From Cryptosporangium phraense (GTDB taxonomy: Bacteria; Actinomycetota; Actinomycetes; Mycobacteriales; Cryptosporangiaceae), in NCBI RefSeq assembly GCF_006912135.1, contig NZ_VIRS01000003.1, positions 248,001-312,000 of the forward strand: 64,000 nucleotides of DNA. Direction: 5' to 3'. A model generated the notes under the pieces. It saw only the letters and a list, made by a program, of their open reading frames with translations. It was not told the origin of the DNA and ran no database searches. Position 1 is the stretch's first letter, and every line of letters starts with the position of its first letter. Position numbers and translations under genes: made by a program. Below are positions 1 to 64,000 of the stretch, in pieces.

Positions 1-1
1 C

Positions 2-613
2 GTCGACCGCGAGACGATCACGCTCGCGTTCCTGGCCGCACTCCAGTTCCTGCCGGCCCGGCAGCGCGCCGCGCTCGTCCTCCGCGACGTCCACGGCTGG
101 CCCGCGTCCGCCACCGCCGAGGCGCTCGACCTGAGCGTCCCCGCGGTCAACAGCGCGCTGCAGCGCGCCCGCGCCACCCTCCGGCAGCATCTACCGGAAC
201 GCCGGTCGGAGTGGCGCGCCACCCGGCCGGGCCCGGCCGAACAGCAACTGCTCAACCCCTATCTGGACGCCGTCCGGCGCGCCGATCCGGCCGCGGTCGC
301 CGCGCTGCTGGCCGAAGACGTCCGGACGACGATGCCGCCCTGGCCGATGTGGTTCGAAGGGCGCGACCACGTCCGGCGGGCGCTCGCGTCGAGCTGGGAC
401 CCGGACCTCCCCGGCTACGTGGGCGAGCTCGTCTCGGAACCGCGCGGGGTCAACGGCGGGATCGGGGTCGCGACCTGGGCACGCGCGCCCGGCGACGACC
501 GGTTCCGCCCGTTCGCGATCGGCGCCTACCGGATCGAGGACGGGCTCATCGCCGAGATCACCGCGTTCCACGATCCGGCGCTGTTCGAAATATTCGGGAT
601 GCGCGACCGATGA
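2..613 (+). CDS. ECF RNA polymerase sigma factor, SnoaL-like C-terminal domain (5' end outside window)
   Basis: Partial; the start lies upstream of the window. The first ~70 visible residues are sigma region 4 (an LPARQRAALVLRDV segment followed by a helix-turn-helix with AEALDLSVPAVNSALQRAR), which reads -35 elements. The rest, from about residue 80, is a SnoaL/NTF2-like fold (NPYLDAVRRAD, then WFEGRDHVRRAL, ending in an AFHDPALF stretch), the C-terminal domain of SigJ/SigX5-type ECF factors, which lets them work without a separate anti-sigma factor. A 58-nt gap separates it from the reductase gene downstream. Family assignment is firm; target promoters are unknown. Confidence 0.85.
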   Translation, partial: VDRETITLAFLAALQFLPARQRAALVLRDVHGWPASATAEALDLSVPAVNSALQRARATLRQHLPERRSEWRATRPGPAEQQLLNPYLDAVRRADPAAVAALLAEDVRTTMPPWPMWFEGRDHVRRALASSWDPDLPGYVGELVSEPRGVNGGIGVATWARAPGDDRFRPFAIGAYRIEDGLIAEITAFHDPALFEIFGMRDR

Positions 614-671
614 GTTTCGCGCCGGTCTCCCGTCTCAACCGGGGTACGTACTCACCTGGAGGAGACGAACC

Positions 672-1208
672 ATGGCGAAAGTGCTCTACGGTGCCACGAT
701 GTCGCTCGACGGCTTCATCGCCGGCCCGGACGGTGACATGTCCTGGCTGAAGGACCACCTCGGCCCGGACCCGGTGGCCGACGACCTGGTCGCGCACGTC
801 GGCTCGGTGCTCGTCGGCGGCCGGTCGTACCGCGGTGACGACCCGAACGTGGGCACCGAGAAGGAGGGCCCGTTCGGCGGCGCCTGGCACGGCGAGCAGA
901 TCGTCCTGACCCGTACGCCGGCCCCGGACCTGCCCGGCGTGACGTTCGTGAGCACTCTGAACACCGCACTCCACCAAGCCAGGGCCGCGGCCGGCGACCA
1001 GTACGTCTGCATCATCGGCGCCGACGTCGGCCGCCAGTGCCTCGACGCCGGCGAGGTCGACGAGGTGCTGGTGTTCGTCGCCCCGGTCCTGCTCGGCGAC
1101 GGGGTGCCGCTCTACCGGCACCTGGGCGGCGCGACCACCCGCCTGGAGTGCACGAACGTGCACACGACCCCACACGCGACGAGCCTCTGGTACCGCGTGC
1201 ACCGCTGA
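672..1208 (+). CDS. Dihydrofolate reductase family protein (RibD C-terminal-like)
   Basis: A 178-residue single-domain protein of the DHFR/RibD-C superfamily, probably an NAD(P)H-dependent reductase of unknown substrate. It opens with MSLDGFIAGPDGDM, the usual family N terminus, has a VLVGGRSY strand-loop, and ends with a DEVLVFVAPVLLGDGVPLY segment characteristic of RibD-like reductases. A strong ribosome site (GGAGGAG) lies 8 nt before the ATG. Actinobacteria carry many such paralogs that are not true folate enzymes, so no pathway is assigned. It is read in the same direction as the sigma factor upstream but appears to be its own unit. Confidence 0.85.
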   Translation: MAKVLYGATMSLDGFIAGPDGDMSWLKDHLGPDPVADDLVAHVGSVLVGGRSYRGDDPNVGTEKEGPFGGAWHGEQIVLTRTPAPDLPGVTFVSTLNTALHQARAAAGDQYVCIIGADVGRQCLDAGEVDEVLVFVAPVLLGDGVPLYRHLGGATTRLECTNVHTTPHATSLWYRVHR

Positions 1209-1240
1209 CCGGCGGGTGGACGTGTCGCTGAGTTACTGAG

Positions 1241-1738
1241 TCAGCAGCGGACCTGGCCGTCGACGATCTTGAAGTAGGGGGAGGCGCCGAGGTCGCCGGT
1301 GAGTGGGCTGATCGCGTGCATCCACATCCGGAACACGCGCTCCAGCGCCTCGAACCGGTCCGCCGCCGCGTTCAGCTCGTCCACGCCCAGGTGTTTCAGC
1401 GTGGGCTGCTGCCGGGCCTCGAGGCCGAGATCCGGGTCGATTCGGGCGTAGCCGGTGAACCAGTCGCCGGGCGCCTGGGCCTCCCGGGTCGCGAAGGCCG
1501 CGGTGAGCTCGGTCTCCAGTGACTCCAGCAGCGCGTCGATGCGCAGGTCGTCCTTGTACTGCCGGGTGAGCGTGCTGAACGCCTTCAGCAGGTCGCCGTC
1601 CGGCACCGGCACGTCCTGGCGCGAGGCCATGACCTGGATCCGCCAGCGGAGCGCGTCGATCAGCGTCGCGTAGGCCAGCACGTACCGGCCGACCGCGCGG
1701 ACCTGGGCGTCGTCGGGGCTGTAGGACTGGTCAGTCAC
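1241..1738 (-). CDS. Conserved hypothetical protein coupled to TetR regulator
   Basis: A 165-residue, mostly helical protein with no recognised domain. It is rich in charged residues and has a central ALRWRIQVMASRQ helix and a second segment LEALERVFRMWMHA; no signal peptide or membrane segment is apparent. The GTG start overlaps the 3' end of the TetR gene by 8 nt (GTGACTGA), so the two are almost certainly translated from one mRNA. That coupling suggests a role tied to the TetR regulon, but the sequence gives no function. Confidence 0.7.
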   Translation of the reverse strand: MTDQSYSPDDAQVRAVGRYVLAYATLIDALRWRIQVMASRQDVPVPDGDLLKAFSTLTRQYKDDLRIDALLESLETELTAAFATREAQAPGDWFTGYARIDPDLGLEARQQPTLKHLGVDELNAAADRFEALERVFRMWMHAISPLTGDLGASPYFKIVDGQVRC

Positions 1739-2345
1739 GGGGGCCTCCAGGCAGGTTCGCGTCCATCGCCACGAACGCCGCCCGGGCGCGGGCGGCGGCT
1801 TCGAGGACGAGCGGTTCGGTGTACGTCGTGCTGTGGTTCGCCTTGGCCACGCTGGCGACGATCGTCCAGGCCAGCCCGACCAGCAGGACGTCGTCGCCGC
1901 GCTCGATCTGCTCGGCCGACAGCCGCTGACGCAGGACCGGCACGATCCTGTCCTTGATGTTCCGGCCGACGGCCTCGCCGATGAACGCGTACTTCGCGGG
2001 CAGCCGGGCGACGATCGCGTTCCAGGCCCGGGAGTGCTCCTGAGCGGCCGCGTTGCGGTGGGCGATCGCCTGGATCAGGGCTTGTAGCGGCGGTTCGTCC
2101 GCGGGCCGCGCCGCGAGCTGATCGGGGATCCGCGACCCGCCGCGGACCCCGAACTCGATCAGCACGTCGTCGCGCGAGGCGAAGTAGCGGTAGAACGTCC
2201 GCTCCGAGATCTCGGCCGCGGCAGCCAGGTCCGACACCGTGATGCCGTCGTAGTCGCGGCTCTCGAACAGCTCGACGGCGCGGGCGGTGATCACGTCCCG
2301 CCCGGCCTCGCGCCGGGCGAGAGCGGTCTGCGTACGGAAGTCCAC
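1731..2345 (-). CDS. TetR family transcriptional regulator
   Basis: N-terminal TetR helix-turn-helix (ITVSDLAAAAEISERTFYRYF, about residues 31-51) followed by a helical ligand-binding domain containing TWTIV/KANHSTTY-like helices. The GTG at 2345 is preferred: it has a GAGGAG ribosome site 4 nt upstream and leaves the 15-bp palindrome at 2378-2392 outside the coding region. A longer frame from GTG 2393 (220 aa) exists but would bury that palindrome. Divergent from the amidohydrolase gene, which it probably represses; the 165-aa partner follows it with an 8-nt overlap. Confidence 0.85.
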   Translation of the reverse strand: MDFRTQTALARREAGRDVITARAVELFESRDYDGITVSDLAAAAEISERTFYRYFASRDDVLIEFGVRGGSRIPDQLAARPADEPPLQALIQAIAHRNAAAQEHSRAWNAIVARLPAKYAFIGEAVGRNIKDRIVPVLRQRLSAEQIERGDDVLLVGLAWTIVASVAKANHSTTYTEPLVLEAAARARAAFVAMDANLPGGPRD

Positions 2346-2377
2346 GCCGCTCCTCAGAGTCAGTTCCTGCCGACTAC

Positions 2378-2392
2378 TGGCAGAGTCTGCCA
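2378..2392. promoter_or_regulatory. Perfect 15-bp palindrome, likely TetR operator
   Basis: TGGCAGA-G-TCTGCCA: 7-bp arms around one base, in the gap between the divergent TetR and amidohydrolase genes. Position and symmetry fit a TetR dimer site controlling both genes; no footprint is known, so this is inference. Confidence 0.55.
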
Positions 2393-2440
2393 CACTCTTG
2401 CTACCGTCCGGAAAGGCTTACTGGAAGGTGAGATCGAATC

Positions 2441-3697
2441 ATGCGCATCGAGGACATGACCCTGATCAGCATCGACGACCACGTCGTCGAGCCGCCCGAC
2501 ATGTTCGAAGGCCACGTCCCGGAGAAGTACAAGGGGCTGGCCCCGAAGGTCGAGAAGAACGAGCAGGGCAACGACAACTGGGTCTTCCAGGGCGCGTCGA
2601 TGGGCACGATGGGCCTGAACGCGGTGGTCAGCTGGCCGGCCGAGGAGTGGGGCATGGACCCGGCCGGCTACGCCGAGATGCGTCCGGGCGCCTACGACAT
2701 CCACGCCCGCGTCCGTGACATGGACCGCAACGGCGTCCTCGCGTCGATGTGCTTCCCGACGTTCGCCGGGTTCTCGGCCGGCTTCTTCCAGAAGGCCCCG
2801 GACAAGGACCTCGCGTTCGCGATGCTCCAGGCCTACAACGACTGGCACGTCGACGAGTGGTGTGCCGCCTATCCGGGCCGGATGATCCCGATCGGCATCT
2901 CGCCGGTGTGGAACCCGGAGCAGATGATCTCGGAGATCCATCGGCTCTCGGCCAAGGGTGTGCGCGCGGTGACGATGCCCGAGCTGCCGCACCTGCAGGG
3001 TGTGCCGTCCTATCACGACCTGGACTACTGGGGACCGGTCTTCCAGGCGTGCAGCGACACCGGCACGGTGATGTGCCTGCACATCGGCGCCGGTCTCGGC
3101 GCGCTACGCCTCACCCCGGGCGCGCCGATCGACAACATGATCATCCTGGCGACGCAGGTGTCGGTGCTGGCGGCCCAGGACCTGCTCTGGGGCCCGGCCA
3201 TGCGCACCTACCCCGACCTGAAGATCGCCTGGTCGGAGGCGGGCATCGGGTGGATCCCGTTCTACCTCGACCGGTCCGACCGGCATTACACGAACCAGCG
3301 CTGGCTGCGGCGTGACTTCGGTGGGTCGCTGCCCAGCGAGGTGTTCAAGGCCCACTCGCTGGCCTGCTACGTCACCGACCCGGCGGCGCTCAAGAACCGG
3401 CACGAGATCGGCATCGAGACGATCGCCTGGGAGTGCGACTACCCGCACTCGGACTCGATCTTCCCGAACGCTCCGGAGTTCGTCCTCAACGAGATGAACA
3501 ACGCGGGCGTCAATGACGACGAGATCAACATGATCACCTGGCAGAACAGTGCCCGCTTCTTCGGCTGGGACCCGTTCAAGCACATCTCGGCGTCGGACGC
3601 GACGGTGGGCGCGCTGCGGGCGACGGCTACCGATGTGGACGTGACGATCCGGCCGAGGGCGGAGTGGAAGAAGCTGTACGAGGCCGCACACGCCTGA
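2441..3697 (+). CDS. Amidohydrolase family protein (amidohydrolase-2 type metal-dependent TIM barrel)
   Basis: 418 residues, the usual length for the PF04909 family of hydrolases and decarboxylases. The N-terminal ISIDDHVVEPPDMF replaces the common metal-binding DxHxxE strand; a buried His occurs in VMCLHIGAG (about residue 212) and an Asp/His pair in WECDYPHSDS (about residues 330-339), the positions expected for the remaining metal and catalytic ligands. Ribosome site GGAAGGTGA lies upstream of the ATG. Close relatives occur in steroid and aromatic degradation clusters, but the substrate cannot be read here. Likely controlled by the divergent TetR. Confidence 0.88.
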   Translation: MRIEDMTLISIDDHVVEPPDMFEGHVPEKYKGLAPKVEKNEQGNDNWVFQGASMGTMGLNAVVSWPAEEWGMDPAGYAEMRPGAYDIHARVRDMDRNGVLASMCFPTFAGFSAGFFQKAPDKDLAFAMLQAYNDWHVDEWCAAYPGRMIPIGISPVWNPEQMISEIHRLSAKGVRAVTMPELPHLQGVPSYHDLDYWGPVFQACSDTGTVMCLHIGAGLGALRLTPGAPIDNMIILATQVSVLAAQDLLWGPAMRTYPDLKIAWSEAGIGWIPFYLDRSDRHYTNQRWLRRDFGGSLPSEVFKAHSLACYVTDPAALKNRHEIGIETIAWECDYPHSDSIFPNAPEFVLNEMNNAGVNDDEINMITWQNSARFFGWDPFKHISASDATVGALRATATDVDVTIRPRAEWKKLYEAAHA

Positions 3698-3705
3698 GGA
3701 ACTCG

Positions 3706-4296
3706 CTAGGGCGCCGACGGGGCTCGGAACGCGCGGATCGTGAGTGCTGCGAAGCGTCGGGATGCGGCGACGCGGGCTGCTGGGGTGTTCGCGCGGATGC
3801 CGCCGCCGGCCATGAGCATGAGGGTCACGTCGTTCACCGTGACGTCGGTGCGGAGGCGGCCGGTCGCCTTCGCCCGGCGTACGAGTTCGGCCGCGGAGGC
3901 CAGCGAGGAGGCTCGGTTCGCCGTGAGGTCCAGTGCGCGCGGGAACCGGGCCTTGACCGCCGCGGCGAAGCCGTTGTCGCGTGCTTGCAGGTCGCAGAGT
4001 CGCGCGACCGTCCGGCAGAAGCCGCGCCAGGGATCGGGGTCGGCGAGCCCGTCGTCCAGGGCAGATCGCCAGGCCCGCAAATCGTCGGCGAACACCTCCG
4101 CGACCAGGAGCTGTTTGGTCGGGAAATGACGGTAGACGGTCGACGTTCCGGTTCCCGCGCGTCGAGCGATCTCCCGGATCGGTACGTCCAGGCCCTGTGC
4201 GCCCAGTGCCGAGCGGGCCGCATGAATGATGCGCTCGTGGTTCTCCCGGGCGTCGTCGCGCGGGCTGCGGGACAAACGAGCGGTCACCGCTCTCAC
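3706..4296 (-). CDS. TetR family transcriptional regulator
   Basis: 196 residues from GTG 4296 (a second GTG lies at 4287). The HTH is [20 protein letters not shown], about residues 36-55, followed by a C-terminal domain of the type seen in SbtR-like regulators ([14 protein letters not shown]). The frame stays open to 4581, but that extension is antisense to the methyltransferase and is not used. The gene is divergent from the methyltransferase with only ~40 bp between starts, so both promoters overlap and autoregulation plus control of the methyltransferase is likely. No clear operator palindrome was found in the gap. Confidence 0.85.
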
Positions 4297-4336
4297 ATTA
4301 GTGAAGCGGCCCGGGACGCTGGCTACGGTCCGGTGT

Positions 4337-5257
4337 ATGACTTCTACCAGGCCTGACTCGGACACCTGGGACCTCGCGACCAGCGTCGGAGCGACCGCGA
4401 CGATGGCCGCCGCGGCCCGGGCGATCGCGACGCGCGCGGATCGTTCGCTCATCGACGATCCGTTCGCCGAACCGCTCGTCCGGTCGGTCGGCATCGATCT
4501 GCTCACGCGGCTGGCGACCGGCGAACTTCCCCCCGACGAGCTGGTCGGGTCGGCGGCGATCGACGGAGCCCAGATCCGCACCCGGTTCTACGACGAGTTC
4601 TTCCTCGACGCGACGACGGCGGGCATCGATCAGGCCGTCATCCTGGCGTCCGGACTCGACTCCCGCGCCTACCGGCTGGCCTGGCCGGCGGACGCCGTCG
4701 TGTTCGAGGTCGACCAGCCGCAGGTCATCGACTTCAAGACCCGGGTCCTGAGCGAACTGGGCGCCGCACCGACCGCCGACCGGCGGGCCGTCGCGGCCGA
4801 TCTGCGAGACGACTGGCCGGCCGCGCTGCGTGCCGCCGGATTCGACCCGGCCCGGCCGACCGCGTGGAGCGCCGAAGGGCTGCTCAGCTACCTGCCGCCC
4901 CCAGCGCAGGATCGTCTGCTGGACCTGGTCACCGAGCTCAGTGCGCCGGGCAGCCGGGTGGCCACCGAAAGCCGGCCCGCTCCGCTACCGGACGAAGAGG
5001 CCACCACGAAGGCGGGACTGCGCCGCATTTCCGAGCGCTGGCGCGCGCACGGGTTCGATCTCGATCACGCGCGCCTGCGCTATTTCGGGGAGCGCAACGA
5101 AGCTGCTCGGTACCTCGCCGACTGCGGCTGGACGCTGAGCGCGATCACCGTCCGAGACCTGCTCGCCGCCAACGGCCTTCCGCCGTTCCTCGACGACGAC
5201 CTGCGGATGGGCGACGTGGTCTACGTCAGCGGCGTCCTCGATCAGATGACGACGTAG
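4337..5257 (+). CDS. Class I SAM-dependent methyltransferase, TIGR00027/LCM family
   Basis: 306 residues from ATG 4337. The [11 protein letters not shown] and [11 protein letters not shown] segments, followed by the Y-D-x-F-F box and the [11 protein letters not shown] motif I, are the signature of the actinobacterial putative O-methyltransferase family related to leucine carboxyl methyltransferases. [11 protein letters not shown] is the acidic post-I motif that binds the SAM ribose and [12 protein letters not shown] is the family's conserved motif. Mycobacteria carry many copies, mostly of unknown substrate. Divergent from a TetR repressor. The frame extends upstream to 4226, but that part is antisense to the TetR gene. 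Confidence 0.92.
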
Positions 5258-5275
5258 CCGGACCACGGTGATCGG

Positions 5276-6052
5276 TCAGCCGCCCGAGACGAACCTGGTG
5301 CCGTTCCAGCGGTAGGTACGGACCAGGGTGCCACCTGAGTCCGGACGCCAGTCGACGACGATGGTGCGGCCGTTCTCGCGCAGACTCGGCAGTGGATCGA
5401 CGTAGGCCTGCATGCCGTCGACGAACCCGATCGGCGTCGGGCCGCCTTTCGCATTACCCGTGAACGCGACGATCATGAACCTGGTCTCCGGACCGCCGAC
5501 GGTGGCGTTGCCGTAGCAGGTGATCACCACGACCGCATCGGTGAGCCCGTCCCGGTCGACGTCGCCGTAGACCGGCGGCGCGCTGGGGACGATCGAGTAG
5601 TGCCAGGGCGGCAGCGAGGCGACTCCGTCGGAGAACTGGACGCGAGTGAGCGGGCACACGTCGTTCGACGGCAGGTTCATGACCGAGTTGCGCCAGTCGA
5701 TCGGGCGCAGTGCCGTCCTGGCCGCCGTGGCCGAGGGCGGCGCGGAACTCGACCCGTCCGGCTCCGACGACCGGCCGGAGGGGGTGGGGTAGCCGGGCGT
5801 CGGGGCCGGGACAGCGGTCGGCTTCGGGGTGACCGGCCGCAGCCGGTCGGTGTCGTGGCGGCCGGCGAAGCCGAACACCACGCCGATCGCGGCAATCAGG
5901 ACCAGGGCCGTCGCCGCGGCGGCCAGGCCGTGCCGGCGGCGGCGAGCGGCCGCGATGCGCCGGGCGTGCGTCGGTCCGGGACCCCGGTAGGGCTCGTCCG
6001 CGGCGGTCATCAGCCCGCGGAGCAGCCGCGTCACGTCCTCCTCCGGGTTCAT
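5276..6052 (-). CDS. Single-pass membrane protein coupled to SigE-type sigma factor
   Basis: 258 residues. Residues 1-36 are cytoplasmic and Arg-rich near the membrane; ~37-58 form one transmembrane helix; then comes a Pro/Ser/Thr linker and an exported domain containing GDVDRDGLTDAVVV, an Asp-rich calcium-loop-like motif of FG-GAP/VCBS type. The ATG at 6052 overlaps the sigma gene stop by 4 nt (ATGA), so translation is coupled. Position and topology suggest a membrane-bound modulator of the sigma factor, but there is no zinc anti-sigma motif (HxxxCxxC), so this role is an inference. The same arrangement recurs at 30,577. Confidence 0.8.
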   Translation of the reverse strand: MNPEEDVTRLLRGLMTAADEPYRGPGPTHARRIAAARRRRHGLAAAATALVLIAAIGVVFGFAGRHDTDRLRPVTPKPTAVPAPTPGYPTPSGRSSEPDGSSSAPPSATAARTALRPIDWRNSVMNLPSNDVCPLTRVQFSDGVASLPPWHYSIVPSAPPVYGDVDRDGLTDAVVVITCYGNATVGGPETRFMIVAFTGNAKGGPTPIGFVDGMQAYVDPLPSLRENGRTIVVDWRPDSGGTLVRTYRWNGTRFVSGG

Positions 6053-6582
6053 CGGATCCTCCCGTCGACGGTCGGCTCGCCCAATTCGGAGGCCAGCGCC
6101 GTGCGACCCCGGTGCAGCCAGGACTTGACCGTTCCCTCGGCCACCCGCTCGCCGGCGGCGATCTCGGCGATCGGGACGTCGGCCAGGTAGTGCAGGACGA
6201 TCGCCTTCCGTTGCTTGGACGGGAGCAGCGCGAGTGCGGCCACCAGCGCCACGTGCGTCGGATCCGGCGGCGGCACCACCGGTTGCTCCCGCTGCCCGGC
6301 CAGGAACGCGAGGGATCGACGGGCCCGGCGCCATCGACTGACCGCCAGCCGCAACGCGACGGTGCGCACCCAGGCCGCCGGCTCGTCGTAGGCGTGGAGG
6401 GTCGACCAGCGCGCCCACCCGCGGGCGAACGCCTCCTGGACGAGATCCTGGGCCGCGCCCCGGTCGCCGACGTAGGCGTAGAGCTGCTTGCACAGCGACG
6501 GGAAGTGGGCGGCGTAGAAGGCCGCGAACTCCGCCTCGCTCTGGGATTCCACCAGCGGCTCCGTCCGGTCAAGTGCACTCAC
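6049..6582 (-). CDS. SigE-family ECF RNA polymerase sigma factor
   Basis: 177 residues from GTG 6582. Region 2 spans about residues 18-82 (FAAFYAAHFPSLCKQLYAYV, then AAQDLVQEAF and AAWVRTVALRLAVSRWRR), and region 4 spans about 105-165 (LLPSKQRKAIVLHYLADVPIAEIA with HTH GTVKSWLHRGR). This matches the compact actinobacterial SigE family (TIGR02983). It heads a two-gene operon with the membrane protein at 5276. A GCAACC-N-CGT ECF-type promoter lies just upstream, placing the start site about at the GTG, so the message may be leaderless and the gene autoregulated. Confidence 0.9.
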   Translation of the reverse strand: MSALDRTEPLVESQSEAEFAAFYAAHFPSLCKQLYAYVGDRGAAQDLVQEAFARGWARWSTLHAYDEPAAWVRTVALRLAVSRWRRARRSLAFLAGQREQPVVPPPDPTHVALVAALALLPSKQRKAIVLHYLADVPIAEIAAGERVAEGTVKSWLHRGRTALASELGEPTVDGRIR

Positions 6583-6590
6583 TGGAGTAC

Positions 6591-6614
6591 ACGCTGACGC
6601 GGGCGTCCGGTTGC
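6591..6614 (-). promoter_or_regulatory. Candidate ECF sigma promoter
   Basis: On the minus strand GCAACC (6614-6609) is followed by CGT (6593-6591); the core AAC and CGT are 16 nt apart, the spacing typical of ECF promoters. It sits 8 bp upstream of the sigma factor GTG, fitting autoregulation and a leaderless transcript. Sequence match only. Confidence 0.45.
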
Positions 6615-6657
6615 ACCTCGATTTCGCGGAGGCGTCACCGCCCGGGCCGCGGACGGG

Positions 6658-7875
6658 TCAGCGGCGGCTCCACTCCTCGGCCAGCAGCTGGTAGGAGCGG
6701 ACCCGGTCGGCGTGGTCGTGCGTGATCGTCGTGATCACCAGTTCGTCGGCGCCGGTCGCGTCGCGGAGCTGTTCGAGCCGGTCGGCGACGGTGCCGGGCG
6801 CGCCGACGAACTGGGTGTCCACGCGGTCCTTCACCAGGTCCGGGTCCCACGGGTAGGCGGCGGCTTCGTCCGGGGTCGGGTAGGCGATCGCGCCCGCGCC
6901 GGAGCGGATGCTGTGCACCCAGGGCGCGTAGCCGGAGGCGAGTACGGCGGCCTGCTCGTCCGTCTCGCCGACCACGACGTCGGCCGAGACCGAGACGTGG
7001 GGACGGTCGAGGTCGGCCGAGGGCGTGAACGCGGCCCGGTAGGCGCGGACGGCGTCGAGGACGGTGCTCGGGCTGTGGTGGTAGCTGGCGACGAAACGCA
7101 GGCCGTTCCGGCCGGCCACCGTCGCGCTGGAGCCGCCGGACGCGCCGAGGATCCAGACCTGGACGTCGGCGCCCTCGCCCGGGTTCGCGTGTCCGGCCGG
7201 GTGGGTGCCGGCCAGGAGCGCGAGGACGTCGCCGATCTGCTCGTCGTAGCTCGGGGTGTAGGCGCCGGGCTGTTGCAACAGGTCGAGTTGGGCGGCGATC
7301 TTCGGGCCGGCCGTCTGCAGGAGGCGGCTCACATCGAAGTGCTTGGGCAGCAGCAGGCCGTTCTCGGCGCGTTCCTCGGCCGTGTGGGCCGCGCGACCCC
7401 GGTCGGCGAGGTACGCGGTGGCCGCCGCCGCCAGCACCGGCTGCGCCGCCGCCCCGGCCCCCGCCGCCGCCAGCACCGGTTCCGCCGGCTCCGCCGGCTC
7501 AGCGGCGGCCGGTTCGGGAACGGGCGGCTTCTGGCGGCCGAACGAGCGGCCGATGCCGAGGTCTATGCGCCCCGGATAGGCCGCGTCCAGCAGGCCGAAC
7601 TCCTCCACGGTCGCCAGCGGCTGCCGGTGTCCGAACTGGACCCCGGCCGACCCGATCCGGATCGTGCTGGTCGCCGCCGCGGCCAGCGCGATCGACACGG
7701 CCGGCGACGACCCGAGCACGCCCGGGTTGAGGTGATGCTCGGCGAACCAGTAGCGGGTATAGCCGAAGCGCTCGGTCTGCCGGGCCAGGTCGATCGCGTT
7801 GCGGACGGCCGCGCCGACGCTCTCGCCGCTGCTCCGGGGAATGAGGTCGAGCACGCCGAGGGGAGTGATCGTCAT
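6658..7875 (-). CDS. LLM-class flavin-dependent oxidoreductase (MsnO8-like)
   Basis: 405 residues from ATG 7875, where the protein opens with LGVLDLIP as in MsnO8-type luciferase-like monooxygenases; an upstream ATG at 7896 would add a 7-residue tail. TRYWFAEHHLNPG (about residue 50) and GRIDLGIGRSFGRQ are conserved flavin/substrate loops. About residues 112-148 form an Ala/Pro/Glu-rich insertion (EPAEPAEPVLAAAG) not typical of the family. Presumed to use FMNH2 and O2 on an unknown substrate. No partner reductase is next to it; it is followed after a gap by the sigma factor region and preceded by the LuxR regulator. Confidence 0.88.
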   Translation of the reverse strand: MTITPLGVLDLIPRSSGESVGAAVRNAIDLARQTERFGYTRYWFAEHHLNPGVLGSSPAVSIALAAAATSTIRIGSAGVQFGHRQPLATVEEFGLLDAAYPGRIDLGIGRSFGRQKPPVPEPAAAEPAEPAEPVLAAAGAGAAAQPVLAAAATAYLADRGRAAHTAEERAENGLLLPKHFDVSRLLQTAGPKIAAQLDLLQQPGAYTPSYDEQIGDVLALLAGTHPAGHANPGEGADVQVWILGASGGSSATVAGRNGLRFVASYHHSPSTVLDAVRAYRAAFTPSADLDRPHVSVSADVVVGETDEQAAVLASGYAPWVHSIRSGAGAIAYPTPDEAAAYPWDPDLVKDRVDTQFVGAPGTVADRLEQLRDATGADELVITTITHDHADRVRSYQLLAEEWSRR

Positions 7876-7917
7876 ACCTATCAACCCTATAGGCATTGAG
7901 GGCGATCCGAACAGTGA

Positions 7918-8748
7918 CTACAAAAGCAGACCACCGCGACGGGCGGCGGCGACCGTCGCCGTCCGGGTGTGCGTGCCGAGCTTCCGTCCCGCGCTGCGCA
8001 GATAGCTCTTCACGGTCTCCGCCCCCAGCCCCAGCCGCCGCGCCGCCTCCGCGTTCGTGCACCCCACCGCCACTAGCGCCAGCACGTCCACCTCCCGCCC
8101 CGACAGCGTCACCCCGGACCGCGCCCGGCCGACCGTCAGTCGTCGGGAGACGTCGAGCAGGCGACGGCGGAGCTCGGGATCGTCGACCTCGCGGGAGATC
8201 GCGCGCAGTTCGGCGTCCGCCTCGCGGACGTCGTCCCATTCCGGCGCGGACGGGCGCTCCCGGGCGGCGCGCGTGAGCGCGGCGGTCTCCAGCGTCTCCA
8301 GCCGACGCTCGACCTCCCGCTGCACGGCGAGCTCGACCGCGGCCTCGGCCGCGACGGCGGCCATCGCGTCCACCACCCGTGGCCCGAGCGCGAACGGCTC
8401 GCGGATGCCCCCGTACAGCACCGCGAGCGCCTTCCCGCCGACGACGGCGGGCACCGCGGCGATCGCCCGCAGGCCCTCGCCGACGACTGGGCGGTCGTAG
8501 TCGTGGGTGATCCGGGTGTCGGCGGCGTAATCGGCGACGCTCGAGGGCCGGGACGTCGCCAGCACCCGGCCGCCGAGCCCGTTGCCGTCCGTCACCAGGA
8601 GGTTCTGCAGGCCGGCGGTCGTCGTCCCGGTGAACTCGGTCAGGCGCAGACCGCCGGGGACGAGGAGGCCGCCGAAGGCGACCGGCAGGCCGGTCGACCG
8701 GCGTAAGCGCAGCAGCGCGCCGCGCACGGCGGCGTGTTCGCTGGTCAT
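7918..8748 (-). CDS. GAF-like domain LuxR-type transcriptional regulator
   Basis: 276 residues. The N-terminal ~150 residues form a GAF-like sensor (AIAAVPAVVGGKALAVLYGG is the typical strand pair), then a helical linker, then a C-terminal LuxR HTH (TLSGREVDVLALVAVGCTN, ETVKSYLRSAGRKLG, about residues 213-265). Divergent from the acyl-CoA synthetase at 8830, with a 20-bp inverted repeat between them. This gene order with an AMP-forming ligase suggests it senses an acid or its CoA ester and controls the ligase; the ligand is unknown. Confidence 0.87.
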   Translation of the reverse strand: MTSEHAAVRGALLRLRRSTGLPVAFGGLLVPGGLRLTEFTGTTTAGLQNLLVTDGNGLGGRVLATSRPSSVADYAADTRITHDYDRPVVGEGLRAIAAVPAVVGGKALAVLYGGIREPFALGPRVVDAMAAVAAEAAVELAVQREVERRLETLETAALTRAARERPSAPEWDDVREADAELRAISREVDDPELRRRLLDVSRRLTVGRARSGVTLSGREVDVLALVAVGCTNAEAARRLGLGAETVKSYLRSAGRKLGTHTRTATVAAARRGGLLL

Positions 8749-8760
8749 CCCCCCAGGGTG

Positions 8761-8780
8761 CCACCCCCGAACGGGGGTGG
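8761..8780. promoter_or_regulatory. Inverted repeat between LuxR regulator and acyl-CoA synthetase
   Basis: CCACCCCC-GAAC-GGGGGTGG, perfect 8-bp arms with a 4-nt loop, centred 12-32 bp upstream of the LuxR start and ~50-70 bp upstream of the ligase ATG. It could be a regulator binding site or an RNA hairpin; the sequence alone does not decide. Confidence 0.45.
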
Positions 8781-8829
8781 TGGCGTCTGTCGGGGGTCTT
8801 TAGCCTGCCCTCGACTAGGGAGGACGACG

Positions 8830-10515
8830 ATGTCTGCGACCGAGATCTACCGCGAGGCCCGCGACCTGCTCCTGCGGCACCGCACCGACTACGACCGCGC
8901 CGTCGCCGAGTTCACCTGGCCGACGTTCCCGGACGGGTTCAACTGGGCGATCGACTGGTTCGACGCCTACGCGCGGGGCAACGACCGGATCGCGCTGTGG
9001 ATCGTCGAGGAGGACGGCTCGGAGGCGAAGTACACGTTCGACGAGATGGTCGCGCGCTCCGACCGGCTGGCCGACCTGCTGGCCGCCGACGGCGTCGGGA
9101 AGGGCGACCGGGTGCTGCTGATGCTCGGCAACCAGGTCGAGCTGTGGGAGTCGGTGCTGGCGATCACCAAGCTCGGCGCCGTCATCATGCCGACGACGAC
9201 CGCGCTCGGGCCGGCCGACCTGATCGACCGCATCGACCGGGGCCGGGCGTCGTACGTGATCGCGAACGCGGCCGACGCGGGGAAGTTCGAGTCGGTGCCG
9301 GGTACCTACGGGAGGCTGGCCGTCGGTGGGGCACCCGGCTGGCGGGCCCACTCCGACGCGGCCGGGATGCCCGGCACCCGACGCGAGACGATCACCACCT
9401 CGGACGACACCCTGCTCGTGTACTTCACCTCCGGCACCACCAGCCGGCCGAAGCTCGTCGAGCACAACCAGGTCAGCTACCCGGTCGGGCACCTCTCGAC
9501 GATGTACTGGATCGGGCTGCAGCCGGGCGACGTCCACCTCAACATCAGCTCGCCGGGCTGGGCCAAGCACGCCTGGAGCAACGTCTTCGCGCCGTGGATC
9601 GCCGAGGCGACGATCTTCCTCTACAACTACACGCGCTTCGACGCGGTGGCGCTGCAGGAACAGATCCGCCGGGCCGGGGTGACGACGTTCTGCGCGCCCC
9701 CGACCGTCTGGCGGATGCTGATCCAGGCCGACCTGTCCGGCGGACCGGGGTCGCTGCGCGAGGTGGTCGCGGCCGGCGAGCCGCTGAACCCCGAGGTCAT
9801 CGAGCAGGTGCAGCGGCGCTGGGGGCTCACGATCCGCGACGGTTTCGGCCAGACCGAGACGTCGGTGCAGGTCGCGAACACGCCGGGCCAGGAGGTCCGG
9901 CCCGGGTCGATGGGCCGGCCGCTGCCCGGGGTGCCGGTCGTGCTGGTCGACCCGCTGACCGGGTCGTTGGCCGATTCGGAAGGCGAGATCTGCCTGGACC
10001 TGGGGGAGAGGCCGGTCAACCTCATGGTCGGTTACACCGACGATCCCTCCCGGAACGCCGACGCGATGGCCGGCGGTTACTACCACACCGGCGACGTCGC
10101 CAGCCGCGACAAAAATGGCTACATCACGTACATCGGACGTACCGACGACGTGTTCAAGGCCAGCGACTACAAGATCAGCCCGTTCGAGCTGGAGAGCGTC
10201 CTGATCGAGCACCCGGCGGTCGTGGAGGCGGCGATCGTGCCGGCGCCGGACCCGATCCGGCTCGCGGTGCCGAAGGCGTTCGTCGTGCTGGCCGAGGGCT
10301 GGGAGGCGTCGGCCGGGACGGCGGAGGCGATCCTCGTCTACGCCCGGGAGAACCTGGCGCCGTTCCAGCGGGTGCGCCGGATCGAGTTCGCGGACCTCCC
10401 GAAGACGATCTCCGGGAAGATCCGCCGGGTGGAGCTGCGCGAGCTGGAGCAGAAGCGCTTCGACACCGCGGCGGCGGACGTCCCGGAGTACCGGGACGAC
10501 CACCTGCGGGGCTAA
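8830..10515 (+). CDS. AMP-forming acyl-CoA synthetase/ligase
   Basis: 561 residues. Activates a carboxylic acid to an acyl-adenylate, then a CoA thioester. Visible ANL-superfamily motifs: P-loop YFTSGTTSRPK (about residue 197, with S in place of the usual G), DGFGQTET (A5), YYHTGDVASRDKNGY (A7), GRTDDVFKASDYKISPFELE (A8) and the terminal PKTISGKIRR with the catalytic Lys (A10). The N-terminal FNWAIDWFDA and tryptophan-rich style resemble medium-chain/aromatic acyl-CoA synthetases, but the substrate cannot be fixed. The ATG at 8830 follows an AGGGAGGA ribosome site. Likely target of the divergent LuxR regulator. Its 3' end overlaps the convergent phosphatase gene by 4 nt. Confidence 0.93.
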   Translation: MSATEIYREARDLLLRHRTDYDRAVAEFTWPTFPDGFNWAIDWFDAYARGNDRIALWIVEEDGSEAKYTFDEMVARSDRLADLLAADGVGKGDRVLLMLGNQVELWESVLAITKLGAVIMPTTTALGPADLIDRIDRGRASYVIANAADAGKFESVPGTYGRLAVGGAPGWRAHSDAAGMPGTRRETITTSDDTLLVYFTSGTTSRPKLVEHNQVSYPVGHLSTMYWIGLQPGDVHLNISSPGWAKHAWSNVFAPWIAEATIFLYNYTRFDAVALQEQIRRAGVTTFCAPPTVWRMLIQADLSGGPGSLREVVAAGEPLNPEVIEQVQRRWGLTIRDGFGQTETSVQVANTPGQEVRPGSMGRPLPGVPVVLVDPLTGSLADSEGEICLDLGERPVNLMVGYTDDPSRNADAMAGGYYHTGDVASRDKNGYITYIGRTDDVFKASDYKISPFELESVLIEHPAVVEAAIVPAPDPIRLAVPKAFVVLAEGWEASAGTAEAILVYARENLAPFQRVRRIEFADLPKTISGKIRRVELRELEQKRFDTAAADVPEYRDDHLRG

Positions 10516-11231
10516 CGCGCCACCAGCTCTTCGCGGAGCCGGGCGACGGCGGCCCGGTCGAGCCCGTGGGCGACCAGGTACTCCTCGACGTTTCCGATGC
10601 GGGCCAGCGTCGCCCGGATCAGCTCGGGCGGGCAGTCGAGCATGTCCTTGAGCATCGCGTCGGTGTGCTCACCGGCCGGCATCGTCGCCCGGATCTTGTC
10701 GGCGAACCCGGTCGAGAGGTTCTCGGCGGTCATCGCGTAGTCGGTCTCGATGTCGGTGGGGCTCACCCCGAGCAGCGCGTGCACGATCGCGATCACCGTG
10801 CCGGTGCGGTCCTTGCCCGCCGTGCAGTGCACGACCGCGGGCAGGGCGCCCGGCTCGGCCAGCGCGCCGACGATGCCGGCCAGCGCGTCCCCGCACTGGT
10901 CGACCATCAGGTTGTAGGCGTCGGCCAGGCTCTTCGGGCGCTCCCGGGCGTCCAGACCGGCGAACGCCGGAAGGTGCCGGTAGGTGACCGGCAGGTCGCC
11001 GAGCGCGTCCGCGGCGATCTCGACCTCCGCGCCTTCGCGCAGGTCGATGACGGTCCGGACGCCGAGGTCGGCGAGCGTGGCCCGGCCCTCGTCGTCCAGG
11101 CCGGCCAGGCCGTCGGCGCGGATGAGCAGGCCGGTTCGCACGGTCCCGCCGTCCGCGGTCGCGTACCCGCCCGCGTCGCGGACGTTGTACGTGCCGGGCA
11201 ACGGCAGGCGCCGGGTCGCAGCGGCCGTCAT
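10512..11231 (-). CDS. Tyrosine-protein phosphatase (DUF/Y_phosphatase3, LipA/PtpB-like)
   Basis: 239 residues. The P-loop HCTAGKDRTG (Cys136, Arg142) is the CX5R active site, and NVRDAGGYATADGG near the N terminus is the conserved opening of the family that includes mycobacterial PtpB and lipid-acting LipA phosphatases. The extra Lys and Asp in the P-loop (AGKDRT) are typical of triple-specificity enzymes that also remove phosphate from phosphoinositides; activity here is untested. Cytoplasmic, no signal peptide. Convergent with the acyl-CoA synthetase and divergent from adenosine deaminase, with ~180 bp between. Confidence 0.9.
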   Translation of the reverse strand: MTAAATRRLPLPGTYNVRDAGGYATADGGTVRTGLLIRADGLAGLDDEGRATLADLGVRTVIDLREGAEVEIAADALGDLPVTYRHLPAFAGLDARERPKSLADAYNLMVDQCGDALAGIVGALAEPGALPAVVHCTAGKDRTGTVIAIVHALLGVSPTDIETDYAMTAENLSTGFADKIRATMPAGEHTDAMLKDMLDCPPELIRATLARIGNVEEYLVAHGLDRAAVARLREELVAR

Positions 11232-11412
11232 TTGCTACCTCCAGAAGCGTCGACGTGGTCGTACGCAGCATCCTCGGTCGCGATGAACGACGGGTGAAGC
11301 GTAGGCGGTCCGGCCCGGCGGCGGCCCGGGCCGCCCAGTTCGTCGTGCCGGCCCGTGAGCTGAGGGAGTGTGGGGGCCGAAGCGGAAACGTTGGGCGCGT
11401 AGCGTCCGAAGG

Positions 11413-12393
11413 GTGCGAGACCTCCGCGCCCTGCCCAAAGCCCACCTCCACCTCCACCTCGAAGCGACGATGCGGCCGCAGACCACCGCGGACCTGGCCG
11501 CCGAGCTGGGCGTACCGGTTCCACCGGCCGGACAGTTCCACGACTTCACCCAGTTCATCGCCGAGTACCAGGGCCTGGTCGCGCTGCTGCGTACCCCGGC
11601 CGCGGTCGACCGGCTGATCGACGAGGCGGTCGAGGACGCCGCCGCCGACGGCGCGGTCGCGATCGAGCTGGCGTCGACCGTGCAGCACCACACCGGCATC
11701 TACGGCAGCGCCGAGGCCGCGCTGGACGCGATGCTCGCGTCGGTCGGGGCAGCCGCCGAGCGGCACGGGATCTGGGCCGGGCTGATCGTCGCGATCGACC
11801 GCACCGCGGGACCGGAGCACGCGCGGGAGACGGCCGCGCTGGCCGTGAAGCACGCCGGACGCGGAGTGACCGGCCTGGGGCTCCACTCCGAGGAGCGCGG
11901 GTTCCCGGCGTCGGGGTTCGCCGCCGAGTTCGCCGCGGCCAAGGAGGCGGGTCTGCTCGCCGTCCCGCACGCCGGCGAGCTGGTCGGCCCGATCTCCGTC
12001 AGGCAGGCCCTCGACTACCTGAAGGCCGACCGGATCCAGCACGGTGTCCGCGCCTTCGAGGACGCCTCCCTGGTGGCCGAACTCGCCGACCGCGGTGTGT
12101 GCCTGGACGTGTGCCCGACGTCGAATCAGCTGTTGCGGGTCGTCCCCAGCCTGGGCGAACACCCGCTGGCCGCGCTGCTGGCGGCCGGGGTCAGGTGCAG
12201 CATCAACGCCGACGACCCGGCGCTGTTCGGCGCCGGCCTGCTGGACGAGTACACGGTCGGCCGGGAGGCCCTGGGCCTGGACGACGAGAAGTTGGCGGCC
12301 TGCGCCCGCACGTCCGTCGACGCGAGCGGCGCCCCGGACGCCGTCCGTCGCCGTGCGGTCGCCGGGATCGACTCCTGGCTCGCCCACGACTGA
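11413..12393 (+). CDS. add: Adenosine deaminase
   Basis: 326 residues from GTG 11413, chosen because the conserved LPKAHLHLHLE begins 7 residues later; an upstream in-frame start would add 15 Arg-rich residues. Zinc ligands are the HLH pair at about residues 13-15, the His in AVPHAGE, and the Asp in INADDP; the catalytic Glu lies in the PHAGE loop and a supporting His in IQHGVRA. It converts adenosine to inosine, or acts on a related aminopurine such as those handled by the actinobacterial adenosine-deaminase-like group with GLGLHSEE. Stands alone; a two-component operon converges from downstream. Confidence 0.9.
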   Translation: MRDLRALPKAHLHLHLEATMRPQTTADLAAELGVPVPPAGQFHDFTQFIAEYQGLVALLRTPAAVDRLIDEAVEDAAADGAVAIELASTVQHHTGIYGSAEAALDAMLASVGAAAERHGIWAGLIVAIDRTAGPEHARETAALAVKHAGRGVTGLGLHSEERGFPASGFAAEFAAAKEAGLLAVPHAGELVGPISVRQALDYLKADRIQHGVRAFEDASLVAELADRGVCLDVCPTSNQLLRVVPSLGEHPLAALLAAGVRCSINADDPALFGAGLLDEYTVGREALGLDDEKLAACARTSVDASGAPDAVRRRAVAGIDSWLAHD

Positions 12394-12416
12394 GCGGCAG
12401 TCAGCAGACGCTCTGG

Positions 12417-13070
12417 TCACGAACCCAAATAGCGCAGTACAGCAAGCACCCGCCGGTTGGCGTCCTCGGAGGAGGGCAGGCCGAGCTTGCCGAAGACCGC
12501 CGCAACGTGCTTCTCCACCGTGCCCGCCGACACCACCAGGGTTCGCGCGATGGCCGAGTTGGACCGGCCCTCCGCCATCAGCGCCAGTACCTCACGCTCG
12601 CGTGCGGTGAGCGACTCGATTTCCGCGGCCCGTGTGCCGCCGCCCGCGAGCTGAGTGACCACCTCGGGGTCGAGGGCGGTGCCTCCGGTCGCGACGCGGG
12701 TCAGCGCCTCGGTGAACTCGGCGACGTCGGCGACCCGGTCCTTGAGCAGATAGCCGACCCCCGCGGAGCCGGCGGCGAGCAGCCGGGTCGCGAACTTCGT
12801 CTCGATGTATTGGGAGAACAGCAGCACGCCGGTACCGGGATGTTCTCGGCGGAGGTCGATCGCTGCCTGCAGGCCTTCGGTGCTGTGGGTGGGTGGCATC
12901 CGGATGTCGACGACAGCGACGTCGGGCCGGTGCTCGGCGACGGCGGATCGCAGCGCTTCGGCGTCCCCGACGGCCGCGCAGACCTCGTGCCCGCGTTCGG
13001 TCAGCATCTGGGCCATCAACTCGCGCAGGATGGCCGCATCCTCGGCGATCACGATGCGCATGGCCGGCAT
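12417..13070 (-). CDS. Response regulator, NarL/FixJ family
   Basis: 217 residues. Receiver domain with the acidic pair at residues 10-11 and phospho-acceptor Asp55 in VAVVDIRMP, a Ser/Lys-type switch in LLFSQY and YLLKDRV; C-terminal LuxR HTH from about residue 150 (SLTAREREVLALMAEGRSN, VEKHVAAVFGKLGL). The start may be three codons later (MRIVIAED). It lies 14 nt after the histidine kinase and is the last gene of the four-gene set ABC ATPase, permease, kinase, regulator, so it probably controls that exporter. Confidence 0.92.
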   Translation of the reverse strand: MPAMRIVIAEDAAILRELMAQMLTERGHEVCAAVGDAEALRSAVAEHRPDVAVVDIRMPPTHSTEGLQAAIDLRREHPGTGVLLFSQYIETKFATRLLAAGSAGVGYLLKDRVADVAEFTEALTRVATGGTALDPEVVTQLAGGGTRAAEIESLTAREREVLALMAEGRSNSAIARTLVVSAGTVEKHVAAVFGKLGLPSSEDANRRVLAVLRYLGS

Positions 13071-13084
13071 CGTCTCACTGCATC

Positions 13085-14401
13085 TCAGGCGTGCAGGGGA
13101 AGTTCGATCTCCACCGCGGTCGGGCCGCCCGGCGGGCTGCTGATCCGCAGGCTGCCGTCTACGGTGCGGACGCGTTGGGCCAGGCCCGGAAGACCCGTGC
13201 CGGTACGGATCTCAGCACCGCCGTGGCCGTCGTCGGACACCAGCAGTTGCAGCCTGTCGTTTCGCTGTTCGGCACGCAGCACCGCGTGCCCGGCCCCGCT
13301 GTGCTTGATCACGTTGGCCAGCAGCTCGGCCACACAGAAGTAGGCGATGGACTCGATCGCGGGACTCGGCCGCCTCGGCAGGTCCACCGACAGCTCGACC
13401 GGCACCAGGGTGCCCGCGCAGAGGGTGGCCAACGCGTCCGCAAGTCCTTCGTCCAGCACTGGGGGGTGGATGCCACGCGAGAGGTTGCGGAGGTCGGACA
13501 GGACCTCGCCGGCACTGCGGTGAGCGGTTCTGACCAACTCTCGCGCCCGGTCCGGATCGATCACCGGACCGCCCGCGGGGCCCAGCCTCTCGGCGGCCAT
13601 GCTCAGACTCATCGCCAGCGCGACCAGCCGGACCTGGGCCCCGTCGTGGAGGTCGCGCTCCAGCCGACGCAGCCGTGCCGCCGAGTCCTCCACGGCCAGC
13701 GCCCGGGTCTCCTCCAGATTGCGCACCCGCTGGGCGAGCTCGCCCGGACCGAGCAGCACACGCACCAGCCAGCGGTCCACCGCGACCACCGCCCGGGTGA
13801 ACCAGGGGGCGGCCAGCAACGTCACGACGCCGATGCCGGCGGTGATGAAGGTGGCGGCGAAGCCGGCGGAGTGCGGAGCCCCGGCGCCGCCCGGAAACGG
13901 CGAGATCGTCCGCATGAGTTCGCCGTCCGCGGGATCGACGATCAGCCAGCGCAACGGCGTGAGGAAATCGAATACGCCGATCAGCCACCAGGCGGCCGCA
14001 TACAGCTGGAAGACCGCGACCGGCACCTTCACCAGTCCGTACGCGGTCGCGCGCCAGGCCGCCTCGTCCCGCAGCCGGGCGTCGAGCCGGGCGAAGAAGC
14101 CGTCGGCGGGGCGAGGCCGCGCCGGGGCGGCGACCCGATCGGCCAACAGGCGTGCCGCCAGGGCGCGCTGGAGTGCCGCCAGGGCGCCGGAGAGGCCGAG
14201 GGCCAGGACCGCCAGGACCAGCCCCGGACCGGCGCCGACCACCGACGCGGTGAGCGCCACGCCGAGGGCGAGGAGGATCAGCGCGGAACCGAAGCCGACC
14301 AGCCCGACCGGGAAGCTGAGCAGGCAGTACCCGGCCTCAGCCCAGGCGCGTCGGGTGAAGGGTGCCGTGAGGACGGCGTGCACGACCCCTGGCCGGCTCA
14401 C
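13085..14401 (-). CDS. Sensor histidine kinase (HisKA_3 type) with membrane sensor domain
   Basis: 438 residues from GTG 14401, which overlaps the permease stop by 4 nt (GTGA). The N terminus carries two pairs of transmembrane helices in the arrangement of the 'putative sensor' domain found in Streptomyces-type kinases. The dimerisation/phospho-acceptor box is ERDLHDGAQVR with His252; the HATPase has the N box around ELLANVIKHS and the G box in DDGHGG/GTGLPGL. Phosphorylates the downstream regulator. Being in one operon with an ABC exporter, it probably senses substrate or damage at the membrane. Confidence 0.92.
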   Translation of the reverse strand: MSRPGVVHAVLTAPFTRRAWAEAGYCLLSFPVGLVGFGSALILLALGVALTASVVGAGPGLVLAVLALGLSGALAALQRALAARLLADRVAAPARPRPADGFFARLDARLRDEAAWRATAYGLVKVPVAVFQLYAAAWWLIGVFDFLTPLRWLIVDPADGELMRTISPFPGGAGAPHSAGFAATFITAGIGVVTLLAAPWFTRAVVAVDRWLVRVLLGPGELAQRVRNLEETRALAVEDSAARLRRLERDLHDGAQVRLVALAMSLSMAAERLGPAGGPVIDPDRARELVRTAHRSAGEVLSDLRNLSRGIHPPVLDEGLADALATLCAGTLVPVELSVDLPRRPSPAIESIAYFCVAELLANVIKHSGAGHAVLRAEQRNDRLQLLVSDDGHGGAEIRTGTGLPGLAQRVRTVDGSLRISSPPGGPTAVEIELPLHA

Positions 14402-15177
14402 GCGTCTCGCCGCGCCAACAGCCGGCCGCCGACCCCGAGTGCCGCCACCACGTACAGCCAGAGCACGGCAAAGCCGACCCACGGTGTGAGCACCTCCGAC
14501 ACCTCGCGGGAGACGCCGAGCGAGCTGCTGAAGATCAACGTCGGCAGGAACTTCGACACCGTCGGCCCGGTCAGCCCGGCGAGCAGCAGCGGCAGCACGA
14601 AGAACAGGCCGACGAACGCGCCGATCGCCGCGGAGGAGTGCCGGATCGCCGCACCCAGGCCGATGCCGATCAGGGCCACCAGCGCCAGGTACGCACCGGA
14701 CAGCACGACCGCGCGCAGCACCCCGGCGTCGCCGAGGGACGGTTGCGGAACCCCGGGGGCCATGGCCGCCGTGCCGGCGAAGAAGGTCACGAAGGTGACG
14801 GACTCACCGACCACGAGCGAGACCAGTCCGACGACGGCCGACTTGGCGCCGAGCATCGTCCACCGGCCCGGCACTGCCGCGAGCGTGGACCTGATCGAGC
14901 CGGAGGAGTACTCGCCGGTGACGGCCAGAACCCCCATCAGCCCGATGACGAGCTGACCGATCACTACCCCGGCCAGCGCGTTGTTCACCGGGTCGAAGGA
15001 CGCCGCGGCCGCCGGGCTGGGCGCTTTGGTGTTGGCCATCGCGGCCACTCCGACGACGATCATGCCGACCGTAGTGGCCAGCAGCATCCACGGGGTGGAA
15101 CGCAGGCTGCGCAGTTTGATCCACTCCATCCGCACAGCCTGCCGGAATCCGTGACGTCCGGCGGTTCGACGGGTCAT
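14398..15177 (-). CDS. ABC-2 type transporter permease
   Basis: 259 residues with about six hydrophobic helices. The MEWIKLRSLRSTPWML opening and TGEYSSGSIRSTLAAVP loop are the standard signature of ABC-2 permeases paired with drug/bacteriocin-type ATPases. The ATG at 15177 overlaps the ATPase stop by one base (TGATG); a GTG at 15180 is an alternative. Together with the ATPase it forms an exporter under the neighbouring two-component system. Substrate unknown. Confidence 0.9.
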   Translation of the reverse strand: MTRRTAGRHGFRQAVRMEWIKLRSLRSTPWMLLATTVGMIVVGVAAMANTKAPSPAAAASFDPVNNALAGVVIGQLVIGLMGVLAVTGEYSSGSIRSTLAAVPGRWTMLGAKSAVVGLVSLVVGESVTFVTFFAGTAAMAPGVPQPSLGDAGVLRAVVLSGAYLALVALIGIGLGAAIRHSSAAIGAFVGLFFVLPLLLAGLTGPTVSKFLPTLIFSSSLGVSREVSEVLTPWVGFAVLWLYVVAALGVGGRLLARRDA

Positions 15178-15902
15178 CACGACGGCGTGGTCCCTCGGTA
15201 CTCGGCGCTGCCACTGGTCAGGGCGAAGAACGCTTCCTCCAGCGACCGCCCCCCGGCGGTCAGCTCGGAGACGGTGCTGTCGGCGAGCAGCCGGCCCCGT
15301 CCGATCACGATCAGGTGGTCGGCGGTGAGCGCCATCTCGCTGATGAGGTGGCTGGAGAGCAGCACGGTGCGCCCCTCGGCGGCGAGCGACCTCATCAGGT
15401 CGCGGATCCACCGCACGCCCTCCGGATCGAGCCCGTTCACCGGTTCGTCGAAGAGCAGCACCGCGGGGTCACCGAGCAGGGCCGCGGCGATACCGAGCCG
15501 CTGGGACATGCCGAGCGAGAATCCGCCGGCCCGCTTGCGTGCCACGGCGCCGAGGCCGACGGTGGTCAGCACCTCACCGACGCGTGATCGGGGGATGTCG
15601 CTCGCGGCGGCCAGCGCGGCGAGGTGGTTCCACGCGCTCCGGCCGGGATGGTAGGTGCGCGCTTCGAGCAGCGCGCCCACCTCCCGCAGCGGCCAGCGCA
15701 GTTCGCGGTAGGGCTTGCCGTTGATGGTCGCGGTGCCGTGGTCCGGGTGGTCCAGGCCCATGACCATGCGCATGGTGGTGGACTTTCCGGATCCGTTGGG
15801 GCCGAGGAACCCGGTGACCGCGCCCGGCCGGACGTCGAAGCCGAGCCCGTCCATGGCCGTCGTCGCACCGTAGCGTTTGGTCAGTCCGCTTGTTCGGATC
15901 AT
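15177..15902 (-). CDS. ABC transporter ATP-binding protein
   Basis: 241 residues from ATG 15902 (MIRTSGLTKRYG); a GTG at 15920 would add six residues. Walker A GPNGSGKST (about residues 38-46), Q-loop region, signature SLGMSQRLGIA, Walker B VLLFDEPVNGLDPEG and the H-loop LLSSHL are all present. It is the first gene of a four-gene minus-strand operon ending at 12417. The drug/antimicrobial-peptide exporter subfamily is likely from the GLDPEGVRWIRDL stretch. Confidence 0.93.
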   Translation of the reverse strand: MIRTSGLTKRYGATTAMDGLGFDVRPGAVTGFLGPNGSGKSTTMRMVMGLDHPDHGTATINGKPYRELRWPLREVGALLEARTYHPGRSAWNHLAALAAASDIPRSRVGEVLTTVGLGAVARKRAGGFSLGMSQRLGIAAALLGDPAVLLFDEPVNGLDPEGVRWIRDLMRSLAAEGRTVLLSSHLISEMALTADHLIVIGRGRLLADSTVSELTAGGRSLEEAFFALTSGSAEYRGTTPS

Positions 15903-15940
15903 GAACTCGACGCTATTCACGCCGCCCGGAGCGCGGAACG

Positions 15941-15978
15941 CGGAAGACCTCCGTCTTTCCGTGGGGGATCACCCCCAC
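15941..15978 (-). terminator. Two adjacent hairpins after the SDR gene
   Basis: GTGGGGG-ATCA-CCCCCAC (15961-15978) starts 9 bp beyond the SDR stop, followed by a second stem CGGAAGAC/GTCTTTCCG with one bulge (15941-15961). No T-tract. They probably end the SDR transcript before the ABC operon. Confidence 0.5.
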
Positions 15979-15986
15979 CAGAACGC

Positions 15987-16757
15987 CTACGCGTTCGTGA
16001 GTCGGCCGGCCAGCGACAGCGCGACCCGCCGGGGAAACAACCGCGCCACCGACGTCAGTACCCGGTTGCCCACCCCCGCCACCGCACTCGGCGCGCCCCC
16101 GTCGAGCGCCTTCAGCGCCTCCGAAACCACCTGCGCCGGCGTCTGCCAGCGCCCACCACCGGCCTCCCTCGTTCCCACGACGTCGAAGAACTCGGTCTCG
16201 GTCGCGCCGGGGGAGAAGGCCAGGACTCGCACGCCGGTGTTCCTCAGCTGGTAGGCGAGTGCCTCGGTGAAGTTCAGGACGTACGCCTTCGTCGCGCCGT
16301 AGACCGGCATCGTCGGGGTCGGGCCGTAGGCGGCCACGCTGGCGACGTTGAGCAGCGCCCCGCCACCGGCCTCGACCATCGCCGGGACGAACGCGCGGCT
16401 GAGCTCGGTCAGTGCCCCCACGTTGAGCTGGATCATCGCGTCGATGCGGGCCGGCTCCTCGGCCAGGAACGGGCCGTACGACCCGAACCCGGCGTTGTTC
16501 ACCAGCAGGTGGACGTGCTGCGGCACGGCCTCCCGCAGCGCGCGGCCGGCGTCCGGCCGGCCCAGGTCGAACGGGACGACGTCCACGGCGACGCCGTGCT
16601 CGGCGCGGATCTCGTCGGCCAGCTCGTCGAGCCGGTCCTTCCGGCGGGCGACGAGGACGAGGTCGGCGCCGCGGGCCGCCAATTGACGCGCGAACTCGGC
16701 CCCGATGCCGGCCGAGGCCCCGGTGATCAGTGCGGTCGAACCGCTGTACGTCTGCAT
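15987..16757 (-). CDS. SDR family NAD(P)-dependent oxidoreductase
   Basis: 256 residues. Rossmann GASAGIGAEFA (about residues 12-22), an RR after beta-2 (VARRKDRL, suggesting NADPH), NNAGFGSYG, and the catalytic S-x(12)-Y-x3-K with Ser in NVASVAAYG and YGATKAY. The classical YdfG/DltE-like short-chain dehydrogenase layout is complete. Substrate unknown. Divergent from a TetR regulator at 16821 across a 17-bp palindrome, so it is very likely the repressed target. Confidence 0.92.
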   Translation of the reverse strand: MQTYSGSTALITGASAGIGAEFARQLAARGADLVLVARRKDRLDELADEIRAEHGVAVDVVPFDLGRPDAGRALREAVPQHVHLLVNNAGFGSYGPFLAEEPARIDAMIQLNVGALTELSRAFVPAMVEAGGGALLNVASVAAYGPTPTMPVYGATKAYVLNFTEALAYQLRNTGVRVLAFSPGATETEFFDVVGTREAGGGRWQTPAQVVSEALKALDGGAPSAVAGVGNRVLTSVARLFPRRVALSLAGRLTNA

Positions 16758-16784
16758 GGCGGCAAATCTAGGCAGCGCCAGGAT

Positions 16785-16813
16785 TCTTGTCAATGACAAG
16801 ATAGGGCTAGGAT
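16785..16813. promoter_or_regulatory. TetR operator palindrome overlapping a promoter
   Basis: TCTTGTCA-A-TGACAAGA (16785-16801) is a perfect 8+1+8 palindrome midway between the divergent SDR and TetR genes. On the plus strand TTGTCA (16787-16792) and TAGGAT (16808-16813) make a -35/-10 pair with a 15-bp spacer that the palindrome overlaps. The -10 ends 7 bp before the TetR GTG, so the TetR mRNA is probably leaderless. Binding is inferred from symmetry and location. Confidence 0.65.
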
Positions 16814-16820
16814 CCGAACC

Positions 16821-17414
16821 GTGAAGGAGGGCGCTTACCACCACGGCAACCTGCGGGCCGACCTGCTGGCGGCGGCCGAGAAGGCGCTGGAGACCGTCGG
16901 CGCCGACGGCATCTCGCTGCGCGGGCTGGCCCGCGACCTCGGCGTGTCGCACGCCGCCCCGAGCCACCACTTCCGCGACAAGCAGGCGCTGCTCGACGCG
17001 CTCGCGGTCGAGGGGATCACCCGCCTCGCCGACGCGACGTCGGCCGCCGCGTCGGGCGCCGGGACGCTCCGCGACCGGGTCGACGCGCTGGTCCGGGCCT
17101 ACGTCGGGTTCGCGCTCGCCCACGAGGAACTGCTGACGCTGATGCTCGGCTCGAAGCATCACCCGTCGGCCAGTGCCGACCTGGCCGCGGCCGCCGACCG
17201 CGGATTCCGGGTGGCGATCGCGCTGGTCGAGGACGGCCAGGCGAACGGCGACATCCGGGCCGGCGATCCCTACACGCTGGCGATCGTCGTGTCGGCCCAG
17301 GTGCACGGCGTGGCCGCGATGCTGGCGCGGGGGATGCTCGAGCCGATCGGCGCCGATGTGGCGATCGCCACCACCGTCGAGCTGGTGACGAGGGGTCTTT
17401 CCGGGGACGAATGA
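16821..17414 (+). CDS. TetR/AcrR family regulator with WHG-type C-terminal domain
   Basis: 197 residues from GTG 16821. The YHHGNLRADLLAAAE opening and HTH (GISLRGLARDLGVSHAAPSHHF) are typical of the TetR subgroup with the PF13305 WHG domain, whose C-terminal part follows (RVDALVRAYVGFALAHEELLTLMLG). The likely leaderless start fits the -10 element 7 bp upstream. Represses itself and the divergent SDR through the palindrome at 16785. A strong hairpin follows the stop. Confidence 0.9.
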   Translation: MKEGAYHHGNLRADLLAAAEKALETVGADGISLRGLARDLGVSHAAPSHHFRDKQALLDALAVEGITRLADATSAAASGAGTLRDRVDALVRAYVGFALAHEELLTLMLGSKHHPSASADLAAAADRGFRVAIALVEDGQANGDIRAGDPYTLAIVVSAQVHGVAAMLARGMLEPIGADVAIATTVELVTRGLSGDE

Positions 17415-17437
17415 CCTGCGTACGGCGTTGAGAGAAG

Positions 17438-17469
17438 CAGAGGCCGGTCACCGAGGTGACCGGTCTCTG
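17438..17469 (+). terminator. Stem-loop after TetR gene
   Basis: A 14-bp stem (one G-T pair) with a CGAG loop: CAGAGGCCGGTCAC/GTGACCGGTCTCTG, 24 nt after the TetR stop and 35 nt before the next gene. No U-run follows, but the strength and position suit an actinobacterial terminator; it could also act in the leader of the CBS gene. Confidence 0.6.
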
Positions 17470-17503
17470 TGTCACCCGCCGACGTTATGGAGATATACCG
17501 AGC

Positions 17504-18837
<1,334 letters not shown>

Positions 18838-18841
<4 letters not shown>

Positions 18842-19872
18842 GCGACTGGGCCGGTGTGGCACTCACCGTGGGGCTGCTGCTCGCCAACGCGTTCTTCGTC
18901 GCGGCCGAGTTCGCGCTGATCTCGGCCCGGCGGACGTCGATCGAGCCCCGGGCGGCCGCGGGGTCACGGGCCGCGCGCACGACGCTGCGGGCGATGGAGA
19001 ACGTCTCGCTGATGATGGCCGGAGCCCAGCTGGGCATCACGATCTGCTCGCTGGCGCTCGGTGCGGTCGGCGAGCCGGCCGTCGCGCACCTGATCGAGCG
19101 TCCGTTCTCGGCGCTGGGCATGCCCGACGACCTGCTCCACCCGGTCGCGTTCGCGATCGCGCTGTTCCTGGTCGTCGCCCTGCACGTGGTGATCGGCGAG
19201 ATGGTGCCGAAGAACATCGCGCTGGCCGGACCGGACCGGGCCGCGCTGCTGCTGGCGCCGCCGCTGGCGATGGTCGTCGTCGCGCTCAAGCCGGTGATCG
19301 TCGCGCTCAACGCGCTGGCCAACGGCATCCTGCGGCTGCTGCGGGTCGAACCGAAGGACGAGGTGACCAGCGCGTTCACCCGCGACGAGTTCGCCGACGC
19401 GGTGACCGAGTCGCGCAAGGCCGGGCTGCTCGAGCCGGCCGAGCACACGCTGCTGACCAGCGCGCTGTCGCTGGACGAGCGGACGGTCCGGCGGGTCGCG
19501 CTGCCGCTGTCGTCGCTGGTGACCGTGCCGGCCTCGGCGACGCTGGAGTTCGTCGAGGACACCGCCGCCCGCACCGGCTTCTCCCGGTTCCCGGTGGTCG
19601 ACGCGGGCGGGGCGCCGGCCGGCTACCTGCACCTCAAGGACGTCGTCATCGACACCGAGACCGAGGGGGTCCCGTACGACGCGACGATCCCGCCGGACCT
19701 CGTCCGGCCGCTCCCGACGGTCTCCCCGGACGCGACGATCCGTGAGGGCATCGCGACGCTCCGCGCGAGCGGGGCCCACCTGGCGCTGCTCGACGACGGG
19801 GTGTCGCTGGTCGCGCTGGAGGACATGTTGGAGGAGCTAGTGGGCGAGATCCACGACAGCGCCCACGCCTAG
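18838..19872 (+). CDS. CNNM/CorC family membrane protein with CBS domains, second copy
   Basis: 344 residues; starts at the ATGA overlap with the preceding paralog. It has the CNNM transmembrane domain (FFVAAEFALIS, GEMVPKNIALAG) and a CBS pair ending VALEDMLEELVGE, but stops there and lacks the CorC/HlyC C-terminal domain. Long-plus-short tandem pairs like this are common in actinobacteria and suggest a heteromeric complex. The last 36 bp overlap the 3' end of the convergent gene at 19837. Confidence 0.9.
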
Positions 19873-20694
19873 CTCGGAGGGACCGGCCAGGAGGAGGAGT
19901 TCGGCCCGGGTGCCGATGGCCGCGCGGCGGGACGGGTCCTTCCGGTAGGTGCGTAACGCGCGGGCCAGGAACTCCGGGTCGACCAGCGTGCCGCTCAGTT
20001 TCAGCCGGTACCAGAAGTAGCCGGGCTGGGGCGGGCGCCCGTAGAGGTCGGTCGGGTGGGGAGCGCCGAGGCCCGGCGTGCCCGGGCGGGCCTGCAGCCA
20101 GAGCACCCCGCGCCGGGCTTCGTGGCCGGTGGGTCCGCCGGGCGCGAACGCGTCCCAGGGGATCAGCCGGCCCCACGGTAACGGCGCGTTCACGACCAGC
20201 CCGGACGCGGTGAGGCGCAGGTGCGGCGGCCGGAACAGCGCCCAGACGTGGGCCCCGAGCGCGAGCACGGCCAGGACGACCAGCACCAGCCGCATCGCCT
20301 GCAGCGCCGGATCGCTGCCGGCCCCCGACCAGGACGTCCCGACCGGCAGGATCAGCCCGATCACCCCGGCCTGCGAGGCGAACAGCCAGCCGGACAACAG
20401 CGGGGTCACCGGCGCGGCGAAGGCCGGCTCGGCACGCCAGCGGCCGAGCGCGAACCCCGGGCGCGGCGGACGGCACCGCCGCCAGAACACCGCGAGATGG
20501 ACGAGCGGGACCGCACCGAACACGACCACGATCGCGCCGGTGAACAGTCCCAACCCGACATACCACGGGCCGGCGGTCAGCCACCCGACCCCGCTCGACC
20601 GGATCGTCACCATCAGTGCGAAGGTGAGCGCACCGAGTAACAGTGCGACTGCGCGGCTGCGCCGGACGAGTTGGGAGATCTCTTCCGGCGTCAT
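19837..20694 (-). CDS. Membrane protein of unknown function (paralog of the 34,162 gene)
   Basis: 285 residues from ATG 20694 (MTPEEISQLVRR). Four predicted transmembrane segments lie within residues ~20-150, followed by a cytoplasmic PH-like domain with LIPWDAFAPGG, a WLQARPGTPGLG stretch and LVDPEFLARALRTY. The same three blocks occur in the protein at 34,162, so the two are paralogs. It lies 32 nt downstream of an ABC permease gene and may belong to that operon. No known function; the last 36 bp overlap the CorC gene on the other strand. Confidence 0.75.
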   Translation of the reverse strand: MTPEEISQLVRRSRAVALLLGALTFALMVTIRSSGVGWLTAGPWYVGLGLFTGAIVVVFGAVPLVHLAVFWRRCRPPRPGFALGRWRAEPAFAAPVTPLLSGWLFASQAGVIGLILPVGTSWSGAGSDPALQAMRLVLVVLAVLALGAHVWALFRPPHLRLTASGLVVNAPLPWGRLIPWDAFAPGGPTGHEARRGVLWLQARPGTPGLGAPHPTDLYGRPPQPGYFWYRLKLSGTLVDPEFLARALRTYRKDPSRRAAIGTRAELLLLAGPSELGVGAVVDLAH

Positions 20695-20726
20695 GGGGCC
20701 GAGGATAGAGACTCGGAGTTGCGGCG

Positions 20727-21692
20727 CTAGCGCCTCGGACGAATTCGCCGGAAGGCCAGTCCGGCCAGGAGCGCGGCGAGTGCGCAGTACAGCGTCACCT
20801 CGATGACTTGGAACGTCCAGTATCGACCGGGCGGCTGGTACGTGACCCGCACGTGCAGGTCGAGCTTCTCGATACAGGCCGGGGCGGTCTCCGGCGACCG
20901 GGACACGCACTCGTGGTACCGGTCGAGGTCGACGACCCGGCCGTCCCGGCCGAGCAACCGGCTGGTGGAGACGACCAACGCGCCCGGAATCTTCAGGCCA
21001 CTGATGTCGGCGTCCGCGCCGAGGAAACTCAGGTTCGCGACGACCCCGGCGGTCATCGGCACCTCGCTCGCCACCGGCGTCCGGAAGTGCGGGCGGATCG
21101 TCGTCGGCACCAGGATCTGGACGACGATCACCAGCAGGCCGGTCAGCGCCATCGCGGGGAGCGTCCGCCTCAGCAGGAGGCCCAGCGTCGTCCCCAGCAG
21201 GAACGCGAAGAGCGCGTAGCCGAGCGGAGCGAGGTTGCGCAGGCCGAAGATCAGCCCGGTGAACCGGTCGCCGGCGACCGCGTCGTACGGGGACGCGGCC
21301 CAGGTCAGCAGCCCGCTGACGACCCCGGCGGCGACGACGGCGGCGAGCCCGACGACCAGCAGCTTCACCGCGAGCCAGCGGTACCGGGTGACGCTCTGGT
21401 TCCAGACCAGCCGATGCGTGCCGGTCTCCAGCTCGCGGGCGATCAGCGGAGCGCCCCAGAAGATGCCCAGGATCGGCGGGAGCAGGAGCAGGCCGGCGTC
21501 GACGAAGTACAGCAGGTTGACGTACTTGTCGGCGAACTCGGCGGCCAATGGGGCGCAGTTCGCCGTGCAGTCCACGTACGGGTCCTGACGGATCGTGAGG
21601 CCCAGCACGATCAGACCGACGGCGGCCAGGCCCAGCGCGAGGCCGCCGACGATCGCCGAGGCGCGGAACTGGCGCCAGCTCAGCCAGATCAT
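20727..21692 (-). CDS. ABC-2 type transporter permease
   Basis: 321 residues, starts MIWLSWRQFR, the usual opening of Streptomyces-type ABC-2 permeases. Six hydrophobic segments; LLLPPILGIFWGAPLIARELETGTHRL is the diagnostic amphipathic loop, split here into short motifs (WGAPLIARE, ETGTHRLVWNQS). A large external loop (about residues 205-290) lies between helices. ATG overlaps the ATPase stop by 4 nt. Second exporter of the window, divergent from its likely regulators at 22502-24585. Confidence 0.88.
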   Translation of the reverse strand: MIWLSWRQFRASAIVGGLALGLAAVGLIVLGLTIRQDPYVDCTANCAPLAAEFADKYVNLLYFVDAGLLLLPPILGIFWGAPLIARELETGTHRLVWNQSVTRYRWLAVKLLVVGLAAVVAAGVVSGLLTWAASPYDAVAGDRFTGLIFGLRNLAPLGYALFAFLLGTTLGLLLRRTLPAMALTGLLVIVVQILVPTTIRPHFRTPVASEVPMTAGVVANLSFLGADADISGLKIPGALVVSTSRLLGRDGRVVDLDRYHECVSRSPETAPACIEKLDLHVRVTYQPPGRYWTFQVIEVTLYCALAALLAGLAFRRIRPRR

Positions 21693-22393
21693 CGCAGGCT
21701 CCCCAGCACGAGCTCCTCCAGCGACGCGTGCGGCCCGTCGCGCAACAGGTCGCGGACGTCGCCGGCCAGGCGTACGCGTCCGTCGGCCAGCACGATCAGG
21801 TGGTCGCAGACTCGCTCGACGTCGGACAACAGGTGGGAGGAGAGCACGGCGCTGGCCGCCAGCTCGGTGACCGAGTCGCGGAGGTGGTCGAGGAACTCGA
21901 CGCGCGCGAGCGGGTCGAGGGCGGCCGCGGGCTCGTCGAGGATCAGCAGCTCGGGACGCTTCGCGACGGCGAGCGCGAGCGCGAGCTGGGCGCGCTGACC
22001 GCCGGAGAGCCGGCCGGCCTTCCGGCCGGGCTCGACGCCGATCGCGGCGATCCGGCGTTCGGCCAGGTCCGGGTCCCAGCGCGGGTTGAGGCGCGCGCCG
22101 AGGCGGAGGTGGTCGGCGACCGAGAGCGTCGGGTAGACCGGCGCGTCCTGGGCGACGAAGCCGACCCTGGCCAGGTGCTTCGCGTCGGCCGCGGGCGGGG
22201 CGCCGAGCACGCGCAGCGCGCCGGTCGTGGGGGAGAGAAGCCCACAGACGAGTTGGAGGAACGTGGACTTGCCTGCGCCGTTCGGTCCGACGAGCCCGAC
22301 GATGCGGCCGGCCGGGACGGTCAGCGTGACGTCGGTGAGGGCGGCTCGGCGGCCGTAACGTTTGCCCAGGTGAGTGGCGTGGAGGGATTCCAT
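21689..22393 (-). CDS. ABC transporter ATP-binding protein
   Basis: 234 residues. Walker A GPNGAGKST (about 36-44), signature LSGGQRAQLALA, Walker B LLILDEPAAALDPLAR and the H-loop VLSSHLL are intact. Couples ATP hydrolysis to the permease encoded immediately after it. The GTG/ATG starts of this gene and the sensor kinase at 22502 face away from each other with about 110 bp between them, the usual layout when a two-component system controls an exporter. Confidence 0.93.
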   Translation of the reverse strand: MESLHATHLGKRYGRRAALTDVTLTVPAGRIVGLVGPNGAGKSTFLQLVCGLLSPTTGALRVLGAPPAADAKHLARVGFVAQDAPVYPTLSVADHLRLGARLNPRWDPDLAERRIAAIGVEPGRKAGRLSGGQRAQLALALAVAKRPELLILDEPAAALDPLARVEFLDHLRDSVTELAASAVLSSHLLSDVERVCDHLIVLADGRVRLAGDVRDLLRDGPHASLEELVLGSLR

Positions 22394-22501
22394 GGGGCTG
22401 AGCCTGGGCGGTGGGCGGCCCGGGCGCGCCGGTCGTCGGACGGGTTACGGCAGTACTTTCGACCGGTTCGGGCGGCGGGGCAGTTTTCGTAGGGTGCTCG
22501 G

Positions 22502-23935
22502 GTGTGGACGCGACTTCTCGGTAACGCGGTGTTGGGCGTCGGGTGTGCGGCCGGTGTGGTGGTGACCGCGGTGGCGATCCGGGTGAGCTGGGGTGGGGCT
22601 TACTGGGTGCCGGGGGTGGTGAGTGGGGTCGCGCTGACCGGGTGTGCGCTGGTGCGGCATCGGTGGGTGGTGGGGGCGGCGGTCGTTGGGGTGGTGGTCG
22701 CGGGGGTGGCGGCTGTGGTGGCCGGGGTGTTCGGGTGGCCCGACGAGCCGAGCCCGGTCGCCGCGTTCGGCCTCGCCGTGCTGGTCGCGACGGGTCTGCG
22801 CGGGGCGGACGGGGACGGTTCGGCCGCGCGGGCCTCTCGGGGTGGCGGGGCGGGGCGGGCTTTCCGGGGTGGCGGGGCGGGGCGGGCTTTCCGGGGTGGC
22901 GGGGCGGGGTGGCCCGGGCGCGGTCTCGGGGCGGCGGTGGCTGGTGGGGGGATCGTGGTCGTGAGCGGGAGCCTGGTGGGCGGGTTGGCCGGCGGCGGTG
23001 GGGTTGGGCCGGTGCCGGTCGTGGACCTCGTGCTGGTGGTGGGTGGGGTGGCGGTCGGGCTGGGGCTGCGGGCGGTCGACGAGCGGCGGCGGGCGGCCCG
23101 GGACGCGGTCCGGCGGGAGGAGCGGCTCGAGCTCGCGCGCGACCTGCACGACGTCGTCGCGCACCACGTCACCGGGATCGTCGTCCAGGCCCAGGCGGCC
23201 CGGCTCGCCACCCGGCGCGACGCGTCGCTCGCGCCGCTGAGCGGGCCGCTCGAGGGCATCGAGACCGCCGGTACGGAGGCGCTGGCCGCGATGCGTCGGG
23301 TCGTCGGCGTGCTGCGCGACTCGGCCGACGCCGCTCCGCGCACCGCCGAGGACCTGCCGGACCTCCTGGACTCCTTCGCCGCCCGCGGCGGTCCGGTGCT
23401 GCACCGGCAGCTGCCCGACGGGGCCGGCCGCCCGCCCGAGCTGACGTCCACCGTCTACCGGGTGGTGCAGGAGGCGCTGACCAACGTGTCGCGCCACGCG
23501 ACGCAGGCGTCGACGGTGTCGGTCGCGGTCGTCGAGGACGGCGACCGGCTCACGGTCGAGGTGATCGACGACGGACCGCCAGCGTCGTCGCGGGGCGCAC
23601 GCAGCGGTTACGGGCTGATCGGGATGCGCGAGCGGGTCGAGTCGCTGGGCGGAGTGCTGCAAGCGGGCCCCCGCGAGGGAGGCGGATGGTCGGTCCGCGC
23701 CGAACTGTCGGTGGCGGGATCAACGGCGTCCGGGTCGCCCGCGGCCGGGTCATCCGCGGGTGGGCCGCCCGCGGGTGGGCCGCCCGTGGGCGGGTCGCCC
23801 GTGGGCGGGCCGTCCGGGGCCGGGCCGTCCGGGGCCGGGCCGTCCGGGGCCGGGCCGTCCGGGGCCGGGCCGTCCGGGGCCGGGCCGTCCGCGGGCGGGT
23901 CGCCCGTGGGCGGGCCTCCGGGGGGTGAGCTGTGA
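22502..23935 (+). CDS. Sensor histidine kinase with repeat-expanded linker and tail
   Basis: 477 residues, GTG start. About four hydrophobic segments in residues 1-185, interrupted by a Gly/Arg-rich stretch (about 111-138) encoded by three 27-bp repeats. Phospho-acceptor box LARDLHDVVAHHV with His216; HATPase with LTNVSRHA, VIDDGPP and GYGLIGMRER. After residue 410 comes a tail of 13 five-residue repeats (GPSGA, GSPVG, GPPAG types) encoded by a 15-bp minisatellite, then Glu-Leu-stop. The tail is probably disordered. Overlaps the response regulator by 4 nt (GTGA). Confidence 0.9.
   Translation: MWTRLLGNAVLGVGCAAGVVVTAVAIRVSWGGAYWVPGVVSGVALTGCALVRHRWVVGAAVVGVVVAGVAAVVAGVFGWPDEPSPVAAFGLAVLVATGLRGADGDGSAARASRGGGAGRAFRGGGAGRAFRGGGAGWPGRGLGAAVAGGGIVVVSGSLVGGLAGGGGVGPVPVVDLVLVVGGVAVGLGLRAVDERRRAARDAVRREERLELARDLHDVVAHHVTGIVVQAQAARLATRRDASLAPLSGPLEGIETAGTEALAAMRRVVGVLRDSADAAPRTAEDLPDLLDSFAARGGPVLHRQLPDGAGRPPELTSTVYRVVQEALTNVSRHATQASTVSVAVVEDGDRLTVEVIDDGPPASSRGARSGYGLIGMRERVESLGGVLQAGPREGGGWSVRAELSVAGSTASGSPAAGSSAGGPPAGGPPVGGSPVGGPSGAGPSGAGPSGAGPSGAGPSGAGPSAGGSPVGGPPGGEL
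22834..22914 (+). repeat. Three 27-bp in-frame tandem repeats
   Basis: Period 27 around GGGGTGGCGGGGCGGGGCGG within the kinase gene; copies 2 and 3 share nearly all bases. Each encodes a nine-residue FRGGGAGRA-like unit, so copy number change keeps the frame. Confidence 0.85.
23732..23926 (+). repeat. Thirteen copies of a 15-bp in-frame minisatellite
   Basis: Units of 15 bp, codon-aligned, such as GGGCCGTCCGGGGCC (five identical copies at 23807-23881) and GGGTCGCCCGTGGGC variants either side. Encodes the kinase's C-terminal pentapeptide tail. The five identical copies point to recent expansion. Confidence 0.9.
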
Positions 23936-24585
23936 GGATCCGGCTGCTCGTCGCGGACGATCAGGCCATGGTGCGCAGTGGACTCCGGCTGATCCTCGAG
24001 GATCAGCCGGACTTCGAGGTGGTCGCCGAGGCGGCCGACGGGGCCGCGGCCGTCGCGCTGGCCCGGCAGCACCGCCCGGACGTGTGCCTCGTCGACATCC
24101 GGATGCCCCGGCTCGACGGGATCGAGGTCACCCGTGCGCTAGCCGGGCCGCACGTGACCGACCCGCTGCGGGTCGTCGTCGTGACCACGTTCGACACGGA
24201 CGAGTACGTGTACGGCGCCCTGCGCGCCGGCGCCACCGGGTTCCTGCTCAAGGACGCCGGCCCGGCGCTGCTCGTCGAGGCGGTCCGAGCCGCTCACGCC
24301 GGCGATGCGCTGGTGTCGCCCTCGATCACCGTCCGTCTGCTCCGGACGCTCCGCGGCCCGCTCGAGCGTCGCAAAATAACAAGCCCGGAGCGGCCGCTAT
24401 CCGATCGCGAACTCGACGTCGTCCGCGAGATCGCCCGCGGGCGGACCAACCGCGAGATCGCCGCCGACCTGTTCATCTCGCTCAGCACGGTCAAGGGCCA
24501 TGTCGCCGGTATCCAGGCCAAACTCGGCGTGGGGAACCGCGTCCAGATCGCGGCCTGGGCCTGGGAGAACCAGATCGTCGGCTAG
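23932..24585 (+). CDS. Response regulator, NarL/FixJ family
   Basis: 217 residues from GTG 23932 within the GTGA overlap. Receiver with acidic pair ADD at 8-10, Asp55 in VCLVDIRMP, and LLKDAGP; LuxR HTH in the C terminus (LSDRELDVVREIARGRTN, STVKGHVAGIQAKLG). Partner of the kinase just upstream and probable regulator of the divergent ABC exporter. Complete and intact. Confidence 0.93.
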   Translation: MRIRLLVADDQAMVRSGLRLILEDQPDFEVVAEAADGAAAVALARQHRPDVCLVDIRMPRLDGIEVTRALAGPHVTDPLRVVVVTTFDTDEYVYGALRAGATGFLLKDAGPALLVEAVRAAHAGDALVSPSITVRLLRTLRGPLERRKITSPERPLSDRELDVVREIARGRTNREIAADLFISLSTVKGHVAGIQAKLGVGNRVQIAAWAWENQIVG

Positions 24586-24677
24586 ATGAGTCTTGCAGAA
24601 GGCGGTAGTGGCGCCGGCGGCGCCAGGTGGTCGGTAATCCGGCCGCGATGCAGAACAGATGCGCGACGCCTTGCTGT

Positions 24678-24722
24678 GGGCGGCTTCGAACGGGCGGGCT
24701 GGGGGCGGCTTCGAACGGGCGG
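24678..24722. repeat. 20-bp direct repeat
   Basis: GGGCGGCTTCGAACGGGCGG occurs at 24678-24697 and 24703-24722, five bases apart, inside the non-coding stretch. Confidence 0.8.
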
Positions 24723-24797
24723 CCTTCCCGGATCCCGGCCTGCGGCGACGGCGCTTTCTGGCTGGTGCGCGCTCGCAAATTCGTCTGCTGCTTTCCG

Positions 24798-24845
24798 GGA
24801 TTGGTCAACTTACCTGACCAAGTAGTCAGGAAAGTTGACCAATCC
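24798..24845. repeat. Long imperfect palindrome (21-bp arms, 6-nt loop)
   Basis: Arms 24798-24818 and 24825-24845 match at 20 of 21 positions (GGATTGGTCAACTT... against ...AAGTTGACCAATCC), loop CAAGTA. AT content is far above the surroundings. Could be a repressor operator, a terminator or the end of a lost mobile element. Confidence 0.75.
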
Positions 24846-25133
24846 GCAGAACGCCACGGATCGGCCAGAACCGTTGGTGGCCTGTGCGGCTACAACAAGC
24901 TGCCGAAAGCCGCCGACAGCTGCCGACAGCCGGGCAAGCCTCCGCGTCGCCGCCTGGCCCCCGGCGCGGATCGGCGCCGATTCCCGCTACCTGCCCGCTA
25001 GCTCTCCACGATTTGCCGAGAAATCGGCCTTCTGCCGAGCTCTACAAGCCCGGAAAGCCGTCAAACCGCGCGCCGCACCTGAGGGCTGCCTCGTAATTCG
25101 GTCCGGGCGGCCGTGACCGGCCTCGGTCCGGGC

Positions 25134-25817
25134 TCAGACGGTCGCGGTGAGGTTGTGCATGTAGGCGATTCCGCGGGCGGCGTGGGCTGCGCCGGTGCCG
25201 CAGCGACGGCAGTCGCGGAGGATTTTCCAGTTCTTCATCCGGGCCATAACGTGTTCGACGCGGGCACGGACGCCGCGGTGAGCGCGGTTGTGGTCTTTCT
25301 TTTCAGTCCGGCATCGGGGTCTTGTCGCGGTTGCGGCGGTGCGGGATGACGACGCCGGTGCAGCGGGGTCCGCGGTAGGCGATGACGGTCGCGTCGCGGG
25401 TCGTCCAGGCGGCGCCGGAGTCCTCGTAGACGGTGCAGTCGTTGCGGCTGCCCGCTTCCGGGTCACCGCAGGAGACGACGAGTTGGGTGTCGGCGTCGAT
25501 GACGGCCTGCACGTTCACTGAGTACCGGTAGTTCTTCGACCGTGCGGTGATGGCCTGGTCGCGGACCGGGATCAGGGTGCCGTCGACGATGAGACCGTCT
25601 CGGGTGAGTGCCGGCGGACCACCGGTGAGAGCGGCGCGAGCCGGTCGATGATGCGGTGCACGGCGGCCTGTTTGATCCCGAACAGCGGCGCGACTTGGCG
25701 CATCGTCAGATTCGTGCGGTAGTAGACCGCGACCAGCAGGACCCGGTCGGCCAGCGGCAGGCACCACGGCCGTCCGGGTCGTCGGTCCGCGACGCCGACA
25801 ACACCACCGCGCAGCAC
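25134..25817 (-). pseudogene. IS5-type transposase, broken by two frameshifts
   Basis: Three consecutive minus-strand frames make up one DDE transposase. Frame one (from GTG 25817) has the N-terminal HTH with PLADRVLLVAVYYRTN and FGIKQAAVHRIIDRL, ending at HSPETV; frame two (about 25590 to 25310) carries on with IVDGTLIPVRD, SKNYRYSVN and GSRNDC; frame three (to 25134) gives RARVEHVMARMKNWKILRDCR and the terminal MHNLT. Shifts fall near 25590 and 25310. The extreme N terminus is also missing. No terminal repeats or target duplication could be identified, so the element is an old remnant. Confidence 0.85.
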
Positions 25818-25854
25818 CCAACGACGAGCACAGCCCGTGCTTACGAGTCAGGCC

Positions 25855-26652
25855 TTAGAGCTTGCGGGCTACTCCGCTGTAGACGGCGAGTTCCTTCGGG
25901 TGGGTGCCGGGTTCGGGGCGCCACAGTGGGTTCGAGACGACGCCCGGCTCGACCAGCTCCAGGCCGTCGAAGAACGCGGTGATCTGCTCGACGGTACGCA
26001 GCGTGTAGTCGGGCGCGCCCTCGACGTGGGCGGTCCGGGCGGCGGTGTCGTTCTGCGGCGTCGTGATGCTGTCGTTGATCGCGAGGTAGCTGCCCGGCGC
26101 CAGCGCGTCGACGATCTCGCGGACGACACCGGCGGGATCGTGCTCGTCGGGGATGTGGCCCAGGATGCCGACCAGGATCACCGCGACCGGCTGGGAGAAG
26201 TCGAGCGTCGCCGCGGCGGCCCGGAGGATGCCCTTCACGTCCCGGGCGTCGGCGTCCACGTAGTCGGTGGCGCCCTCCGGGCTGCTGGTGAGCAGCGCGC
26301 GGGCGTGTACGAGCACCAGCGGGTCGTTGTCGACGTAGACGACCCGGGACTCGGGGGCGAGGCGCTGGGCCAGCTCGTGCGTGTTGTTCGCGGTCGGCAG
26401 GCCCGGGCCGATGTCGAGGAACTGGCGGATGCCGGCCTCACCGGCCAGGAACCCGACGGCGCGGGCCAGGAACTGGCGGCCGGCCCGGGCGAACTCCACC
26501 ATCTCGGGAAGCTGCGCGGTGATCGCCTCGGCGGCGGCCCGGTCCGCGGCGAAGTTGTCTTTCCCGCCGAGCAGGTAGTCCCACATGCGGGCGCCGGCCG
26601 GTTGGTCGGTACGGAGGCGGGCCTGCAGGTCGGAGTTGGGGCCAGTGGTCAT
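25855..26652 (-). CDS. SAM-dependent methyltransferase, PF04672 (DUF574) family
   Basis: 265 residues from ATG 26652; a GAGAGGGG ribosome site is 7 nt upstream, while the ATG at 26658 is too close to it. ARMWDYLLGGKDNFAADR is the family hallmark; QFLDIGPGLPT is motif I and VVYVDNDPLVLVHARALL the acidic SAM-ribose loop. This family is almost confined to actinobacteria, usually in many copies of unknown substrate. A paralog lies at 28302, with a GNAT and a helical unknown between them. Confidence 0.92.
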   Translation of the reverse strand: MTTGPNSDLQARLRTDQPAGARMWDYLLGGKDNFAADRAAAEAITAQLPEMVEFARAGRQFLARAVGFLAGEAGIRQFLDIGPGLPTANNTHELAQRLAPESRVVYVDNDPLVLVHARALLTSSPEGATDYVDADARDVKGILRAAAATLDFSQPVAVILVGILGHIPDEHDPAGVVREIVDALAPGSYLAINDSITTPQNDTAARTAHVEGAPDYTLRTVEQITAFFDGLELVEPGVVSNPLWRPEPGTHPKELAVYSGVARKL

Positions 26653-26742
26653 GTGCATGCCCCTCTCGGCTGAGACCGTCGTGCCTGTAGGAAGCATAGT
26701 GACCATCCACACAGACGCGTTCGTACCCCTCAAATCGGGTCT

Positions 26743-27261
26743 TCACCTGCGGATACTCTGCAGTGGCCGGTCGAAGAAGAGCGTGGTTCCGTGGACCGGG
26801 TCGGGTTCGGTCCGGCCGGTCTCGGTGAAGCCGACCTTGGCCAGCACGCGACGGCTCGCGGTGTTCCAGTCGCGAACCGTCGCCCACAGACGTTCGTATC
26901 CGGACGCTCGCGCCCAGCCCAGCACCGCCCACGAGGCCTCGGTGGCGTATCCGTGGCCCCAGGCGCGGCGCAGCAACTCGTAGGCCAGCTCCGGCTCGTC
27001 GGCCGGAAAGCGTTCGGTCCGGACCAGCCCGCAGTACCCGACGACGTCGTGGGTGGCCGTCCGCTCGATGGCCAGCAGGCCGGTCGACGACGGCCGGCTC
27101 CGGCGGATCGCGTCCTCGAGGTCGGCGACGGTGGGGTGGCCGGCGGCGTCGATCCGGCGGTGGGGCGGGACGCGCGGATCCCGTTCGGTCCACAGCTCCC
27201 GCTGGATGGCCGCTTCGTCCACCCGCCACGGCCTGAGCAGCAGGCGCTCCGTCGTCAGCAT
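26743..27261 (-). CDS. GNAT family N-acetyltransferase
   Basis: 172 residues of the RimJ/RimL-like acetyltransferase type. TERLLLRPWRVDDEA-like opening (TERLLLRPWRVDEAA), then the acetyl-CoA loop ELLRRAWGHGYATEA (about residues 94-108, Q/RxxGxG/A variant RRAWGHGYA), and the closing NTASRRVLAKVGF. Substrate unknown, probably an N-terminal amine or small molecule. Its start overlaps the end of the upstream gene by 7 nt, indicating one operon. Confidence 0.88.
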   Translation of the reverse strand: MLTTERLLLRPWRVDEAAIQRELWTERDPRVPPHRRIDAAGHPTVADLEDAIRRSRPSSTGLLAIERTATHDVVGYCGLVRTERFPADEPELAYELLRRAWGHGYATEASWAVLGWARASGYERLWATVRDWNTASRRVLAKVGFTETGRTEPDPVHGTTLFFDRPLQSIRR

Positions 27262-28256
27262 GGCTCTCGGGGCAGCCTCGTGAGCTCACGCCGGAGGGAC
27301 GGCGTGCGCACGGCTTTACGGACCCGGTCGAGGGTCGGGTGTTCGCCGATCGCCGGCCACAGCGAGAACAGCAGGTGATCCCGGGCGCGCATCGTCGCCT
27401 TGTCGGTCGTCGGGTCGACGGCGACGATCCGGTCGAGGATCGGGGCCAGCAGCGGATGGTCACGCTCGGGATCCCGGCCGCTGGCGGCCACCAGCGCCGG
27501 GACGAGCACGCTCAGCTCGTCGATCTCCGGGAGAACGCCGGCGGCCTCACCGGCCAGGACCTGCGACAGCCCCTCGACGTCGGCGCCGAACGCGCTGAAC
27601 GCGTCCGAGGCGAACCCCGGGCCGATCCGCTTGTCCTGGGTCACCGCCAGCGCCTCCGGCCAGCCCTGAGCGCGGGCCACCCCCGTGACTAGCCGCCCCT
27701 TCAAAGCAGCCATCCCGTCCCGGTGCTGCCCGGCGGCGTAGCGCTTCCAGCCGGCGAAGAACCCGGCCGCGTCGCCCCGGTCGGCGAGGACGGCGGCGAC
27801 GTCCCGGTGACCGGCCCACCCGGTGTCGCCCGGGATCCGGTCGGCGGCGGCCAGCGCCCCTTCCAGGTCGTCGGCGGTGAGACGATTCAGCACCTGCTGA
27901 CGCCGGATCCCGCACGTCCCGGGCAGCAGCGCGACCAGCTCGTCGACGTCCGAATCGTCCAGAGCGCCGGCCGCGAGCAGCGCGCAGGCGGCGTCGGCGA
28001 ACCGGAAGGGTCCGGGCCGGCCCAGCGACCGCACCACGTCCCGGAAGGGACGCGGGGCCCCCAGGGTCCGGGTGACGGTCGGCGGACCGTCACCGGTGGC
28101 CGGCAGGCGGTCGCCGAGCTCGCGGAGCAGGCGGTCGCGCGGCGCGGCCCAGGCCGCGGGCACCGGATACGGAGGCGAGGCCATGGCCTCGCGCTCGGCC
28201 GCCGTCGCCGGAGCCGTCAGTCCCTGGACCACCACGTCCAGCACAGGTCCCGCCAT
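27255..28256 (-). CDS. Hypothetical alpha-helical repeat-like protein
   Basis: 333 residues from ATG 28256. Nearly all helical, with alternating Leu/Ala-rich helices (for example DVDELVALLPG, FFAGWKRYAAGQ, LLFSLWPAIGEHPT) suggestive of an armadillo/TPR-like superhelix. No catalytic motif, signal peptide or membrane segment. Translationally linked to the GNAT gene that follows, and sits between two paralogous methyltransferases, so a role alongside a modifying enzyme is possible but unproven. Confidence 0.65.
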   Translation of the reverse strand: MAGPVLDVVVQGLTAPATAAEREAMASPPYPVPAAWAAPRDRLLRELGDRLPATGDGPPTVTRTLGAPRPFRDVVRSLGRPGPFRFADAACALLAAGALDDSDVDELVALLPGTCGIRRQQVLNRLTADDLEGALAAADRIPGDTGWAGHRDVAAVLADRGDAAGFFAGWKRYAAGQHRDGMAALKGRLVTGVARAQGWPEALAVTQDKRIGPGFASDAFSAFGADVEGLSQVLAGEAAGVLPEIDELSVLVPALVAASGRDPERDHPLLAPILDRIVAVDPTTDKATMRARDHLLFSLWPAIGEHPTLDRVRKAVRTPSLRRELTRLPREPC

Positions 28257-28301
28257 GCGACCGATTGAAGCCGGTGACCGCACGGCGGGAGCCACCGGGG
28301 G

Positions 28302-29126
28302 CTACGGCTTGACCGCGACCGCGCCGAACTCGTCGACCTCGCGCTGCAGCGCCGGGTCCTCGTCGGCCGACGGACGCCAGCTGCCGCACGGCACCAGGCC
28401 GGGCTCGAGCACGGTCAGGCCCTCGAGGAACAGCGCGAGCTGGTCGGGGTGGCGCAGGTGGTACGAGAGCGGCGCGTTCGCGTTCCAGACGCCGATCGCC
28501 TCCTCGAACGCCGGCCCGTCGAGGACGTTCGTACCGTCGGCCGTGACCAGGTAGCTGCCCGAGGGCAGCGCGTCCATCAGGCGGCGGACGATCGACACGG
28601 CCTCGTCGAGGTCGGGGACGTGCCCGAGGATGTTCATCAGGATCAGCCCGACCGGCCGGGACAGGTCGAGCGTGGTCTCGGACGCGGCCGCGATGATCGA
28701 CTCCGGTTTCCGCAGGTCGGCGTCGATGTACTCGGTCGAGCCGGCCGGCGTGCCGGTGAGCAGCGCCCGGGCGTGGACGAGCACCATCGGGTCGTTGTCG
28801 ACGTAGACGACGTGCGCGTCGGGCGCCGCGGCCTGGGCGACCTGGTGGGTGTTCTCGGCGGTCGGGATGCCCGTGCCGATGTCGAGGAACTGGCGGACGC
28901 CGGCGTCGGCGGCCAGGAACGTGACCGCCCGCTTGAGGAACGCGCGCGAGGTCCGGGCCACGATCGTGATGTCCGGGTAGAGGTGCGCGAAGTCGTCGCC
29001 GACCGCGCGGTCGATCGCGTAGTTGTCCTTGCCGCCCAGCCAGTAGTTCCAGACCCGGGCCGAGTGCGGCACGCTCGTATCGATCTTGCTGCTGGCCTGC
29101 GCTCCAGCGGACTCGCTGTTGGTCAC
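28302..29126 (-). CDS. SAM-dependent methyltransferase, PF04672 (DUF574) family, second copy
   Basis: 274 residues. Same hallmarks as the 25855 gene: ARVWNYWLGGKDNYAIDR, QFLDIGTGIPT, VVYVDNDPMVLVHARALL. The two copies are clearly diverged, especially after residue 190, so not a recent duplication. Substrate unknown. 45 nt separate it from the helical protein downstream; the order suggests a loose minus-strand cluster. Confidence 0.92.
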   Translation of the reverse strand: MTNSESAGAQASSKIDTSVPHSARVWNYWLGGKDNYAIDRAVGDDFAHLYPDITIVARTSRAFLKRAVTFLAADAGVRQFLDIGTGIPTAENTHQVAQAAAPDAHVVYVDNDPMVLVHARALLTGTPAGSTEYIDADLRKPESIIAAASETTLDLSRPVGLILMNILGHVPDLDEAVSIVRRLMDALPSGSYLVTADGTNVLDGPAFEEAIGVWNANAPLSYHLRHPDQLALFLEGLTVLEPGLVPCGSWRPSADEDPALQREVDEFGAVAVKP

Positions 29127-29278
29127 GGTCGGAGCCTACCGCCCCGGTCACACTCCACTGAGGACGGCCTGGCGACTTTCGGGGTTATTCCCGGTCGGTT
29201 GGATGATCCAACTCACGCTCGCCTGACAGAAGCTAAGTGCTTAAGGTTATGTCACCAACCAACGGGAAGAGGACTGAC

Positions 29279-29974
29279 ATGGCCACGATCGAAGGTGCCG
29301 TCGCGCTGGTCACCGGCGGGCAGCGAGGACTGGGCAAGGCGTTCGTCGAGGAGCTGCTCGCGGCCGGCGCGGCCAAGGTCTACGCGACCGCCCGCACGCC
29401 GGTCGACCCCACCGACCCCCGGGTCGTCGCACTCCCCCTCGACGTCACCGACCCGGCCTCGATCGCCGCGCTCGCCGAGCGGATCGGCGACGTCACGCTC
29501 GTCTTCAACAACGCCGGGACGACGATCCGCGGACGGCTGATCGACGCCTCCCGGGACGACCTCGACGAGGTGTTCGCGACCAACGTGTTCGGGGTCGTCG
29601 GGGTCTCGCAGGCCGTCGCGCCGATCCTGGCCGGCAACGGTGGTGGTGCGCTGGTGAACGTCGCCTCGGTGCTGTCGTGGGTGGCCGGCGCCGGCGTCTA
29701 CGGCGCGTCCAAGGCCGCGCTCTGGTCGGTGACGAACACGCTGCGCGTCGAGCTCGCCGGGCAGAACACCCAGGTCGTCGGCGTCCACCTGGGCTACACC
29801 GACACCGACATGACTCGCGCGCTCGACGTCCCCAAGAACGACCCGCGCCAGGTGGCGCGGGACACCATCGCGGCGGTCGCCGCCGGCGAGACCGAGGTAC
29901 TGGCGGACGAGGTGAGCCGGGTCTTCAAGGCGGCGCTGTCGGGCCCGGTGGAGGGGCTCGCACTGACGCGCTGA
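29279..29974 (+). CDS. SDR family oxidoreductase
   Basis: 231 residues from ATG 29279 with a GAAGAGGA ribosome site; an upstream start would add 14 residues. Rossmann TGGQRGLGKAF (about 13-23), LDVTDPAS, FNNAGTT, and Ser in NVASVLSW with YGASKAA as the catalytic pair. Short for a classical SDR but complete. A near-palindromic TAAGTGCTTA at 29234-29243 upstream resembles sites of small winged-helix repressors, though no such regulator is adjacent. Confidence 0.9.
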   Translation: MATIEGAVALVTGGQRGLGKAFVEELLAAGAAKVYATARTPVDPTDPRVVALPLDVTDPASIAALAERIGDVTLVFNNAGTTIRGRLIDASRDDLDEVFATNVFGVVGVSQAVAPILAGNGGGALVNVASVLSWVAGAGVYGASKAALWSVTNTLRVELAGQNTQVVGVHLGYTDTDMTRALDVPKNDPRQVARDTIAAVAAGETEVLADEVSRVFKAALSGPVEGLALTR

Positions 29975-30073
29975 GTGCGCGGGAGGTCGCCGGAGTCGCG
30001 GTCGCGTCGGCACGATCTAGGATCTGGTCCGCCGACGACTCCACAGGGACGGTCCACCGCGCGTCTACATTCC

Positions 30074-30580
30074 GTGCCGACCACACCGACCGCGGCGGGC
30101 TTCGACGAGTACGTCGCAGCGCGCGGCCTGGCGCTGCTGCGCTTCACGTACCTGCTCACCGGCGACTACCACCTCGCCGAGGACCTCCTGCAGGAAGCTC
30201 TGGCCAAGGTGCACCGGCGCTGGTCGCACCTGGCCGACGCCGAGCGCCCCACCGCCTACGTGCAGAAAGCCATCCTGCACCAGTACCTGTCGTGGCGCCG
30301 CCGCCGCTCCTCGACCGAGACGCCGATCGCCGAGCCGCCCGAGCACCCGACGATCGACCACGCCGAGCTGTTCGCCGAACGCACCCAGCTCTGGCACGCG
30401 CTGTCCGCGCTCCCGCGGCAGCAGCGCGCCGTGCTCGTCCTCCGCTTCTACGAAGACCTGGACGACGACGAGATAGCGCGCCTCGTCGGCTGCTCGGTCG
30501 TCACCGTCCGCAGCCACGCCAGCCGCGGCCTGGCCGCACTCCGCAACTCCGTCCAGTTCGCCCGAGGGGAGGCCCGATGA
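30074..30580 (+). CDS. SigE-family ECF RNA polymerase sigma factor
   Basis: 168 residues from GTG 30074. Region 2: LLRFTYLLTGDYHLAEDLLQEAL with an aromatic core and AYVQKAILHQYLSWRRRR; region 4: LPRQQRAVLVLRFYEDLDDDEI and HTH VVTVRSHASRGLAAL. Paralogous in layout to the 6049 factor. ATGA overlap with the membrane protein downstream indicates that the pair acts together. Confidence 0.9.
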   Translation: MPTTPTAAGFDEYVAARGLALLRFTYLLTGDYHLAEDLLQEALAKVHRRWSHLADAERPTAYVQKAILHQYLSWRRRRSSTETPIAEPPEHPTIDHAELFAERTQLWHALSALPRQQRAVLVLRFYEDLDDDEIARLVGCSVVTVRSHASRGLAALRNSVQFARGEAR

Positions 30581-31713
30581 ACGAGTTCGAGCACACCGTC
30601 CGCACGATGCTCACCGAACGGGCGGTCACCGTCCCCGAGCAGCCCGGCCTGGTCGACGGCGTCCATCGGATCGTCCGGCGGAACCGCAACCGTCGCCGGG
30701 CCGTCGTCGGCGCGGCCCTGGCGATCGTCCTGATCGCGGCCGGCTCGGTCGCCTGGGGCGCCCAGCGCCCCGACGACCACCTCGTCCCGGCCGGCCCGTC
30801 GAGCACGTCCCCGACCGCGAGCCCCTCCGGATTGCCGCCGGTCACCGCGCCGGCCGCGCCGCTGCGCGTCGGCTACCTGCCGAAGGGATTCGACCGGCCG
30901 ACGGTCACGATCGACTCCGTCCACAGCTGGACGATCACCACCGTCCGCGACGCTCCCAGCGCGGTCGTCGAGATACAGGTCAGCATGAAGGAACTGGGCG
31001 AGCGCGACAGCGGCCGGCTGAAGTACGCCAAGACCGAGACGGTCGAGGTCCAGGGCACCAAGGCCACGCTGAGCGTCGTCCCGAGCCACCCCGGCTGGCC
31101 GGACCTGTCCCACCAGAGCTACTGGGGCCCCTACTCCGAGCTGACATTCGCCCGCACGAACGGGCAGTGGGTGCGGATCGAGGCCTACAACGCCGACGAG
31201 ACCACCGTCGACCCGGAGGTCAGCGAGGCCGATCTGCAGGCGATCGCGGCCGGGCTGACCGACGGCCCGACCCCGGTGGCCGACCTGCTCCGCTTCCCGG
31301 CGCTCCCGGCCGGGCTGACGATCGCCAGCCTCGACCGGGGCTCGCCCGGTACCCCCGCCAACCGGACCGCGACGCTGCAGCTGGGGTACCCGTCCGACCC
31401 GCTCGCCTCCACCAACGAGCCCTACGGCGGAGCCCAGTGGGATCTCGAGCGCGCGCCCGTCGTCGTGCTGGCCGGCGCCGACGGATCCGTCGTGCCGACC
31501 CTGCTCGCGGACCCGGCCACGTTCACCACGCTCCAGGTCGACGGCCACGAGGTCCGCACCTACTCCAAGGGCTATCCGGGACGCACGGTCCTGACCACGA
31601 CGTTCGGCCCGGACCGGAGGATCGCGCTGTCCGCCGACACCAAGCTCGGGCTCTCCGCACCGCGCCTGGCCCGGTTCCTGCTGGCCATCCGTCCGGGCGC
31701 CGACTTCGGCTGA
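30577..31713 (+). CDS. Single-pass membrane protein coupled to SigE-type sigma factor
   Basis: 378 residues. A short cytoplasmic helical region (1-40; TVRTMLTERA), one transmembrane helix at about 41-61, a Pro/Ser linker, then a large extracytoplasmic domain with two beta-rich halves (RVGYLPKGFDRPTV at ~95, RFPALPAGLTIAS at ~240). No zinc anti-sigma motif. Coupling with the sigma gene suggests a surface sensor or an atypical anti-sigma factor; this is inference. Similar in arrangement, not obviously in sequence, to the 5276 protein. Confidence 0.8.
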   Translation: MNEFEHTVRTMLTERAVTVPEQPGLVDGVHRIVRRNRNRRRAVVGAALAIVLIAAGSVAWGAQRPDDHLVPAGPSSTSPTASPSGLPPVTAPAAPLRVGYLPKGFDRPTVTIDSVHSWTITTVRDAPSAVVEIQVSMKELGERDSGRLKYAKTETVEVQGTKATLSVVPSHPGWPDLSHQSYWGPYSELTFARTNGQWVRIEAYNADETTVDPEVSEADLQAIAAGLTDGPTPVADLLRFPALPAGLTIASLDRGSPGTPANRTATLQLGYPSDPLASTNEPYGGAQWDLERAPVVVLAGADGSVVPTLLADPATFTTLQVDGHEVRTYSKGYPGRTVLTTTFGPDRRIALSADTKLGLSAPRLARFLLAIRPGADFG

Positions 31714-31716
31714 GGC

Positions 31717-33327
31717 TCAGTGTCCCCGGAACGCCTCGGCCAGCCACCACGACCCACCGTCGTTCGCGATCTTCGCGTCCAGCAGCAACGGCGAACGACG
31801 GTCCCAGGAGTCCAGCACGGCCAGGTCGGCGACCGTCCGGACGGTCGCGCCGGCCAGCCCGTACCCCCGGGCGATCGCCGCGATGTCGGTGTCCGGGAAC
31901 GTCACCGCGCCCAGGTCCGCCGACTCCCCGAAGTGGTGGACCTCGGCCCCGTAGGCCGCGTCGTCGTAGACCACCATCAGCAGCGGCAACCCGAGCCGGG
32001 CCACCGTGTCCAGCTCGGCCGCCGCCATCAGCAGCCCACCGTCGCCGGTACCCAGCACGGTCAGCCGGTCCGGCCGGGCCAGCGCGGCCCCCACGGCCGT
32101 CGCCAGACCGAGCCCGATCGACTGGAACGCCTGGGTGAAGCAGAACCCGGCCTCGTCCGGCACCGACAGGAACGCGGCCGGGTAACCCATGAAGTTGCCC
32201 GAGTCCACAGCCACGGTCCGCTCCACCGGCAGCATCCGGTCGAGCGCGACCGACAGCTCGCGCGGGTCGATCCGGTCGGCCGTCGACAGGTCGAACGGCC
32301 CCCACCCGGGCCCGTCCGCGATCCGCGCCGCGACCGCCGCCGTGCGGTACCCCTCCCGCCGGCCCACGGCCGCTAGCAGGTCGGCCGCCGTCGCTCCCAC
32401 GTCCCCGTGCACCCCGAGGTCGATCGGACGGTTCGCTCCCAGCGCGTCCGGATCGGAATCGACCTGCACCAACCGCGTGCCGTTCCCGATGAGCCGGCCG
32501 TGGCGCAGCGTCCACATGGTGAACGAGCAGCCCCAGCCGACCAGCAGGTCCGCGCCGCGGATCAGGTCCGCGGTGACCGGGTTCGAGAACCCGCCGGAGA
32601 TCCCCAGGTCGAACGGGTCACCCGCGAACAGACCCTTGGCCACCGCGGACGTCGCGAGCAGCGCTCCGGTCCGGTCGGCCAGCGCACGCAGGACCGCGGA
32701 CCGTCCCCGGGCCCCGCGCCCGCCGAGGAACACCGGCCGGTCCGCGGCGGCGAGCGCCTCGGCCAACGCCTCCACCGCGGCCACCCCCGGCCGCACCGGC
32801 TCCGGCGCTGCCGGGATCCGCACGTCGCCGGGTGCGGCCTCCTGCGCCTGCACGTCCAACGGCAGGTTGAGGACGACGGTCCGCCGGCCGTCGCGGGCCG
32901 TTCGCCAGGCCCGGACGACGTCGTCGGCGACGGTCGAAGCCCCGTACACCCGCTCCGGAACCGCGCCGACGCTCGCCACCAGCGCGTCCTGGTCGATGCG
33001 GAAGTTCGACCGGACCGCCGAGGCCGCGGTGTCGGCGGTGAGCACGAGCAGCGGCGTGCGCGACTTCGCGGCCTCGGTGAGCCCGGTCATCGCGTTCGTC
33101 AGCCCGCAGCCCTGGTGCAGCGACAGCACGCCGACGCCGCCGCTGGTGCGCGCGTAGGCGTCCGCCATCGTGGCCGCGCCGCCCTCGTGGCGGGTCGCGA
33201 CGAACTCGACGCCGGCCGCCCGCAGCGCGTTCGTCACGTGGAAGTTGCCGCTGCCGACGACGCCGAAGGCGTAGGTCGCACCCAGCCGGGCCACCAGCGA
33301 CCCGACCGCGTCGGCGACCGTGGTCAC
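31717..33327 (-). CDS. Thiamine-pyrophosphate-dependent enzyme (acetolactate synthase/benzoylformate decarboxylase-like)
   Basis: 536 residues from GTG 33327 (GTGA overlap with the cyclase gene). N-terminal PYR domain with the activating Glu in ATRHEGGAATMADAY (about residue 47), central domain, and C-terminal PP domain with the ThDP motif GDGGLLMAAAEL ending at the VVYDDAAYG region (about 450-480). It binds ThDP/Mg2+ and acts on a 2-oxo acid. The partner cyclase encoded directly upstream resembles enzymes that hydrolyse cyclic amides; an order of ring opening then decarboxylation, as for isatin to isatinate to an aminoaldehyde, fits but is not shown. Confidence 0.88.
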   Translation of the reverse strand: MTTVADAVGSLVARLGATYAFGVVGSGNFHVTNALRAAGVEFVATRHEGGAATMADAYARTSGGVGVLSLHQGCGLTNAMTGLTEAAKSRTPLLVLTADTAASAVRSNFRIDQDALVASVGAVPERVYGASTVADDVVRAWRTARDGRRTVVLNLPLDVQAQEAAPGDVRIPAAPEPVRPGVAAVEALAEALAAADRPVFLGGRGARGRSAVLRALADRTGALLATSAVAKGLFAGDPFDLGISGGFSNPVTADLIRGADLLVGWGCSFTMWTLRHGRLIGNGTRLVQVDSDPDALGANRPIDLGVHGDVGATAADLLAAVGRREGYRTAAVAARIADGPGWGPFDLSTADRIDPRELSVALDRMLPVERTVAVDSGNFMGYPAAFLSVPDEAGFCFTQAFQSIGLGLATAVGAALARPDRLTVLGTGDGGLLMAAAELDTVARLGLPLLMVVYDDAAYGAEVHHFGESADLGAVTFPDTDIAAIARGYGLAGATVRTVADLAVLDSWDRRSPLLLDAKIANDGGSWWLAEAFRGH

Positions 33328-34097
33328 CGCTCGACCAGCGCGAACACCCGCGCCGGGCTCCCGGTGCCACCGACGATCGGCAGCGGGCTGACGACGAGCA
33401 CCGCGCCGGTCGCGGGCAGCCGGTCGAGGTTGCGCAGCTGGGTCAGCCCGTAGGTGCCGGCCTCGAGCAGGAAGTAGTGGGCCGGGAACGGCGGCTCGAA
33501 GCCCCCGGCCGCCCCGGCGTCGATGCCGACGGTCTCGACGCCGAACCCGGCGATCGTCCGCTCGGACGCCAGCCACCGGGCGGCCTGCGCCGACGGCCCC
33601 GGGGTGTGCGGGCCGTTCTCGTCGGCGTTGAGGAACGCGGCCGCGTCCTCCTGGCGGGCGCTCCAGCCGGTGCGGACCAGCAGCCAGGCGCCGTCCGGGA
33701 TCCGGCCGTGCTCGGCCTCCCAGGCCTCCAGGTGCGCGGGCTCGAGCAGGAAATCGGGGTCGTCGGCGACCTGCGCCCGGACGTCGACCACGACGACCGG
33801 CCCGACCAGCTTCGACGGAGGGATCACGTCGACGGTCTCGCCGTCCTTCGCCGAGATCCAGTGCGCCGGGGCGTCGAGGTGCGTGCCGGTGTGCTCGCCG
33901 GTGTGGATGTTGTTCCACTTCCAGGCCGGGCCGGCGTCGTCGAACGCGCTCACGGCCTCCAGGCTCAGCGGGATCGTGTTGGCGAACGGCGGCGGCAACT
34001 GCAACACCGGCGTCGACGGACCGAGCGGAGCGGTCAGGTCGACGACCTCGACGTCGGCCGAACCGAGCGCGGCCACTAAATCGGACAGAACAGACAC
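33324..34097 (-). CDS. Cyclase family protein (kynurenine formamidase/isatin hydrolase-like metal hydrolase)
   Basis: 257 residues from GTG 34097, which follows a GGGAGG ribosome site 5 nt upstream; GTG 34127 would add ten residues without one. The metal site HTGEHTGTHLDAPAHW (about residues 65-80) matches the family's HxGTHxDxPxH, binding Mn2+ or Zn2+, with a later GVETVGIDAG strand also conserved. Members open amide rings (isatin, N-formylkynurenine, creatinine-type substrates). First gene of the two-gene unit with the TPP enzyme. Confidence 0.87.
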   Translation of the reverse strand: MSVLSDLVAALGSADVEVVDLTAPLGPSTPVLQLPPPFANTIPLSLEAVSAFDDAGPAWKWNNIHTGEHTGTHLDAPAHWISAKDGETVDVIPPSKLVGPVVVVDVRAQVADDPDFLLEPAHLEAWEAEHGRIPDGAWLLVRTGWSARQEDAAAFLNADENGPHTPGPSAQAARWLASERTIAGFGVETVGIDAGAAGGFEPPFPAHYFLLEAGTYGLTQLRNLDRLPATGAVLVVSPLPIVGGTGSPARVFALVER

Positions 34098-34161
34098 CAG
34101 GGCCTCCCGAGGACGACTGAGCGACACCCTAGCGTTGCGGAACGGCTCTACCGTTCACACC

Positions 34162-34953
34162 ATGACCGACGTCGCGCCGGAGGTGCTGGCCCGTCTCTCC
34201 CGGCGCAGCCGCGTGGTCGCCGCGGTCCTGGGTGCGGTCGGTTTCCTGTACGCCGTGCTCGTACCGCTGCTGTCCGGCCGACCGGCTCTCTTCCTGGCCC
34301 TGCTCATCGTTCTCCCGGTCGGGTACGCGGTGATCTTCCGCCGTCGCCGGCGGCCGGGGTTCGCGTTCGGGCACTACGACGGGCAACCCGCGTTCGCCGC
34401 CCCGTTGACCCCGTCGATCGGCGGGGCGCTGGTGATCGTGCTGCTGGAGGCGGCCGGGCTCCTGGTGCCGGCCGGAGGCGGCGGCCTGATCCTGCCCGGC
34501 GCGGCGGCCGCGCTGCCGGTGGCCGCGCTGCTGGTGGCCTCAGCCGTGGCCGTGCTGCTGGTGGCCGCGGCCGTGGCCGTGCTGCGGACCCCGCCGCTGC
34601 TGCGGCTCACCGCCGAGGGGCTGGTCGTCACCGGGCGCCCGAACCGGCTGATCCCGTGGGACGCGTTCGCTCCGTGCGGACCGGCCGGCCCGGAGATGGG
34701 GCGGGACGCGATCTGGCTCCAGGCCCGGGCCGGTACCCGGGGGCTGGGGCGGGAGTGGGCGACCGATGTCCGCGGGCGGCCGCCCGCGCCCGGTCAGGCC
34801 TGGTTCCGGCTGCGGTTGCGCGCGGTTCTCGTCGATCCGGAGTTCTTGGCCCGCAGCCTGCGCACGTACCGGAGCAACCCGCGGCTGCGCCCGGCGATCG
34901 GTACCGCCGAGGGAGTCGACGATCTGTTCGGCTTCGCCACGTCTGCGGTCTAG
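34162..34953 (+). CDS. Membrane protein of unknown function (paralog of the 19,837 gene)
   Basis: 263 residues. Four hydrophobic segments in residues 20-150, then the same cytosolic blocks as at 19837: LIPWDAFAPCGPAG, WLQARAGTRGLG, RGRPPAPGQAWFRL and LVDPEFLARSLRTY. The N terminus also matches (SRRSRVVA). The C-terminal part has a PH-like strand order. Nothing in the sequence indicates an activity. The 3' flank is the MITE-related/transposase scar. Confidence 0.75.
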   Translation: MTDVAPEVLARLSRRSRVVAAVLGAVGFLYAVLVPLLSGRPALFLALLIVLPVGYAVIFRRRRRPGFAFGHYDGQPAFAAPLTPSIGGALVIVLLEAAGLLVPAGGGGLILPGAAAALPVAALLVASAVAVLLVAAAVAVLRTPPLLRLTAEGLVVTGRPNRLIPWDAFAPCGPAGPEMGRDAIWLQARAGTRGLGREWATDVRGRPPAPGQAWFRLRLRAVLVDPEFLARSLRTYRSNPRLRPAIGTAEGVDDLFGFATSAV

Positions 34954-35033
34954 GTCTCGCACACCACCGCGCGCTGGGCGTCCCGTTACCGCAGCCCGTC
35001 TGTCCGACAGGTCCGGCCGCCCGCACCGATCCC

Positions 35034-35099
35034 CGGCCCGCACCGCCCTCGGCGGCCAACCACCCGCAACCCACGCCACCAGCCTCACGGGACAGAACG
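35034..35099. repeat. Copy of the MITE right end
   Basis: CCACCCGCAACCCACGCC-ACCAGCCTCACGGGACAGAACG closely matches 44249-44286 (right end of the 240-bp element) with several substitutions; homology extends leftwards over about 30 bp more. Its left end was not found, so it is a partial copy. Confidence 0.6.
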
Positions 35100-35100
35100 C

Positions 35101-35412
35101 CCCAGTTCGTGGACGGCGGTGCTGGACGCGGTCCGTCTCGATGCCGGCGACGACCTCGCCGTGGTCACCGCTGGACAGCTGCGCGGCGTGGTCTGCCGGC
35201 TGATCGCTGCCCGGATGCGCTCAGACCGGGTCCTGCGCCGCCCGACACCCGAGCGGCCACCCGGAACCTGGGGCCGTCCCCGCCGCCACGGCGGTGAGTT
35301 CGTCTTCGGTGACCCCGCCACCTGGGGCGATCCGGACGTGCGCACCCACACCCCGACACGTCTTTACGGACCCGCTCACGCACAAGCCTGGGATCGGCTG
35401 CACCCGAGGCAA
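35101..35412 (+). pseudogene. C-terminal fragment of a DDE transposase (NF041680-like)
   Basis: Plus-strand frame with TAGQLRGVVCRLIAARM, then RRHGGEFVFGDPATWGDPD and RLYGPAHAQAWDRLHPR, which match the middle of actinobacterial transposases of the IS701-like/NF041680 group. There is no start, no DDE residues beyond this stretch, and the match stops near 35412, where the VOC gene begins on the other strand. About one quarter of a transposase survives. The rest of 34954-35413 holds only the MITE-end copy. Confidence 0.65.
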
Positions 35413-35413
35413 G

Positions 35414-35785
35414 CTAGGCGACGCAGAACTCGTTGCCCTCCGGGTCGAGCAGTACGACGTTTCCGAGCTGATCCCCGTACGTCTGCTCCCGGACGACGGT
35501 CGCGCCCGCCGACGTCAGCCGAGCCACCGTCGCCCGGATCGCGTCCTCGCGCCCGGCCGGATCCGCGGCCGGGCGGACGTCGATGTGCATGCGGTTCTTG
35601 GCGGTCTTCCCCTCCGGAACCCGGAGGAAGCCGATCGCCGGGCCCACGCCGTCGGGATCGACGATCGAGGCCCCGTCGGGCTCCTCGTACCCGGGCTCGG
35701 GCACGTACCCCAGCGCCTCGGCCCAGAACGCGGCCAGCCGCTGCGGATCCGCCGCGTCACACCCCAACGTCCATTTCGTCGCCAT
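35414..35785 (-). CDS. VOC family protein (glyoxalase/dioxygenase-like)
   Basis: 123 residues: one vicinal-oxygen-chelate domain built from two beta-alpha-beta-beta-beta units (TLGCDAADPQRLAAFWAEAL, then MHIDVRPAADP and LLDPEGNEFCVA). Such small actinobacterial proteins are of unknown substrate. It begins 17 nt after the alpha/beta hydrolase and may be cotranscribed with it. Its 3' end touches the transposase scar. Confidence 0.87.
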   Translation of the reverse strand: MATKWTLGCDAADPQRLAAFWAEALGYVPEPGYEEPDGASIVDPDGVGPAIGFLRVPEGKTAKNRMHIDVRPAADPAGREDAIRATVARLTSAGATVVREQTYGDQLGNVVLLDPEGNEFCVA

Positions 35786-35802
35786 ACGCGCACGGTACCC
35801 AG

Positions 35803-36690
35803 CTAGAGACCCACGAACGAACGGATCAACGACGCCAGCTCCACCGGCCGATCACTCTGCACCGCGTGCCCCGCGCCCTCGACGGTCTCCACCCGCATCG
35901 ACGGTAAGCGCCGCCGGGCCTCGGCCAGGTCCGACGGCGACACGAATTCCGACTCCGCCCCGGTCACCAGCAGCACCCGCGCGGTCAGCGACCCGAGGTC
36001 GTCCCACAGCAACGTCCCGGAGTCGCTGACGCCCCGCCTCGGCGCGTCGTAGCGCCAGGTCCAGCGCCCGTCCGGCAGTTGCTTCGTGTTGTGGACGACG
36101 CCCCGGCGGACCGCCGCGGCCGGGCGCCGGGGAGACGCCGCCACCGCGGCCGCCACCATGGCGTCCAGATCGGAGAACGTGCGCGGACCGCGGGTCAGGG
36201 CCACCGCTCCCTGCTGACGCTCGGTCAGCCGGGCCGCGACCCCGGGCGAGCCCGGGGTGACGTCGACCAGCACCGCGCGGCGGACGAGGTCGGGCCGGGT
36301 GGCCGCCAGGTGGATCGTGGTCATCCCGCCGAGGGACATCCCGACCACCGCGGCCGCGTCCGGCGCGAGCCGCTCGACGACCGTCGCGACGGCCTGGGCG
36401 TTACGCACCGGGCCGTAGTCGTGGTCGGCCCGCCAGTACGAGTGCCCGTGCCCGGGCAGGTCGATCGCGATCGCCGGGCGGCCGAGGCACAGCGCGACCA
36501 GATCCCAGGTCCGGGCGTTCTGGCCGCCACCGTGCAGGAACACCAGCTCGGGCGGGTCGGTGCCCCAGGTGACGACGCTGACCATCCAGCCGGGTGAGAC
36601 CTCCACCGGCCGGCGCCGGAGCACCGGTATTCGATCGTGCGGAAGACCGAGCTCATCGGCGACCTCGGTCAGAGACGCGAATTCGTCCAC
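35803..36690 (-). CDS. Alpha/beta-fold hydrolase
   Basis: 295 residues. HGG oxyanion region (FLHGGGQNARTWD, about 52-63), nucleophile elbow GMSLGG (Ser119), acidic residue in LLVTGAESEFV (about 240) and His in EGAGHAVQSDRP (about 270) complete the triad. Substrate unknown. The first 22 bp overlap the end of the SpoIIE phosphatase gene, implying cotranscription. Confidence 0.9.
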   Translation of the reverse strand: MDEFASLTEVADELGLPHDRIPVLRRRPVEVSPGWMVSVVTWGTDPPELVFLHGGGQNARTWDLVALCLGRPAIAIDLPGHGHSYWRADHDYGPVRNAQAVATVVERLAPDAAAVVGMSLGGMTTIHLAATRPDLVRRAVLVDVTPGSPGVAARLTERQQGAVALTRGPRTFSDLDAMVAAAVAASPRRPAAAVRRGVVHNTKQLPDGRWTWRYDAPRRGVSDSGTLLWDDLGSLTARVLLVTGAESEFVSPSDLAEARRRLPSMRVETVEGAGHAVQSDRPVELASLIRSFVGL

Positions 36691-38240
36691 TCGTCGAGGG
36701 TATTCACCCGGAGCACGGCGAGGACGACATCGTCCTCAGAGGTGGGTCCGAAGGCCCCCAGAAGGTGGTCACAGAGCGCGTCCGCGGACCGGTGCTCCGT
36801 CCCGGCGAGCGCGTCCACCAGCGCCTGCAGACCCTCGTCGAGCGGCTGCCCCCGCCGTTCGACCAGGCCGTCGCTGTAGAACACCAGGCTGGATCCGGGC
36901 GCGAGCATTGTCGTGTGGTCGGTCCGCGGAGGGTTGGCGTGCACCCCGATCAGCAGCTCGGGCCGGGTGGAGAGCAGCCGGACGGTCCCGTCCGGCTCGA
37001 TCAGCGCCGGCGGCAGGTGCCCGGCGTTCGACCACTGCAGTGACCGGCTGCCGTCCCGGCCCTCCCGGCCGACGTGCGCGAGCAGCACGGTCGCGAACGC
37101 GGCGACGCCCAGCCCGTGCAGCGCGTCGTCCAGACCGGCCAGCACCCGGGACGGCTGGTGACGCAGCGTGTACGAGATCCCGCGCAGCAGGTTGCGCAGC
37201 TGGGCCATCGCCGCGGCCGCCTCCCGGTCGTGCCCGGTGACGTCCCCGACCACCATCGTCAGCCGGCCGTCGGGGAGCTCGAACGCGTCGTACCAGTCCC
37301 CGCCGACCTGGGCCTGCTCGACCGCGGACCGGTACCGGACCGCGAAGTCCAGCCCGTCGGGCTTCGGCGGCGGCGTCAGCAGGCTGCGCTGCAGGCTCTC
37401 CGACATCTGCCGCTCGAGCTCGGCCGCCCGCCGTTCGGCCTCCCGCTGCCGGGACCGGCTCAGCGCCTGCGACAGCGCCGTCCCGATCAGGCGGACGAAT
37501 CCCAGATAGCGATCGTCGGGCGCCAGCCGCGGGCTGAGCTGGGCGACGAACGTGGCGTCGGGCGCGAGCCGGATCGACACCACCGGGCCGTCTTGGCGAT
37601 CCGCCAGCGCGAAGTCCTGGCCCGGCGCCAACCCGCCGGGCAGCTCGATCGTCACGTCCGCCAGGTCGTTCGGAACGGTCCGCAGGACCGGCAGGACGCG
37701 GTCGATCAGCTCACGCGGGTGGTCCAGGTCGCTCAGCCGGTCGTTGAGCCGGCTGAGCAGCTCGAGCCGGCGGCGGCCGAGGATCTCGGCGGTGGTCTCC
37801 GACGCGATGTCGATGACGCCCTCGATCTCCCCGGACGGGCCGGTGACCGCGGAATAGGAGAACGTGAAGTAGGTCTCCTCGAGGAAGCCGTGGCGGTTCA
37901 TCGGCAGCTCGAGGTTCTCCACCCACTCGGTGCCCGCGCCGGACGACACCCGCCGGAGCATCGCGCCGATCGTGTCCCAGATCTCGGCGAACACGACCTC
38001 GGCCCGCTCCCCGAGCGCGGCCGGGTGCTTGTCGCCGATCATCTGGACGTAGGCCTCGTTGTAGACCAGCACGTACTCCGGGCCCCAGATCAGCGTGACC
38101 GGGAAGCGGCTGTTCAGCGCCAGGTCGAGCGTGCTGCGCAGCGTCGGGCTCCAGGCGTCGACCGGGCCGAGCGGGGTCGTGGCCCAGTCGACGCGCCGGT
38201 AGGCGTCGGCCAGCGTTCCGGCGGCGGCGAAGGGATCCAC
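36669..38240 (-). CDS. PAS-containing SpoIIE-type PP2C phosphatase
   Basis: 523 residues. N-terminal PAS domain (VTLIWGPEYVLVYNEAYVQMIGDKHP, residues ~48-145; only short motifs are given), a helical/coiled linker around LSQALSRSRQREAERRAAEL, and a PP2C/SpoIIE domain from ~285 (VGGDWYDAFEL, VVGDVTGHDREAAAAM, LVFYSDGLVERRG). The Asp residues of GGDWYDA and DGL coordinate Mn2+. Such proteins dephosphorylate anti-sigma-antagonists in partner-switching; no STAS or anti-sigma gene is adjacent. Confidence 0.92.
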   Translation of the reverse strand: MDPFAAAGTLADAYRRVDWATTPLGPVDAWSPTLRSTLDLALNSRFPVTLIWGPEYVLVYNEAYVQMIGDKHPAALGERAEVVFAEIWDTIGAMLRRVSSGAGTEWVENLELPMNRHGFLEETYFTFSYSAVTGPSGEIEGVIDIASETTAEILGRRRLELLSRLNDRLSDLDHPRELIDRVLPVLRTVPNDLADVTIELPGGLAPGQDFALADRQDGPVVSIRLAPDATFVAQLSPRLAPDDRYLGFVRLIGTALSQALSRSRQREAERRAAELERQMSESLQRSLLTPPPKPDGLDFAVRYRSAVEQAQVGGDWYDAFELPDGRLTMVVGDVTGHDREAAAAMAQLRNLLRGISYTLRHQPSRVLAGLDDALHGLGVAAFATVLLAHVGREGRDGSRSLQWSNAGHLPPALIEPDGTVRLLSTRPELLIGVHANPPRTDHTTMLAPGSSLVFYSDGLVERRGQPLDEGLQALVDALAGTEHRSADALCDHLLGAFGPTSEDDVVLAVLRVNTLDEWTNSRL

Positions 38241-38262
38241 CGGCGCACCATAACTCCCCAGC

Positions 38263-38667
38263 TCAGCCCTCTACGACGGAGAACTCCACGACGGCGAGTT
38301 CCTGCCGGGCGTCGCCCTCGAGGAGGACCGCGGTGAGCCGGTGCAGGCCCCACTCGACGAACGTGAGGTCCTCCAGCTCGATCACCCGCGGCTCGTGGAT
38401 GGGTGTGCCGGGGATCTGGTGAATGGTGTTCACGACGAAGTCGTGGTCGACGTGTCCGAGCGACTTCGCCGGGCCCTCGATCTCGACCCGCAGGACCGCG
38501 GTGCGGTCGACCTCGTCCGGCTCGACGCCGAGGATGATCGCGAACGTGACGTCGGCGGTCGCCGGTAGGGACGGCAGTTTGGCCCACTCCCAGCCCGCGC
38601 CCTCCACGTACAGCAGTCCGGCCTTCACGTGGGCCGAATGCGCGACCATCGCCGCCACCGCTCGCAT
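38263..38667 (-). CDS. Conserved hypothetical protein, DUF6941-like
   Basis: 134 residues from ATG 38667. Beta-rich, with HSAHVKAGLLYVEGAGWEW at the start and WGLHRLTAVLLEGDARQELAVVEF at the end, given here as short motifs HVKAGLLYVEGAGWEW and LEGDARQELAVV. It resembles the actinobacterial DUF6941 group, whose function is unknown. Divergent from the 38743 gene with 75 bp between. Confidence 0.65.
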   Translation of the reverse strand: MRAVAAMVAHSAHVKAGLLYVEGAGWEWAKLPSLPATADVTFAIILGVEPDEVDRTAVLRVEIEGPAKSLGHVDHDFVVNTIHQIPGTPIHEPRVIELEDLTFVEWGLHRLTAVLLEGDARQELAVVEFSVVEG

Positions 38668-38742
38668 CGACTGTCCCCTCGTCCGATGTACGTCTACCGT
38701 CGAGTTTCGCAGGTCAGCGCTTGCCGACAGTACGGTGGCCGG

Positions 38743-39165
38743 GTGAACCCCTATGACCTCGTGGGTGAGTGGGAGTTGGCCCGCCGGGTGGTCGATCAGG
38801 CGACCGGCGTCCATGGGCGGGTCTCCGGCGACCTGCGGGTGAGCGCCGAGACCGAGGGTCTGGTGTTCGCCGAGAGCGGGGTGCTGCTCTGGGAGGGTCA
38901 CCGGCTGCCGGTCAGCCGGGTGTCCCGTCTGCGGTCGGTCGACGGCGAGTGGTGGATGCTGTTCGAGGACGGCCGGCCGTTCCACCCCTGGCGGCCCGGG
39001 GTCCCGGTCGTGCACCCGTGCGGCGCCGATACCTACGACGGCCTGGTCGACGTCGATCAGGACGGTCGGCGCATGCGGACGTTGTGGGACGTCCACGGGC
39101 CGGCCAAGTCGCAGCGACTGATCACGCGGTTCACCCGGCGCGGCGGTTTCCGGCAGATCGGGTGA
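38743..39165 (+). CDS. DUF6314 family protein
   Basis: 140 residues from GTG 38743. The DLVGEWELARRVVDQATG opening, RPFHPWRPGVPVVHPCGADTYDG centre and DVHGPAKSQRLITRFTR end are the conserved blocks of DUF6314, a lipocalin-like small beta-barrel family of unknown role (motifs split here to RPFHPW, VVHPCGADTY, HGPAKSQRL). Stands next to the ribosome-hibernation-like gene, read the same way. Confidence 0.8.
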   Translation: MNPYDLVGEWELARRVVDQATGVHGRVSGDLRVSAETEGLVFAESGVLLWEGHRLPVSRVSRLRSVDGEWWMLFEDGRPFHPWRPGVPVVHPCGADTYDGLVDVDQDGRRMRTLWDVHGPAKSQRLITRFTRRGGFRQIG

Positions 39166-39206
39166 ACCGGAAGGATTCGGCCCAGACGCAACGATGCGGG
39201 GGGCCG

Positions 39207-39947
39207 ATGACGATCACGGGTGTTCGGGAACGGGGGTACGCGGTCTCCGTGCAGTTGAACGGGCCGCTCGCGCCCGAGGTGACGATGACCGCGCGGGACG
39301 CGGTCCGGGCGGCGATCGGGACGCGGCGCGGGCCGGTGCTGCGGGCCGACGTCCGGGTCGTGCGGTACGCCGATCCGGAGCTGACGCGCCCGGTGGCCGC
39401 GTACGCGACCGTGAGCCTGAACGGGAACCCGGTGCGCGTCCACACGACCGAACGGACGCCCGACGAGGCGATCCGGGAGCTGGCGCGGGTGCTGCGGGCG
39501 GCGCTCGATCGGCTGGAGCAGGATCTGCGCTGGCGCAGCGGGTCTTCGTGGGCCCTGGCCGGCGTGCCGTCGGCCGGGAGGCTGCGGACGCCGGGAGTGG
39601 TGAGCGGGGAGTGTTCGATCGACCAGGCGATCGGGGTGCTCGAGCTGCTCGACCGGGACTTCCAGCTGTTCCGGGACGCCGGGACCGGTGAGGACACGCT
39701 CGTGCACCGGGCCGGTCCGACCGGGTACCGGCTGGTGCAGGCCCGGCGGGCGCCGCTGTACGTCTGCCCGGAGACCGCGGTGTCGATCGACTGCACCCCG
39801 GCGCCGTCGCTCACCGTGGAGGAGGCCGCGGCCCGGCTCGCGGCCGGGGAGCGGCCGTACGTGTTCTTCGTGGACGTGACGACCGGCCGGGGCGCGGTGC
39901 TGCACGTCCGGCGGGACGGGGATCATGGGCTGGTAGCGCTGGGCTAG
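39207..39947 (+). CDS. Ribosome hibernation factor-like protein (HPF/RaiA type) with two S30AE C-terminal-like domains
   Basis: 246 residues from ATG 39207. Residues ~15-110 fit the HPF/S30AE N-terminal fold (VRADVRVVRYADP, YATVSLNGNPVRVHT, LARVLRAALDRLEQDL). Then SIDQAIGVLELLDRDFQLFRDAGT (about 134-157; only parts are quoted) is a clear S30AE_C motif, and LTVEEAAARLAAGERPYVFFVDVTTG (about 200-225) a second, weaker one. Classical long HPF has one C-terminal domain and dimerises ribosomes. The short basic N terminus and extra domain suggest a variant; ribosome binding is inferred. Confidence 0.8.
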   Translation: MTITGVRERGYAVSVQLNGPLAPEVTMTARDAVRAAIGTRRGPVLRADVRVVRYADPELTRPVAAYATVSLNGNPVRVHTTERTPDEAIRELARVLRAALDRLEQDLRWRSGSSWALAGVPSAGRLRTPGVVSGECSIDQAIGVLELLDRDFQLFRDAGTGEDTLVHRAGPTGYRLVQARRAPLYVCPETAVSIDCTPAPSLTVEEAAARLAAGERPYVFFVDVTTGRGAVLHVRRDGDHGLVALG

Positions 39948-39974
39948 CTGTTCGCGGGAGTTGGTGCGGGTGCG

Positions 39975-40274
39975 GTGAGTCGACGGCGTGGCGGGGAGAT
40001 CAACGCGCTGGCCGGGCGGCTGGCCCGGGCGTCGGCCGTCGAGGCCGGCCGGGACTGGGAGCCGATGGACGAGGACGAGCGCGGGCGGTGGGTCGCGGCC
40101 TGGCAGCCGGCCGCGCTGGCGCTCCGGGCGCGCCGGGCTCTGCCGGTGACGGATCAGGAGGTCACGGCCATCGCCCGGACGCACCGGCGGATCGAACCGG
40201 CCGGAGCCGAGCCGCCGAGCGTCGGCACGAAGGAGGCCGCCCAGATGGTGATCGACCTCCGGATCCGGAGCTGA
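39975..40274 (+). CDS. Small conserved hypothetical protein
   Basis: 99 residues, GTG start, 27 nt after the hibernation-factor gene. Helical and charged, with WEPMDEDERGRWVAAWQPAA and LPVTDQEVTAIARTH segments (short pieces: DEDERGRWVAAW, VTDQEVTAIA). No recognised domain; proximity and direction suggest cotranscription. Coding status rests on codon pattern and family-like composition only. Confidence 0.55.
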   Translation: MSRRRGGEINALAGRLARASAVEAGRDWEPMDEDERGRWVAAWQPAALALRARRALPVTDQEVTAIARTHRRIEPAGAEPPSVGTKEAAQMVIDLRIRS

Positions 40275-40418
40275 CCGACCTCCGGCGGCCGGCCGGGCCG
40301 CGCCGGCGGTATTGGGCAATCGAGGGCGCGTAGGGCGCAAGAACCGATCACGGTGGATCCGGCGAGAGGGCAATTCCTGAGGTGGCAGCCACGACCTCTG
40401 GATGGGAGAAACCCCCCG

Positions 40419-41180
40419 ATGACCGGCAAACTCGCCGACAAGGTAGCGATCGTCACCGGCGGCACCGCCAACCTCGGCAAGCTGTTCGCCCAGTCGCTCG
40501 CCGACGACGGCGCCCGATTGGTCCTGCACTACAACAGCCCCGGCCGCGAGCAGGAGGCCGCCGACGCGGTCAACGACGTCAAGGGCCGCGGCGTCGAAGC
40601 GGTCGCGGTGCAGGGCGACCTGACCGGCCCGGACGCGATCACGGCGCTCGTCGACGCGACCCTGGAGCGCTTCGGACGCTGGGACATCCTGGTCAACACG
40701 TCCGGCATCATCGTCCGGAAACCGCTGGCCGAGACCACCGAGGAGGAGTTCGACGCCTCGTTCGCGATCAACGCCAAGATCCCGTTCTTCCTGATGAAGG
40801 AGGCGGCCGGCCGGATGGCCGACGACGGGCGCATCATCAACCTGGTCACCACCCAGGTGGCGGTCACCGCACCGACGTACTCGGCCTACGCGGGCAGCAA
40901 GAGCCCGGTCGAGCACTTCACCAAGGCGTTCGCCAAGGAGATCGGCCACCGCGGCATCACGGTCAACTGCATCGCGCCCGGACCGCAGAAGACGAGCTTC
41001 CTCTACGGCGCCGAGAACGACGAGACGCTCGCCTGGCTCGCCGGCCAGACGATCTCGGGCGAGCTCGGCGACCCCGTCGACGTCGTCCCGGTCATGCGGT
41101 TCCTGGCCGCGCCGGAGACGCGGTGGGTCACCGCGCAGACGGTGTTCGTGAACGGAGGGATGATCTCGCCGATCAACTGA
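40419..41180 (+). CDS. SDR family oxidoreductase
   Basis: 253 residues. TGGTANLGKLFA (about 12-23) is the cofactor loop, followed by D in VQGDLTGPD, N in LVNTSGIIV and the active-site YAGSKSP; Thr replaces the usual Ser in the preceding LVTTQ strand, a departure from the classical triad. The FVNGG motif near the end is usual. It lies 18 nt before an AraC regulator read the same way, which may control it. Confidence 0.9.
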   Translation: MTGKLADKVAIVTGGTANLGKLFAQSLADDGARLVLHYNSPGREQEAADAVNDVKGRGVEAVAVQGDLTGPDAITALVDATLERFGRWDILVNTSGIIVRKPLAETTEEEFDASFAINAKIPFFLMKEAAGRMADDGRIINLVTTQVAVTAPTYSAYAGSKSPVEHFTKAFAKEIGHRGITVNCIAPGPQKTSFLYGAENDETLAWLAGQTISGELGDPVDVVPVMRFLAAPETRWVTAQTVFVNGGMISPIN

Positions 41181-41198
41181 GGCGCCTACGTTGAAGGG

Positions 41199-42071
41199 GT
41201 GACATTCGCGGGGATCGGCCGGCCGTTGACCGACAGCTCGGCCCTCGGGTGGGGACGCGTCGCCGTCGGCCGGTTCCGGGACCCGGCGCAGCTCGACGAG
41301 TACGTCGGTCCGCCCGCGCCGCAGCTGACGATGGTGCTGGTGACCGCCGGGCACTACACGATCGAGAGCCGCGACGGAGGGGCGTTGCGCCGGGTCGGGT
41401 ACGCGCCGGGCTCGGTCGGGATCACCGTTCCGGGACGGCGCAACGAGCTGCGGTGGCGGTCGGCCGGGCAGGACCGGCTGGAGTCCCTCCACCTGCGGGT
41501 GGCGCCGGCCCTGGTGCACGAGACGCTCGACGGGCTCGGCCTGCCCCACGACGACGTGGCCGGGCTCGACGTCTTGTCGCTCGGCGACGCGTATGTCGCG
41601 GGGGCGATGTCGGCCCTGGGCGAGGCTCTCGACGCCGGGGCGCCCGGGCTGTACGCGGACTCGGTGGCCGAGGCCGCGCTGGTCCATCTGGCCTACCGCC
41701 GGTTGGCCGGTCCTCCGCGCCGGAGCAACATCGCGAGGGATCCCGGGGTGCTCGGCCGCCGGGGCCTGCAGCGCGTGCTCGACTACCTGGACGCGCACCT
41801 GGGTGAGGACGTCGGGCTGGACACGCTGGCCGGGCTGGTCAGCGTGAGCAGGTACCACTTCCTGCGCACGTTCACCCGGGCGACCGGGCTCACCCCGCAC
41901 CGGTACCTGGTCGAGATCCGGCTGCGGCGCGCGGCCGAGCTGCTGCGGACCAGCGGGCTGAGCGTCCAGCAGGTGGCGGCGTCGTGCGGCTACCGGAGCC
42001 CGAGCCGGTTCGCCGCGTCGTTCCGGGCCCGGTACGGGGTGTCCCCGTCGGAGTACCGCCGCTCAGAGTAG
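41199..42071 (+). CDS. AraC family transcriptional regulator
   Basis: 290 residues, GTG start. N-terminal cupin-like sensor (about 20-170), then the two-HTH AraC domain: LAGLVSVSRYHFLRTFTRATG (first helices) and LSVQQVAASCGYRSPSRFAASFRARYG (second), cited as short pieces SRYHFLRTFTR and GYRSPSRFAASFRARYG. Immediately downstream of an SDR, its likely target or operon partner. The 3' end overlaps the convergent phosphotransferase remnant by 9 bp. Confidence 0.9.
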   Translation: MTFAGIGRPLTDSSALGWGRVAVGRFRDPAQLDEYVGPPAPQLTMVLVTAGHYTIESRDGGALRRVGYAPGSVGITVPGRRNELRWRSAGQDRLESLHLRVAPALVHETLDGLGLPHDDVAGLDVLSLGDAYVAGAMSALGEALDAGAPGLYADSVAEAALVHLAYRRLAGPPRRSNIARDPGVLGRRGLQRVLDYLDAHLGEDVGLDTLAGLVSVSRYHFLRTFTRATGLTPHRYLVEIRLRRAAELLRTSGLSVQQVAASCGYRSPSRFAASFRARYGVSPSEYRRSE

Positions 42072-42512
42072 GGCGCGGGCCCAGACGTCGGTGTGCTCGT
42101 CCAGGTAGTCGGTGGTGGCGGTCCAGTACGGCGAGTCTTCCGTCCAGATCTGCGCCCACGGACGGATGTCGCGTTCCGCGCCGTCCAGCAGCAGGTCGAC
42201 CATCGCGCGGGTCCGCCGGGCGAGCATCGGGACGAGCAGCCCGCGGTCGGCGGTGCCCAGCCCGTAGCCGTCGACCAGCGCGGCCAGCCGCTCGGCCGCG
42301 ACGACCGGAGGACGATCCGGCCGCAGCCCGGCCATGCTCTGCTCGTCGCGGCCCAGGGCCCGGGGGGCGCCCCGGAAGCCGACCGACTCCAGGTGGAGGA
42401 GCAGCGCGTCGACGGCGTCGGTCCAGGGGCCGGCCGGTCGGCGCACGGTGTTCCCGACGCGGACGACGCCCTGGGTGACGCGACCGTTCAACGGGAGCTC
42501 AGCGTCCCTCAT
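42063..42512 (-). CDS. Aminoglycoside-phosphotransferase-like protein with the catalytic core deleted
   Basis: 149 residues. The N-terminal ~50 residues (GRVTQGVVRVGNTVRRPAG, HLESVGFRGAPRALGRDEQ) match the start of APH-family kinases, and residues ~70-149 (LAALVDGYGLGTADR, MLARRTRAMVDLLLDGAE) match their C-terminal helices. The middle, which would hold the HGDxxxxN and DWD motifs, is absent: about 130-150 residues are missing without loss of frame. The product cannot be a phosphotransferase. Its ATG overlaps the TetR stop by 4 nt. Probably a decaying gene that still looks intact as a frame. Confidence 0.75.
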   Translation of the reverse strand: MRDAELPLNGRVTQGVVRVGNTVRRPAGPWTDAVDALLLHLESVGFRGAPRALGRDEQSMAGLRPDRPPVVAAERLAALVDGYGLGTADRGLLVPMLARRTRAMVDLLLDGAERDIRPWAQIWTEDSPYWTATTDYLDEHTDVWARALL

Positions 42513-43072
42513 GCGCTGGAGGCCCGGGCGGCGACGGTGGCCAGGTCGTCGTTCGAGAAGCCGGCCCGGCTCAGGATCGCCAGCGACTTGTTCGTCGCCA
42601 GCGTGCTCAGCGCCAGCCCGGCCGCCTCTTCCCCGGCGACCCCGGCGGCCCGGAACGCCTGCTCCAGCCTCGTCCGCAGGCCGTCGATCGAGGTTCGGAC
42701 CAAGGCCTGGCTCTCGACGTCGAGAGCCGGGAGCTGCGCGGCCGACATCGTCAGCAGACAGCCGTCGGGAACCTCCGGATCGGCGATCCGGGCCAGGCTG
42801 ACCTGCAGGTACGCGGCCACCACGGCGCTCGGGCCGGCGTGCGGGCCGGCCATCGCCCGCTCGTACTGCGGTTGATAGATCTGCGCGTAGCGCAGGAGGC
42901 TCTTCCGGAACAGCGCGCCCTTGTCGCCGAACGTGCCGTAGAGGGAGCCCCGGCCGAGGCCGGTCCCCTCGGTCAGGCGGTCGATCGACGCCTCCGAGTA
43001 GCCCCAGCGCCAGAACACGAGCATCGCGCGCCGGAGCGCCTCGTCCACGTCGAACTGCTTACGGCCGGCCAT
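42509..43072 (-). CDS. TetR family transcriptional regulator
   Basis: 187 residues from ATG 43072 (MAGRKQFDVDEAL), the usual opening for TetR members with a TetR_C_16-like domain. HTH: ASIDRLTEGTGLGRGSLYGTF, about 30-50; LTMSAAQLP and FSNDDLATVAAR lie in the ligand domain. Divergent from the hydrolase at 43159, between which lie two copies of a 18-bp site; these probably bind this protein. Confidence 0.9.
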   Translation of the reverse strand: MAGRKQFDVDEALRRAMLVFWRWGYSEASIDRLTEGTGLGRGSLYGTFGDKGALFRKSLLRYAQIYQPQYERAMAGPHAGPSAVVAAYLQVSLARIADPEVPDGCLLTMSAAQLPALDVESQALVRTSIDGLRTRLEQAFRAAGVAGEEAAGLALSTLATNKSLAILSRAGFSNDDLATVAARASSA

Positions 43073-43090
43073 GCGCCGAGCGTACTCGTC

Positions 43091-43146
43091 TTGTACTGAT
43101 CGTTCCAAGTTCGCTAGGGTGGCCGAAGTTGGACCGATCGTTCAAA
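43091..43146. promoter_or_regulatory. Two direct copies of an 18-bp TetR-type operator
   Basis: TTGTACTGATCGTTCCAA (43091-43108) and TTGGACCGATCGTTCAAA (43129-43146) share TTGkACyGATCGTTCmAA; starts are 38 bp apart. Each is an imperfect palindrome around GATC. They lie in the divergent TetR/hydrolase gap. Confidence 0.6.
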
Positions 43147-43158
43147 GAAAGGAACACC

Positions 43159-44040
43159 ATGACGCTCCCGCTGCCCGACGGATTCACCGATGTCTTCACC
43201 AGCCACTTCGTGGAGCTCGACGGATTACGGCTGCACGCCGTGACCGGCGGCCACGGCCCGGCGCTGCTGCTGGTCGGCGGATGGCCGCAGACCTGGTACG
43301 CCTGGCGCGAGGTGATGCCCGCGCTGGCCCGCGAGCACACGGTCGTCGCCGTCGACTCCCGCGGCGCCGGGCTGTCCGACAAGCCCGACGACGGCTACGA
43401 CGCTGGGACCCTGGCCGCCGACCTGGTCGCGCTGATGACCGCCCTCGGGCACGACCGGTTCGACGTGGTCGGCCACGACATCGGCACCTGGACCAGCTAC
43501 GCCCTGGCCGCCGACCATCCCGAGCGGGTGCGCCGGGTCGCCGTCCTCGAAGCGGTGATCCCCGGGCTCAGCCCGTCCCCGCCGTTCTTCGGGTCCGCGG
43601 CCGCCAACCAGAAGCTCTGGCAGTTCGGCTTCAACCGGCTCGACGGGCTCAACGTGGAGCTGGTCCGGGGCCGGGAGCGGGTGTTCTTCGGCTGGCAGTT
43701 CGCCACCAAGGCGGCCACCCCGACCGCGATCCCGTCGTACGCCGTCGACGTCTACCTCGACGCGCTCACCGCCGACCCGCGCGCCCTGTGGGCGAGCTTC
43801 GAGTACTACCGGGCGCTGGACACGACGATCGCCCAGAACCAGAAGCGCAGCCGAACCCGGCTGACGCAGCCGGTGCTCGCCGTCGGCGGCGCGCTCTGGA
43901 GCGGCCCGGCCGCCGCCCAGACGATGCGGCTGGCCGCCGACGACGTCACCGAGGTCGTCCTCGACGACTGCGGCCATTACCCGGCCGAGGAGCAGCCGGC
44001 CCGGTTCACCGAGGTGCTCGAGGACTTCCTGCGCCGCTAG
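43159..44040 (+). CDS. Epoxide-hydrolase-like alpha/beta hydrolase
   Basis: 293 residues from ATG 43159. VGGWPQTWYAWR (about 39-50) replaces the HGWP oxyanion loop, and VGHDIGT gives nucleophile Asp107, as in soluble epoxide hydrolases and haloalkane dehalogenases; His in CGHYPAEEQP (about 273) is the general base. The two Tyr of the epoxide hydrolase cap could not be assigned with confidence. Probably the TetR-repressed target at the 43091-43146 operators. A MITE-like element begins within 5 bp of its stop. Confidence 0.88.
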   Translation: MTLPLPDGFTDVFTSHFVELDGLRLHAVTGGHGPALLLVGGWPQTWYAWREVMPALAREHTVVAVDSRGAGLSDKPDDGYDAGTLAADLVALMTALGHDRFDVVGHDIGTWTSYALAADHPERVRRVAVLEAVIPGLSPSPPFFGSAAANQKLWQFGFNRLDGLNVELVRGRERVFFGWQFATKAATPTAIPSYAVDVYLDALTADPRALWASFEYYRALDTTIAQNQKRSRTRLTQPVLAVGGALWSGPAAAQTMRLAADDVTEVVLDDCGHYPAEEQPARFTEVLEDFLRR

Positions 44041-44044
44041 GCCG

Positions 44045-44284
44045 TTCTGTCCATGGACGTTGGTGACAACGAGCTGATGTGAGGGGGACCTCCGGGCAGG
44101 TGTGTAGCTGCCGAGCACACACGTCCCTGCCAATCGCTGACCGCTCTCGAGCGGCGGATCGTCACGATCTGGGTCACCACACGCCTGGGGTCCGCGCGGA
44201 TCGCCGCTCGCCCGGGTCCCACCCGGCCATGGTCCCCGGCGGCCTGCCACCCGCAACCCGCGTCACCAACCTCACGGGACGGAA
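44045..44284. mobile_element. MITE-like element, ~240 bp
   Basis: Bounded by terminal inverted repeats matching at 18 of 23 positions: left TTCTGTCCATGGACGTTGGT, right (read on the minus strand) TTCCGTCCCGTGAGGTTGGT, both continuing GAC. No coding capacity. The body fills the whole gap between the stop codons of two convergent genes. The right end is repeated at 35034-35099 beside a transposase fragment, which suggests a family mobilised by that transposase type. Confidence 0.65.
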
Positions 44285-44287
44285 AAC

Positions 44288-45196
44288 CTAGAGAGCGGCG
44301 GCCAGGGCGGCGCCCGCCTCGGCGACGGCCCGTTCGGCGTCGTCGAACGGGTGGCGCAGGAACTCGTGGATCATCCCGTCGTAGCGGCGCAGGGTGACCG
44401 GCACGCCGGCGTCGGCCAGGCGCTGCGCGTACTGCTCTCCCTCGTCGCGCAGGGCGTCGTACTCGGCGGTGAGGACGAACGCGGGCGGAAGCCCGGCGAG
44501 GTCGGGTTCCAGCAGCGGGGACACCCGCGGGTTGAGCTTGTCGGCCGGGTCGGCGAGGTAGTGGTCCATGAACCAGTGCTGGGCCTCGCGGGTGACGTTG
44601 CCGTACCGGCCGGCGAGCTCGGTGATCGAGCGGTTGGTGCGGCGGAAGTCCAGGTCCGGGTAGATCAGCAGCTGGAACCGGATGGGCGGTGCGCCCGCGG
44701 CCCGGGCGGCCAGCGTGACCACGGCGGCGAGGTTCCCGCCCGCGCTGTCGCCGGCCACGGCCAGCCGCCCCGGGTCGACGCCGAGCTCCCCGGCGTGCGC
44801 GGCCACCCACTCGGTGGCCGCGAAACCCGCGTCGGTGGCGGCCGGGAACCTGTGCTCGGGCGCGAGGGGGTAGTCGACCGACACGACGACGCTGCCCGAT
44901 CGGTTGGCCAGCGCGCGAGCCAGCGCGTCGTGTGAGTCGAGGTCCCCGAGGACGTACCCGCCGCCGTGGAAGAAGACGACGACGGGCAGGTTGCGGTCGG
45001 GCGTCGGCCGGTAGACGCGGACCGGCGTGCCGCCCGAGGTGCGGAGGTCGCGAACGTCGGCGACCGGCTCGCCGCTTCCGGGCGACAACAGCCGCGCCCC
45101 GGCCCGGGCCTGTTCGGGGGAGACGGTGTGCAGGCCGGCGAAGTTGAGCGCGGCGAGCCGGTCGAGGTGGGCCTGGACTTGCGGGTGGAGAGGCAT
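44288..45196 (-). CDS. Alpha/beta hydrolase, HSL-type esterase/lipase
   Basis: 302 residues from ATG 45196; an upstream start at 45229 lies inside the MerR operator. HGGG oxyanion motif (residues 77-80), nucleophile GDSAGG with Ser151, Asp in LTAEYDALRDEG and His in MIHEFLRHP complete the hormone-sensitive-lipase-family catalytic triad. Divergent from a MerR regulator, with a palindrome in between that overlaps the likely promoter. Substrate an ester, otherwise unknown. Confidence 0.91.
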   Translation of the reverse strand: MPLHPQVQAHLDRLAALNFAGLHTVSPEQARAGARLLSPGSGEPVADVRDLRTSGGTPVRVYRPTPDRNLPVVVFFHGGGYVLGDLDSHDALARALANRSGSVVVSVDYPLAPEHRFPAATDAGFAATEWVAAHAGELGVDPGRLAVAGDSAGGNLAAVVTLAARAAGAPPIRFQLLIYPDLDFRRTNRSITELAGRYGNVTREAQHWFMDHYLADPADKLNPRVSPLLEPDLAGLPPAFVLTAEYDALRDEGEQYAQRLADAGVPVTLRRYDGMIHEFLRHPFDDAERAVAEAGAALAAAL

Positions 45197-45209
45197 GCAT
45201 TCGACTTTC

Positions 45210-45233
45210 TGACTTGAACTACGCTTCAAGTCA
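45210..45233. promoter_or_regulatory. MerR-type operator/promoter
   Basis: TGACTTGAA-CTACGC-TTCAAGTCA, perfect 9-bp arms, 16 bp upstream of the MerR start and just before the esterase gene. On the minus strand a TTGACT with a long spacer to a weak -10 fits MerR promoters, whose spacer is about 19 bp. Inferred from position. Confidence 0.6.
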
Positions 45234-45248
45234 AGGAGGTGGGTTCCC

Positions 45249-45629
45249 TTGGATATCGCCGAAGTGGCCGAGCAGGCCGGCCTGACCGCGTCGGCGCTGC
45301 GGTTCTACGAGCGGCGCGGGCTGATCCGGTCGAGCGGTCGCAACGGTCTGCGCCGCACGTTCGATCCCGACGTCGTCGACCGGCTGCAGCTGATCGCCTG
45401 CGCCCAGGCGGCGGGGTTCACGCTGGGCCAGATCGGCCGGTTCCTGGTCGCCGGCCCGGACGACGAGGAGCTGCGCCGGCATCTGGCCGTGAAGGCCGGC
45501 GAACTGGACGTCGAGATCGATCGGCTGACCCGGATGCGAGACGGCCTCCGCCACGCGGCGACGTGCGACCACGCGCCGCTGGTGGCCTGCCCCGACTTCA
45601 AGACCCGCCTCGACCCCGCTCAGCGGTAG
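45249..45629 (+). CDS. MerR family transcriptional regulator
   Basis: 126 residues, TTG start with AAGGAGG 9 nt upstream. Winged HTH DIAEVAEQAGLTASALRFYERRGLI (cited as AEQAGLTASALRFYERRG), then the coiled-coil helix RMRDGLRHAATC with a Cys-containing tail (CDHAPLVACPDFK), giving a CxxC-like pattern that could sense metal or redox state. Controls the divergent esterase, and probably itself, through the palindrome at 45210. Ends 10 bp inside the kinase-like gene on the other strand. Confidence 0.92.
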   Translation: MDIAEVAEQAGLTASALRFYERRGLIRSSGRNGLRRTFDPDVVDRLQLIACAQAAGFTLGQIGRFLVAGPDDEELRRHLAVKAGELDVEIDRLTRMRDGLRHAATCDHAPLVACPDFKTRLDPAQR

Positions 45630-47347
45630 GGGAGGCTGACGGTCAGGCGGGTTCCCTCGCCGCGCACGCTCTCCAGCGCCGTCCGCCCGCGCAGCGCGCG
45701 CACCCGGTCGTCGATTCCGGCCAGCCCACCGCCCGGCACGACCGTCGCGCCGCCCGGGCCGTCGTCGGCCACCTCGCCGTGCAGCCAGCCGGCGGCCTCG
45801 GTGACCCGCACGCGGACGCGCGCGTCCGGCGCGTACTTGGCCACGTTGGTCAGGCCCTCGCAGAGCCCGAAGTACGCGGTCGCCTCGACCGGCGGCGGGG
45901 CTCGTCCGACGTCGACCGAGAAATCGACGGCGAGGCCGAGCCGGTCGGCGACCTCGGCCAGGGCCGGGCCGATGCCGTCGGTACGCAGCACCGGCGGGTG
46001 CAGGCCGCGGGCCAGGTCCTCCAGGTCCGACATCGTCGCCAGCACCTCGTCGTGGCACACGCCCCGGACCGGCTCCGGCAACCCCTCGATCCGGGCCAGC
46101 CGGTCGGCCAGCGCGGCCAGCTGCCGCTGCGCGCCCGACCGCAGGTCGCGCTCGAGCCGCCGGCGCTCGGCGGTCTCGCGCTCCTCGACCCGCGCCTGGG
46201 CGGCCATCACCTGGTCGAGGTGCGCGGTCGCCACCGCCTCCAGCTGGGCCGTCAGCAGCGCCTGGCTCCCGGCCCGCAGGACGGCGTCCACCATCGGGCG
46301 GCGCAGCCGCAGACCGTCGTCCAGCTCGACGAGGGCGAGCGGGCGACGCTCGTCGGTGCGCGCCTCGGTCCACCAGCGGCCGGGGACCGACGGCCGGTCG
46401 CCGACCAGGCGTCCGGACCGGTCGACGTAGCCCTCGGAGGCGGGGACCCAGAACAGCAACCGCAACGACGGGTCGCGCAGCGCCGAGGCGAGCGCGTCGC
46501 GGACCGTCGCGACCGACGTGGTCGCCGACGTCATGCGGACGACGCGGTGCGGCGCGTCGACCTCGCGCCAGCGCTCGCGCAGCGCGCCGGAGAGCACGGC
46601 CAGCGGCAGCACGACCGAGATCGTGTTCTGCACGACGTAGAGCGAGAGCAGCGCGTCGACGTCCCGGAAGGCCTCCGAGGACGCGGTGGACGCGACCGCG
46701 ATCGCCGTGACCCCGGTGGCGATCAGCACCGGGATCGCCGCCGGACGCTCGGTCGGCGGCAGCCGGAGCCCGCGGCGCACCAGCAGCGCGAGGTACCAGG
46801 CGGCCAGCACCAGCTGACCGCCGACGACCACGGTCACGACGGCGTCGAACAGACCCCGGTGCGGCGCCACGCCGGGCCAGGTGACCGACGACGGCAGCCC
46901 GTTCCACTCCGGACGCGAGACCAGCTCGGCCAGCAGCTCCCCGACGACGAGCACGAGCACGGCGAAATAGACCCAGTAGCGGTCGACGCCCGACACGCGG
47001 CCGGCCGGATACGACAGCACGGCCGCGCCGGCCAGGATCAGCCCGATGCCCTCGCTGTAGAACGCGACCAGCGGCCAGACGCCGGTGTGCCAGGCCGCGA
47101 GCCAGGCGAACGAGCCGAACACCCCGCCGAGCAGGAGGAGCACACCGCTGCGCTGGCGGGAGTCGCCGGTGCCGAGCAGCAGACCGCCGGCGGCGGCGAA
47201 GATCGCCATCGCCAGCACGGAGATCGCGGCCGCGTAGAGGTGGTCGCGCCAATAGGGCGCGCCGCAGACGAACGTCAGCGCGCCGGCACCGAGACCGGCC
47301 AGCCCCGCGCGTCCGGTGTGCCCGGGGACCGGTAGCACTGCCCTCAC
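45620..47347 (-). CDS. Histidine-kinase-like membrane protein lacking the phospho-acceptor His
   Basis: 575 residues from GTG 47347. About eight hydrophobic segments in residues 10-260, then a GAF-like segment, then a HisKA_3 box where Arg403 (ERDLRSGAQRQ) stands in place of the usual His (LHDGAQ). The HATPase part is otherwise normal: LTNVAKYAP (N box), DDGPGG and GGGLAGIDDRV. Thus it cannot autophosphorylate in the usual way. No response regulator is next to it. It may be an inactive partner kinase or an ATP-binding sensor of another kind. 3' end overlaps MerR. Confidence 0.85.
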   Translation of the reverse strand: MRAVLPVPGHTGRAGLAGLGAGALTFVCGAPYWRDHLYAAAISVLAMAIFAAAGGLLLGTGDSRQRSGVLLLLGGVFGSFAWLAAWHTGVWPLVAFYSEGIGLILAGAAVLSYPAGRVSGVDRYWVYFAVLVLVVGELLAELVSRPEWNGLPSSVTWPGVAPHRGLFDAVVTVVVGGQLVLAAWYLALLVRRGLRLPPTERPAAIPVLIATGVTAIAVASTASSEAFRDVDALLSLYVVQNTISVVLPLAVLSGALRERWREVDAPHRVVRMTSATTSVATVRDALASALRDPSLRLLFWVPASEGYVDRSGRLVGDRPSVPGRWWTEARTDERRPLALVELDDGLRLRRPMVDAVLRAGSQALLTAQLEAVATAHLDQVMAAQARVEERETAERRRLERDLRSGAQRQLAALADRLARIEGLPEPVRGVCHDEVLATMSDLEDLARGLHPPVLRTDGIGPALAEVADRLGLAVDFSVDVGRAPPPVEATAYFGLCEGLTNVAKYAPDARVRVRVTEAAGWLHGEVADDGPGGATVVPGGGLAGIDDRVRALRGRTALESVRGEGTRLTVSLPYR

Positions 47348-47409
47348 CCCGCCGCATGATACGGCCCCCGGTGCGCGGTGGCTGACCCCCGAACGGCAGT
47401 CTGTGGATC

Positions 47410-48177
47410 GTGCTCCGAGTCGCCACGCTGAACGTCTGCGGCCTGCCGCCGCTGCTGTCCCGGTTGCCGCCGCTGGACCGGCGCGCGGCGGCCTTCGGCC
47501 GCGTCGTCGAAGACTCCGATGTGGACGTCTTCAACGTCCAGGAGGTCTGGGGACGGCGGGCGCTGGGCGCGCTCCGACGGGCCCTGCCGTCGTTCCCGCA
47601 CGTCGCGTTCGTTCCGACGTCCGGCGGCGGGCCGTCCGGGGGCCTGGTGACGTTCTCCCGCACGCCGACGGGCCGCCCGGCGTTCCACTCGTTCCGCGGC
47701 ACCGCACCCCGGACCAGCACGGCGCTGTTCCGGGCCCGGCGCGCCCTCAATGCCCGCCGCCAGGGGATCCTCAGCGTCCCGCTGGACGGCGCGCACGTCG
47801 TCAACACGCACCTGACGTCCAACCGCGACGGGGACTGGACCACCGAGAGCCGCTACTACCAATTCCACTGTGACCAGCTCGACCGGCTGCACTCGGTGAT
47901 CCAGGGCGCGTCGGTCGTCACCGGCGACTTCAACATCGCCGCCGACTCGCCGCTGTACCCGAGGCTGGTGGGGGACTGGCACGACCCGTTCGCGGAGTCG
48001 GACCCGATCACGTACCACCCCGAGTTCCTGCCGGCCGGCGCGCGCGGCCACCGCATCGACTACGTGCTGACCCGCGGCGACGCCACCGCGGCCGAGGTGC
48101 TGTTCGCCGAACGGCTGCCGTCAGTCGGCTGGGCTTCCGACCACCTCGGGCTCGCGGCGACGGTACTCCCGGGGTGA
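47410..48177 (+). CDS. Endonuclease/exonuclease/phosphatase (EEP) family protein
   Basis: 255 residues, GTG start. Starts LRVATLNVCGLP, has Glu in VFNVQEVW (about residue 44, metal-binding), HLTSNRD, GDFNIAAD and the C-terminal SDHLGLAATV, all standard for the EEP fold (DNase I, exonuclease III, sphingomyelinase-like). No signal peptide, so it probably acts in the cytoplasm; substrate could be a nucleic acid or phosphoester. The last 57 bp overlap the convergent AraC gene. Confidence 0.9.
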   Translation: MLRVATLNVCGLPPLLSRLPPLDRRAAAFGRVVEDSDVDVFNVQEVWGRRALGALRRALPSFPHVAFVPTSGGGPSGGLVTFSRTPTGRPAFHSFRGTAPRTSTALFRARRALNARRQGILSVPLDGAHVVNTHLTSNRDGDWTTESRYYQFHCDQLDRLHSVIQGASVVTGDFNIAADSPLYPRLVGDWHDPFAESDPITYHPEFLPAGARGHRIDYVLTRGDATAAEVLFAERLPSVGWASDHLGLAATVLPG

Positions 48178-49065
48178 GACACCGACGACCCGCTTGAACG
48201 CGGTGCTGAACGCGCTCTCCGAGCCGTAGCCGACCGCTCGCGCGACCACGGCCAGCGTGTCGCCGGAGGACCGCAGCCGCGCCGAGGCCAGCTCCATCCG
48301 CCACCCGGTCAGGTAGTCCAGCGGCCCCTGCCCGACGACGTCGGAGAACCGCGCGGCCAGCGTCGACCGGGAGACCGCGGCCTCACCGGCCAGCTCGGCG
48401 ACGGTCCAGGCGTGGGACGGTGCGCCGTGCAAAGAGCGCAACGCCGGACCGACCACCGGATCGGCCAGCCCGGCGAGCAACCCCGACCCGGCCGACGGCA
48501 CCCGGCGCAGCACGTGCACCAGCATCACGATCGCCAGATGTTCGGCGACCAGCGTCGAGCCCAGGCCGCCCGCTCGCAGCTCGAGATCGATCTGGTCGAG
48601 CGCCCAGCGCAGAGCGTCCGCCTCGATCGTCTCGGCCGGCACGTGGATCACCGGCGGCAGGGCGTCCAGCAACACGGTCCGGGCGCGTTCTCCGAAGGAG
48701 AACCGGCCACCGATGAGCGCCACGTCCTCGCCGTCGCCGGCGTGCGCCATCCCGCCGGTCGCCGCCGCGAACAGCGGGCCCGCCGGAACGGCGGCGGTCT
48801 CCAGGTCGCTGGAGAGGGTGAACGGCCGCGGGTGGGTCAACAGGTAGCAGTCGCCGGGCGCGAGCGGGACCGGTTCTCCGCCGTCCACCCTCAGCACACA
48901 ACGACCTTTCCGGACGACGTTGAACTTGACGTCGTCGGGCGCGGGAAAGGCGACCGCCCAGTGCCCGCCGGCGATCAGCCCGGTCGACACGTGGCCTCGG
49001 GCGTCGAGGAGCGCGAGGATCTGTTCGAGCGGATCCCTGGACGATGGCGAATGTTCTTCGGGCAC
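48121..49065 (-). CDS. AraC family transcriptional regulator (cupin_6-type sensor)
   Basis: 314 residues from GTG 49065. N-terminal cupin sensor (VVRKGRCVLRVDGGEPVPLAPGDCYLL, cited as GRCVLRVDGG and LAPGDCYLL), then AraC HTH: LAGEAAVSRSTLAARFSDVVG and VARAVGYGSESAFSTAFKRVVG, cited as SRSTLAARF and GYGSESAFSTAFKR. Divergent from an SDR at 49108, with only 42 bp between, and very likely its regulator. 57 bp overlap with EEP gene. Confidence 0.9.
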   Translation of the reverse strand: MPEEHSPSSRDPLEQILALLDARGHVSTGLIAGGHWAVAFPAPDDVKFNVVRKGRCVLRVDGGEPVPLAPGDCYLLTHPRPFTLSSDLETAAVPAGPLFAAATGGMAHAGDGEDVALIGGRFSFGERARTVLLDALPPVIHVPAETIEADALRWALDQIDLELRAGGLGSTLVAEHLAIVMLVHVLRRVPSAGSGLLAGLADPVVGPALRSLHGAPSHAWTVAELAGEAAVSRSTLAARFSDVVGQGPLDYLTGWRMELASARLRSSGDTLAVVARAVGYGSESAFSTAFKRVVGVSPREYRRREPEVVGSPAD

Positions 49066-49107
49066 TGGATCATGGTACGTCCGACATCGGCGCCCTACGG
49101 TGGTGTC

Positions 49108-49917
49108 GTGAACAACTTCGATCTGACCGGCCGCCGGGCCATCGTCACCGGTGGCGCCTCCGGCCTGGGAGCGGCGACGGCCCGCGCGCTCGAGGACGCG
49201 GGCGCCGACGTGACGATCGCGGTCCGCACCCCGCGGAGCCCGAACGCGCGCCCGCTCGACCTCGCCGACCTCGACTCGGTCCGGGCGTTCGCGGACGCCT
49301 GGGAAGGGCCGCTCGACATCCTGGTGGCCAACGCCGGCGTGATGGCGATCCCGACCCGGCAGCTGAGCGCCCAGGGCTGGGAGCTGCAACTGGCCACGAA
49401 CTACCTCGGGCACTTCGCGCTGGCGCTGGGGCTGCGTCCGCACCTGACCGACGGGGCCCGACTCGTGGTCGTGAGCTCCGGGGCGTACCGCAACGGACCG
49501 TTCGACTTCGACGACCCGCAGTTCGCGCGTCGGCCGTACGACCCGATGCTCGCGTACGCGCAGTCGAAGACCGCCGAGATGCTGTTCGTGACCGAGGCCA
49601 CCCGGCAGTGGGACGACGTCGCGGTGAACGCGCTCAGCCCCGGCTACATCCACACCGCGCTGCAGCGCCACCTGGACGACGACACGATGCGGGCGTTCGG
49701 CGCGATGGACACGGACGGGAACCTGATCACCCCGAGCTACTACAAGACGCCCGAGGAGGGCGCGGCGACGTCGGTGCTGCTCGCCGCGTCGCCATCGGTG
49801 GAAGGCGTCACCGGCCGGTACTTCGAGGACGAGAAGGAGGCTCCGGTGGAGGACTTCGCCCGCGACCCCGAGGCCGCGGAGCGGCTCTGGGAGCTGGGCC
49901 TCAGCGGAATGCGCTGA
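49108..49917 (+). CDS. SDR family oxidoreductase (retinol dehydrogenase-like)
   Basis: 269 residues from GTG 49108. TGGASGLGAATARAL (about 14-28), DLADLDSVR, LVANAGVMAIP, Ser in VVVSSGAYRNGP, and the catalytic YAQSKTA. Long-chain-alcohol/retinol-dehydrogenase-like SDRs share this NAGVM pattern. Divergent from AraC, its likely regulator. The last 17 bp overlap the sigma factor gene on the opposite strand. Confidence 0.91.
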   Translation: MNNFDLTGRRAIVTGGASGLGAATARALEDAGADVTIAVRTPRSPNARPLDLADLDSVRAFADAWEGPLDILVANAGVMAIPTRQLSAQGWELQLATNYLGHFALALGLRPHLTDGARLVVVSSGAYRNGPFDFDDPQFARRPYDPMLAYAQSKTAEMLFVTEATRQWDDVAVNALSPGYIHTALQRHLDDDTMRAFGAMDTDGNLITPSYYKTPEEGAATSVLLAASPSVEGVTGRYFEDEKEAPVEDFARDPEAAERLWELGLSGMR

Positions 49918-50764
49918 GCTTGGCCGGGTTGAGCACGACGAAGATGTCGGTGATGCCCTCGGGCGAGCCGACGATCGAGGCGACGCCGAACAGCGCGCCG
50001 TCCTGGGTCAGCACCAGCGCGTCCTGGCCGTTGACCTGGGCCGGGCGTACGTTGCCCTCGGCGAAGAACCGCTGGAGCGCGTTCTGGAACTGCGCCACGC
50101 GCTCCCGGCCACGCACCGGGAAACGGGCGGCCCGGGCCGCGCCACCGCCGTCGGAGTAGCGGACGACGTCGTCGGCGAACAGCGCTTCGAGCCCGCCGAT
50201 GTTCCCGGCCCGGGCGGCGGCCAGGAAGGCGTCGAGGAGCCGGTGGTGCTCGTCCGGGGCGACCGTGGTGCGCCGCCCCGACTCGACGTGCTTGCGCGCC
50301 CGGCTCACCAACTGCCGGGCGCTGACCTCGGAGATCTCCAGCACCTCGGCGATCCGCCGGTACGGGTGGTCGAACGCCTCGCGCAGCACGTAGGACGCCC
50401 GCTCGGTGGGCGTCAGGCGTTCGAGCAGCAACAGCACGGCGAGCTCGAGCGCCTCCGCGCGCTCGGCGCCGAGCGCCGGGTCGGCGCTGGTGTCGACCGG
50501 CTCGGGCAGCCACGGCCCGACGTAGCTCTCCCGCTTGACCCGCGCGGACTGCAGCGCGTTGATCGCCAGCCGGGTGACGACCGTGACCAGGAATGCCTCC
50601 GGGTTCTCGACCGTCGACCGGTCGTACTGCTGCCAGCGGACCCACGCGTCCTGCACGACGTCCTCGGCCTCGCTGACGCTGCCGAGCATCCGGTAGGCGA
50701 CGCCGAACAGACGCGGCCGCAGCGCGGTGAAGGCCTCGGCGGCGAGATCGAGGGACTCGGACAT
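49901..50764 (-). CDS. ECF RNA polymerase sigma factor, SigJ-type with SnoaL domain
   Basis: 287 residues. Region 2 (FGVAYRMLGSVSEAEDVVQDAWVRW, about 20-45; shown as MLGSVSEAEDVVQDAW), region 4 (LTPTERASYVLREAFDHPYRRI, shown as LTPTERASYVLREAF) with HTH, then a SnoaL-like domain from about 170 (LDAFLAAARAGNIGGLEALFADDVV). Related to the 2-613 protein. One nucleotide separates it from the LLM oxidoreductase upstream, so they form an operon. Confidence 0.92.
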   Translation of the reverse strand: MSESLDLAAEAFTALRPRLFGVAYRMLGSVSEAEDVVQDAWVRWQQYDRSTVENPEAFLVTVVTRLAINALQSARVKRESYVGPWLPEPVDTSADPALGAERAEALELAVLLLLERLTPTERASYVLREAFDHPYRRIAEVLEISEVSARQLVSRARKHVESGRRTTVAPDEHHRLLDAFLAAARAGNIGGLEALFADDVVRYSDGGGAARAARFPVRGRERVAQFQNALQRFFAEGNVRPAQVNGQDALVLTQDGALFGVASIVGSPEGITDIFVVLNPAKLSAFR

Positions 50765-50765
50765 G

Positions 50766-51776
50766 TCAGATCGTCGGCGTCCAGCCGAGGGCCGGGCCGA
50801 GCTTCGTCGCGACGTCGGTGAGGATCTGGACGTAGTCCTCGTGCTCGAAGCTGAACGGCAGCGCGAACGCGACCTCGTCGACCTGCTGGAACGCCGGGTC
50901 GGCGTAGAGCTGGGCGGCGATCTCGTCGGAGGACCCGATCAGGTCGCGGGCGAACATCATCCGGGCCGGGCCCTGCGGGGTGGAGGTGCGCGGGGTCCGG
51001 GCGGCCACGTACGCCTCGTACTTCGTCCGCTGCTCGGCCGAGGCTCCGTCGGTGGGGATGACGACGAGGCCCTGCGAGACCCGTCCGTCGGGCCGGGCCT
51101 TCCGGTAGGCCCGGACGTGGGACGCCTGGACCTCGGCGAAGTCTTCGGAATCCTCGGCCCGGACCACGTTGCTGGTCAGGAAGTTCATGTCGTGTGCGGC
51201 CGCCCATTCGGCCGAGCGGGTGCTGCCGCCGCCGTACCACATCCGGCCGGACAGCCCGGGGGAGTGCGGCTCGACCCGCTTGGAGAACACCTCGAAGCCC
51301 TGGGTGCCCTCGAAGTCGCTGACCTGCTCGCCGCGGATCGCGGACAGCAGCCGCGACACCCGCGTGTAGCTGAAGTCCTCGACGTCGGCCGTGTCGGGGT
51401 ACAGCGCGTCCTTGACGTTCTCCCACCGCATCGGCGGCCCGACGCTCAGCCCGGGGTTGAGCCGGCCGCCGGACAGGATGTCGACGGTCGCCAGGTCCTC
51501 GGCCAGCCGCAGCGGGTTCTCCCAGCCCAGCGGGATCACCGCGGTGCCGAGCGCGATCCGGCTGGTGCGCTGGGACGCGGCGGCCAGCACCGCGACCGGC
51601 GACGAGATGCCGTACTGCAGGTGCCGGTGGCGCACCCAGGCGCTGTCGAACCCGAGCTCCTCGCCGAGCTGGATGATCTCGAGCGTGGACTCGTGCCCGG
51701 GTCGTGGGTTCGCCCCGTCGAACAGGCCGATCGTCAGAAAGCCGAGCTTACGGAGCGGTTCGGTGGGGTTTGGCAC
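50766..51776 (-). CDS. LLM-class flavin-dependent oxidoreductase
   Basis: 336 residues from GTG 51776, with GAAGGAG 6 nt upstream. LGFLTIGLFDGANPRPG opens the protein; HRHLQYGISSPVAVLAAASQRTSRIALGTAVIPLG (pieces: LQYGISSPVAVLAAA, LGTAVIPLG) and GLSVGPP are the conserved flavin region of bacterial luciferase-like enzymes. Cotranscribed with the SigJ-type factor. The TetR fragment lies directly upstream, about 60 bp away, and may once have regulated it. Confidence 0.9.
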   Translation of the reverse strand: MPNPTEPLRKLGFLTIGLFDGANPRPGHESTLEIIQLGEELGFDSAWVRHRHLQYGISSPVAVLAAASQRTSRIALGTAVIPLGWENPLRLAEDLATVDILSGGRLNPGLSVGPPMRWENVKDALYPDTADVEDFSYTRVSRLLSAIRGEQVSDFEGTQGFEVFSKRVEPHSPGLSGRMWYGGGSTRSAEWAAAHDMNFLTSNVVRAEDSEDFAEVQASHVRAYRKARPDGRVSQGLVVIPTDGASAEQRTKYEAYVAARTPRTSTPQGPARMMFARDLIGSSDEIAAQLYADPAFQQVDEVAFALPFSFEHEDYVQILTDVATKLGPALGWTPTI

Positions 51777-51835
51777 GCGCTTCTCCTTCGGTTCGGCTCT
51801 ATTCTGCCTCCCGTGCTGATCGCCGATCCGACGCG

Positions 51836-52285
51836 TCAGATCCCGGCGGCGAACGTCCGGAGCTCGGCCAGGGCCTCGGGGCCGGTCGGCGCCTGCTCCG
51901 GGTCGACCAGCCACTGCAGCATGAGCCCGCTCAACAGCGCGAGCGGCACCGAGCCCCCCAGGCCGGCGCGGCCCTCCCGCTGACCGCGGGCCAGGTGTGC
52001 GCGGACCTCGGCCGATCGCTCGGCCTGCACCGCGGCCTCGAGCTGCGCGACCCACAGCTGCCGGTGCGTGGTGAACGTCGCGATCAGGGCCTGCCACCGC
52101 TCCTCGGCGGTGCCGTCCGGCGTCCGGGCGGCCAGCTCCGCCGACAGCTCCTCGACCGCGTCCACGAGCGCGATCGTGAGCAGTGCGTCCTTGGAGCCGA
52201 AGTGGTAACCGATCGCCGCGTGGTTGACTCCGGCCGCCGCCGCGATGTCCCGGACCGTCGTGCGGGCCCAGCCGCGCTCGATCAG
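51836..52285 (-). pseudogene. TetR regulator with N terminus missing
   Basis: About 150 codons. Homology begins at LIERGWARTTVRDIAAAAGV (quoted as LIERGW and DIAAAAGVNHAAIGYHFGSK), i.e. inside the first helices of TetR_N; the usual 15-20 residues before this, with start codon and promoter, are absent. The rest, including the ligand domain to AELRTFAAGI, is intact. Upstream of 52285 the frame merges with antisense DNA of the monooxygenase gene. The gene would have regulated the adjacent monooxygenase or LLM gene. Confidence 0.7.
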
Positions 52286-53314
52286 GCCGCCGGTCCGGCG
52301 CTCGCCTGCTACTTGTCCCGGGCCGGTTACTCCGTGACGGTGGTCGAGCGCGCGGCCGCGCTGCGCGACAGCGGCTACGCGGTCGACTTCCGCGGCGACG
52401 CGGTGTCCGTGCTCGCCGAGCTCGGCATCCTCGACGAGGTCCGCGGGCACCGGACCGGGATGCGCGGCACCACCCTCGTCGACGACGACGGCGTCGCGGT
52501 GGACCAGTGGGGCCCGGACGTCTTCGGCGGCGACCTCGAGGTACCGAAACGAGCCCTGACCGCGATCCTGCACCGGCTCACCGCCGACACTGTCACCTAC
52601 ATCTTCGGCGACACGATCACCGCGCTGCGGCAGCAGGAATCGGGCGTCGCGGTCGAGTTCGCGCACCGCCCGCCGAGCAAGTTCGACCTGGTCGTCGGCG
52701 CCGACGGGATGTACTCCGCGGTCCGGGCGCTGGCGTTCGGTCCGCACGAGCGGTTCCTCCGCCACCTCGGCATGTCCGGCGCCGGCTTCAGCACCGCGAA
52801 CTTCCTCGGCCTCGACCACACCGGACTGCTCCAGCCGTCCGGGACCACGGCGGTCTACCTGTTCGGCGGTGACCCGGACGACCGGCTCACGGTCAGCCTC
52901 TCGTTCGCCACCGAGTCGCCCGAGCTCGACCGGCGTGACCGGCGCGCGCAGGAGGACGCGGTCCGGTCCGCGTTCGCCGGACGCGGCTGGGAGATCCCCC
53001 GGCTGCTCGACGCTATGTCACGGGCCGACGACTACTACTTCGCGTCGACCGGCCAGGTCGAGGTCGACCAGTGGCACCGCGGCCGCGTCGTCCTGGTCGG
53101 CGACGCCGGGTACTGCGCCGCCCCGACCAGCGGTTCGGGCACCTCGCAGGCCCTGATCGGGGCCCGGACCCTGGCCCGCGCGCTGGCCGGATCCGGCTAC
53201 GAGGACGCGTTCACGGCGTACGAGCGGCAGTTACGGCCCTTCGTCGCCCAGAACCAGGCGGCCGGCCGCGCTGCGGCGTCGATGTTCGGGGGCGGGACCG
53301 TCGGCGCGCCGTGA
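52286..53314 (+). pseudogene. FAD-dependent monooxygenase with N-terminal FAD motif truncated
   Basis: About 343 codons of a PheA/TetX-like FAD monooxygenase. The sequence starts at AGPALACYLSRAGY, which is the tail of the GxGxxG motif; the preceding beta strand and first glycines are gone. Downstream it is complete: VVERAAALRDSGYAVD, a VVGADGMYSAVR motif (about residue 135), and GDAGYCAAPTSGSGTSQAL with the usual DAG. No start codon at the native place. The missing part faces the TetR gene's missing N terminus at the same point. Confidence 0.72.
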
Positions 53315-53341
53315 GCGGGGGCGGGCCGTAGTGTCAGGGCC

Positions 53342-54781
53342 GTGAGTGCGACCTTCGCCCCGGGCGGCCCGGCCCGACGCCCGGTCACCGGGCCGGTGCG
53401 CCCGCTCCGCGCGCAGCAGATCGACTTCGGCGCGATCCGGGCCGAGCTCGGCACCCCACCCGACTTCACGCCCGAGGCACTGGCCGAGGCGGCCGCCCCG
53501 CCGGCGGCCCACGACCGGATCGACCTGACGAGCGTCCCGTTCGTCACCGTCGACCCGCCCGGCTCCAAGGACCTCGACCAGGCCCTGCACCTGGTCCGCG
53601 ACGGCGACGGCTTCCTGCTGCGCTACGCGATCGCCGACGTCGCCGCGTTCGTCCGGCCGGGCGGCGCGCTGGAGCGCGAGACCCTCGCCCGCGGCGTCAC
53701 GCTCTACCTGCCCGACGGCCGCATCCCCCTGCACCCGACCGTCCTGTCGGAGGGTGCGGCCAGCCTCCTGCCGGGCGAGACCCGGCCCGCCGTCGTCTGG
53801 ACCGTCCATCTCGACGCGGACGCCACCCCGCTGGACGTCCGGGTCGAGCGCGCCACCGTCCGGAGCATCGCGCAGCTGTCCTATCCGGAGGTGGACGCGG
53901 GCACCTGCCCGGAGGCGCTGTCCGGGCTGGCCGCGTTCGGCGCGGTGCGGGGGGCGAAGCAGATCGAGCGCGGTGGCATCGACCTCGACGTCCCCGAGCA
54001 GGAGGTCGAGCGCACCGAGGACGGCGGCTGGAATCTCGTGCTCCGGGCCCAGACCGTCGCCGAGAAGGCGAACGCCCAGGTCTCGCTGCTGACCGGCGAG
54101 TGCGCGGCCACGCTGATGCTCGGCGCGGGCGTCGGCCTGCTGCGGACGCTCCCGCCGGCCGCCCCGGAGGACGTCGACCGGCTCCGTGCGGTGGCGCCCG
54201 GGCTCGGCGTCGACTGGCCCGACGGGGCGACGCCGGGGCAGGTCGTCGCGACGCTCGACCCGACCGACCCGCGGGCGGCCGCGTTCCTCGACGTCGCGGC
54301 GACGCTGCTGCGCGGGGCCGGCTACACCGCGTTCACCGACGGACCGCCCGCGCAGGCGTTCCACGCCGGGGTCGGGGCCCCGTACGCGCACGTCACGGCC
54401 CCGCTGCGCCGGCTGGCCGACCGGTACGCGACCGAGGTCTGCCTGGCCGTGTTCACCGGCGCGCCGGTGCCGCCCTGGGTGCTCGCCGCGCTGCCCGAGT
54501 TGCCGGCCACGATGGCGTCGGCCACCCGTCGGGCCAACGAGTTCGACCGGGCCGTCGTCGACCTGACCGAGGCCGTCCTCCTCGCCGACCGGGTCGGCGA
54601 GGAGTTCGACGCGGCGGTCGTGGACGTCGCGGGCGAGGGCAAGGGCGGCACGGTCGCGCTCGACGACCCGCCGGTGCGGGCCCGCTGCGCCGGTCCCGGG
54701 CTCCACGCCGGCGAGCGGCTCCGCGTCCGACTGATCGAAGCGGAGCCGACGACGCGACGGGTCAGGTTCCAGCCGGCCTAG
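53342..54781 (+). CDS. RNB domain ribonuclease (RNase II/R-like, short form)
   Basis: 479 residues, GTG start. RNB domain from ~57: VDPPGSKDLDQAL is the catalytic Asp loop (here DLDQA, where the classical motif is DxDDA), then YAIADVAAFV, LPDGRIPLHP, PAVVWTVHL and the C-terminal APYAHVTAPLRRLADRY. It lacks obvious cold-shock domains upstream and has only a short basic N terminus (about 30 residues) and an S1-like tail. Processive 3'-5' RNA decay is expected if the Gln in the Asp loop is tolerated. Confidence 0.9.
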   Translation: MSATFAPGGPARRPVTGPVRPLRAQQIDFGAIRAELGTPPDFTPEALAEAAAPPAAHDRIDLTSVPFVTVDPPGSKDLDQALHLVRDGDGFLLRYAIADVAAFVRPGGALERETLARGVTLYLPDGRIPLHPTVLSEGAASLLPGETRPAVVWTVHLDADATPLDVRVERATVRSIAQLSYPEVDAGTCPEALSGLAAFGAVRGAKQIERGGIDLDVPEQEVERTEDGGWNLVLRAQTVAEKANAQVSLLTGECAATLMLGAGVGLLRTLPPAAPEDVDRLRAVAPGLGVDWPDGATPGQVVATLDPTDPRAAAFLDVAATLLRGAGYTAFTDGPPAQAFHAGVGAPYAHVTAPLRRLADRYATEVCLAVFTGAPVPPWVLAALPELPATMASATRRANEFDRAVVDLTEAVLLADRVGEEFDAAVVDVAGEGKGGTVALDDPPVRARCAGPGLHAGERLRVRLIEAEPTTRRVRFQPA

Positions 54782-54787
54782 GCCGGC

Positions 54788-55582
54788 CTACAGGCCCTGG
54801 GCGCGCAACCAGGCGAGAGCCGACTCGGCGACCTGGCGCCAGCCGTGGTCGAGGGTCAGCGAGTGACCGCGGTCGTCGAACTGGATGTAGTCGGTGACCG
54901 CGTTGGACTTCCGGTAGAGCTTCGCCTCGGCCTTGACCACCGACTCCGGCACCGTGTGGTCCTTGCCGCCGGCGATGAGCAGCAGCGGGCCGCGGTCCTC
55001 GTTCTTCGTGTCGACGGCGGCCGGCGAGTGCGGCACGAAGTTCGCGGTCGCGGCCTCGAACAGCGGCTTGCCCGGCGACGGGATCGCCCACTGCTTGTAC
55101 AGCTCGGCCGACTCCTCCTCCGGGATCGCGTTGCCGAACCCGTAGTGGAACTCCTCCGGGGTGAGCGCGACCGCCCGGTGGTTGTTGGCCGGGTTCTTCA
55201 GCGCGACCGACGCGACCCGCAGCGCCGAGAACGGCAGGTTGAGGACGCCCTTGATCGGGGCCGCGTCGATCGCGACGGCGGCGTTGGCCAGGTTGCGGCC
55301 CAGCAGGTTCTGGACGAGCAGGCCGCCGAAGGAGTGTCCGACCAGGACCGGCTGCACCGGCAGCGCCTCGGCGATCGCCGCGTAGTGGTTGGCGACGTCC
55401 TCGATGCCGTGGTTGGCGACCGCGTCCGGGTTCGCGTTGGCCTCGGCGACCGTGTCGGGCTCGCCGGGCCAGCCGGGGGCGATCGGGTCGTAGCCGTTCT
55501 CCCGGAACAGCTCGACCCAGGGGGCCCAGCTCGTCGCGTGCAACCAGAGTCCGTGGATGAAGATGACCGGGGTTCCCGCCAT
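54788..55582 (-). CDS. Alpha/beta hydrolase
   Basis: 264 residues from ATG 55582 with GAGAGAGG upstream. IFIHGLWLHATSW (about 7-19) is the oxyanion region, VGHSFGG has nucleophile Ser84, and GKDHTVPE (about 217) plus DDRGHSLTLD (about 240) supply Asp and His. Resembles lipases/esterases and non-heme haloperoxidase-like members. The frame extends further up antisense to the next gene, which is not used. Stands between RNB and a mycothiol-dependent enzyme. Confidence 0.91.
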   Translation of the reverse strand: MAGTPVIFIHGLWLHATSWAPWVELFRENGYDPIAPGWPGEPDTVAEANANPDAVANHGIEDVANHYAAIAEALPVQPVLVGHSFGGLLVQNLLGRNLANAAVAIDAAPIKGVLNLPFSALRVASVALKNPANNHRAVALTPEEFHYGFGNAIPEEESAELYKQWAIPSPGKPLFEAATANFVPHSPAAVDTKNEDRGPLLLIAGGKDHTVPESVVKAEAKLYRKSNAVTDYIQFDDRGHSLTLDHGWRQVAESALAWLRAQGL

Positions 55583-55653
55583 GACGACCTCTCTCGCCGG
55601 TGTTTGCGACCGCTCGACGCGGTCTGCACCGATGAAGTATCGATTGAGAGCGG

Positions 55654-56424
55654 TTACAGCGGGGTGCGTTCGAGGAACTGATGCCAGACGGATTCGTCTC
55701 CGTGAATTTCGGTGGCCGGCCGTCGTCCGGTGATCGCCAACAACAATTCGGACGCCGGGCCGCGCAGCGCCGTCGTGCTCTTGACGTGCTCGGGGACGCA
55801 GGTGACGCCGTCCGGTCCGCCGCGCAGCGTCCACTCGGCGTCGGTGTCGGTGGCGTGCAGGTGCAGGCTGACGCCGGGCTCGATCGAGTCGGAGCCGCGC
55901 TGGCCGGGGCCGGTCTCGGCGACGATGAGGTCGATCCACTCGGAGATGGCGTCGGCGGCGAGGCCGGGCGCGAGCTCGTACGGGGTGTCCAGCGCGATCG
56001 CGACGTCGGCGCGGTGGACGGTGGTCTCGTGCAGGCGGCGGCGGATCCACCAGCCGGCGGGCTTCGGGCCGAGGAACGTCCAGACCGGGGTTCGGGGGCC
56101 GGTGGCCTCGACGGCGGCGAGCAGGGCCCTACCGCTGTCGCGGAGCCAGCCGAGGGCGCCGGGCTCGTCGGCCGGGGGCTTGCCGCCCTCGACCTGGCGG
56201 GGGTCGAGGGCCTCGTCGCGCCGTTCGCGGACGATCTGGGCCGCCCAGCGGTGGCCGCGGCCGAGGTGGCGCAGGAGTTGGTTGAGCGTCCAGCCCGGGC
56301 AGGTCGGGACCGGGGCCGACCAGTCGTGCCCGGCGAGCTGATCGGCGAACAGCCGGTCCTGCTCGACGAGCGCCATGGCGTAGTCGATCGCGTGCTGGGG
56401 CGGGTGGCCGCCGGGTTCCGGCAT
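55654..56424 (-). CDS. Maleylpyruvate isomerase family, mycothiol-dependent enzyme
   Basis: 256 residues. N-terminal DinB-like MDMPI domain (WSAPVPTCPGWTLNQLLRHLG, quoted as VPTCPGWTLNQLLRHLG) with the metal-binding His48 in that segment; a second His cluster RRRLHETTVHRADVAIA (about 133-148); then the C-terminal MDMPI_C beta domain (LHLHATDTDAEWTL). Uses mycothiol as thiol cofactor, consistent with an actinobacterial host. Substrate unknown. 9 nt after the VOC gene. Confidence 0.9.
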   Translation of the reverse strand: MPEPGGHPPQHAIDYAMALVEQDRLFADQLAGHDWSAPVPTCPGWTLNQLLRHLGRGHRWAAQIVRERRDEALDPRQVEGGKPPADEPGALGWLRDSGRALLAAVEATGPRTPVWTFLGPKPAGWWIRRRLHETTVHRADVAIALDTPYELAPGLAADAISEWIDLIVAETGPGQRGSDSIEPGVSLHLHATDTDAEWTLRGGPDGVTCVPEHVKSTTALRGPASELLLAITGRRPATEIHGDESVWHQFLERTPL

Positions 56425-56433
56425 GGCCGCACT

Positions 56434-56928
56434 CTAGAGCGCGCGGAGGGCGTGGTCGAGGGTGGAGAACACGGTGGTGTCGCCGCCTTCCCAGGCCGGG
56501 GTGGGGTCGGGCCGGCCGGGCGCGGGGGAGTAGAGCCACCAGAGCGTGTTCCAGGGGTCGAGCAGGCGGCCGAGCGTGGTCTGCCCGTAGAACGGCGTGG
56601 GCGGGGTGATCGTGGTGGCTCCGTGGGCCTCGGCCCGGCGCTGCACCTCGGCCACGTCGGTGACCCAGACCTGGAGGAGCGCCGGGCGGGCCGGCCAGCC
56701 GTCGAGGCGGTCGGCGACCATGACGTCGACGGTGCCGAGGCGCAGCTGGGCGTGGATGAGTTTCCCGTCGGGCATCGGGGTGCGGGCTTCGGCCGTCTCC
56801 TCGACGCCGAACACGTCGGCGACGAAGCGCACGAACCCGGCCGCGTCGTCGACGATGACGAACGGGTTGACGACGGCGCCTCCGGAGGGGACCTGGCCGG
56901 GAGGAAGCAGGATGTCCATGGAGCCCAT
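56434..56928 (-). CDS. VOC family protein (glyoxalase-like)
   Basis: 164 residues; start ATG 56928 or the ATG at 56919. One VOC domain: NPFVIVDDAAGFVRFVADVF, LIHAQLRLGTVDVMVAD and LQVWVTDVAEVQRRAE (quoted in short pieces). The PhnB-like type binds a metal or thiol conjugate. The last ~40 residues (WEGGDTTVFSTLDHAL) are an extra tail. 9 nt before the mycothiol-enzyme gene. Confidence 0.86.
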   Translation of the reverse strand: MGSMDILLPPGQVPSGGAVVNPFVIVDDAAGFVRFVADVFGVEETAEARTPMPDGKLIHAQLRLGTVDVMVADRLDGWPARPALLQVWVTDVAEVQRRAEAHGATTITPPTPFYGQTTLGRLLDPWNTLWWLYSPAPGRPDPTPAWEGGDTTVFSTLDHALRAL

Positions 56929-57052
56929 GCTGCCGGACCTTCCGGCCAGTTCCTGACCTGAATCGGCGGGGTCGTTGAGTCGCTAGTGGATGAAGTGGCG
57001 ATGATTCGGCAGAATCTGTCCTACTTGGCAGCGGACAGAGCGGGCATTCGTC

Positions 57053-59365
57053 GTGATCATCGATCGGACTCAGCTGGTAGCCGCGTTACCGCAGTACGAC
57101 GTGGGGGAGCCGCTCGGGCGCGGTGCCCACGGGTTCGTGTTCACGGCTCGGCACCGGCGGCTCGGGTCTTCCCACGCGGTGAAGACCGTGATGATCGCCG
57201 AGACCGACGCACCGTCGGCGTCGCGCCGGTTCCTCACCGAGGCGCGCGTGATGACGGCGCTCGACCATCCCCACATCGTCCGCGTGAACGAGTACGCCGA
57301 GCACGGATCGACGTTGCTGCTGGTGATGGAGCACCTCGGCGGGGGGACGCTGAACGCCCGGATGGGCGGGCCGGTGGCGCCGGAGGTCGCGTCGGCGTGG
57401 ATGCTCGCGGTCGCCGAGGCGCTCGCCGTGGCGCACCGGCAGGGGGTGGTGCACCGGGACATCAAACCGGCGAACCTGCTGTTCACGACCGATGGCGTGC
57501 TGAAGGTCGGGGACTTCGGGATCGCGAAGCTGTTCGCGGGCTCGGACGCGTCGGCGAGCGCGGACATCGTCGGAACCCCGCGGTACATCGCGCCGGAGCA
57601 GATCGCGGGCGGCCGGATCGGGCCGCCTACCGACCTGTACGCGCTGGGCATGACGTTCTACGAGCTGCTGGCCGGCCACCCGCCGTTCCCGCCGGACCTG
57701 AACATGCCCGGGCTGCTGCATCATCACCTGTCGGTGGCGCCGAGGCCGCTGGACGGGGTGCCGCCGTCGCTGGCCGCGCTGGTGCTCGGGTTGTTGGCGA
57801 AGGATCCGGCCGATCGGCCACAGAGTGCGCGCGAGTTCGCCGAGGCGCTGGTCGCTGCGGCCGACCGGGATCTCGGTCACGACTGGATCGCCCGCTCCGG
57901 GGTGCCGCTCCGGATCGACGGCGCGCTGCTGCACCGGGAGCCGTCCGCGCCCCGATGGACCCCGCCGGCCGCGGCAGGAGGCCCGCCCGGCGCCCCCGCC
58001 GCCGGCGGTCCGCCCGGTGCCCCCGCCGCCTTCGGCGCGCAAGGCGCCCCCGGCGCGCAAGGTGGCCAAGGCGCCCCCGGCGCGCAAGGCGTGCATGGCC
58101 CGGACGGCGCGGCCGGCGGGCAAGGCGGGCATAGCGGGCACAGCGGGCACGGCGCGCACGGTGCGCCCAGCGGGCATGGTGGGCCGGGTGGTTCGGCGGG
58201 ACGGTCCGACGGCGGGGACAGCGACTCGCTGCGGTCGTGGAACGCGCCCCGCGGCCGGCGGCGGCCCGCGCTGATCGTGGCGCTGGCCGCGCTCGGGGTG
58301 CTGGTCGTCACCGCGGTCGCGGTACTGGTCAGCCACCGCCTGAACTCCGGCGACCCGGCCGTGGCCACGTCGAAACCCCCGAGCGCCTCCGCCCCGGCCG
58401 CACCCGCCGCAGCCGCTCCGGGAACCCAGCGCGCCACCGACGTCCTCACGTTCCGCACCGGCGACGTCGCCGGTCACCTCGCGGTCAACGCGGCCGCCAC
58501 CGAGGTCGCGTACATCCAGGTCGCCGGCCAGACCTACGTCCGCTCCACGAAGCCCGACGCGAAGCCGGTCGGCCCGCTCGGCGGCGCGGATTCGCTCTTC
58601 TACGACGTCGCCTTCGTCGCGAACCCGGACCAGCCGCTCTACGGCGACACGGATCCGCTGCTGACCGGCGGATCCTTCGGCGACCTCGAGCAGTGGGATC
58701 CGAAGACCGGCCGCGAGGCCGAGGCGTCGGAGACCGCGAGCCGAGGCAGCGGCGAGGTGTTCGCGGTCGCGTTCTCCGGCGACGGCGCCACGATGGCCGG
58801 CGCGGACGACGACGGCGAGCTCTGGGTCTACAGCTCGGTCACCGGCATCCCCGACGGCGGGTCGATGCGCGCCCCGGAGAACTCGACGCCGTCGGCGGTC
58901 GCGATCTCGCCCAACGGGAACCTGGTCGCCACCGCCGGCGACTTCGGGGTGCAGATCTGGGACGTCCGGGCCCACACGCTGGCGAAGTCGATCCCCAACT
59001 GGAAGGGGCGCGAGCTCGTCACCGACGTCGCGTTCAGCGCGGACGGCACCCGCCTCGCCGCCGGTTCGGTCGCCCACGGAGTCCGGCTGTACGACCCGAC
59101 GACCGGTAAGCGGCTCGGCGCGACGATCGACCCCGGCTCGGACGGCGACGCGCTCGCGCTCGGCTTCGACGCCGACTCCACCGCGCTCGTGACCTACGCC
59201 GCGAACACCGTCCGCTGGTGGGGTATCGACGACGCGAAGCAGCTCGGCCGGACCCTGGACCTGCACACCGCCGCGGCCGTGAAGTCGGTCGCGTTCAACA
59301 GCCGGTGCACCGCGCTGGCCCTCGGCCTCACCGACGGCACGGTCCACCTGTGGAAGCTCGCTTGA
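57053..59365 (+). CDS. Ser/Thr protein kinase with collagen-like linker, one TM helix and WD40-like domain
   Basis: 770 residues, GTG start. Kinase domain 1-270: Gly loop LGRGAHGFV (21-29), Lys44, HRDIKPAN (Asp136), DFG (Asp154), GTPRYIAPEQ. Residues ~300-395 are low-complexity Gly/Ala/Pro/Gln/His repeats (GAPGAQG, GHSGHSGHGAHG) encoded by GC-rich repeats. A transmembrane helix at about 405-427 leads to an extracellular beta-propeller (450-770; repeated VAFSGDGATMAGAD and VAFSADGTRLAAGS). Eukaryotic-like kinases with propeller sensors are usual in actinobacteria; ligand unknown. Confidence 0.92.
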   Translation: MIIDRTQLVAALPQYDVGEPLGRGAHGFVFTARHRRLGSSHAVKTVMIAETDAPSASRRFLTEARVMTALDHPHIVRVNEYAEHGSTLLLVMEHLGGGTLNARMGGPVAPEVASAWMLAVAEALAVAHRQGVVHRDIKPANLLFTTDGVLKVGDFGIAKLFAGSDASASADIVGTPRYIAPEQIAGGRIGPPTDLYALGMTFYELLAGHPPFPPDLNMPGLLHHHLSVAPRPLDGVPPSLAALVLGLLAKDPADRPQSAREFAEALVAAADRDLGHDWIARSGVPLRIDGALLHREPSAPRWTPPAAAGGPPGAPAAGGPPGAPAAFGAQGAPGAQGGQGAPGAQGVHGPDGAAGGQGGHSGHSGHGAHGAPSGHGGPGGSAGRSDGGDSDSLRSWNAPRGRRRPALIVALAALGVLVVTAVAVLVSHRLNSGDPAVATSKPPSASAPAAPAAAAPGTQRATDVLTFRTGDVAGHLAVNAAATEVAYIQVAGQTYVRSTKPDAKPVGPLGGADSLFYDVAFVANPDQPLYGDTDPLLTGGSFGDLEQWDPKTGREAEASETASRGSGEVFAVAFSGDGATMAGADDDGELWVYSSVTGIPDGGSMRAPENSTPSAVAISPNGNLVATAGDFGVQIWDVRAHTLAKSIPNWKGRELVTDVAFSADGTRLAAGSVAHGVRLYDPTTGKRLGATIDPGSDGDALALGFDADSTALVTYAANTVRWWGIDDAKQLGRTLDLHTAAAVKSVAFNSRCTALALGLTDGTVHLWKLA

Positions 59366-59396
59366 CGCCTACGGCGACCGCTGCAACGGTGTAATC

Positions 59397-59849
59397 ATGG
59401 CGACGCTCTTCGAGCACGCGGGCGGCGAGCCGGCCCTACGACGATTCGTCGAGATCTTCTACGGCAGCGTGCTGGCCGACCCGGTCCTCCAGCCGCTGTT
59501 CGGCCGGGGCAAGCCCGAGCACGTCGACGCGCTGACCGCGTTCGACGCCGAGACCTTCGGTGGGCCCGACCGGTTCACCCGTGATCTCGGCGGGTTCCCC
59601 GGTCTCATCGACGCGCACCGCAACCTGCACATCACCGAGCCGCAGCGGCAGCGGTTCGTCGAGCTGTACCTGGCCGCGGCCGACGCCGCCGAGCTCCCCG
59701 CCGACGACCGGTTCCGGGCGTCGCTCGAGTCGCATGTGGAGTTCGGGTCCCGGGTGGCGATGCAGAACTCGAACGCCCGCACCGACGACGAGCTGCACCC
59801 GCTGAGGGAAGTTCCCCGATGGACGTGGGAGGACGAAGCTCAGTCGTAG
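59397..59849 (+). CDS. Truncated hemoglobin (group II-like)
   Basis: 150 residues. FVEIFYGSVLADPVLQPLFG, then TRDLGGFPGLIDAHRNLHIT and RFVELYLAAADAAELPADD (pieces) match group II truncated globins; His in IDAHRNLHI is the proximal heme ligand region. Binds O2, NO or related ligands. Start ATG 59397, 31 bp after the kinase stop. Charged tail of ~30 residues. Confidence 0.9.
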   Translation: MATLFEHAGGEPALRRFVEIFYGSVLADPVLQPLFGRGKPEHVDALTAFDAETFGGPDRFTRDLGGFPGLIDAHRNLHITEPQRQRFVELYLAAADAAELPADDRFRASLESHVEFGSRVAMQNSNARTDDELHPLREVPRWTWEDEAQS

Positions 59850-59887
59850 TCTGGTCGTGGCGGCCGGCGGGCGGCCGGGAGGTCGGG

Positions 59888-60247
59888 ATGAGCACGACGA
59901 GCGCGGTGGCGGCGGGGTTGGTTCTGGCGGCGGCCGGAGCGTTGGTCTGGATCGTCGCCGGGCTCGGGGCTCGCCGGAGACTTCGCCGGCAGGGCTTCGT
60001 CGGGATCCGGCTCCCGGTGACGATGAAGTCCGACGACGCCTGGGCCGCGGCGCACGTCGCCGCCGCGCCGATGCTCCGGATCGGGGCCGCGGCGGCGATC
60101 CTGGGCGGCCTCGGTGGGGTGGTCGCGGGGGCCGTCGGTGCCGGCACCGTTGCTCAGGGGCTGTTCTGGGTCGGGACCGCGGGGCTGGTCGGGTGGGTGA
60201 TCGCCGCGACGGTTCCGGCCGTGCGGGCCGCCCGCCGCGAGCCATGA
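59888..60247 (+). CDS. SdpI family protein
   Basis: 119 residues from ATG 59888; three hydrophobic segments. RRQGFVGIRLPVTMKSDDAWAAAHVAAAPM (quoted as GIRLPVTMKSDDAW) is the SdpI signature, found in immunity proteins to the SdpC toxin and in many small membrane proteins of unknown role. The frame also extends ~23 residues upstream into globin DNA. 4-nt overlap with the following gene. Confidence 0.85.
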   Translation: MSTTSAVAAGLVLAAAGALVWIVAGLGARRRLRRQGFVGIRLPVTMKSDDAWAAAHVAAAPMLRIGAAAAILGGLGGVVAGAVGAGTVAQGLFWVGTAGLVGWVIAATVPAVRAARREP

Positions 60248-60876
60248 CCGAGCGGCCGATCCTCGCGTCCGGCCGGGACGCCGACGTGTACGCGCTGGAC
60301 GATCGGCGGGTGCTGCGCCGGTACCGCCGGGGTGGTGACGTCGCCGCCGAGGCGGCGCTGATGCGGTCCCTGCACGCGGCCGGGTTCCCGGTGCCCGAGG
60401 TCTTCGCGGCCGCGGGCCCGGACCTGATCCTGCGACGCGTCGACGGCCCGACGATGTTCCGCGCGACGGCCGAGGGCACGCTGGCTCCGGACGCGGCCGC
60501 CCAGGTTCTCGCCGACCTGCACGAGCGCCTGCACGCGCTCCCGCTCGGCGTCGTCCACCTGGACCTGCATCCGGAGAACGTGCTGCTCGGAGCGGACGGC
60601 CCGGTGCTGATCGACTGGCGGAACGCCCGTACCGGGCCGCCCGATCTGGACACCGCGCTGACCGCGGTCATCCTCGCGCAGGTCGCGATCGAGCCCGGGC
60701 ACCCGCTGGCCGGAGCGGCGGCGGCCACGCTCACCGCGTTCCTCCGGTGCGCGCCCGGCGCGCTGCTCGCGGGCCTGGACGACGCGCTCGCGCGCCGCCA
60801 CGACGACCGCGGGATCACTCCGGCCGAACGCGCCCGCCTGCCGGAAGCCGCCGCGTTGATTCGCGGTCGAGCCTGA
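60244..60876 (+). CDS. Phosphotransferase (aminoglycoside/choline kinase-like)
   Basis: 210 residues from ATG 60244 (ATGA). LASGRDADVYALDD is the Gly-loop analogue, VHLDLHPENVLLG is the Brenner/HxDxxxxN catalytic motif, and VLIDWRNARTGPPDLD gives the Mg-binding Asp. Complete, unlike the 42063 remnant, and smaller than classical APH enzymes. Substrate unknown. Coupled to SdpI, so possibly part of the same resistance or stress unit. Confidence 0.87.
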   Translation: MTERPILASGRDADVYALDDRRVLRRYRRGGDVAAEAALMRSLHAAGFPVPEVFAAAGPDLILRRVDGPTMFRATAEGTLAPDAAAQVLADLHERLHALPLGVVHLDLHPENVLLGADGPVLIDWRNARTGPPDLDTALTAVILAQVAIEPGHPLAGAAAATLTAFLRCAPGALLAGLDDALARRHDDRGITPAERARLPEAAALIRGRA

Positions 60877-60904
60877 CCCCGGCGTCTGCGCAGGGCCGGC
60901 CCGG

Positions 60905-60929
60905 CCCGGCCCGCGGGCGGCGGGCCGGG
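60905..60929. terminator. Perfect 10-bp stem between convergent genes
   Basis: CCCGGCCCGC-GGGCG-GCGGGCCGGG, 5-nt loop, 28 bp after the phosphotransferase stop and 23 bp before the SDR stop. Serves either strand; no T-tract. Confidence 0.6.
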
Positions 60930-60951
60930 GTGCCGCCTCGGTGTTCCAGGA

Positions 60952-61710
60952 TCAGGCGGGCAGCGGGGTGCCGGTGAGGTCGGCGCAGTAGGCGAGCAGC
61001 GCGTCCTCGTCGGTCGGCCCCGTGGGCGTGGCGCTGTGCGGCTCGCGATGGTAGAAGTACCGGCCGGTGACCGACGGCCCGGCCACCGCCAGCCAGGCCT
61101 GGGTCTCCGCGCCCTGGGCGAGGTCGTCCGGCGCGCCGCGGCCGCCCATCCGGGTCGGGACCCAGCCCGGGTCGACGGCGTTCGCCGGGACGTCCGGCCA
61201 GTGGCGCGCGACCGCGCGGGCCAGCATCAGGTCGTAGAGCTTGCTCTCGGAGTAGGCCCGGGAGCCGTTCCAGTGCCGGTCGGTCCACTGCGGATCGACG
61301 AGGTCGGCGCGGCCGCCCCGGTGCATCCCCGAGCTGAGGTAGACCAGCCGGTCGGGGCGGGTGATCAGCGCGGTGAGCAGGTACGGCGCCAGGACGTTGA
61401 CCGCGAAGACGTGCGCGAGCGCGTCGGTGGTCTCGATCCGGCGGGGTTCCTGGTACCCGACCGCGACGTTGTGGATCACGGCGTCGTGCCGGCCCAGCGC
61501 GTTGACCTGCGCGGCGACCGATCGGGTGGCGGCGACGGACGACACGTCGCCGACGACGACCGCGTCGGCGTCCGGGAGGGCCTTGCGGGCGTCGTCGGCC
61601 CGGTCGTCGGTGCGGGCGTGCAGCGTGACCCGGTGGCCCTGGTCGACGAGGAGCCGGCCGGCCAGCAGCCCTAGCCCGTCCGACGATCCGGTGATGAAGA
61701 TGCGCGACAT
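60952..61710 (-). CDS. SDR family oxidoreductase
   Basis: 252 residues, ATG start. ITGSSDGLGLLAGRLL (about 6-21), GDVSS, IHNVAVGY (the common NNAG is replaced), Ser in LSSGMHRGG and YSESKLY catalytic Tyr/Lys. Substrate unknown. It lies 4 nt after the truncated VOC gene, with which it probably shares a transcript. Confidence 0.9.
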   Translation of the reverse strand: MSRIFITGSSDGLGLLAGRLLVDQGHRVTLHARTDDRADDARKALPDADAVVVGDVSSVAATRSVAAQVNALGRHDAVIHNVAVGYQEPRRIETTDALAHVFAVNVLAPYLLTALITRPDRLVYLSSGMHRGGRADLVDPQWTDRHWNGSRAYSESKLYDLMLARAVARHWPDVPANAVDPGWVPTRMGGRGAPDDLAQGAETQAWLAVAGPSVTGRYFYHREPHSATPTGPTDEDALLAYCADLTGTPLPA

Positions 61711-61714
61711 GCTC

Positions 61715-62236
61715 CTACTCTGCCCCGTCTGCTGCTACGGCGGCGGCCTCCGCAGCGGCGGCGAGGTCGGTCGCGTGCTGGAGGGCGTCGGCGGCTCGGG
61801 TGGCCTGGTCCGGGTCGAGGGGGACGGCCCGGGCCCGGGCCAGGGCCGCCGTGGCGGTGGCGTGGTCCTCGAGCGTCAACGCGAGCTCCGCGCGGTAGAC
61901 CAGCACCTCGACGAGCGCGACCGGATGGTCCTCGGCGGTCGGCCGGCGCAGTGCCGTGTCGAGGATCCGCGCGGCCTGCGCGGTATCGCCCCGGGAGTCG
62001 CCCTGCACGACCGCGTTGGCCAACGCGGTGGACAGCCGCCCACGCGGCTCGGGCTCGGGCGGGCTCCCTAGCGGCTTACGGGTGATCCGGATCCAGTTGC
62101 CGCCGGGGTCGATCACGCTGAAGCCGCTCACGCCGTCGGCGTTCGCCCGCGCCCGCGGACGGGTCATCCTCGGAGTGCCCGACACCAGCACTTTGCCGTA
62201 CGCGGCCCGCATCCCGTCCGCGAACGCCCGGTGCAT
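61715..62236 (-). CDS. N-terminally truncated VOC family protein with helical tail
   Basis: Listed from ATG 62236 (173 residues), but homology extends upstream to about 62336 in the same frame (FFELAGFDPAASYGSCLVLTSDLEG, quoted as FDPAASYGSCLVL) with no start codon. What remains is the second half of a VOC domain (GMRAAYGKVLVSG, GFSVIDPGGNWIRI) and then a TPR-like helical region (residues ~65-160). The first half of the VOC domain is missing at the junction with the hydrolase gene. Likely a degraded gene; the helical part could still be made. Confidence 0.6.
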   Translation of the reverse strand: MHRAFADGMRAAYGKVLVSGTPRMTRPRARANADGVSGFSVIDPGGNWIRITRKPLGSPPEPEPRGRLSTALANAVVQGDSRGDTAQAARILDTALRRPTAEDHPVALVEVLVYRAELALTLEDHATATAALARARAVPLDPDQATRAADALQHATDLAAAAEAAAVAADGAE

Positions 62237-62342
62237 CCCTTCGAGATCGGACGTCAGGACCAGGCACGACCCGTACGACGCGGCCGGGTCGAACCCGGCC
62301 AGCTCGAAGAAGTCGTCGGGCTGGCCGGACCGTTCGGACGAG

Positions 62343-62879
62343 TCACCCGGGCCAGCGGATCGCGTCCAGAAAGGTCTCGACCGCCACCACGATCCGGGCC
62401 AGCACCTCCACGGACGCGGTCAGCGGGCCCGGGACGTAGAGCCCGTGATCGGCGTCCGGGATCTCCAGGACGTGCGGCGTCAGCCGCCGGGCCGCCGGAC
62501 CGTCCCAGACGCGGTCGCCGGTGCCCCCGATCAGCAGGAACGGCGCGGTCGCGGCGGCCAGGGCCGACACCGCCCAGGGCTCGGTCAGCAACGGCGTCAG
62601 CCACACCGCCGGCAGCCCCCGCTCGGCCGCCAGCGGCGCGGCCAGCGACCCGAGCGACTTCCCGATCAGCAGCGGCGTCCCGTCGACGGAGTCCAGCAGC
62701 CCGGCGACCTCGCCGCGCACCCATTCGACCCGCTCGGCCCCGAGCGAGACCGGCGGCGATCCGGCCCACGAGTGCCGGTGCACGGTCGCCCCCCGCCGCG
62801 CCGCGACGTCGCCCGCGTACATCAACGTCGGCGCGCCGGGCCCGAACAACCGCCCCGGGATCACCACCGCGTCCGCCAC
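62343..62879 (-). CDS. Alpha/beta hydrolase-like protein
   Basis: 178 residues from GTG 62879. Short alpha/beta fold: IGKSLGSLAAPLAAERGL (nucleophile in GKSLGS), IGGTGDRVWDGP (acid), DADHGLYVPG (His). Lacks the classical long cap and could be a dienelactone-hydrolase-like or unknown hydrolase. Upstream end meets the plus-strand HEAT-like gene with 37 bp between. Its stop overlaps the truncated VOC homology. Confidence 0.75.
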   Translation of the reverse strand: MADAVVIPGRLFGPGAPTLMYAGDVAARRGATVHRHSWAGSPPVSLGAERVEWVRGEVAGLLDSVDGTPLLIGKSLGSLAAPLAAERGLPAVWLTPLLTEPWAVSALAAATAPFLLIGGTGDRVWDGPAARRLTPHVLEIPDADHGLYVPGPLTASVEVLARIVVAVETFLDAIRWPG

Positions 62880-62916
62880 GCGGCCGACGCTACGCCCGCC
62901 ACCTAGGGTGGCCCCC

Positions 62917-63444
62917 ATGACCGCGGAGATTTGGACGCTCACCGGACCGGCGCGGTACGACGCCTACCTGGCGCTGATGGAGCCGACGTCCTGGGACCCG
63001 GACGCGTGGGACGAGGTCGTCGCCCACCTCGACGACCCCGACCACCACAACCGCTCGCTCGCCGCCCAGTGGCTGTGCAATCTGGCCTCGCAGGACGCGA
63101 GCGGCCGGATCGAAACCGATCTCGACGCGCTGATGGCGGTCACCCGGGATCCGAGATTCGTCACCGCCCGGCACGCCCTGCAGTCGCTCTGGAAGATCGG
63201 CCTCGGCGGCGCCGGGCAACGCCGGCTGATCCTCGAGCGGATCGACGGTCGCTTCCGGGAGAGCGCCGGGGAGAAGAACGGCACGCTGATCCGCAGCGAC
63301 CTCGTCGAGAGCCTCCGCCGCCTGTTCGACGCCACCGCCGACCCGGACGTCGAGGCCACCGCCCGGGCCCTCGTCGAGTGCGAGCCCGACCCCAAGTACC
63401 AGCGCAAACTCCGGAAGCTGCTAGAAGTCGGTCGACGCGGCTAG
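62917..63444 (+). CDS. HEAT-repeat-like protein
   Basis: 175 residues from ATG 62917. Helical hairpins reminiscent of HEAT/PBS repeats: AWDEVVAHLDDPDHHNRSLAAQWLCNLA, then VTARHALQSLWKIG, SLRRLFDATADPDVEATARAL (quoted in short pieces, DDPDHHNRSLAAQWL). No catalytic motif. Likely a scaffold; function unknown. Divergent from the hydrolase. Confidence 0.75.
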   Translation: MTAEIWTLTGPARYDAYLALMEPTSWDPDAWDEVVAHLDDPDHHNRSLAAQWLCNLASQDASGRIETDLDALMAVTRDPRFVTARHALQSLWKIGLGGAGQRRLILERIDGRFRESAGEKNGTLIRSDLVESLRRLFDATADPDVEATARALVECEPDPKYQRKLRKLLEVGRRG

Positions 63445-63511
63445 GCCTTGCTGGGCGCGCAGCGCGGTGAGGCGGTCAGGGCCACTCTCGCCCCGGCTAT
63501 CGTCGAAGATC

Positions 63512-63655
63512 GTGGCCGCGAACAGCACCACCACCCACCTGCACCCCGCGTACGTCCACGGGCGCCACCTCGACGCGCTCGCGGCCAACCCGATGGCCCG
63601 GGCGCGCTCCCGGTCCGCCGAGGCGCTCGCCCACCTGGCCACGGTCGCGGTATGA
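63512..63655 (+). CDS. Small hypothetical protein coupled to GH76 gene
   Basis: 47 residues from GTG 63512 (TTTHLHPAYVHGRHLDAL...). The stop overlaps the ATG of the glycosidase gene (ATGA at 63652-63655), a typical translational coupling. No recognised family. Could be a genuine short peptide or only an upstream frame. Confidence 0.4.
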   Translation: MAANSTTTHLHPAYVHGRHLDALAANPMARARSRSAEALAHLATVAV

Positions 63656-64000
63656 CCTGGCCCGAGCGCGCGGCCGCCGCGCACGCGGTGCTGCTGCACC
63701 GCTTCGGCCGCCGCGGCGGCCTCTTCCGGCTCTCCGACCCGCCGTTGCCCGGCGACCGGTGGCGCCTCGGCTACTGGTGGCAGGCCCAGGCTCTGGACGC
63801 TCTGGTGGACGCCCAGCAGCGCGCGCCGTCCGCGGCCGGGACGCATCGGATCCGGGCGTTCGTGGCCGCCCTGTACGCGGTGCGCGGCGGCCGTCTGGTC
63901 AACGACTACTACGACGACGTGGCCTGGATGGCGCTCGCGCTGTTACGCGCCGGCCACCCCCGCACGGCCCGTCGGCTGTGGCGGCACCTGCAGTCCGGCT
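63652..64000 (+). CDS. Glycoside hydrolase family 76-like protein (3' end outside window)
   Basis: Visible part is 116 residues. RAAAAHAVLLHRFGR, GYWWQAQALDALVDAQ and VNDYYDDVAWMALALLRAG match GH76 alpha-1,6-mannanase-type (alpha/alpha)6 barrels; the double-Asp DDVAW is the catalytic pair of that family. No signal peptide is visible in the first 30 residues, so a cytoplasmic or atypical enzyme is possible. Confidence 0.8.
   Translation, partial: MTWPERAAAAHAVLLHRFGRRGGLFRLSDPPLPGDRWRLGYWWQAQALDALVDAQQRAPSAAGTHRIRAFVAALYAVRGGRLVNDYYDDVAWMALALLRAGHPRTARRLWRHLQSG

Follow-up and report, generated by a model that had tools for sequence, protein, structure and literature searches.

Cryptosporangium phraense very probably carries a double pseudogene that was made by one deletion in a divergently transcribed pair of genes, encoding a TetR-family regulator and an FAD-dependent monooxygenase. 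Orthologues of both genes are intact in a congener and in 17 other pairs, and one contiguous block is missing from the C. phraense site. The site lies in the window, by which we mean the whole 64,000-nucleotide stretch of DNA analysed here; the window is part of a 471-kb contig (C3) in a draft assembly of 8.46 Mb and 87 contigs. Four genomes of the genus were compared, namely this assembly (G000) and three congeners (G001, G002 and G003).

The junction and the two gene remnants

The site and its flanking genes comprise the following features.

50766–51776, minus strand: luciferase-like monooxygenase gene (LLM; Pfam Bac_luciferase), with a 78% identical relative in G002
51836–52285, minus strand: TetR-family regulator remnant, 149 codons plus stop, first 14 residues missing relative to G002
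52286–52288, no strand: deletion junction, 3 bases clearly of neither homology; 130 bp missing relative to G002 (by alignment and residue-by-residue comparison)
52289–53314, plus strand: FAD-dependent (class A-like) monooxygenase remnant, first 12 residues missing relative to G002
53342–54781, plus strand: RNB-domain ribonuclease gene (Pfam RNB), with 81% identical copies in three congeners

On the minus strand, TetR homology opens at codon 52285–52283 with the residues LIERGW, the first of which corresponds to L15 of the intact G002 protein; the remnant is 81% identical to G002 TetR residues 15–163. The Pfam profile TetR_N is matched at positions 10–44 of 47 (E = 9.2e-13), so the N-terminal DNA-binding domain is incomplete, and the 14 lost residues presumably formed most of helix 1 of this helix-turn-helix (HTH) domain. 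On the plus strand, monooxygenase homology opens at 52289 with AGPALACYL, at residue A13 of the G002 protein. The profile FAD_binding_3 is matched at positions 12–344 of 349 (E = 1.9e-14), and over these positions the remaining fold is kept. The intact N-terminal Rossmann strand and GxGxxG-type motif are absent, homology starting at the A of AGPA; the 12 lost residues presumably comprised beta strand 1 together with the leading glycines of the FAD-binding Rossmann motif. The translation also contains GDAGYCAAP, which we take to be the conserved GDA region of FAD_binding_3 class A flavoprotein monooxygenases. Neither remnant body has an in-frame stop or a frameshift.

An earlier note, written from the DNA letters, had placed the start of TetR homology inside the first HTH helix at LIERGW, near 52285, and that of the monooxygenase inside GxGxxG at AGPALACYL. 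Direct reading and homology agree with the first placement, and the second holds as well, with homology from 52289. The note was also right that both N-termini and ancestral start sites are gone: relative to G002, TetR is short of 14 residues and the monooxygenase of 12, and the intergenic DNA is absent.

Intact relatives and the extent of the deletion

G002 is a single-contig complete genome and carries, among the genomes searched, the closest relative of both genes. Its pair is divergent and intact, with a TetR of 165 residues (81% identical to that of the window), a monooxygenase of 340 residues (68% identical) and an intergenic region of 55 bp. DNA alignment of the window with G002 left a single contiguous 130-bp block at the junction, present in G002 only, which consists of 14 TetR codons, 12 monooxygenase codons and the whole intergenic region. 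A single deletion of about 100–150 bp, as the earlier note had proposed, is thus what the comparison with the intact pair returns. Because the intergenic region of G002, against which the deleted length is measured, is the shortest seen among relatives, the actual loss may exceed 130 bp and would reach about 175 bp with the usual intergenic length. The note's further claim, that regulator and target were disabled together, is supported in that the deletion hits both genes, whose products are presumably dead.

Eighteen loci with an intact pair were collected, each record being counted once (L051–L059, L062, L065, L066, L073, L076, L098, L099, L107 and L108). At every one of them, matches to the G002 proteins begin at residue 1 for TetR and at residues 1–5 for the monooxygenase; one locus, L056, has an assembly gap within TetR. 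As both N-termini are present in all 18, their lack in the window is not a difference of start choice. The intergenic DNA is likewise present in 18 of 18, and homologues with the same N-termini as the remnants, which the earlier note had named as the case against a deletion, were found in none of these pairs.

The two genes are separated, measured to monooxygenase residue 1, by 55–98 bp at 15 of the 18 loci and by 160, 183 and 341 bp at the remaining three. Palindromes of the form CCAWWTGG occur in the intergenic region of 17 loci (one to three exact copies each, spaced 13 bp where several occur; L065 has none). A pattern of two adjacent palindromes, allowing at most 2 mismatches, was searched for in G000–G003; it was found in G002 solely at the pair and once, with 2 mismatches, in G001, and was not found in the assemblies G000 or G003. 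Given this distribution, the candidate operator appears to be specific to the pair, and the window's assembly no longer has it. We infer from sequence that the TetR protein probably binds the CCAWWTGG palindromes and represses both genes. A literature search on the motif letters CCAWWTGG returned no match, which does not show that the motif is unpublished. The intact relatives thus define a testable candidate operator, the 13-bp-spaced CCAWWTGG palindromes. At one intact locus, L052 (Streptomyces nigrescens HEK616), the region between the two genes, at about 4620–4962, contains eight tandem 26-bp repeats beginning GGGATCCA.

The following course of events is proposed. In the ancestor, a TetR regulator and an FAD monooxygenase would have been transcribed divergently from a short region, usually of 55–100 bp, with CCAWWTGG palindromes. 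In the window's lineage, about 130 bp would then have been deleted, from tetR codon 14 to monooxygenase codon 12. With this block would have gone the palindromes, the start codon of each gene and, presumably, the promoters and ribosome-binding sites of both; TetR would have lost most of helix 1, and the monooxygenase the beginning of its FAD-binding Rossmann motif. Neither is now expected to be transcribed from a promoter of its own or to encode a working protein. The site in the window has no short intergenic region with palindromic sites.

Assembly quality and open frames at the junction

A different account would be that the intergenic DNA exists in the organism and was dropped from the assembly, or lost from the library. 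The genome is an 87-contig draft, and in relatives the lost region holds palindromes and short direct repeats, both of which fit such an artefact. However, the junction lies well inside its contig (at about 300,286 of 471 kb), no N bases occur in window positions 51001–54000, the longest exact word common to both breakpoint flanks in G002 is 5 bp, and among the direct repeats listed (at least 11 bp) none has a copy at each breakpoint. A 221-bp G002 stretch spanning the gap was used as a probe for the lost DNA in G000. Among the 40 matches listed, the best was the TetR-side flank at the window locus, the second best a paralogous pair on contig C21 (98 bp, 72%), and the other 38 were at most 42 bp long; probe bases 104–151, most of the intergenic region, were covered by none of the 40. 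Since the rest of the assembly does not contain the lost DNA and exact words common to the flanks do not exceed 5 bp, a collapse of the assembly appears unlikely, and we give an artefact of this kind only a slim chance. The earlier note had named assembly collapse as a case that would overturn its reading; its signs were looked for in the assembly sequence and none was seen.

The note had also stressed that both frames remain open across the junction. This is true and carries no information: in the antisense register at the junction, stops arise only from the sense codons TTA, CTA and TCA, and these make up 0 of 1914 codons in six neighbouring genes, so that an open antisense frame is the default here. 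The closest upstream start codons in frame are GTGs: two lie 22 and 28 codons ahead of the monooxygenase remnant, and one lies 54 codons ahead of TetR. A promoter scan of 51700–53400 gave no site; shuffled sequence gave likewise a mean of 0.0, so the scan has no power here.

The open frames allow one further reading, namely that the junction created working chimeric genes, each frame entering its neighbour's antisense strand from a GTG there (at 52202 or 52220 for the monooxygenase, at 52450 for TetR). Both frames are indeed open with GTG codons upstream, and internal stops are absent from both gene bodies. Yet the open frames are what the 0 of 1914 blocking codons would produce by default, the new N-termini bear no resemblance to the residues they would replace, and not one of the 18 intact pairs lacks its normal N-termini. 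A working chimera is therefore unlikely; we would put its chance close to nil. If either frame were annotated automatically, the gene so described would very probably be a dead one. As a separate observation, the monooxygenase remnant (52286–53311) has one TCA and one TTA codon, against none in the six neighbouring genes, and on account of these rare codons may be of foreign origin.

Decayed copies of the pair in other genomes

The double pseudogene in the window has counterparts elsewhere. The pair in the sister species G003 is likewise fused head to head; its TetR can be recognised only from about residue 55, and its monooxygenase, which has a further internal deletion, from about residue 20. 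Microtetraspora glauca (L074) shows another head-to-head truncation, with TetR from about residue 37 and the monooxygenase from about residue 35, the latter again with a further internal deletion. One Streptomyces genome, G1048, has a TetR that starts at residue 16, one residue off the window's break, but is fused to unrelated sequence; of the monooxygenase, only a displaced piece of 23 residues is left. A second Streptomyces genome, G928, keeps TetR residues 96–163, and a monooxygenase match was not found in the 9 kb analysed there. Nonomuraea aurantiaca has an intact pair on scaffold 48 and, on scaffold 2, a monooxygenase with a large internal deletion and no TetR match.

Including the window, this amounts to 6 decayed against 18 intact loci, in a set that came from several searches and is not an unbiased sample. 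Counts from the TetR searches refer to close matches whose loci were then inspected. In the family that includes Microbispora, Streptosporangium and Nonomuraea (297 genomes), at least 8 copies are intact and at least 1 is decayed; 392 Streptomyces genomes gave 3 intact and 2 decayed copies at a cut-off of 1e-20, at which weaker remnants may be missed. The four genomes of the window's genus gave, among the matches listed, 1 intact and 2 decayed copies; in G001, the only pair is a more distant one. Overall, the distribution of the pair is sparse; it occupies unrelated chromosomal sites in different species and has been lost repeatedly.

Of 80 monooxygenase matches listed for a sample of 118 genomes of the class, 6 begin no earlier than query residue 12; these include the window and an artefact on G000 contig C20, and since some of the others could be split matches, we derive no rate from them. 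The C20 gene was rejected as an N-terminal truncation, its N-terminus being intact with a low-complexity insert: L117 (G000:C20:109300–112400) encodes, at about 1557–2590, a paralogous FAD monooxygenase with a Gly-Pro-His-rich insert (GPGHGHGHGHGHGHDHD) in the N-terminal Rossmann region. At L118 (G113:C24:97200–99900), monooxygenase homology runs from residue 14, and a TetR match is absent from the examined stretch.

Age of the deletion

Trees were built from 30 sequences of TetR and 39 of the monooxygenase. Both place the window as sister to the intact G002, with support of 96/97 for TetR and 99/98 for the monooxygenase. Since both trees pair the window with an intact relative, the deletion appears specific to the window's lineage, and an ancestral deletion shared by the window and G003 was rejected; both statements assume that G002 never lost and regained the pair. 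The G003 deletion encloses that of the window on both sides.

Point decay of the gene bodies was compared with that in G002. The end branch of the monooxygenase is 0.35 for the window against 0.20 for G002, and its dN to two outgroups is 0.27 and 0.27 against 0.23 and 0.22. The TetR end branches (0.19 and 0.16) show no acceleration. Lineage-specific changes number 42 at codon positions 1 and 2 and 27 at position 3 in the window, and 32 and 23, respectively, in G002, without a clear difference between the two. Residues invariant in the outgroups are changed 8 times in the window's monooxygenase against 4 times in that of G002, and 3 against 4 times in TetR. The result on relaxed selection is mixed. 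With frameshifts and in-frame stops absent and little extra point decay, the deletion looks recent relative to the split from G002. As point decay is only weakly visible, it is the deletion itself that makes a loss of function of both genes probable.

Genomic context and alternative regulators

The RNB-domain gene has copies in three congeners, none of which adjoins a TetR/monooxygenase pair. The LLM and RNB genes lie near each other in G002; the interval between them holds no match to TetR or the monooxygenase, and 2.66 Mb separates it from the pair. In G003, the RNB gene is located on a different contig from the pair. Because the pair sits at unrelated sites in G000, G002 and G003, it either moves or was gained more than once. 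The same positions lend some weight to a variant of the deletion account, in which the break, either in a donor or at a different site, came before the pair reached the interval between LLM and RNB. We regard this order as unlikely, though it deserves serious consideration; the deletion is not datable against the move from sequence, and the variant would place the events in a different order, leaving the nature of the feature unchanged.

Sixteen plasmid records matched at E ≤ 1e-60, all below 60% identity, so none is a close copy of the clade, and carriage of the clade by these plasmids was rejected. A role in defence was dismissed as well: the one match, of AbiEi to TetR, was weak (E = 4e-4) and taken as chance.

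The monooxygenase occurs without a matching TetR at 10 of 25 loci (L060, L061, L063, L064 and L067–L072). Neighbours were scanned at five of these (six proteins), with a divergent LysR gene in three; among the scanned neighbours at L068, a recognised regulator was absent. The three with LysR (L060, L061 and L070, at about 3960–4890) belong to a sister clade of the monooxygenase, which suggests an exchange of regulator beside the same enzyme. In Nocardia ninae (L067:3918–4862), the gene divergent from the related monooxygenase codes for a single protein of 315 residues with GntR, TetR_N and TetR_C_1 domains.

More broadly, the divergent TetR/flavoenzyme pair could behave as one unit of gain and loss that moves between sites and is repeatedly switched off by operator-region deletions. 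Loss of the repressor by itself would leave a costly flavoenzyme without regulation, so selection would favour loss of both in a single hit. This fits the 6 decayed copies, among which no intact monooxygenase stands beside a broken TetR. Against it count the small number, a sample that was not designed for the question, and the existence of related intact monooxygenases without TetR, some with LysR instead. We consider it speculative and improbable.

Discussion

The double pseudogene in the window offers a clean example of a divergent regulator–target pair lost in one step, which is possible because the short common region is a single point of failure. The process itself is ordinary gene decay, and the case is slightly notable through the repeated breakage of the same pair. 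A literature search for deletions that fuse divergent bacterial genes head to head gave no match to the combined terms; the papers found by a search on divergent promoters and pseudogenes did not, judging from titles or abstract openings, concern such a deletion.

By sequence, the monooxygenase belongs to the same flavoprotein monooxygenase family as the tetracycline destructases Tet(50) and Tet(55) and 6-hydroxynicotinate 3-monooxygenase, and almost the whole remnant matches the corresponding PDB chains (5tue, 5tul and 8twf; E = 6e-57 to 6e-56); unlike these, it has no N-terminal FAD motif. Identification as a tetracycline destructase was rejected, with an NCBIfam NF033476 score of 219.1 bits against a cut-off of 550.

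The intact relatives resemble the divergent TetR/target pairs of actinomycetes described in a Streptomyces study (PMC3511530), in which all five of the tested divergent TetR regulators with less than 200 bp repressed their neighbour. They share the divergent TetR/enzyme layout, with intergenic regions mostly well below 200 bp and palindromes between the genes. The window differs in having neither the common region nor the two gene starts, and repression by a TetR of the window's type is presumed. The remnants also resemble young bacterial pseudogenes under deletional bias, whose removal by deletion is well known, as set out in PMC2916853: they look recently disabled, have few other lesions and were lost by deletion. 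In the window, by contrast, the deletion hits two genes at once, since their control region is common to both, and the same pair has been hit again in other genomes.
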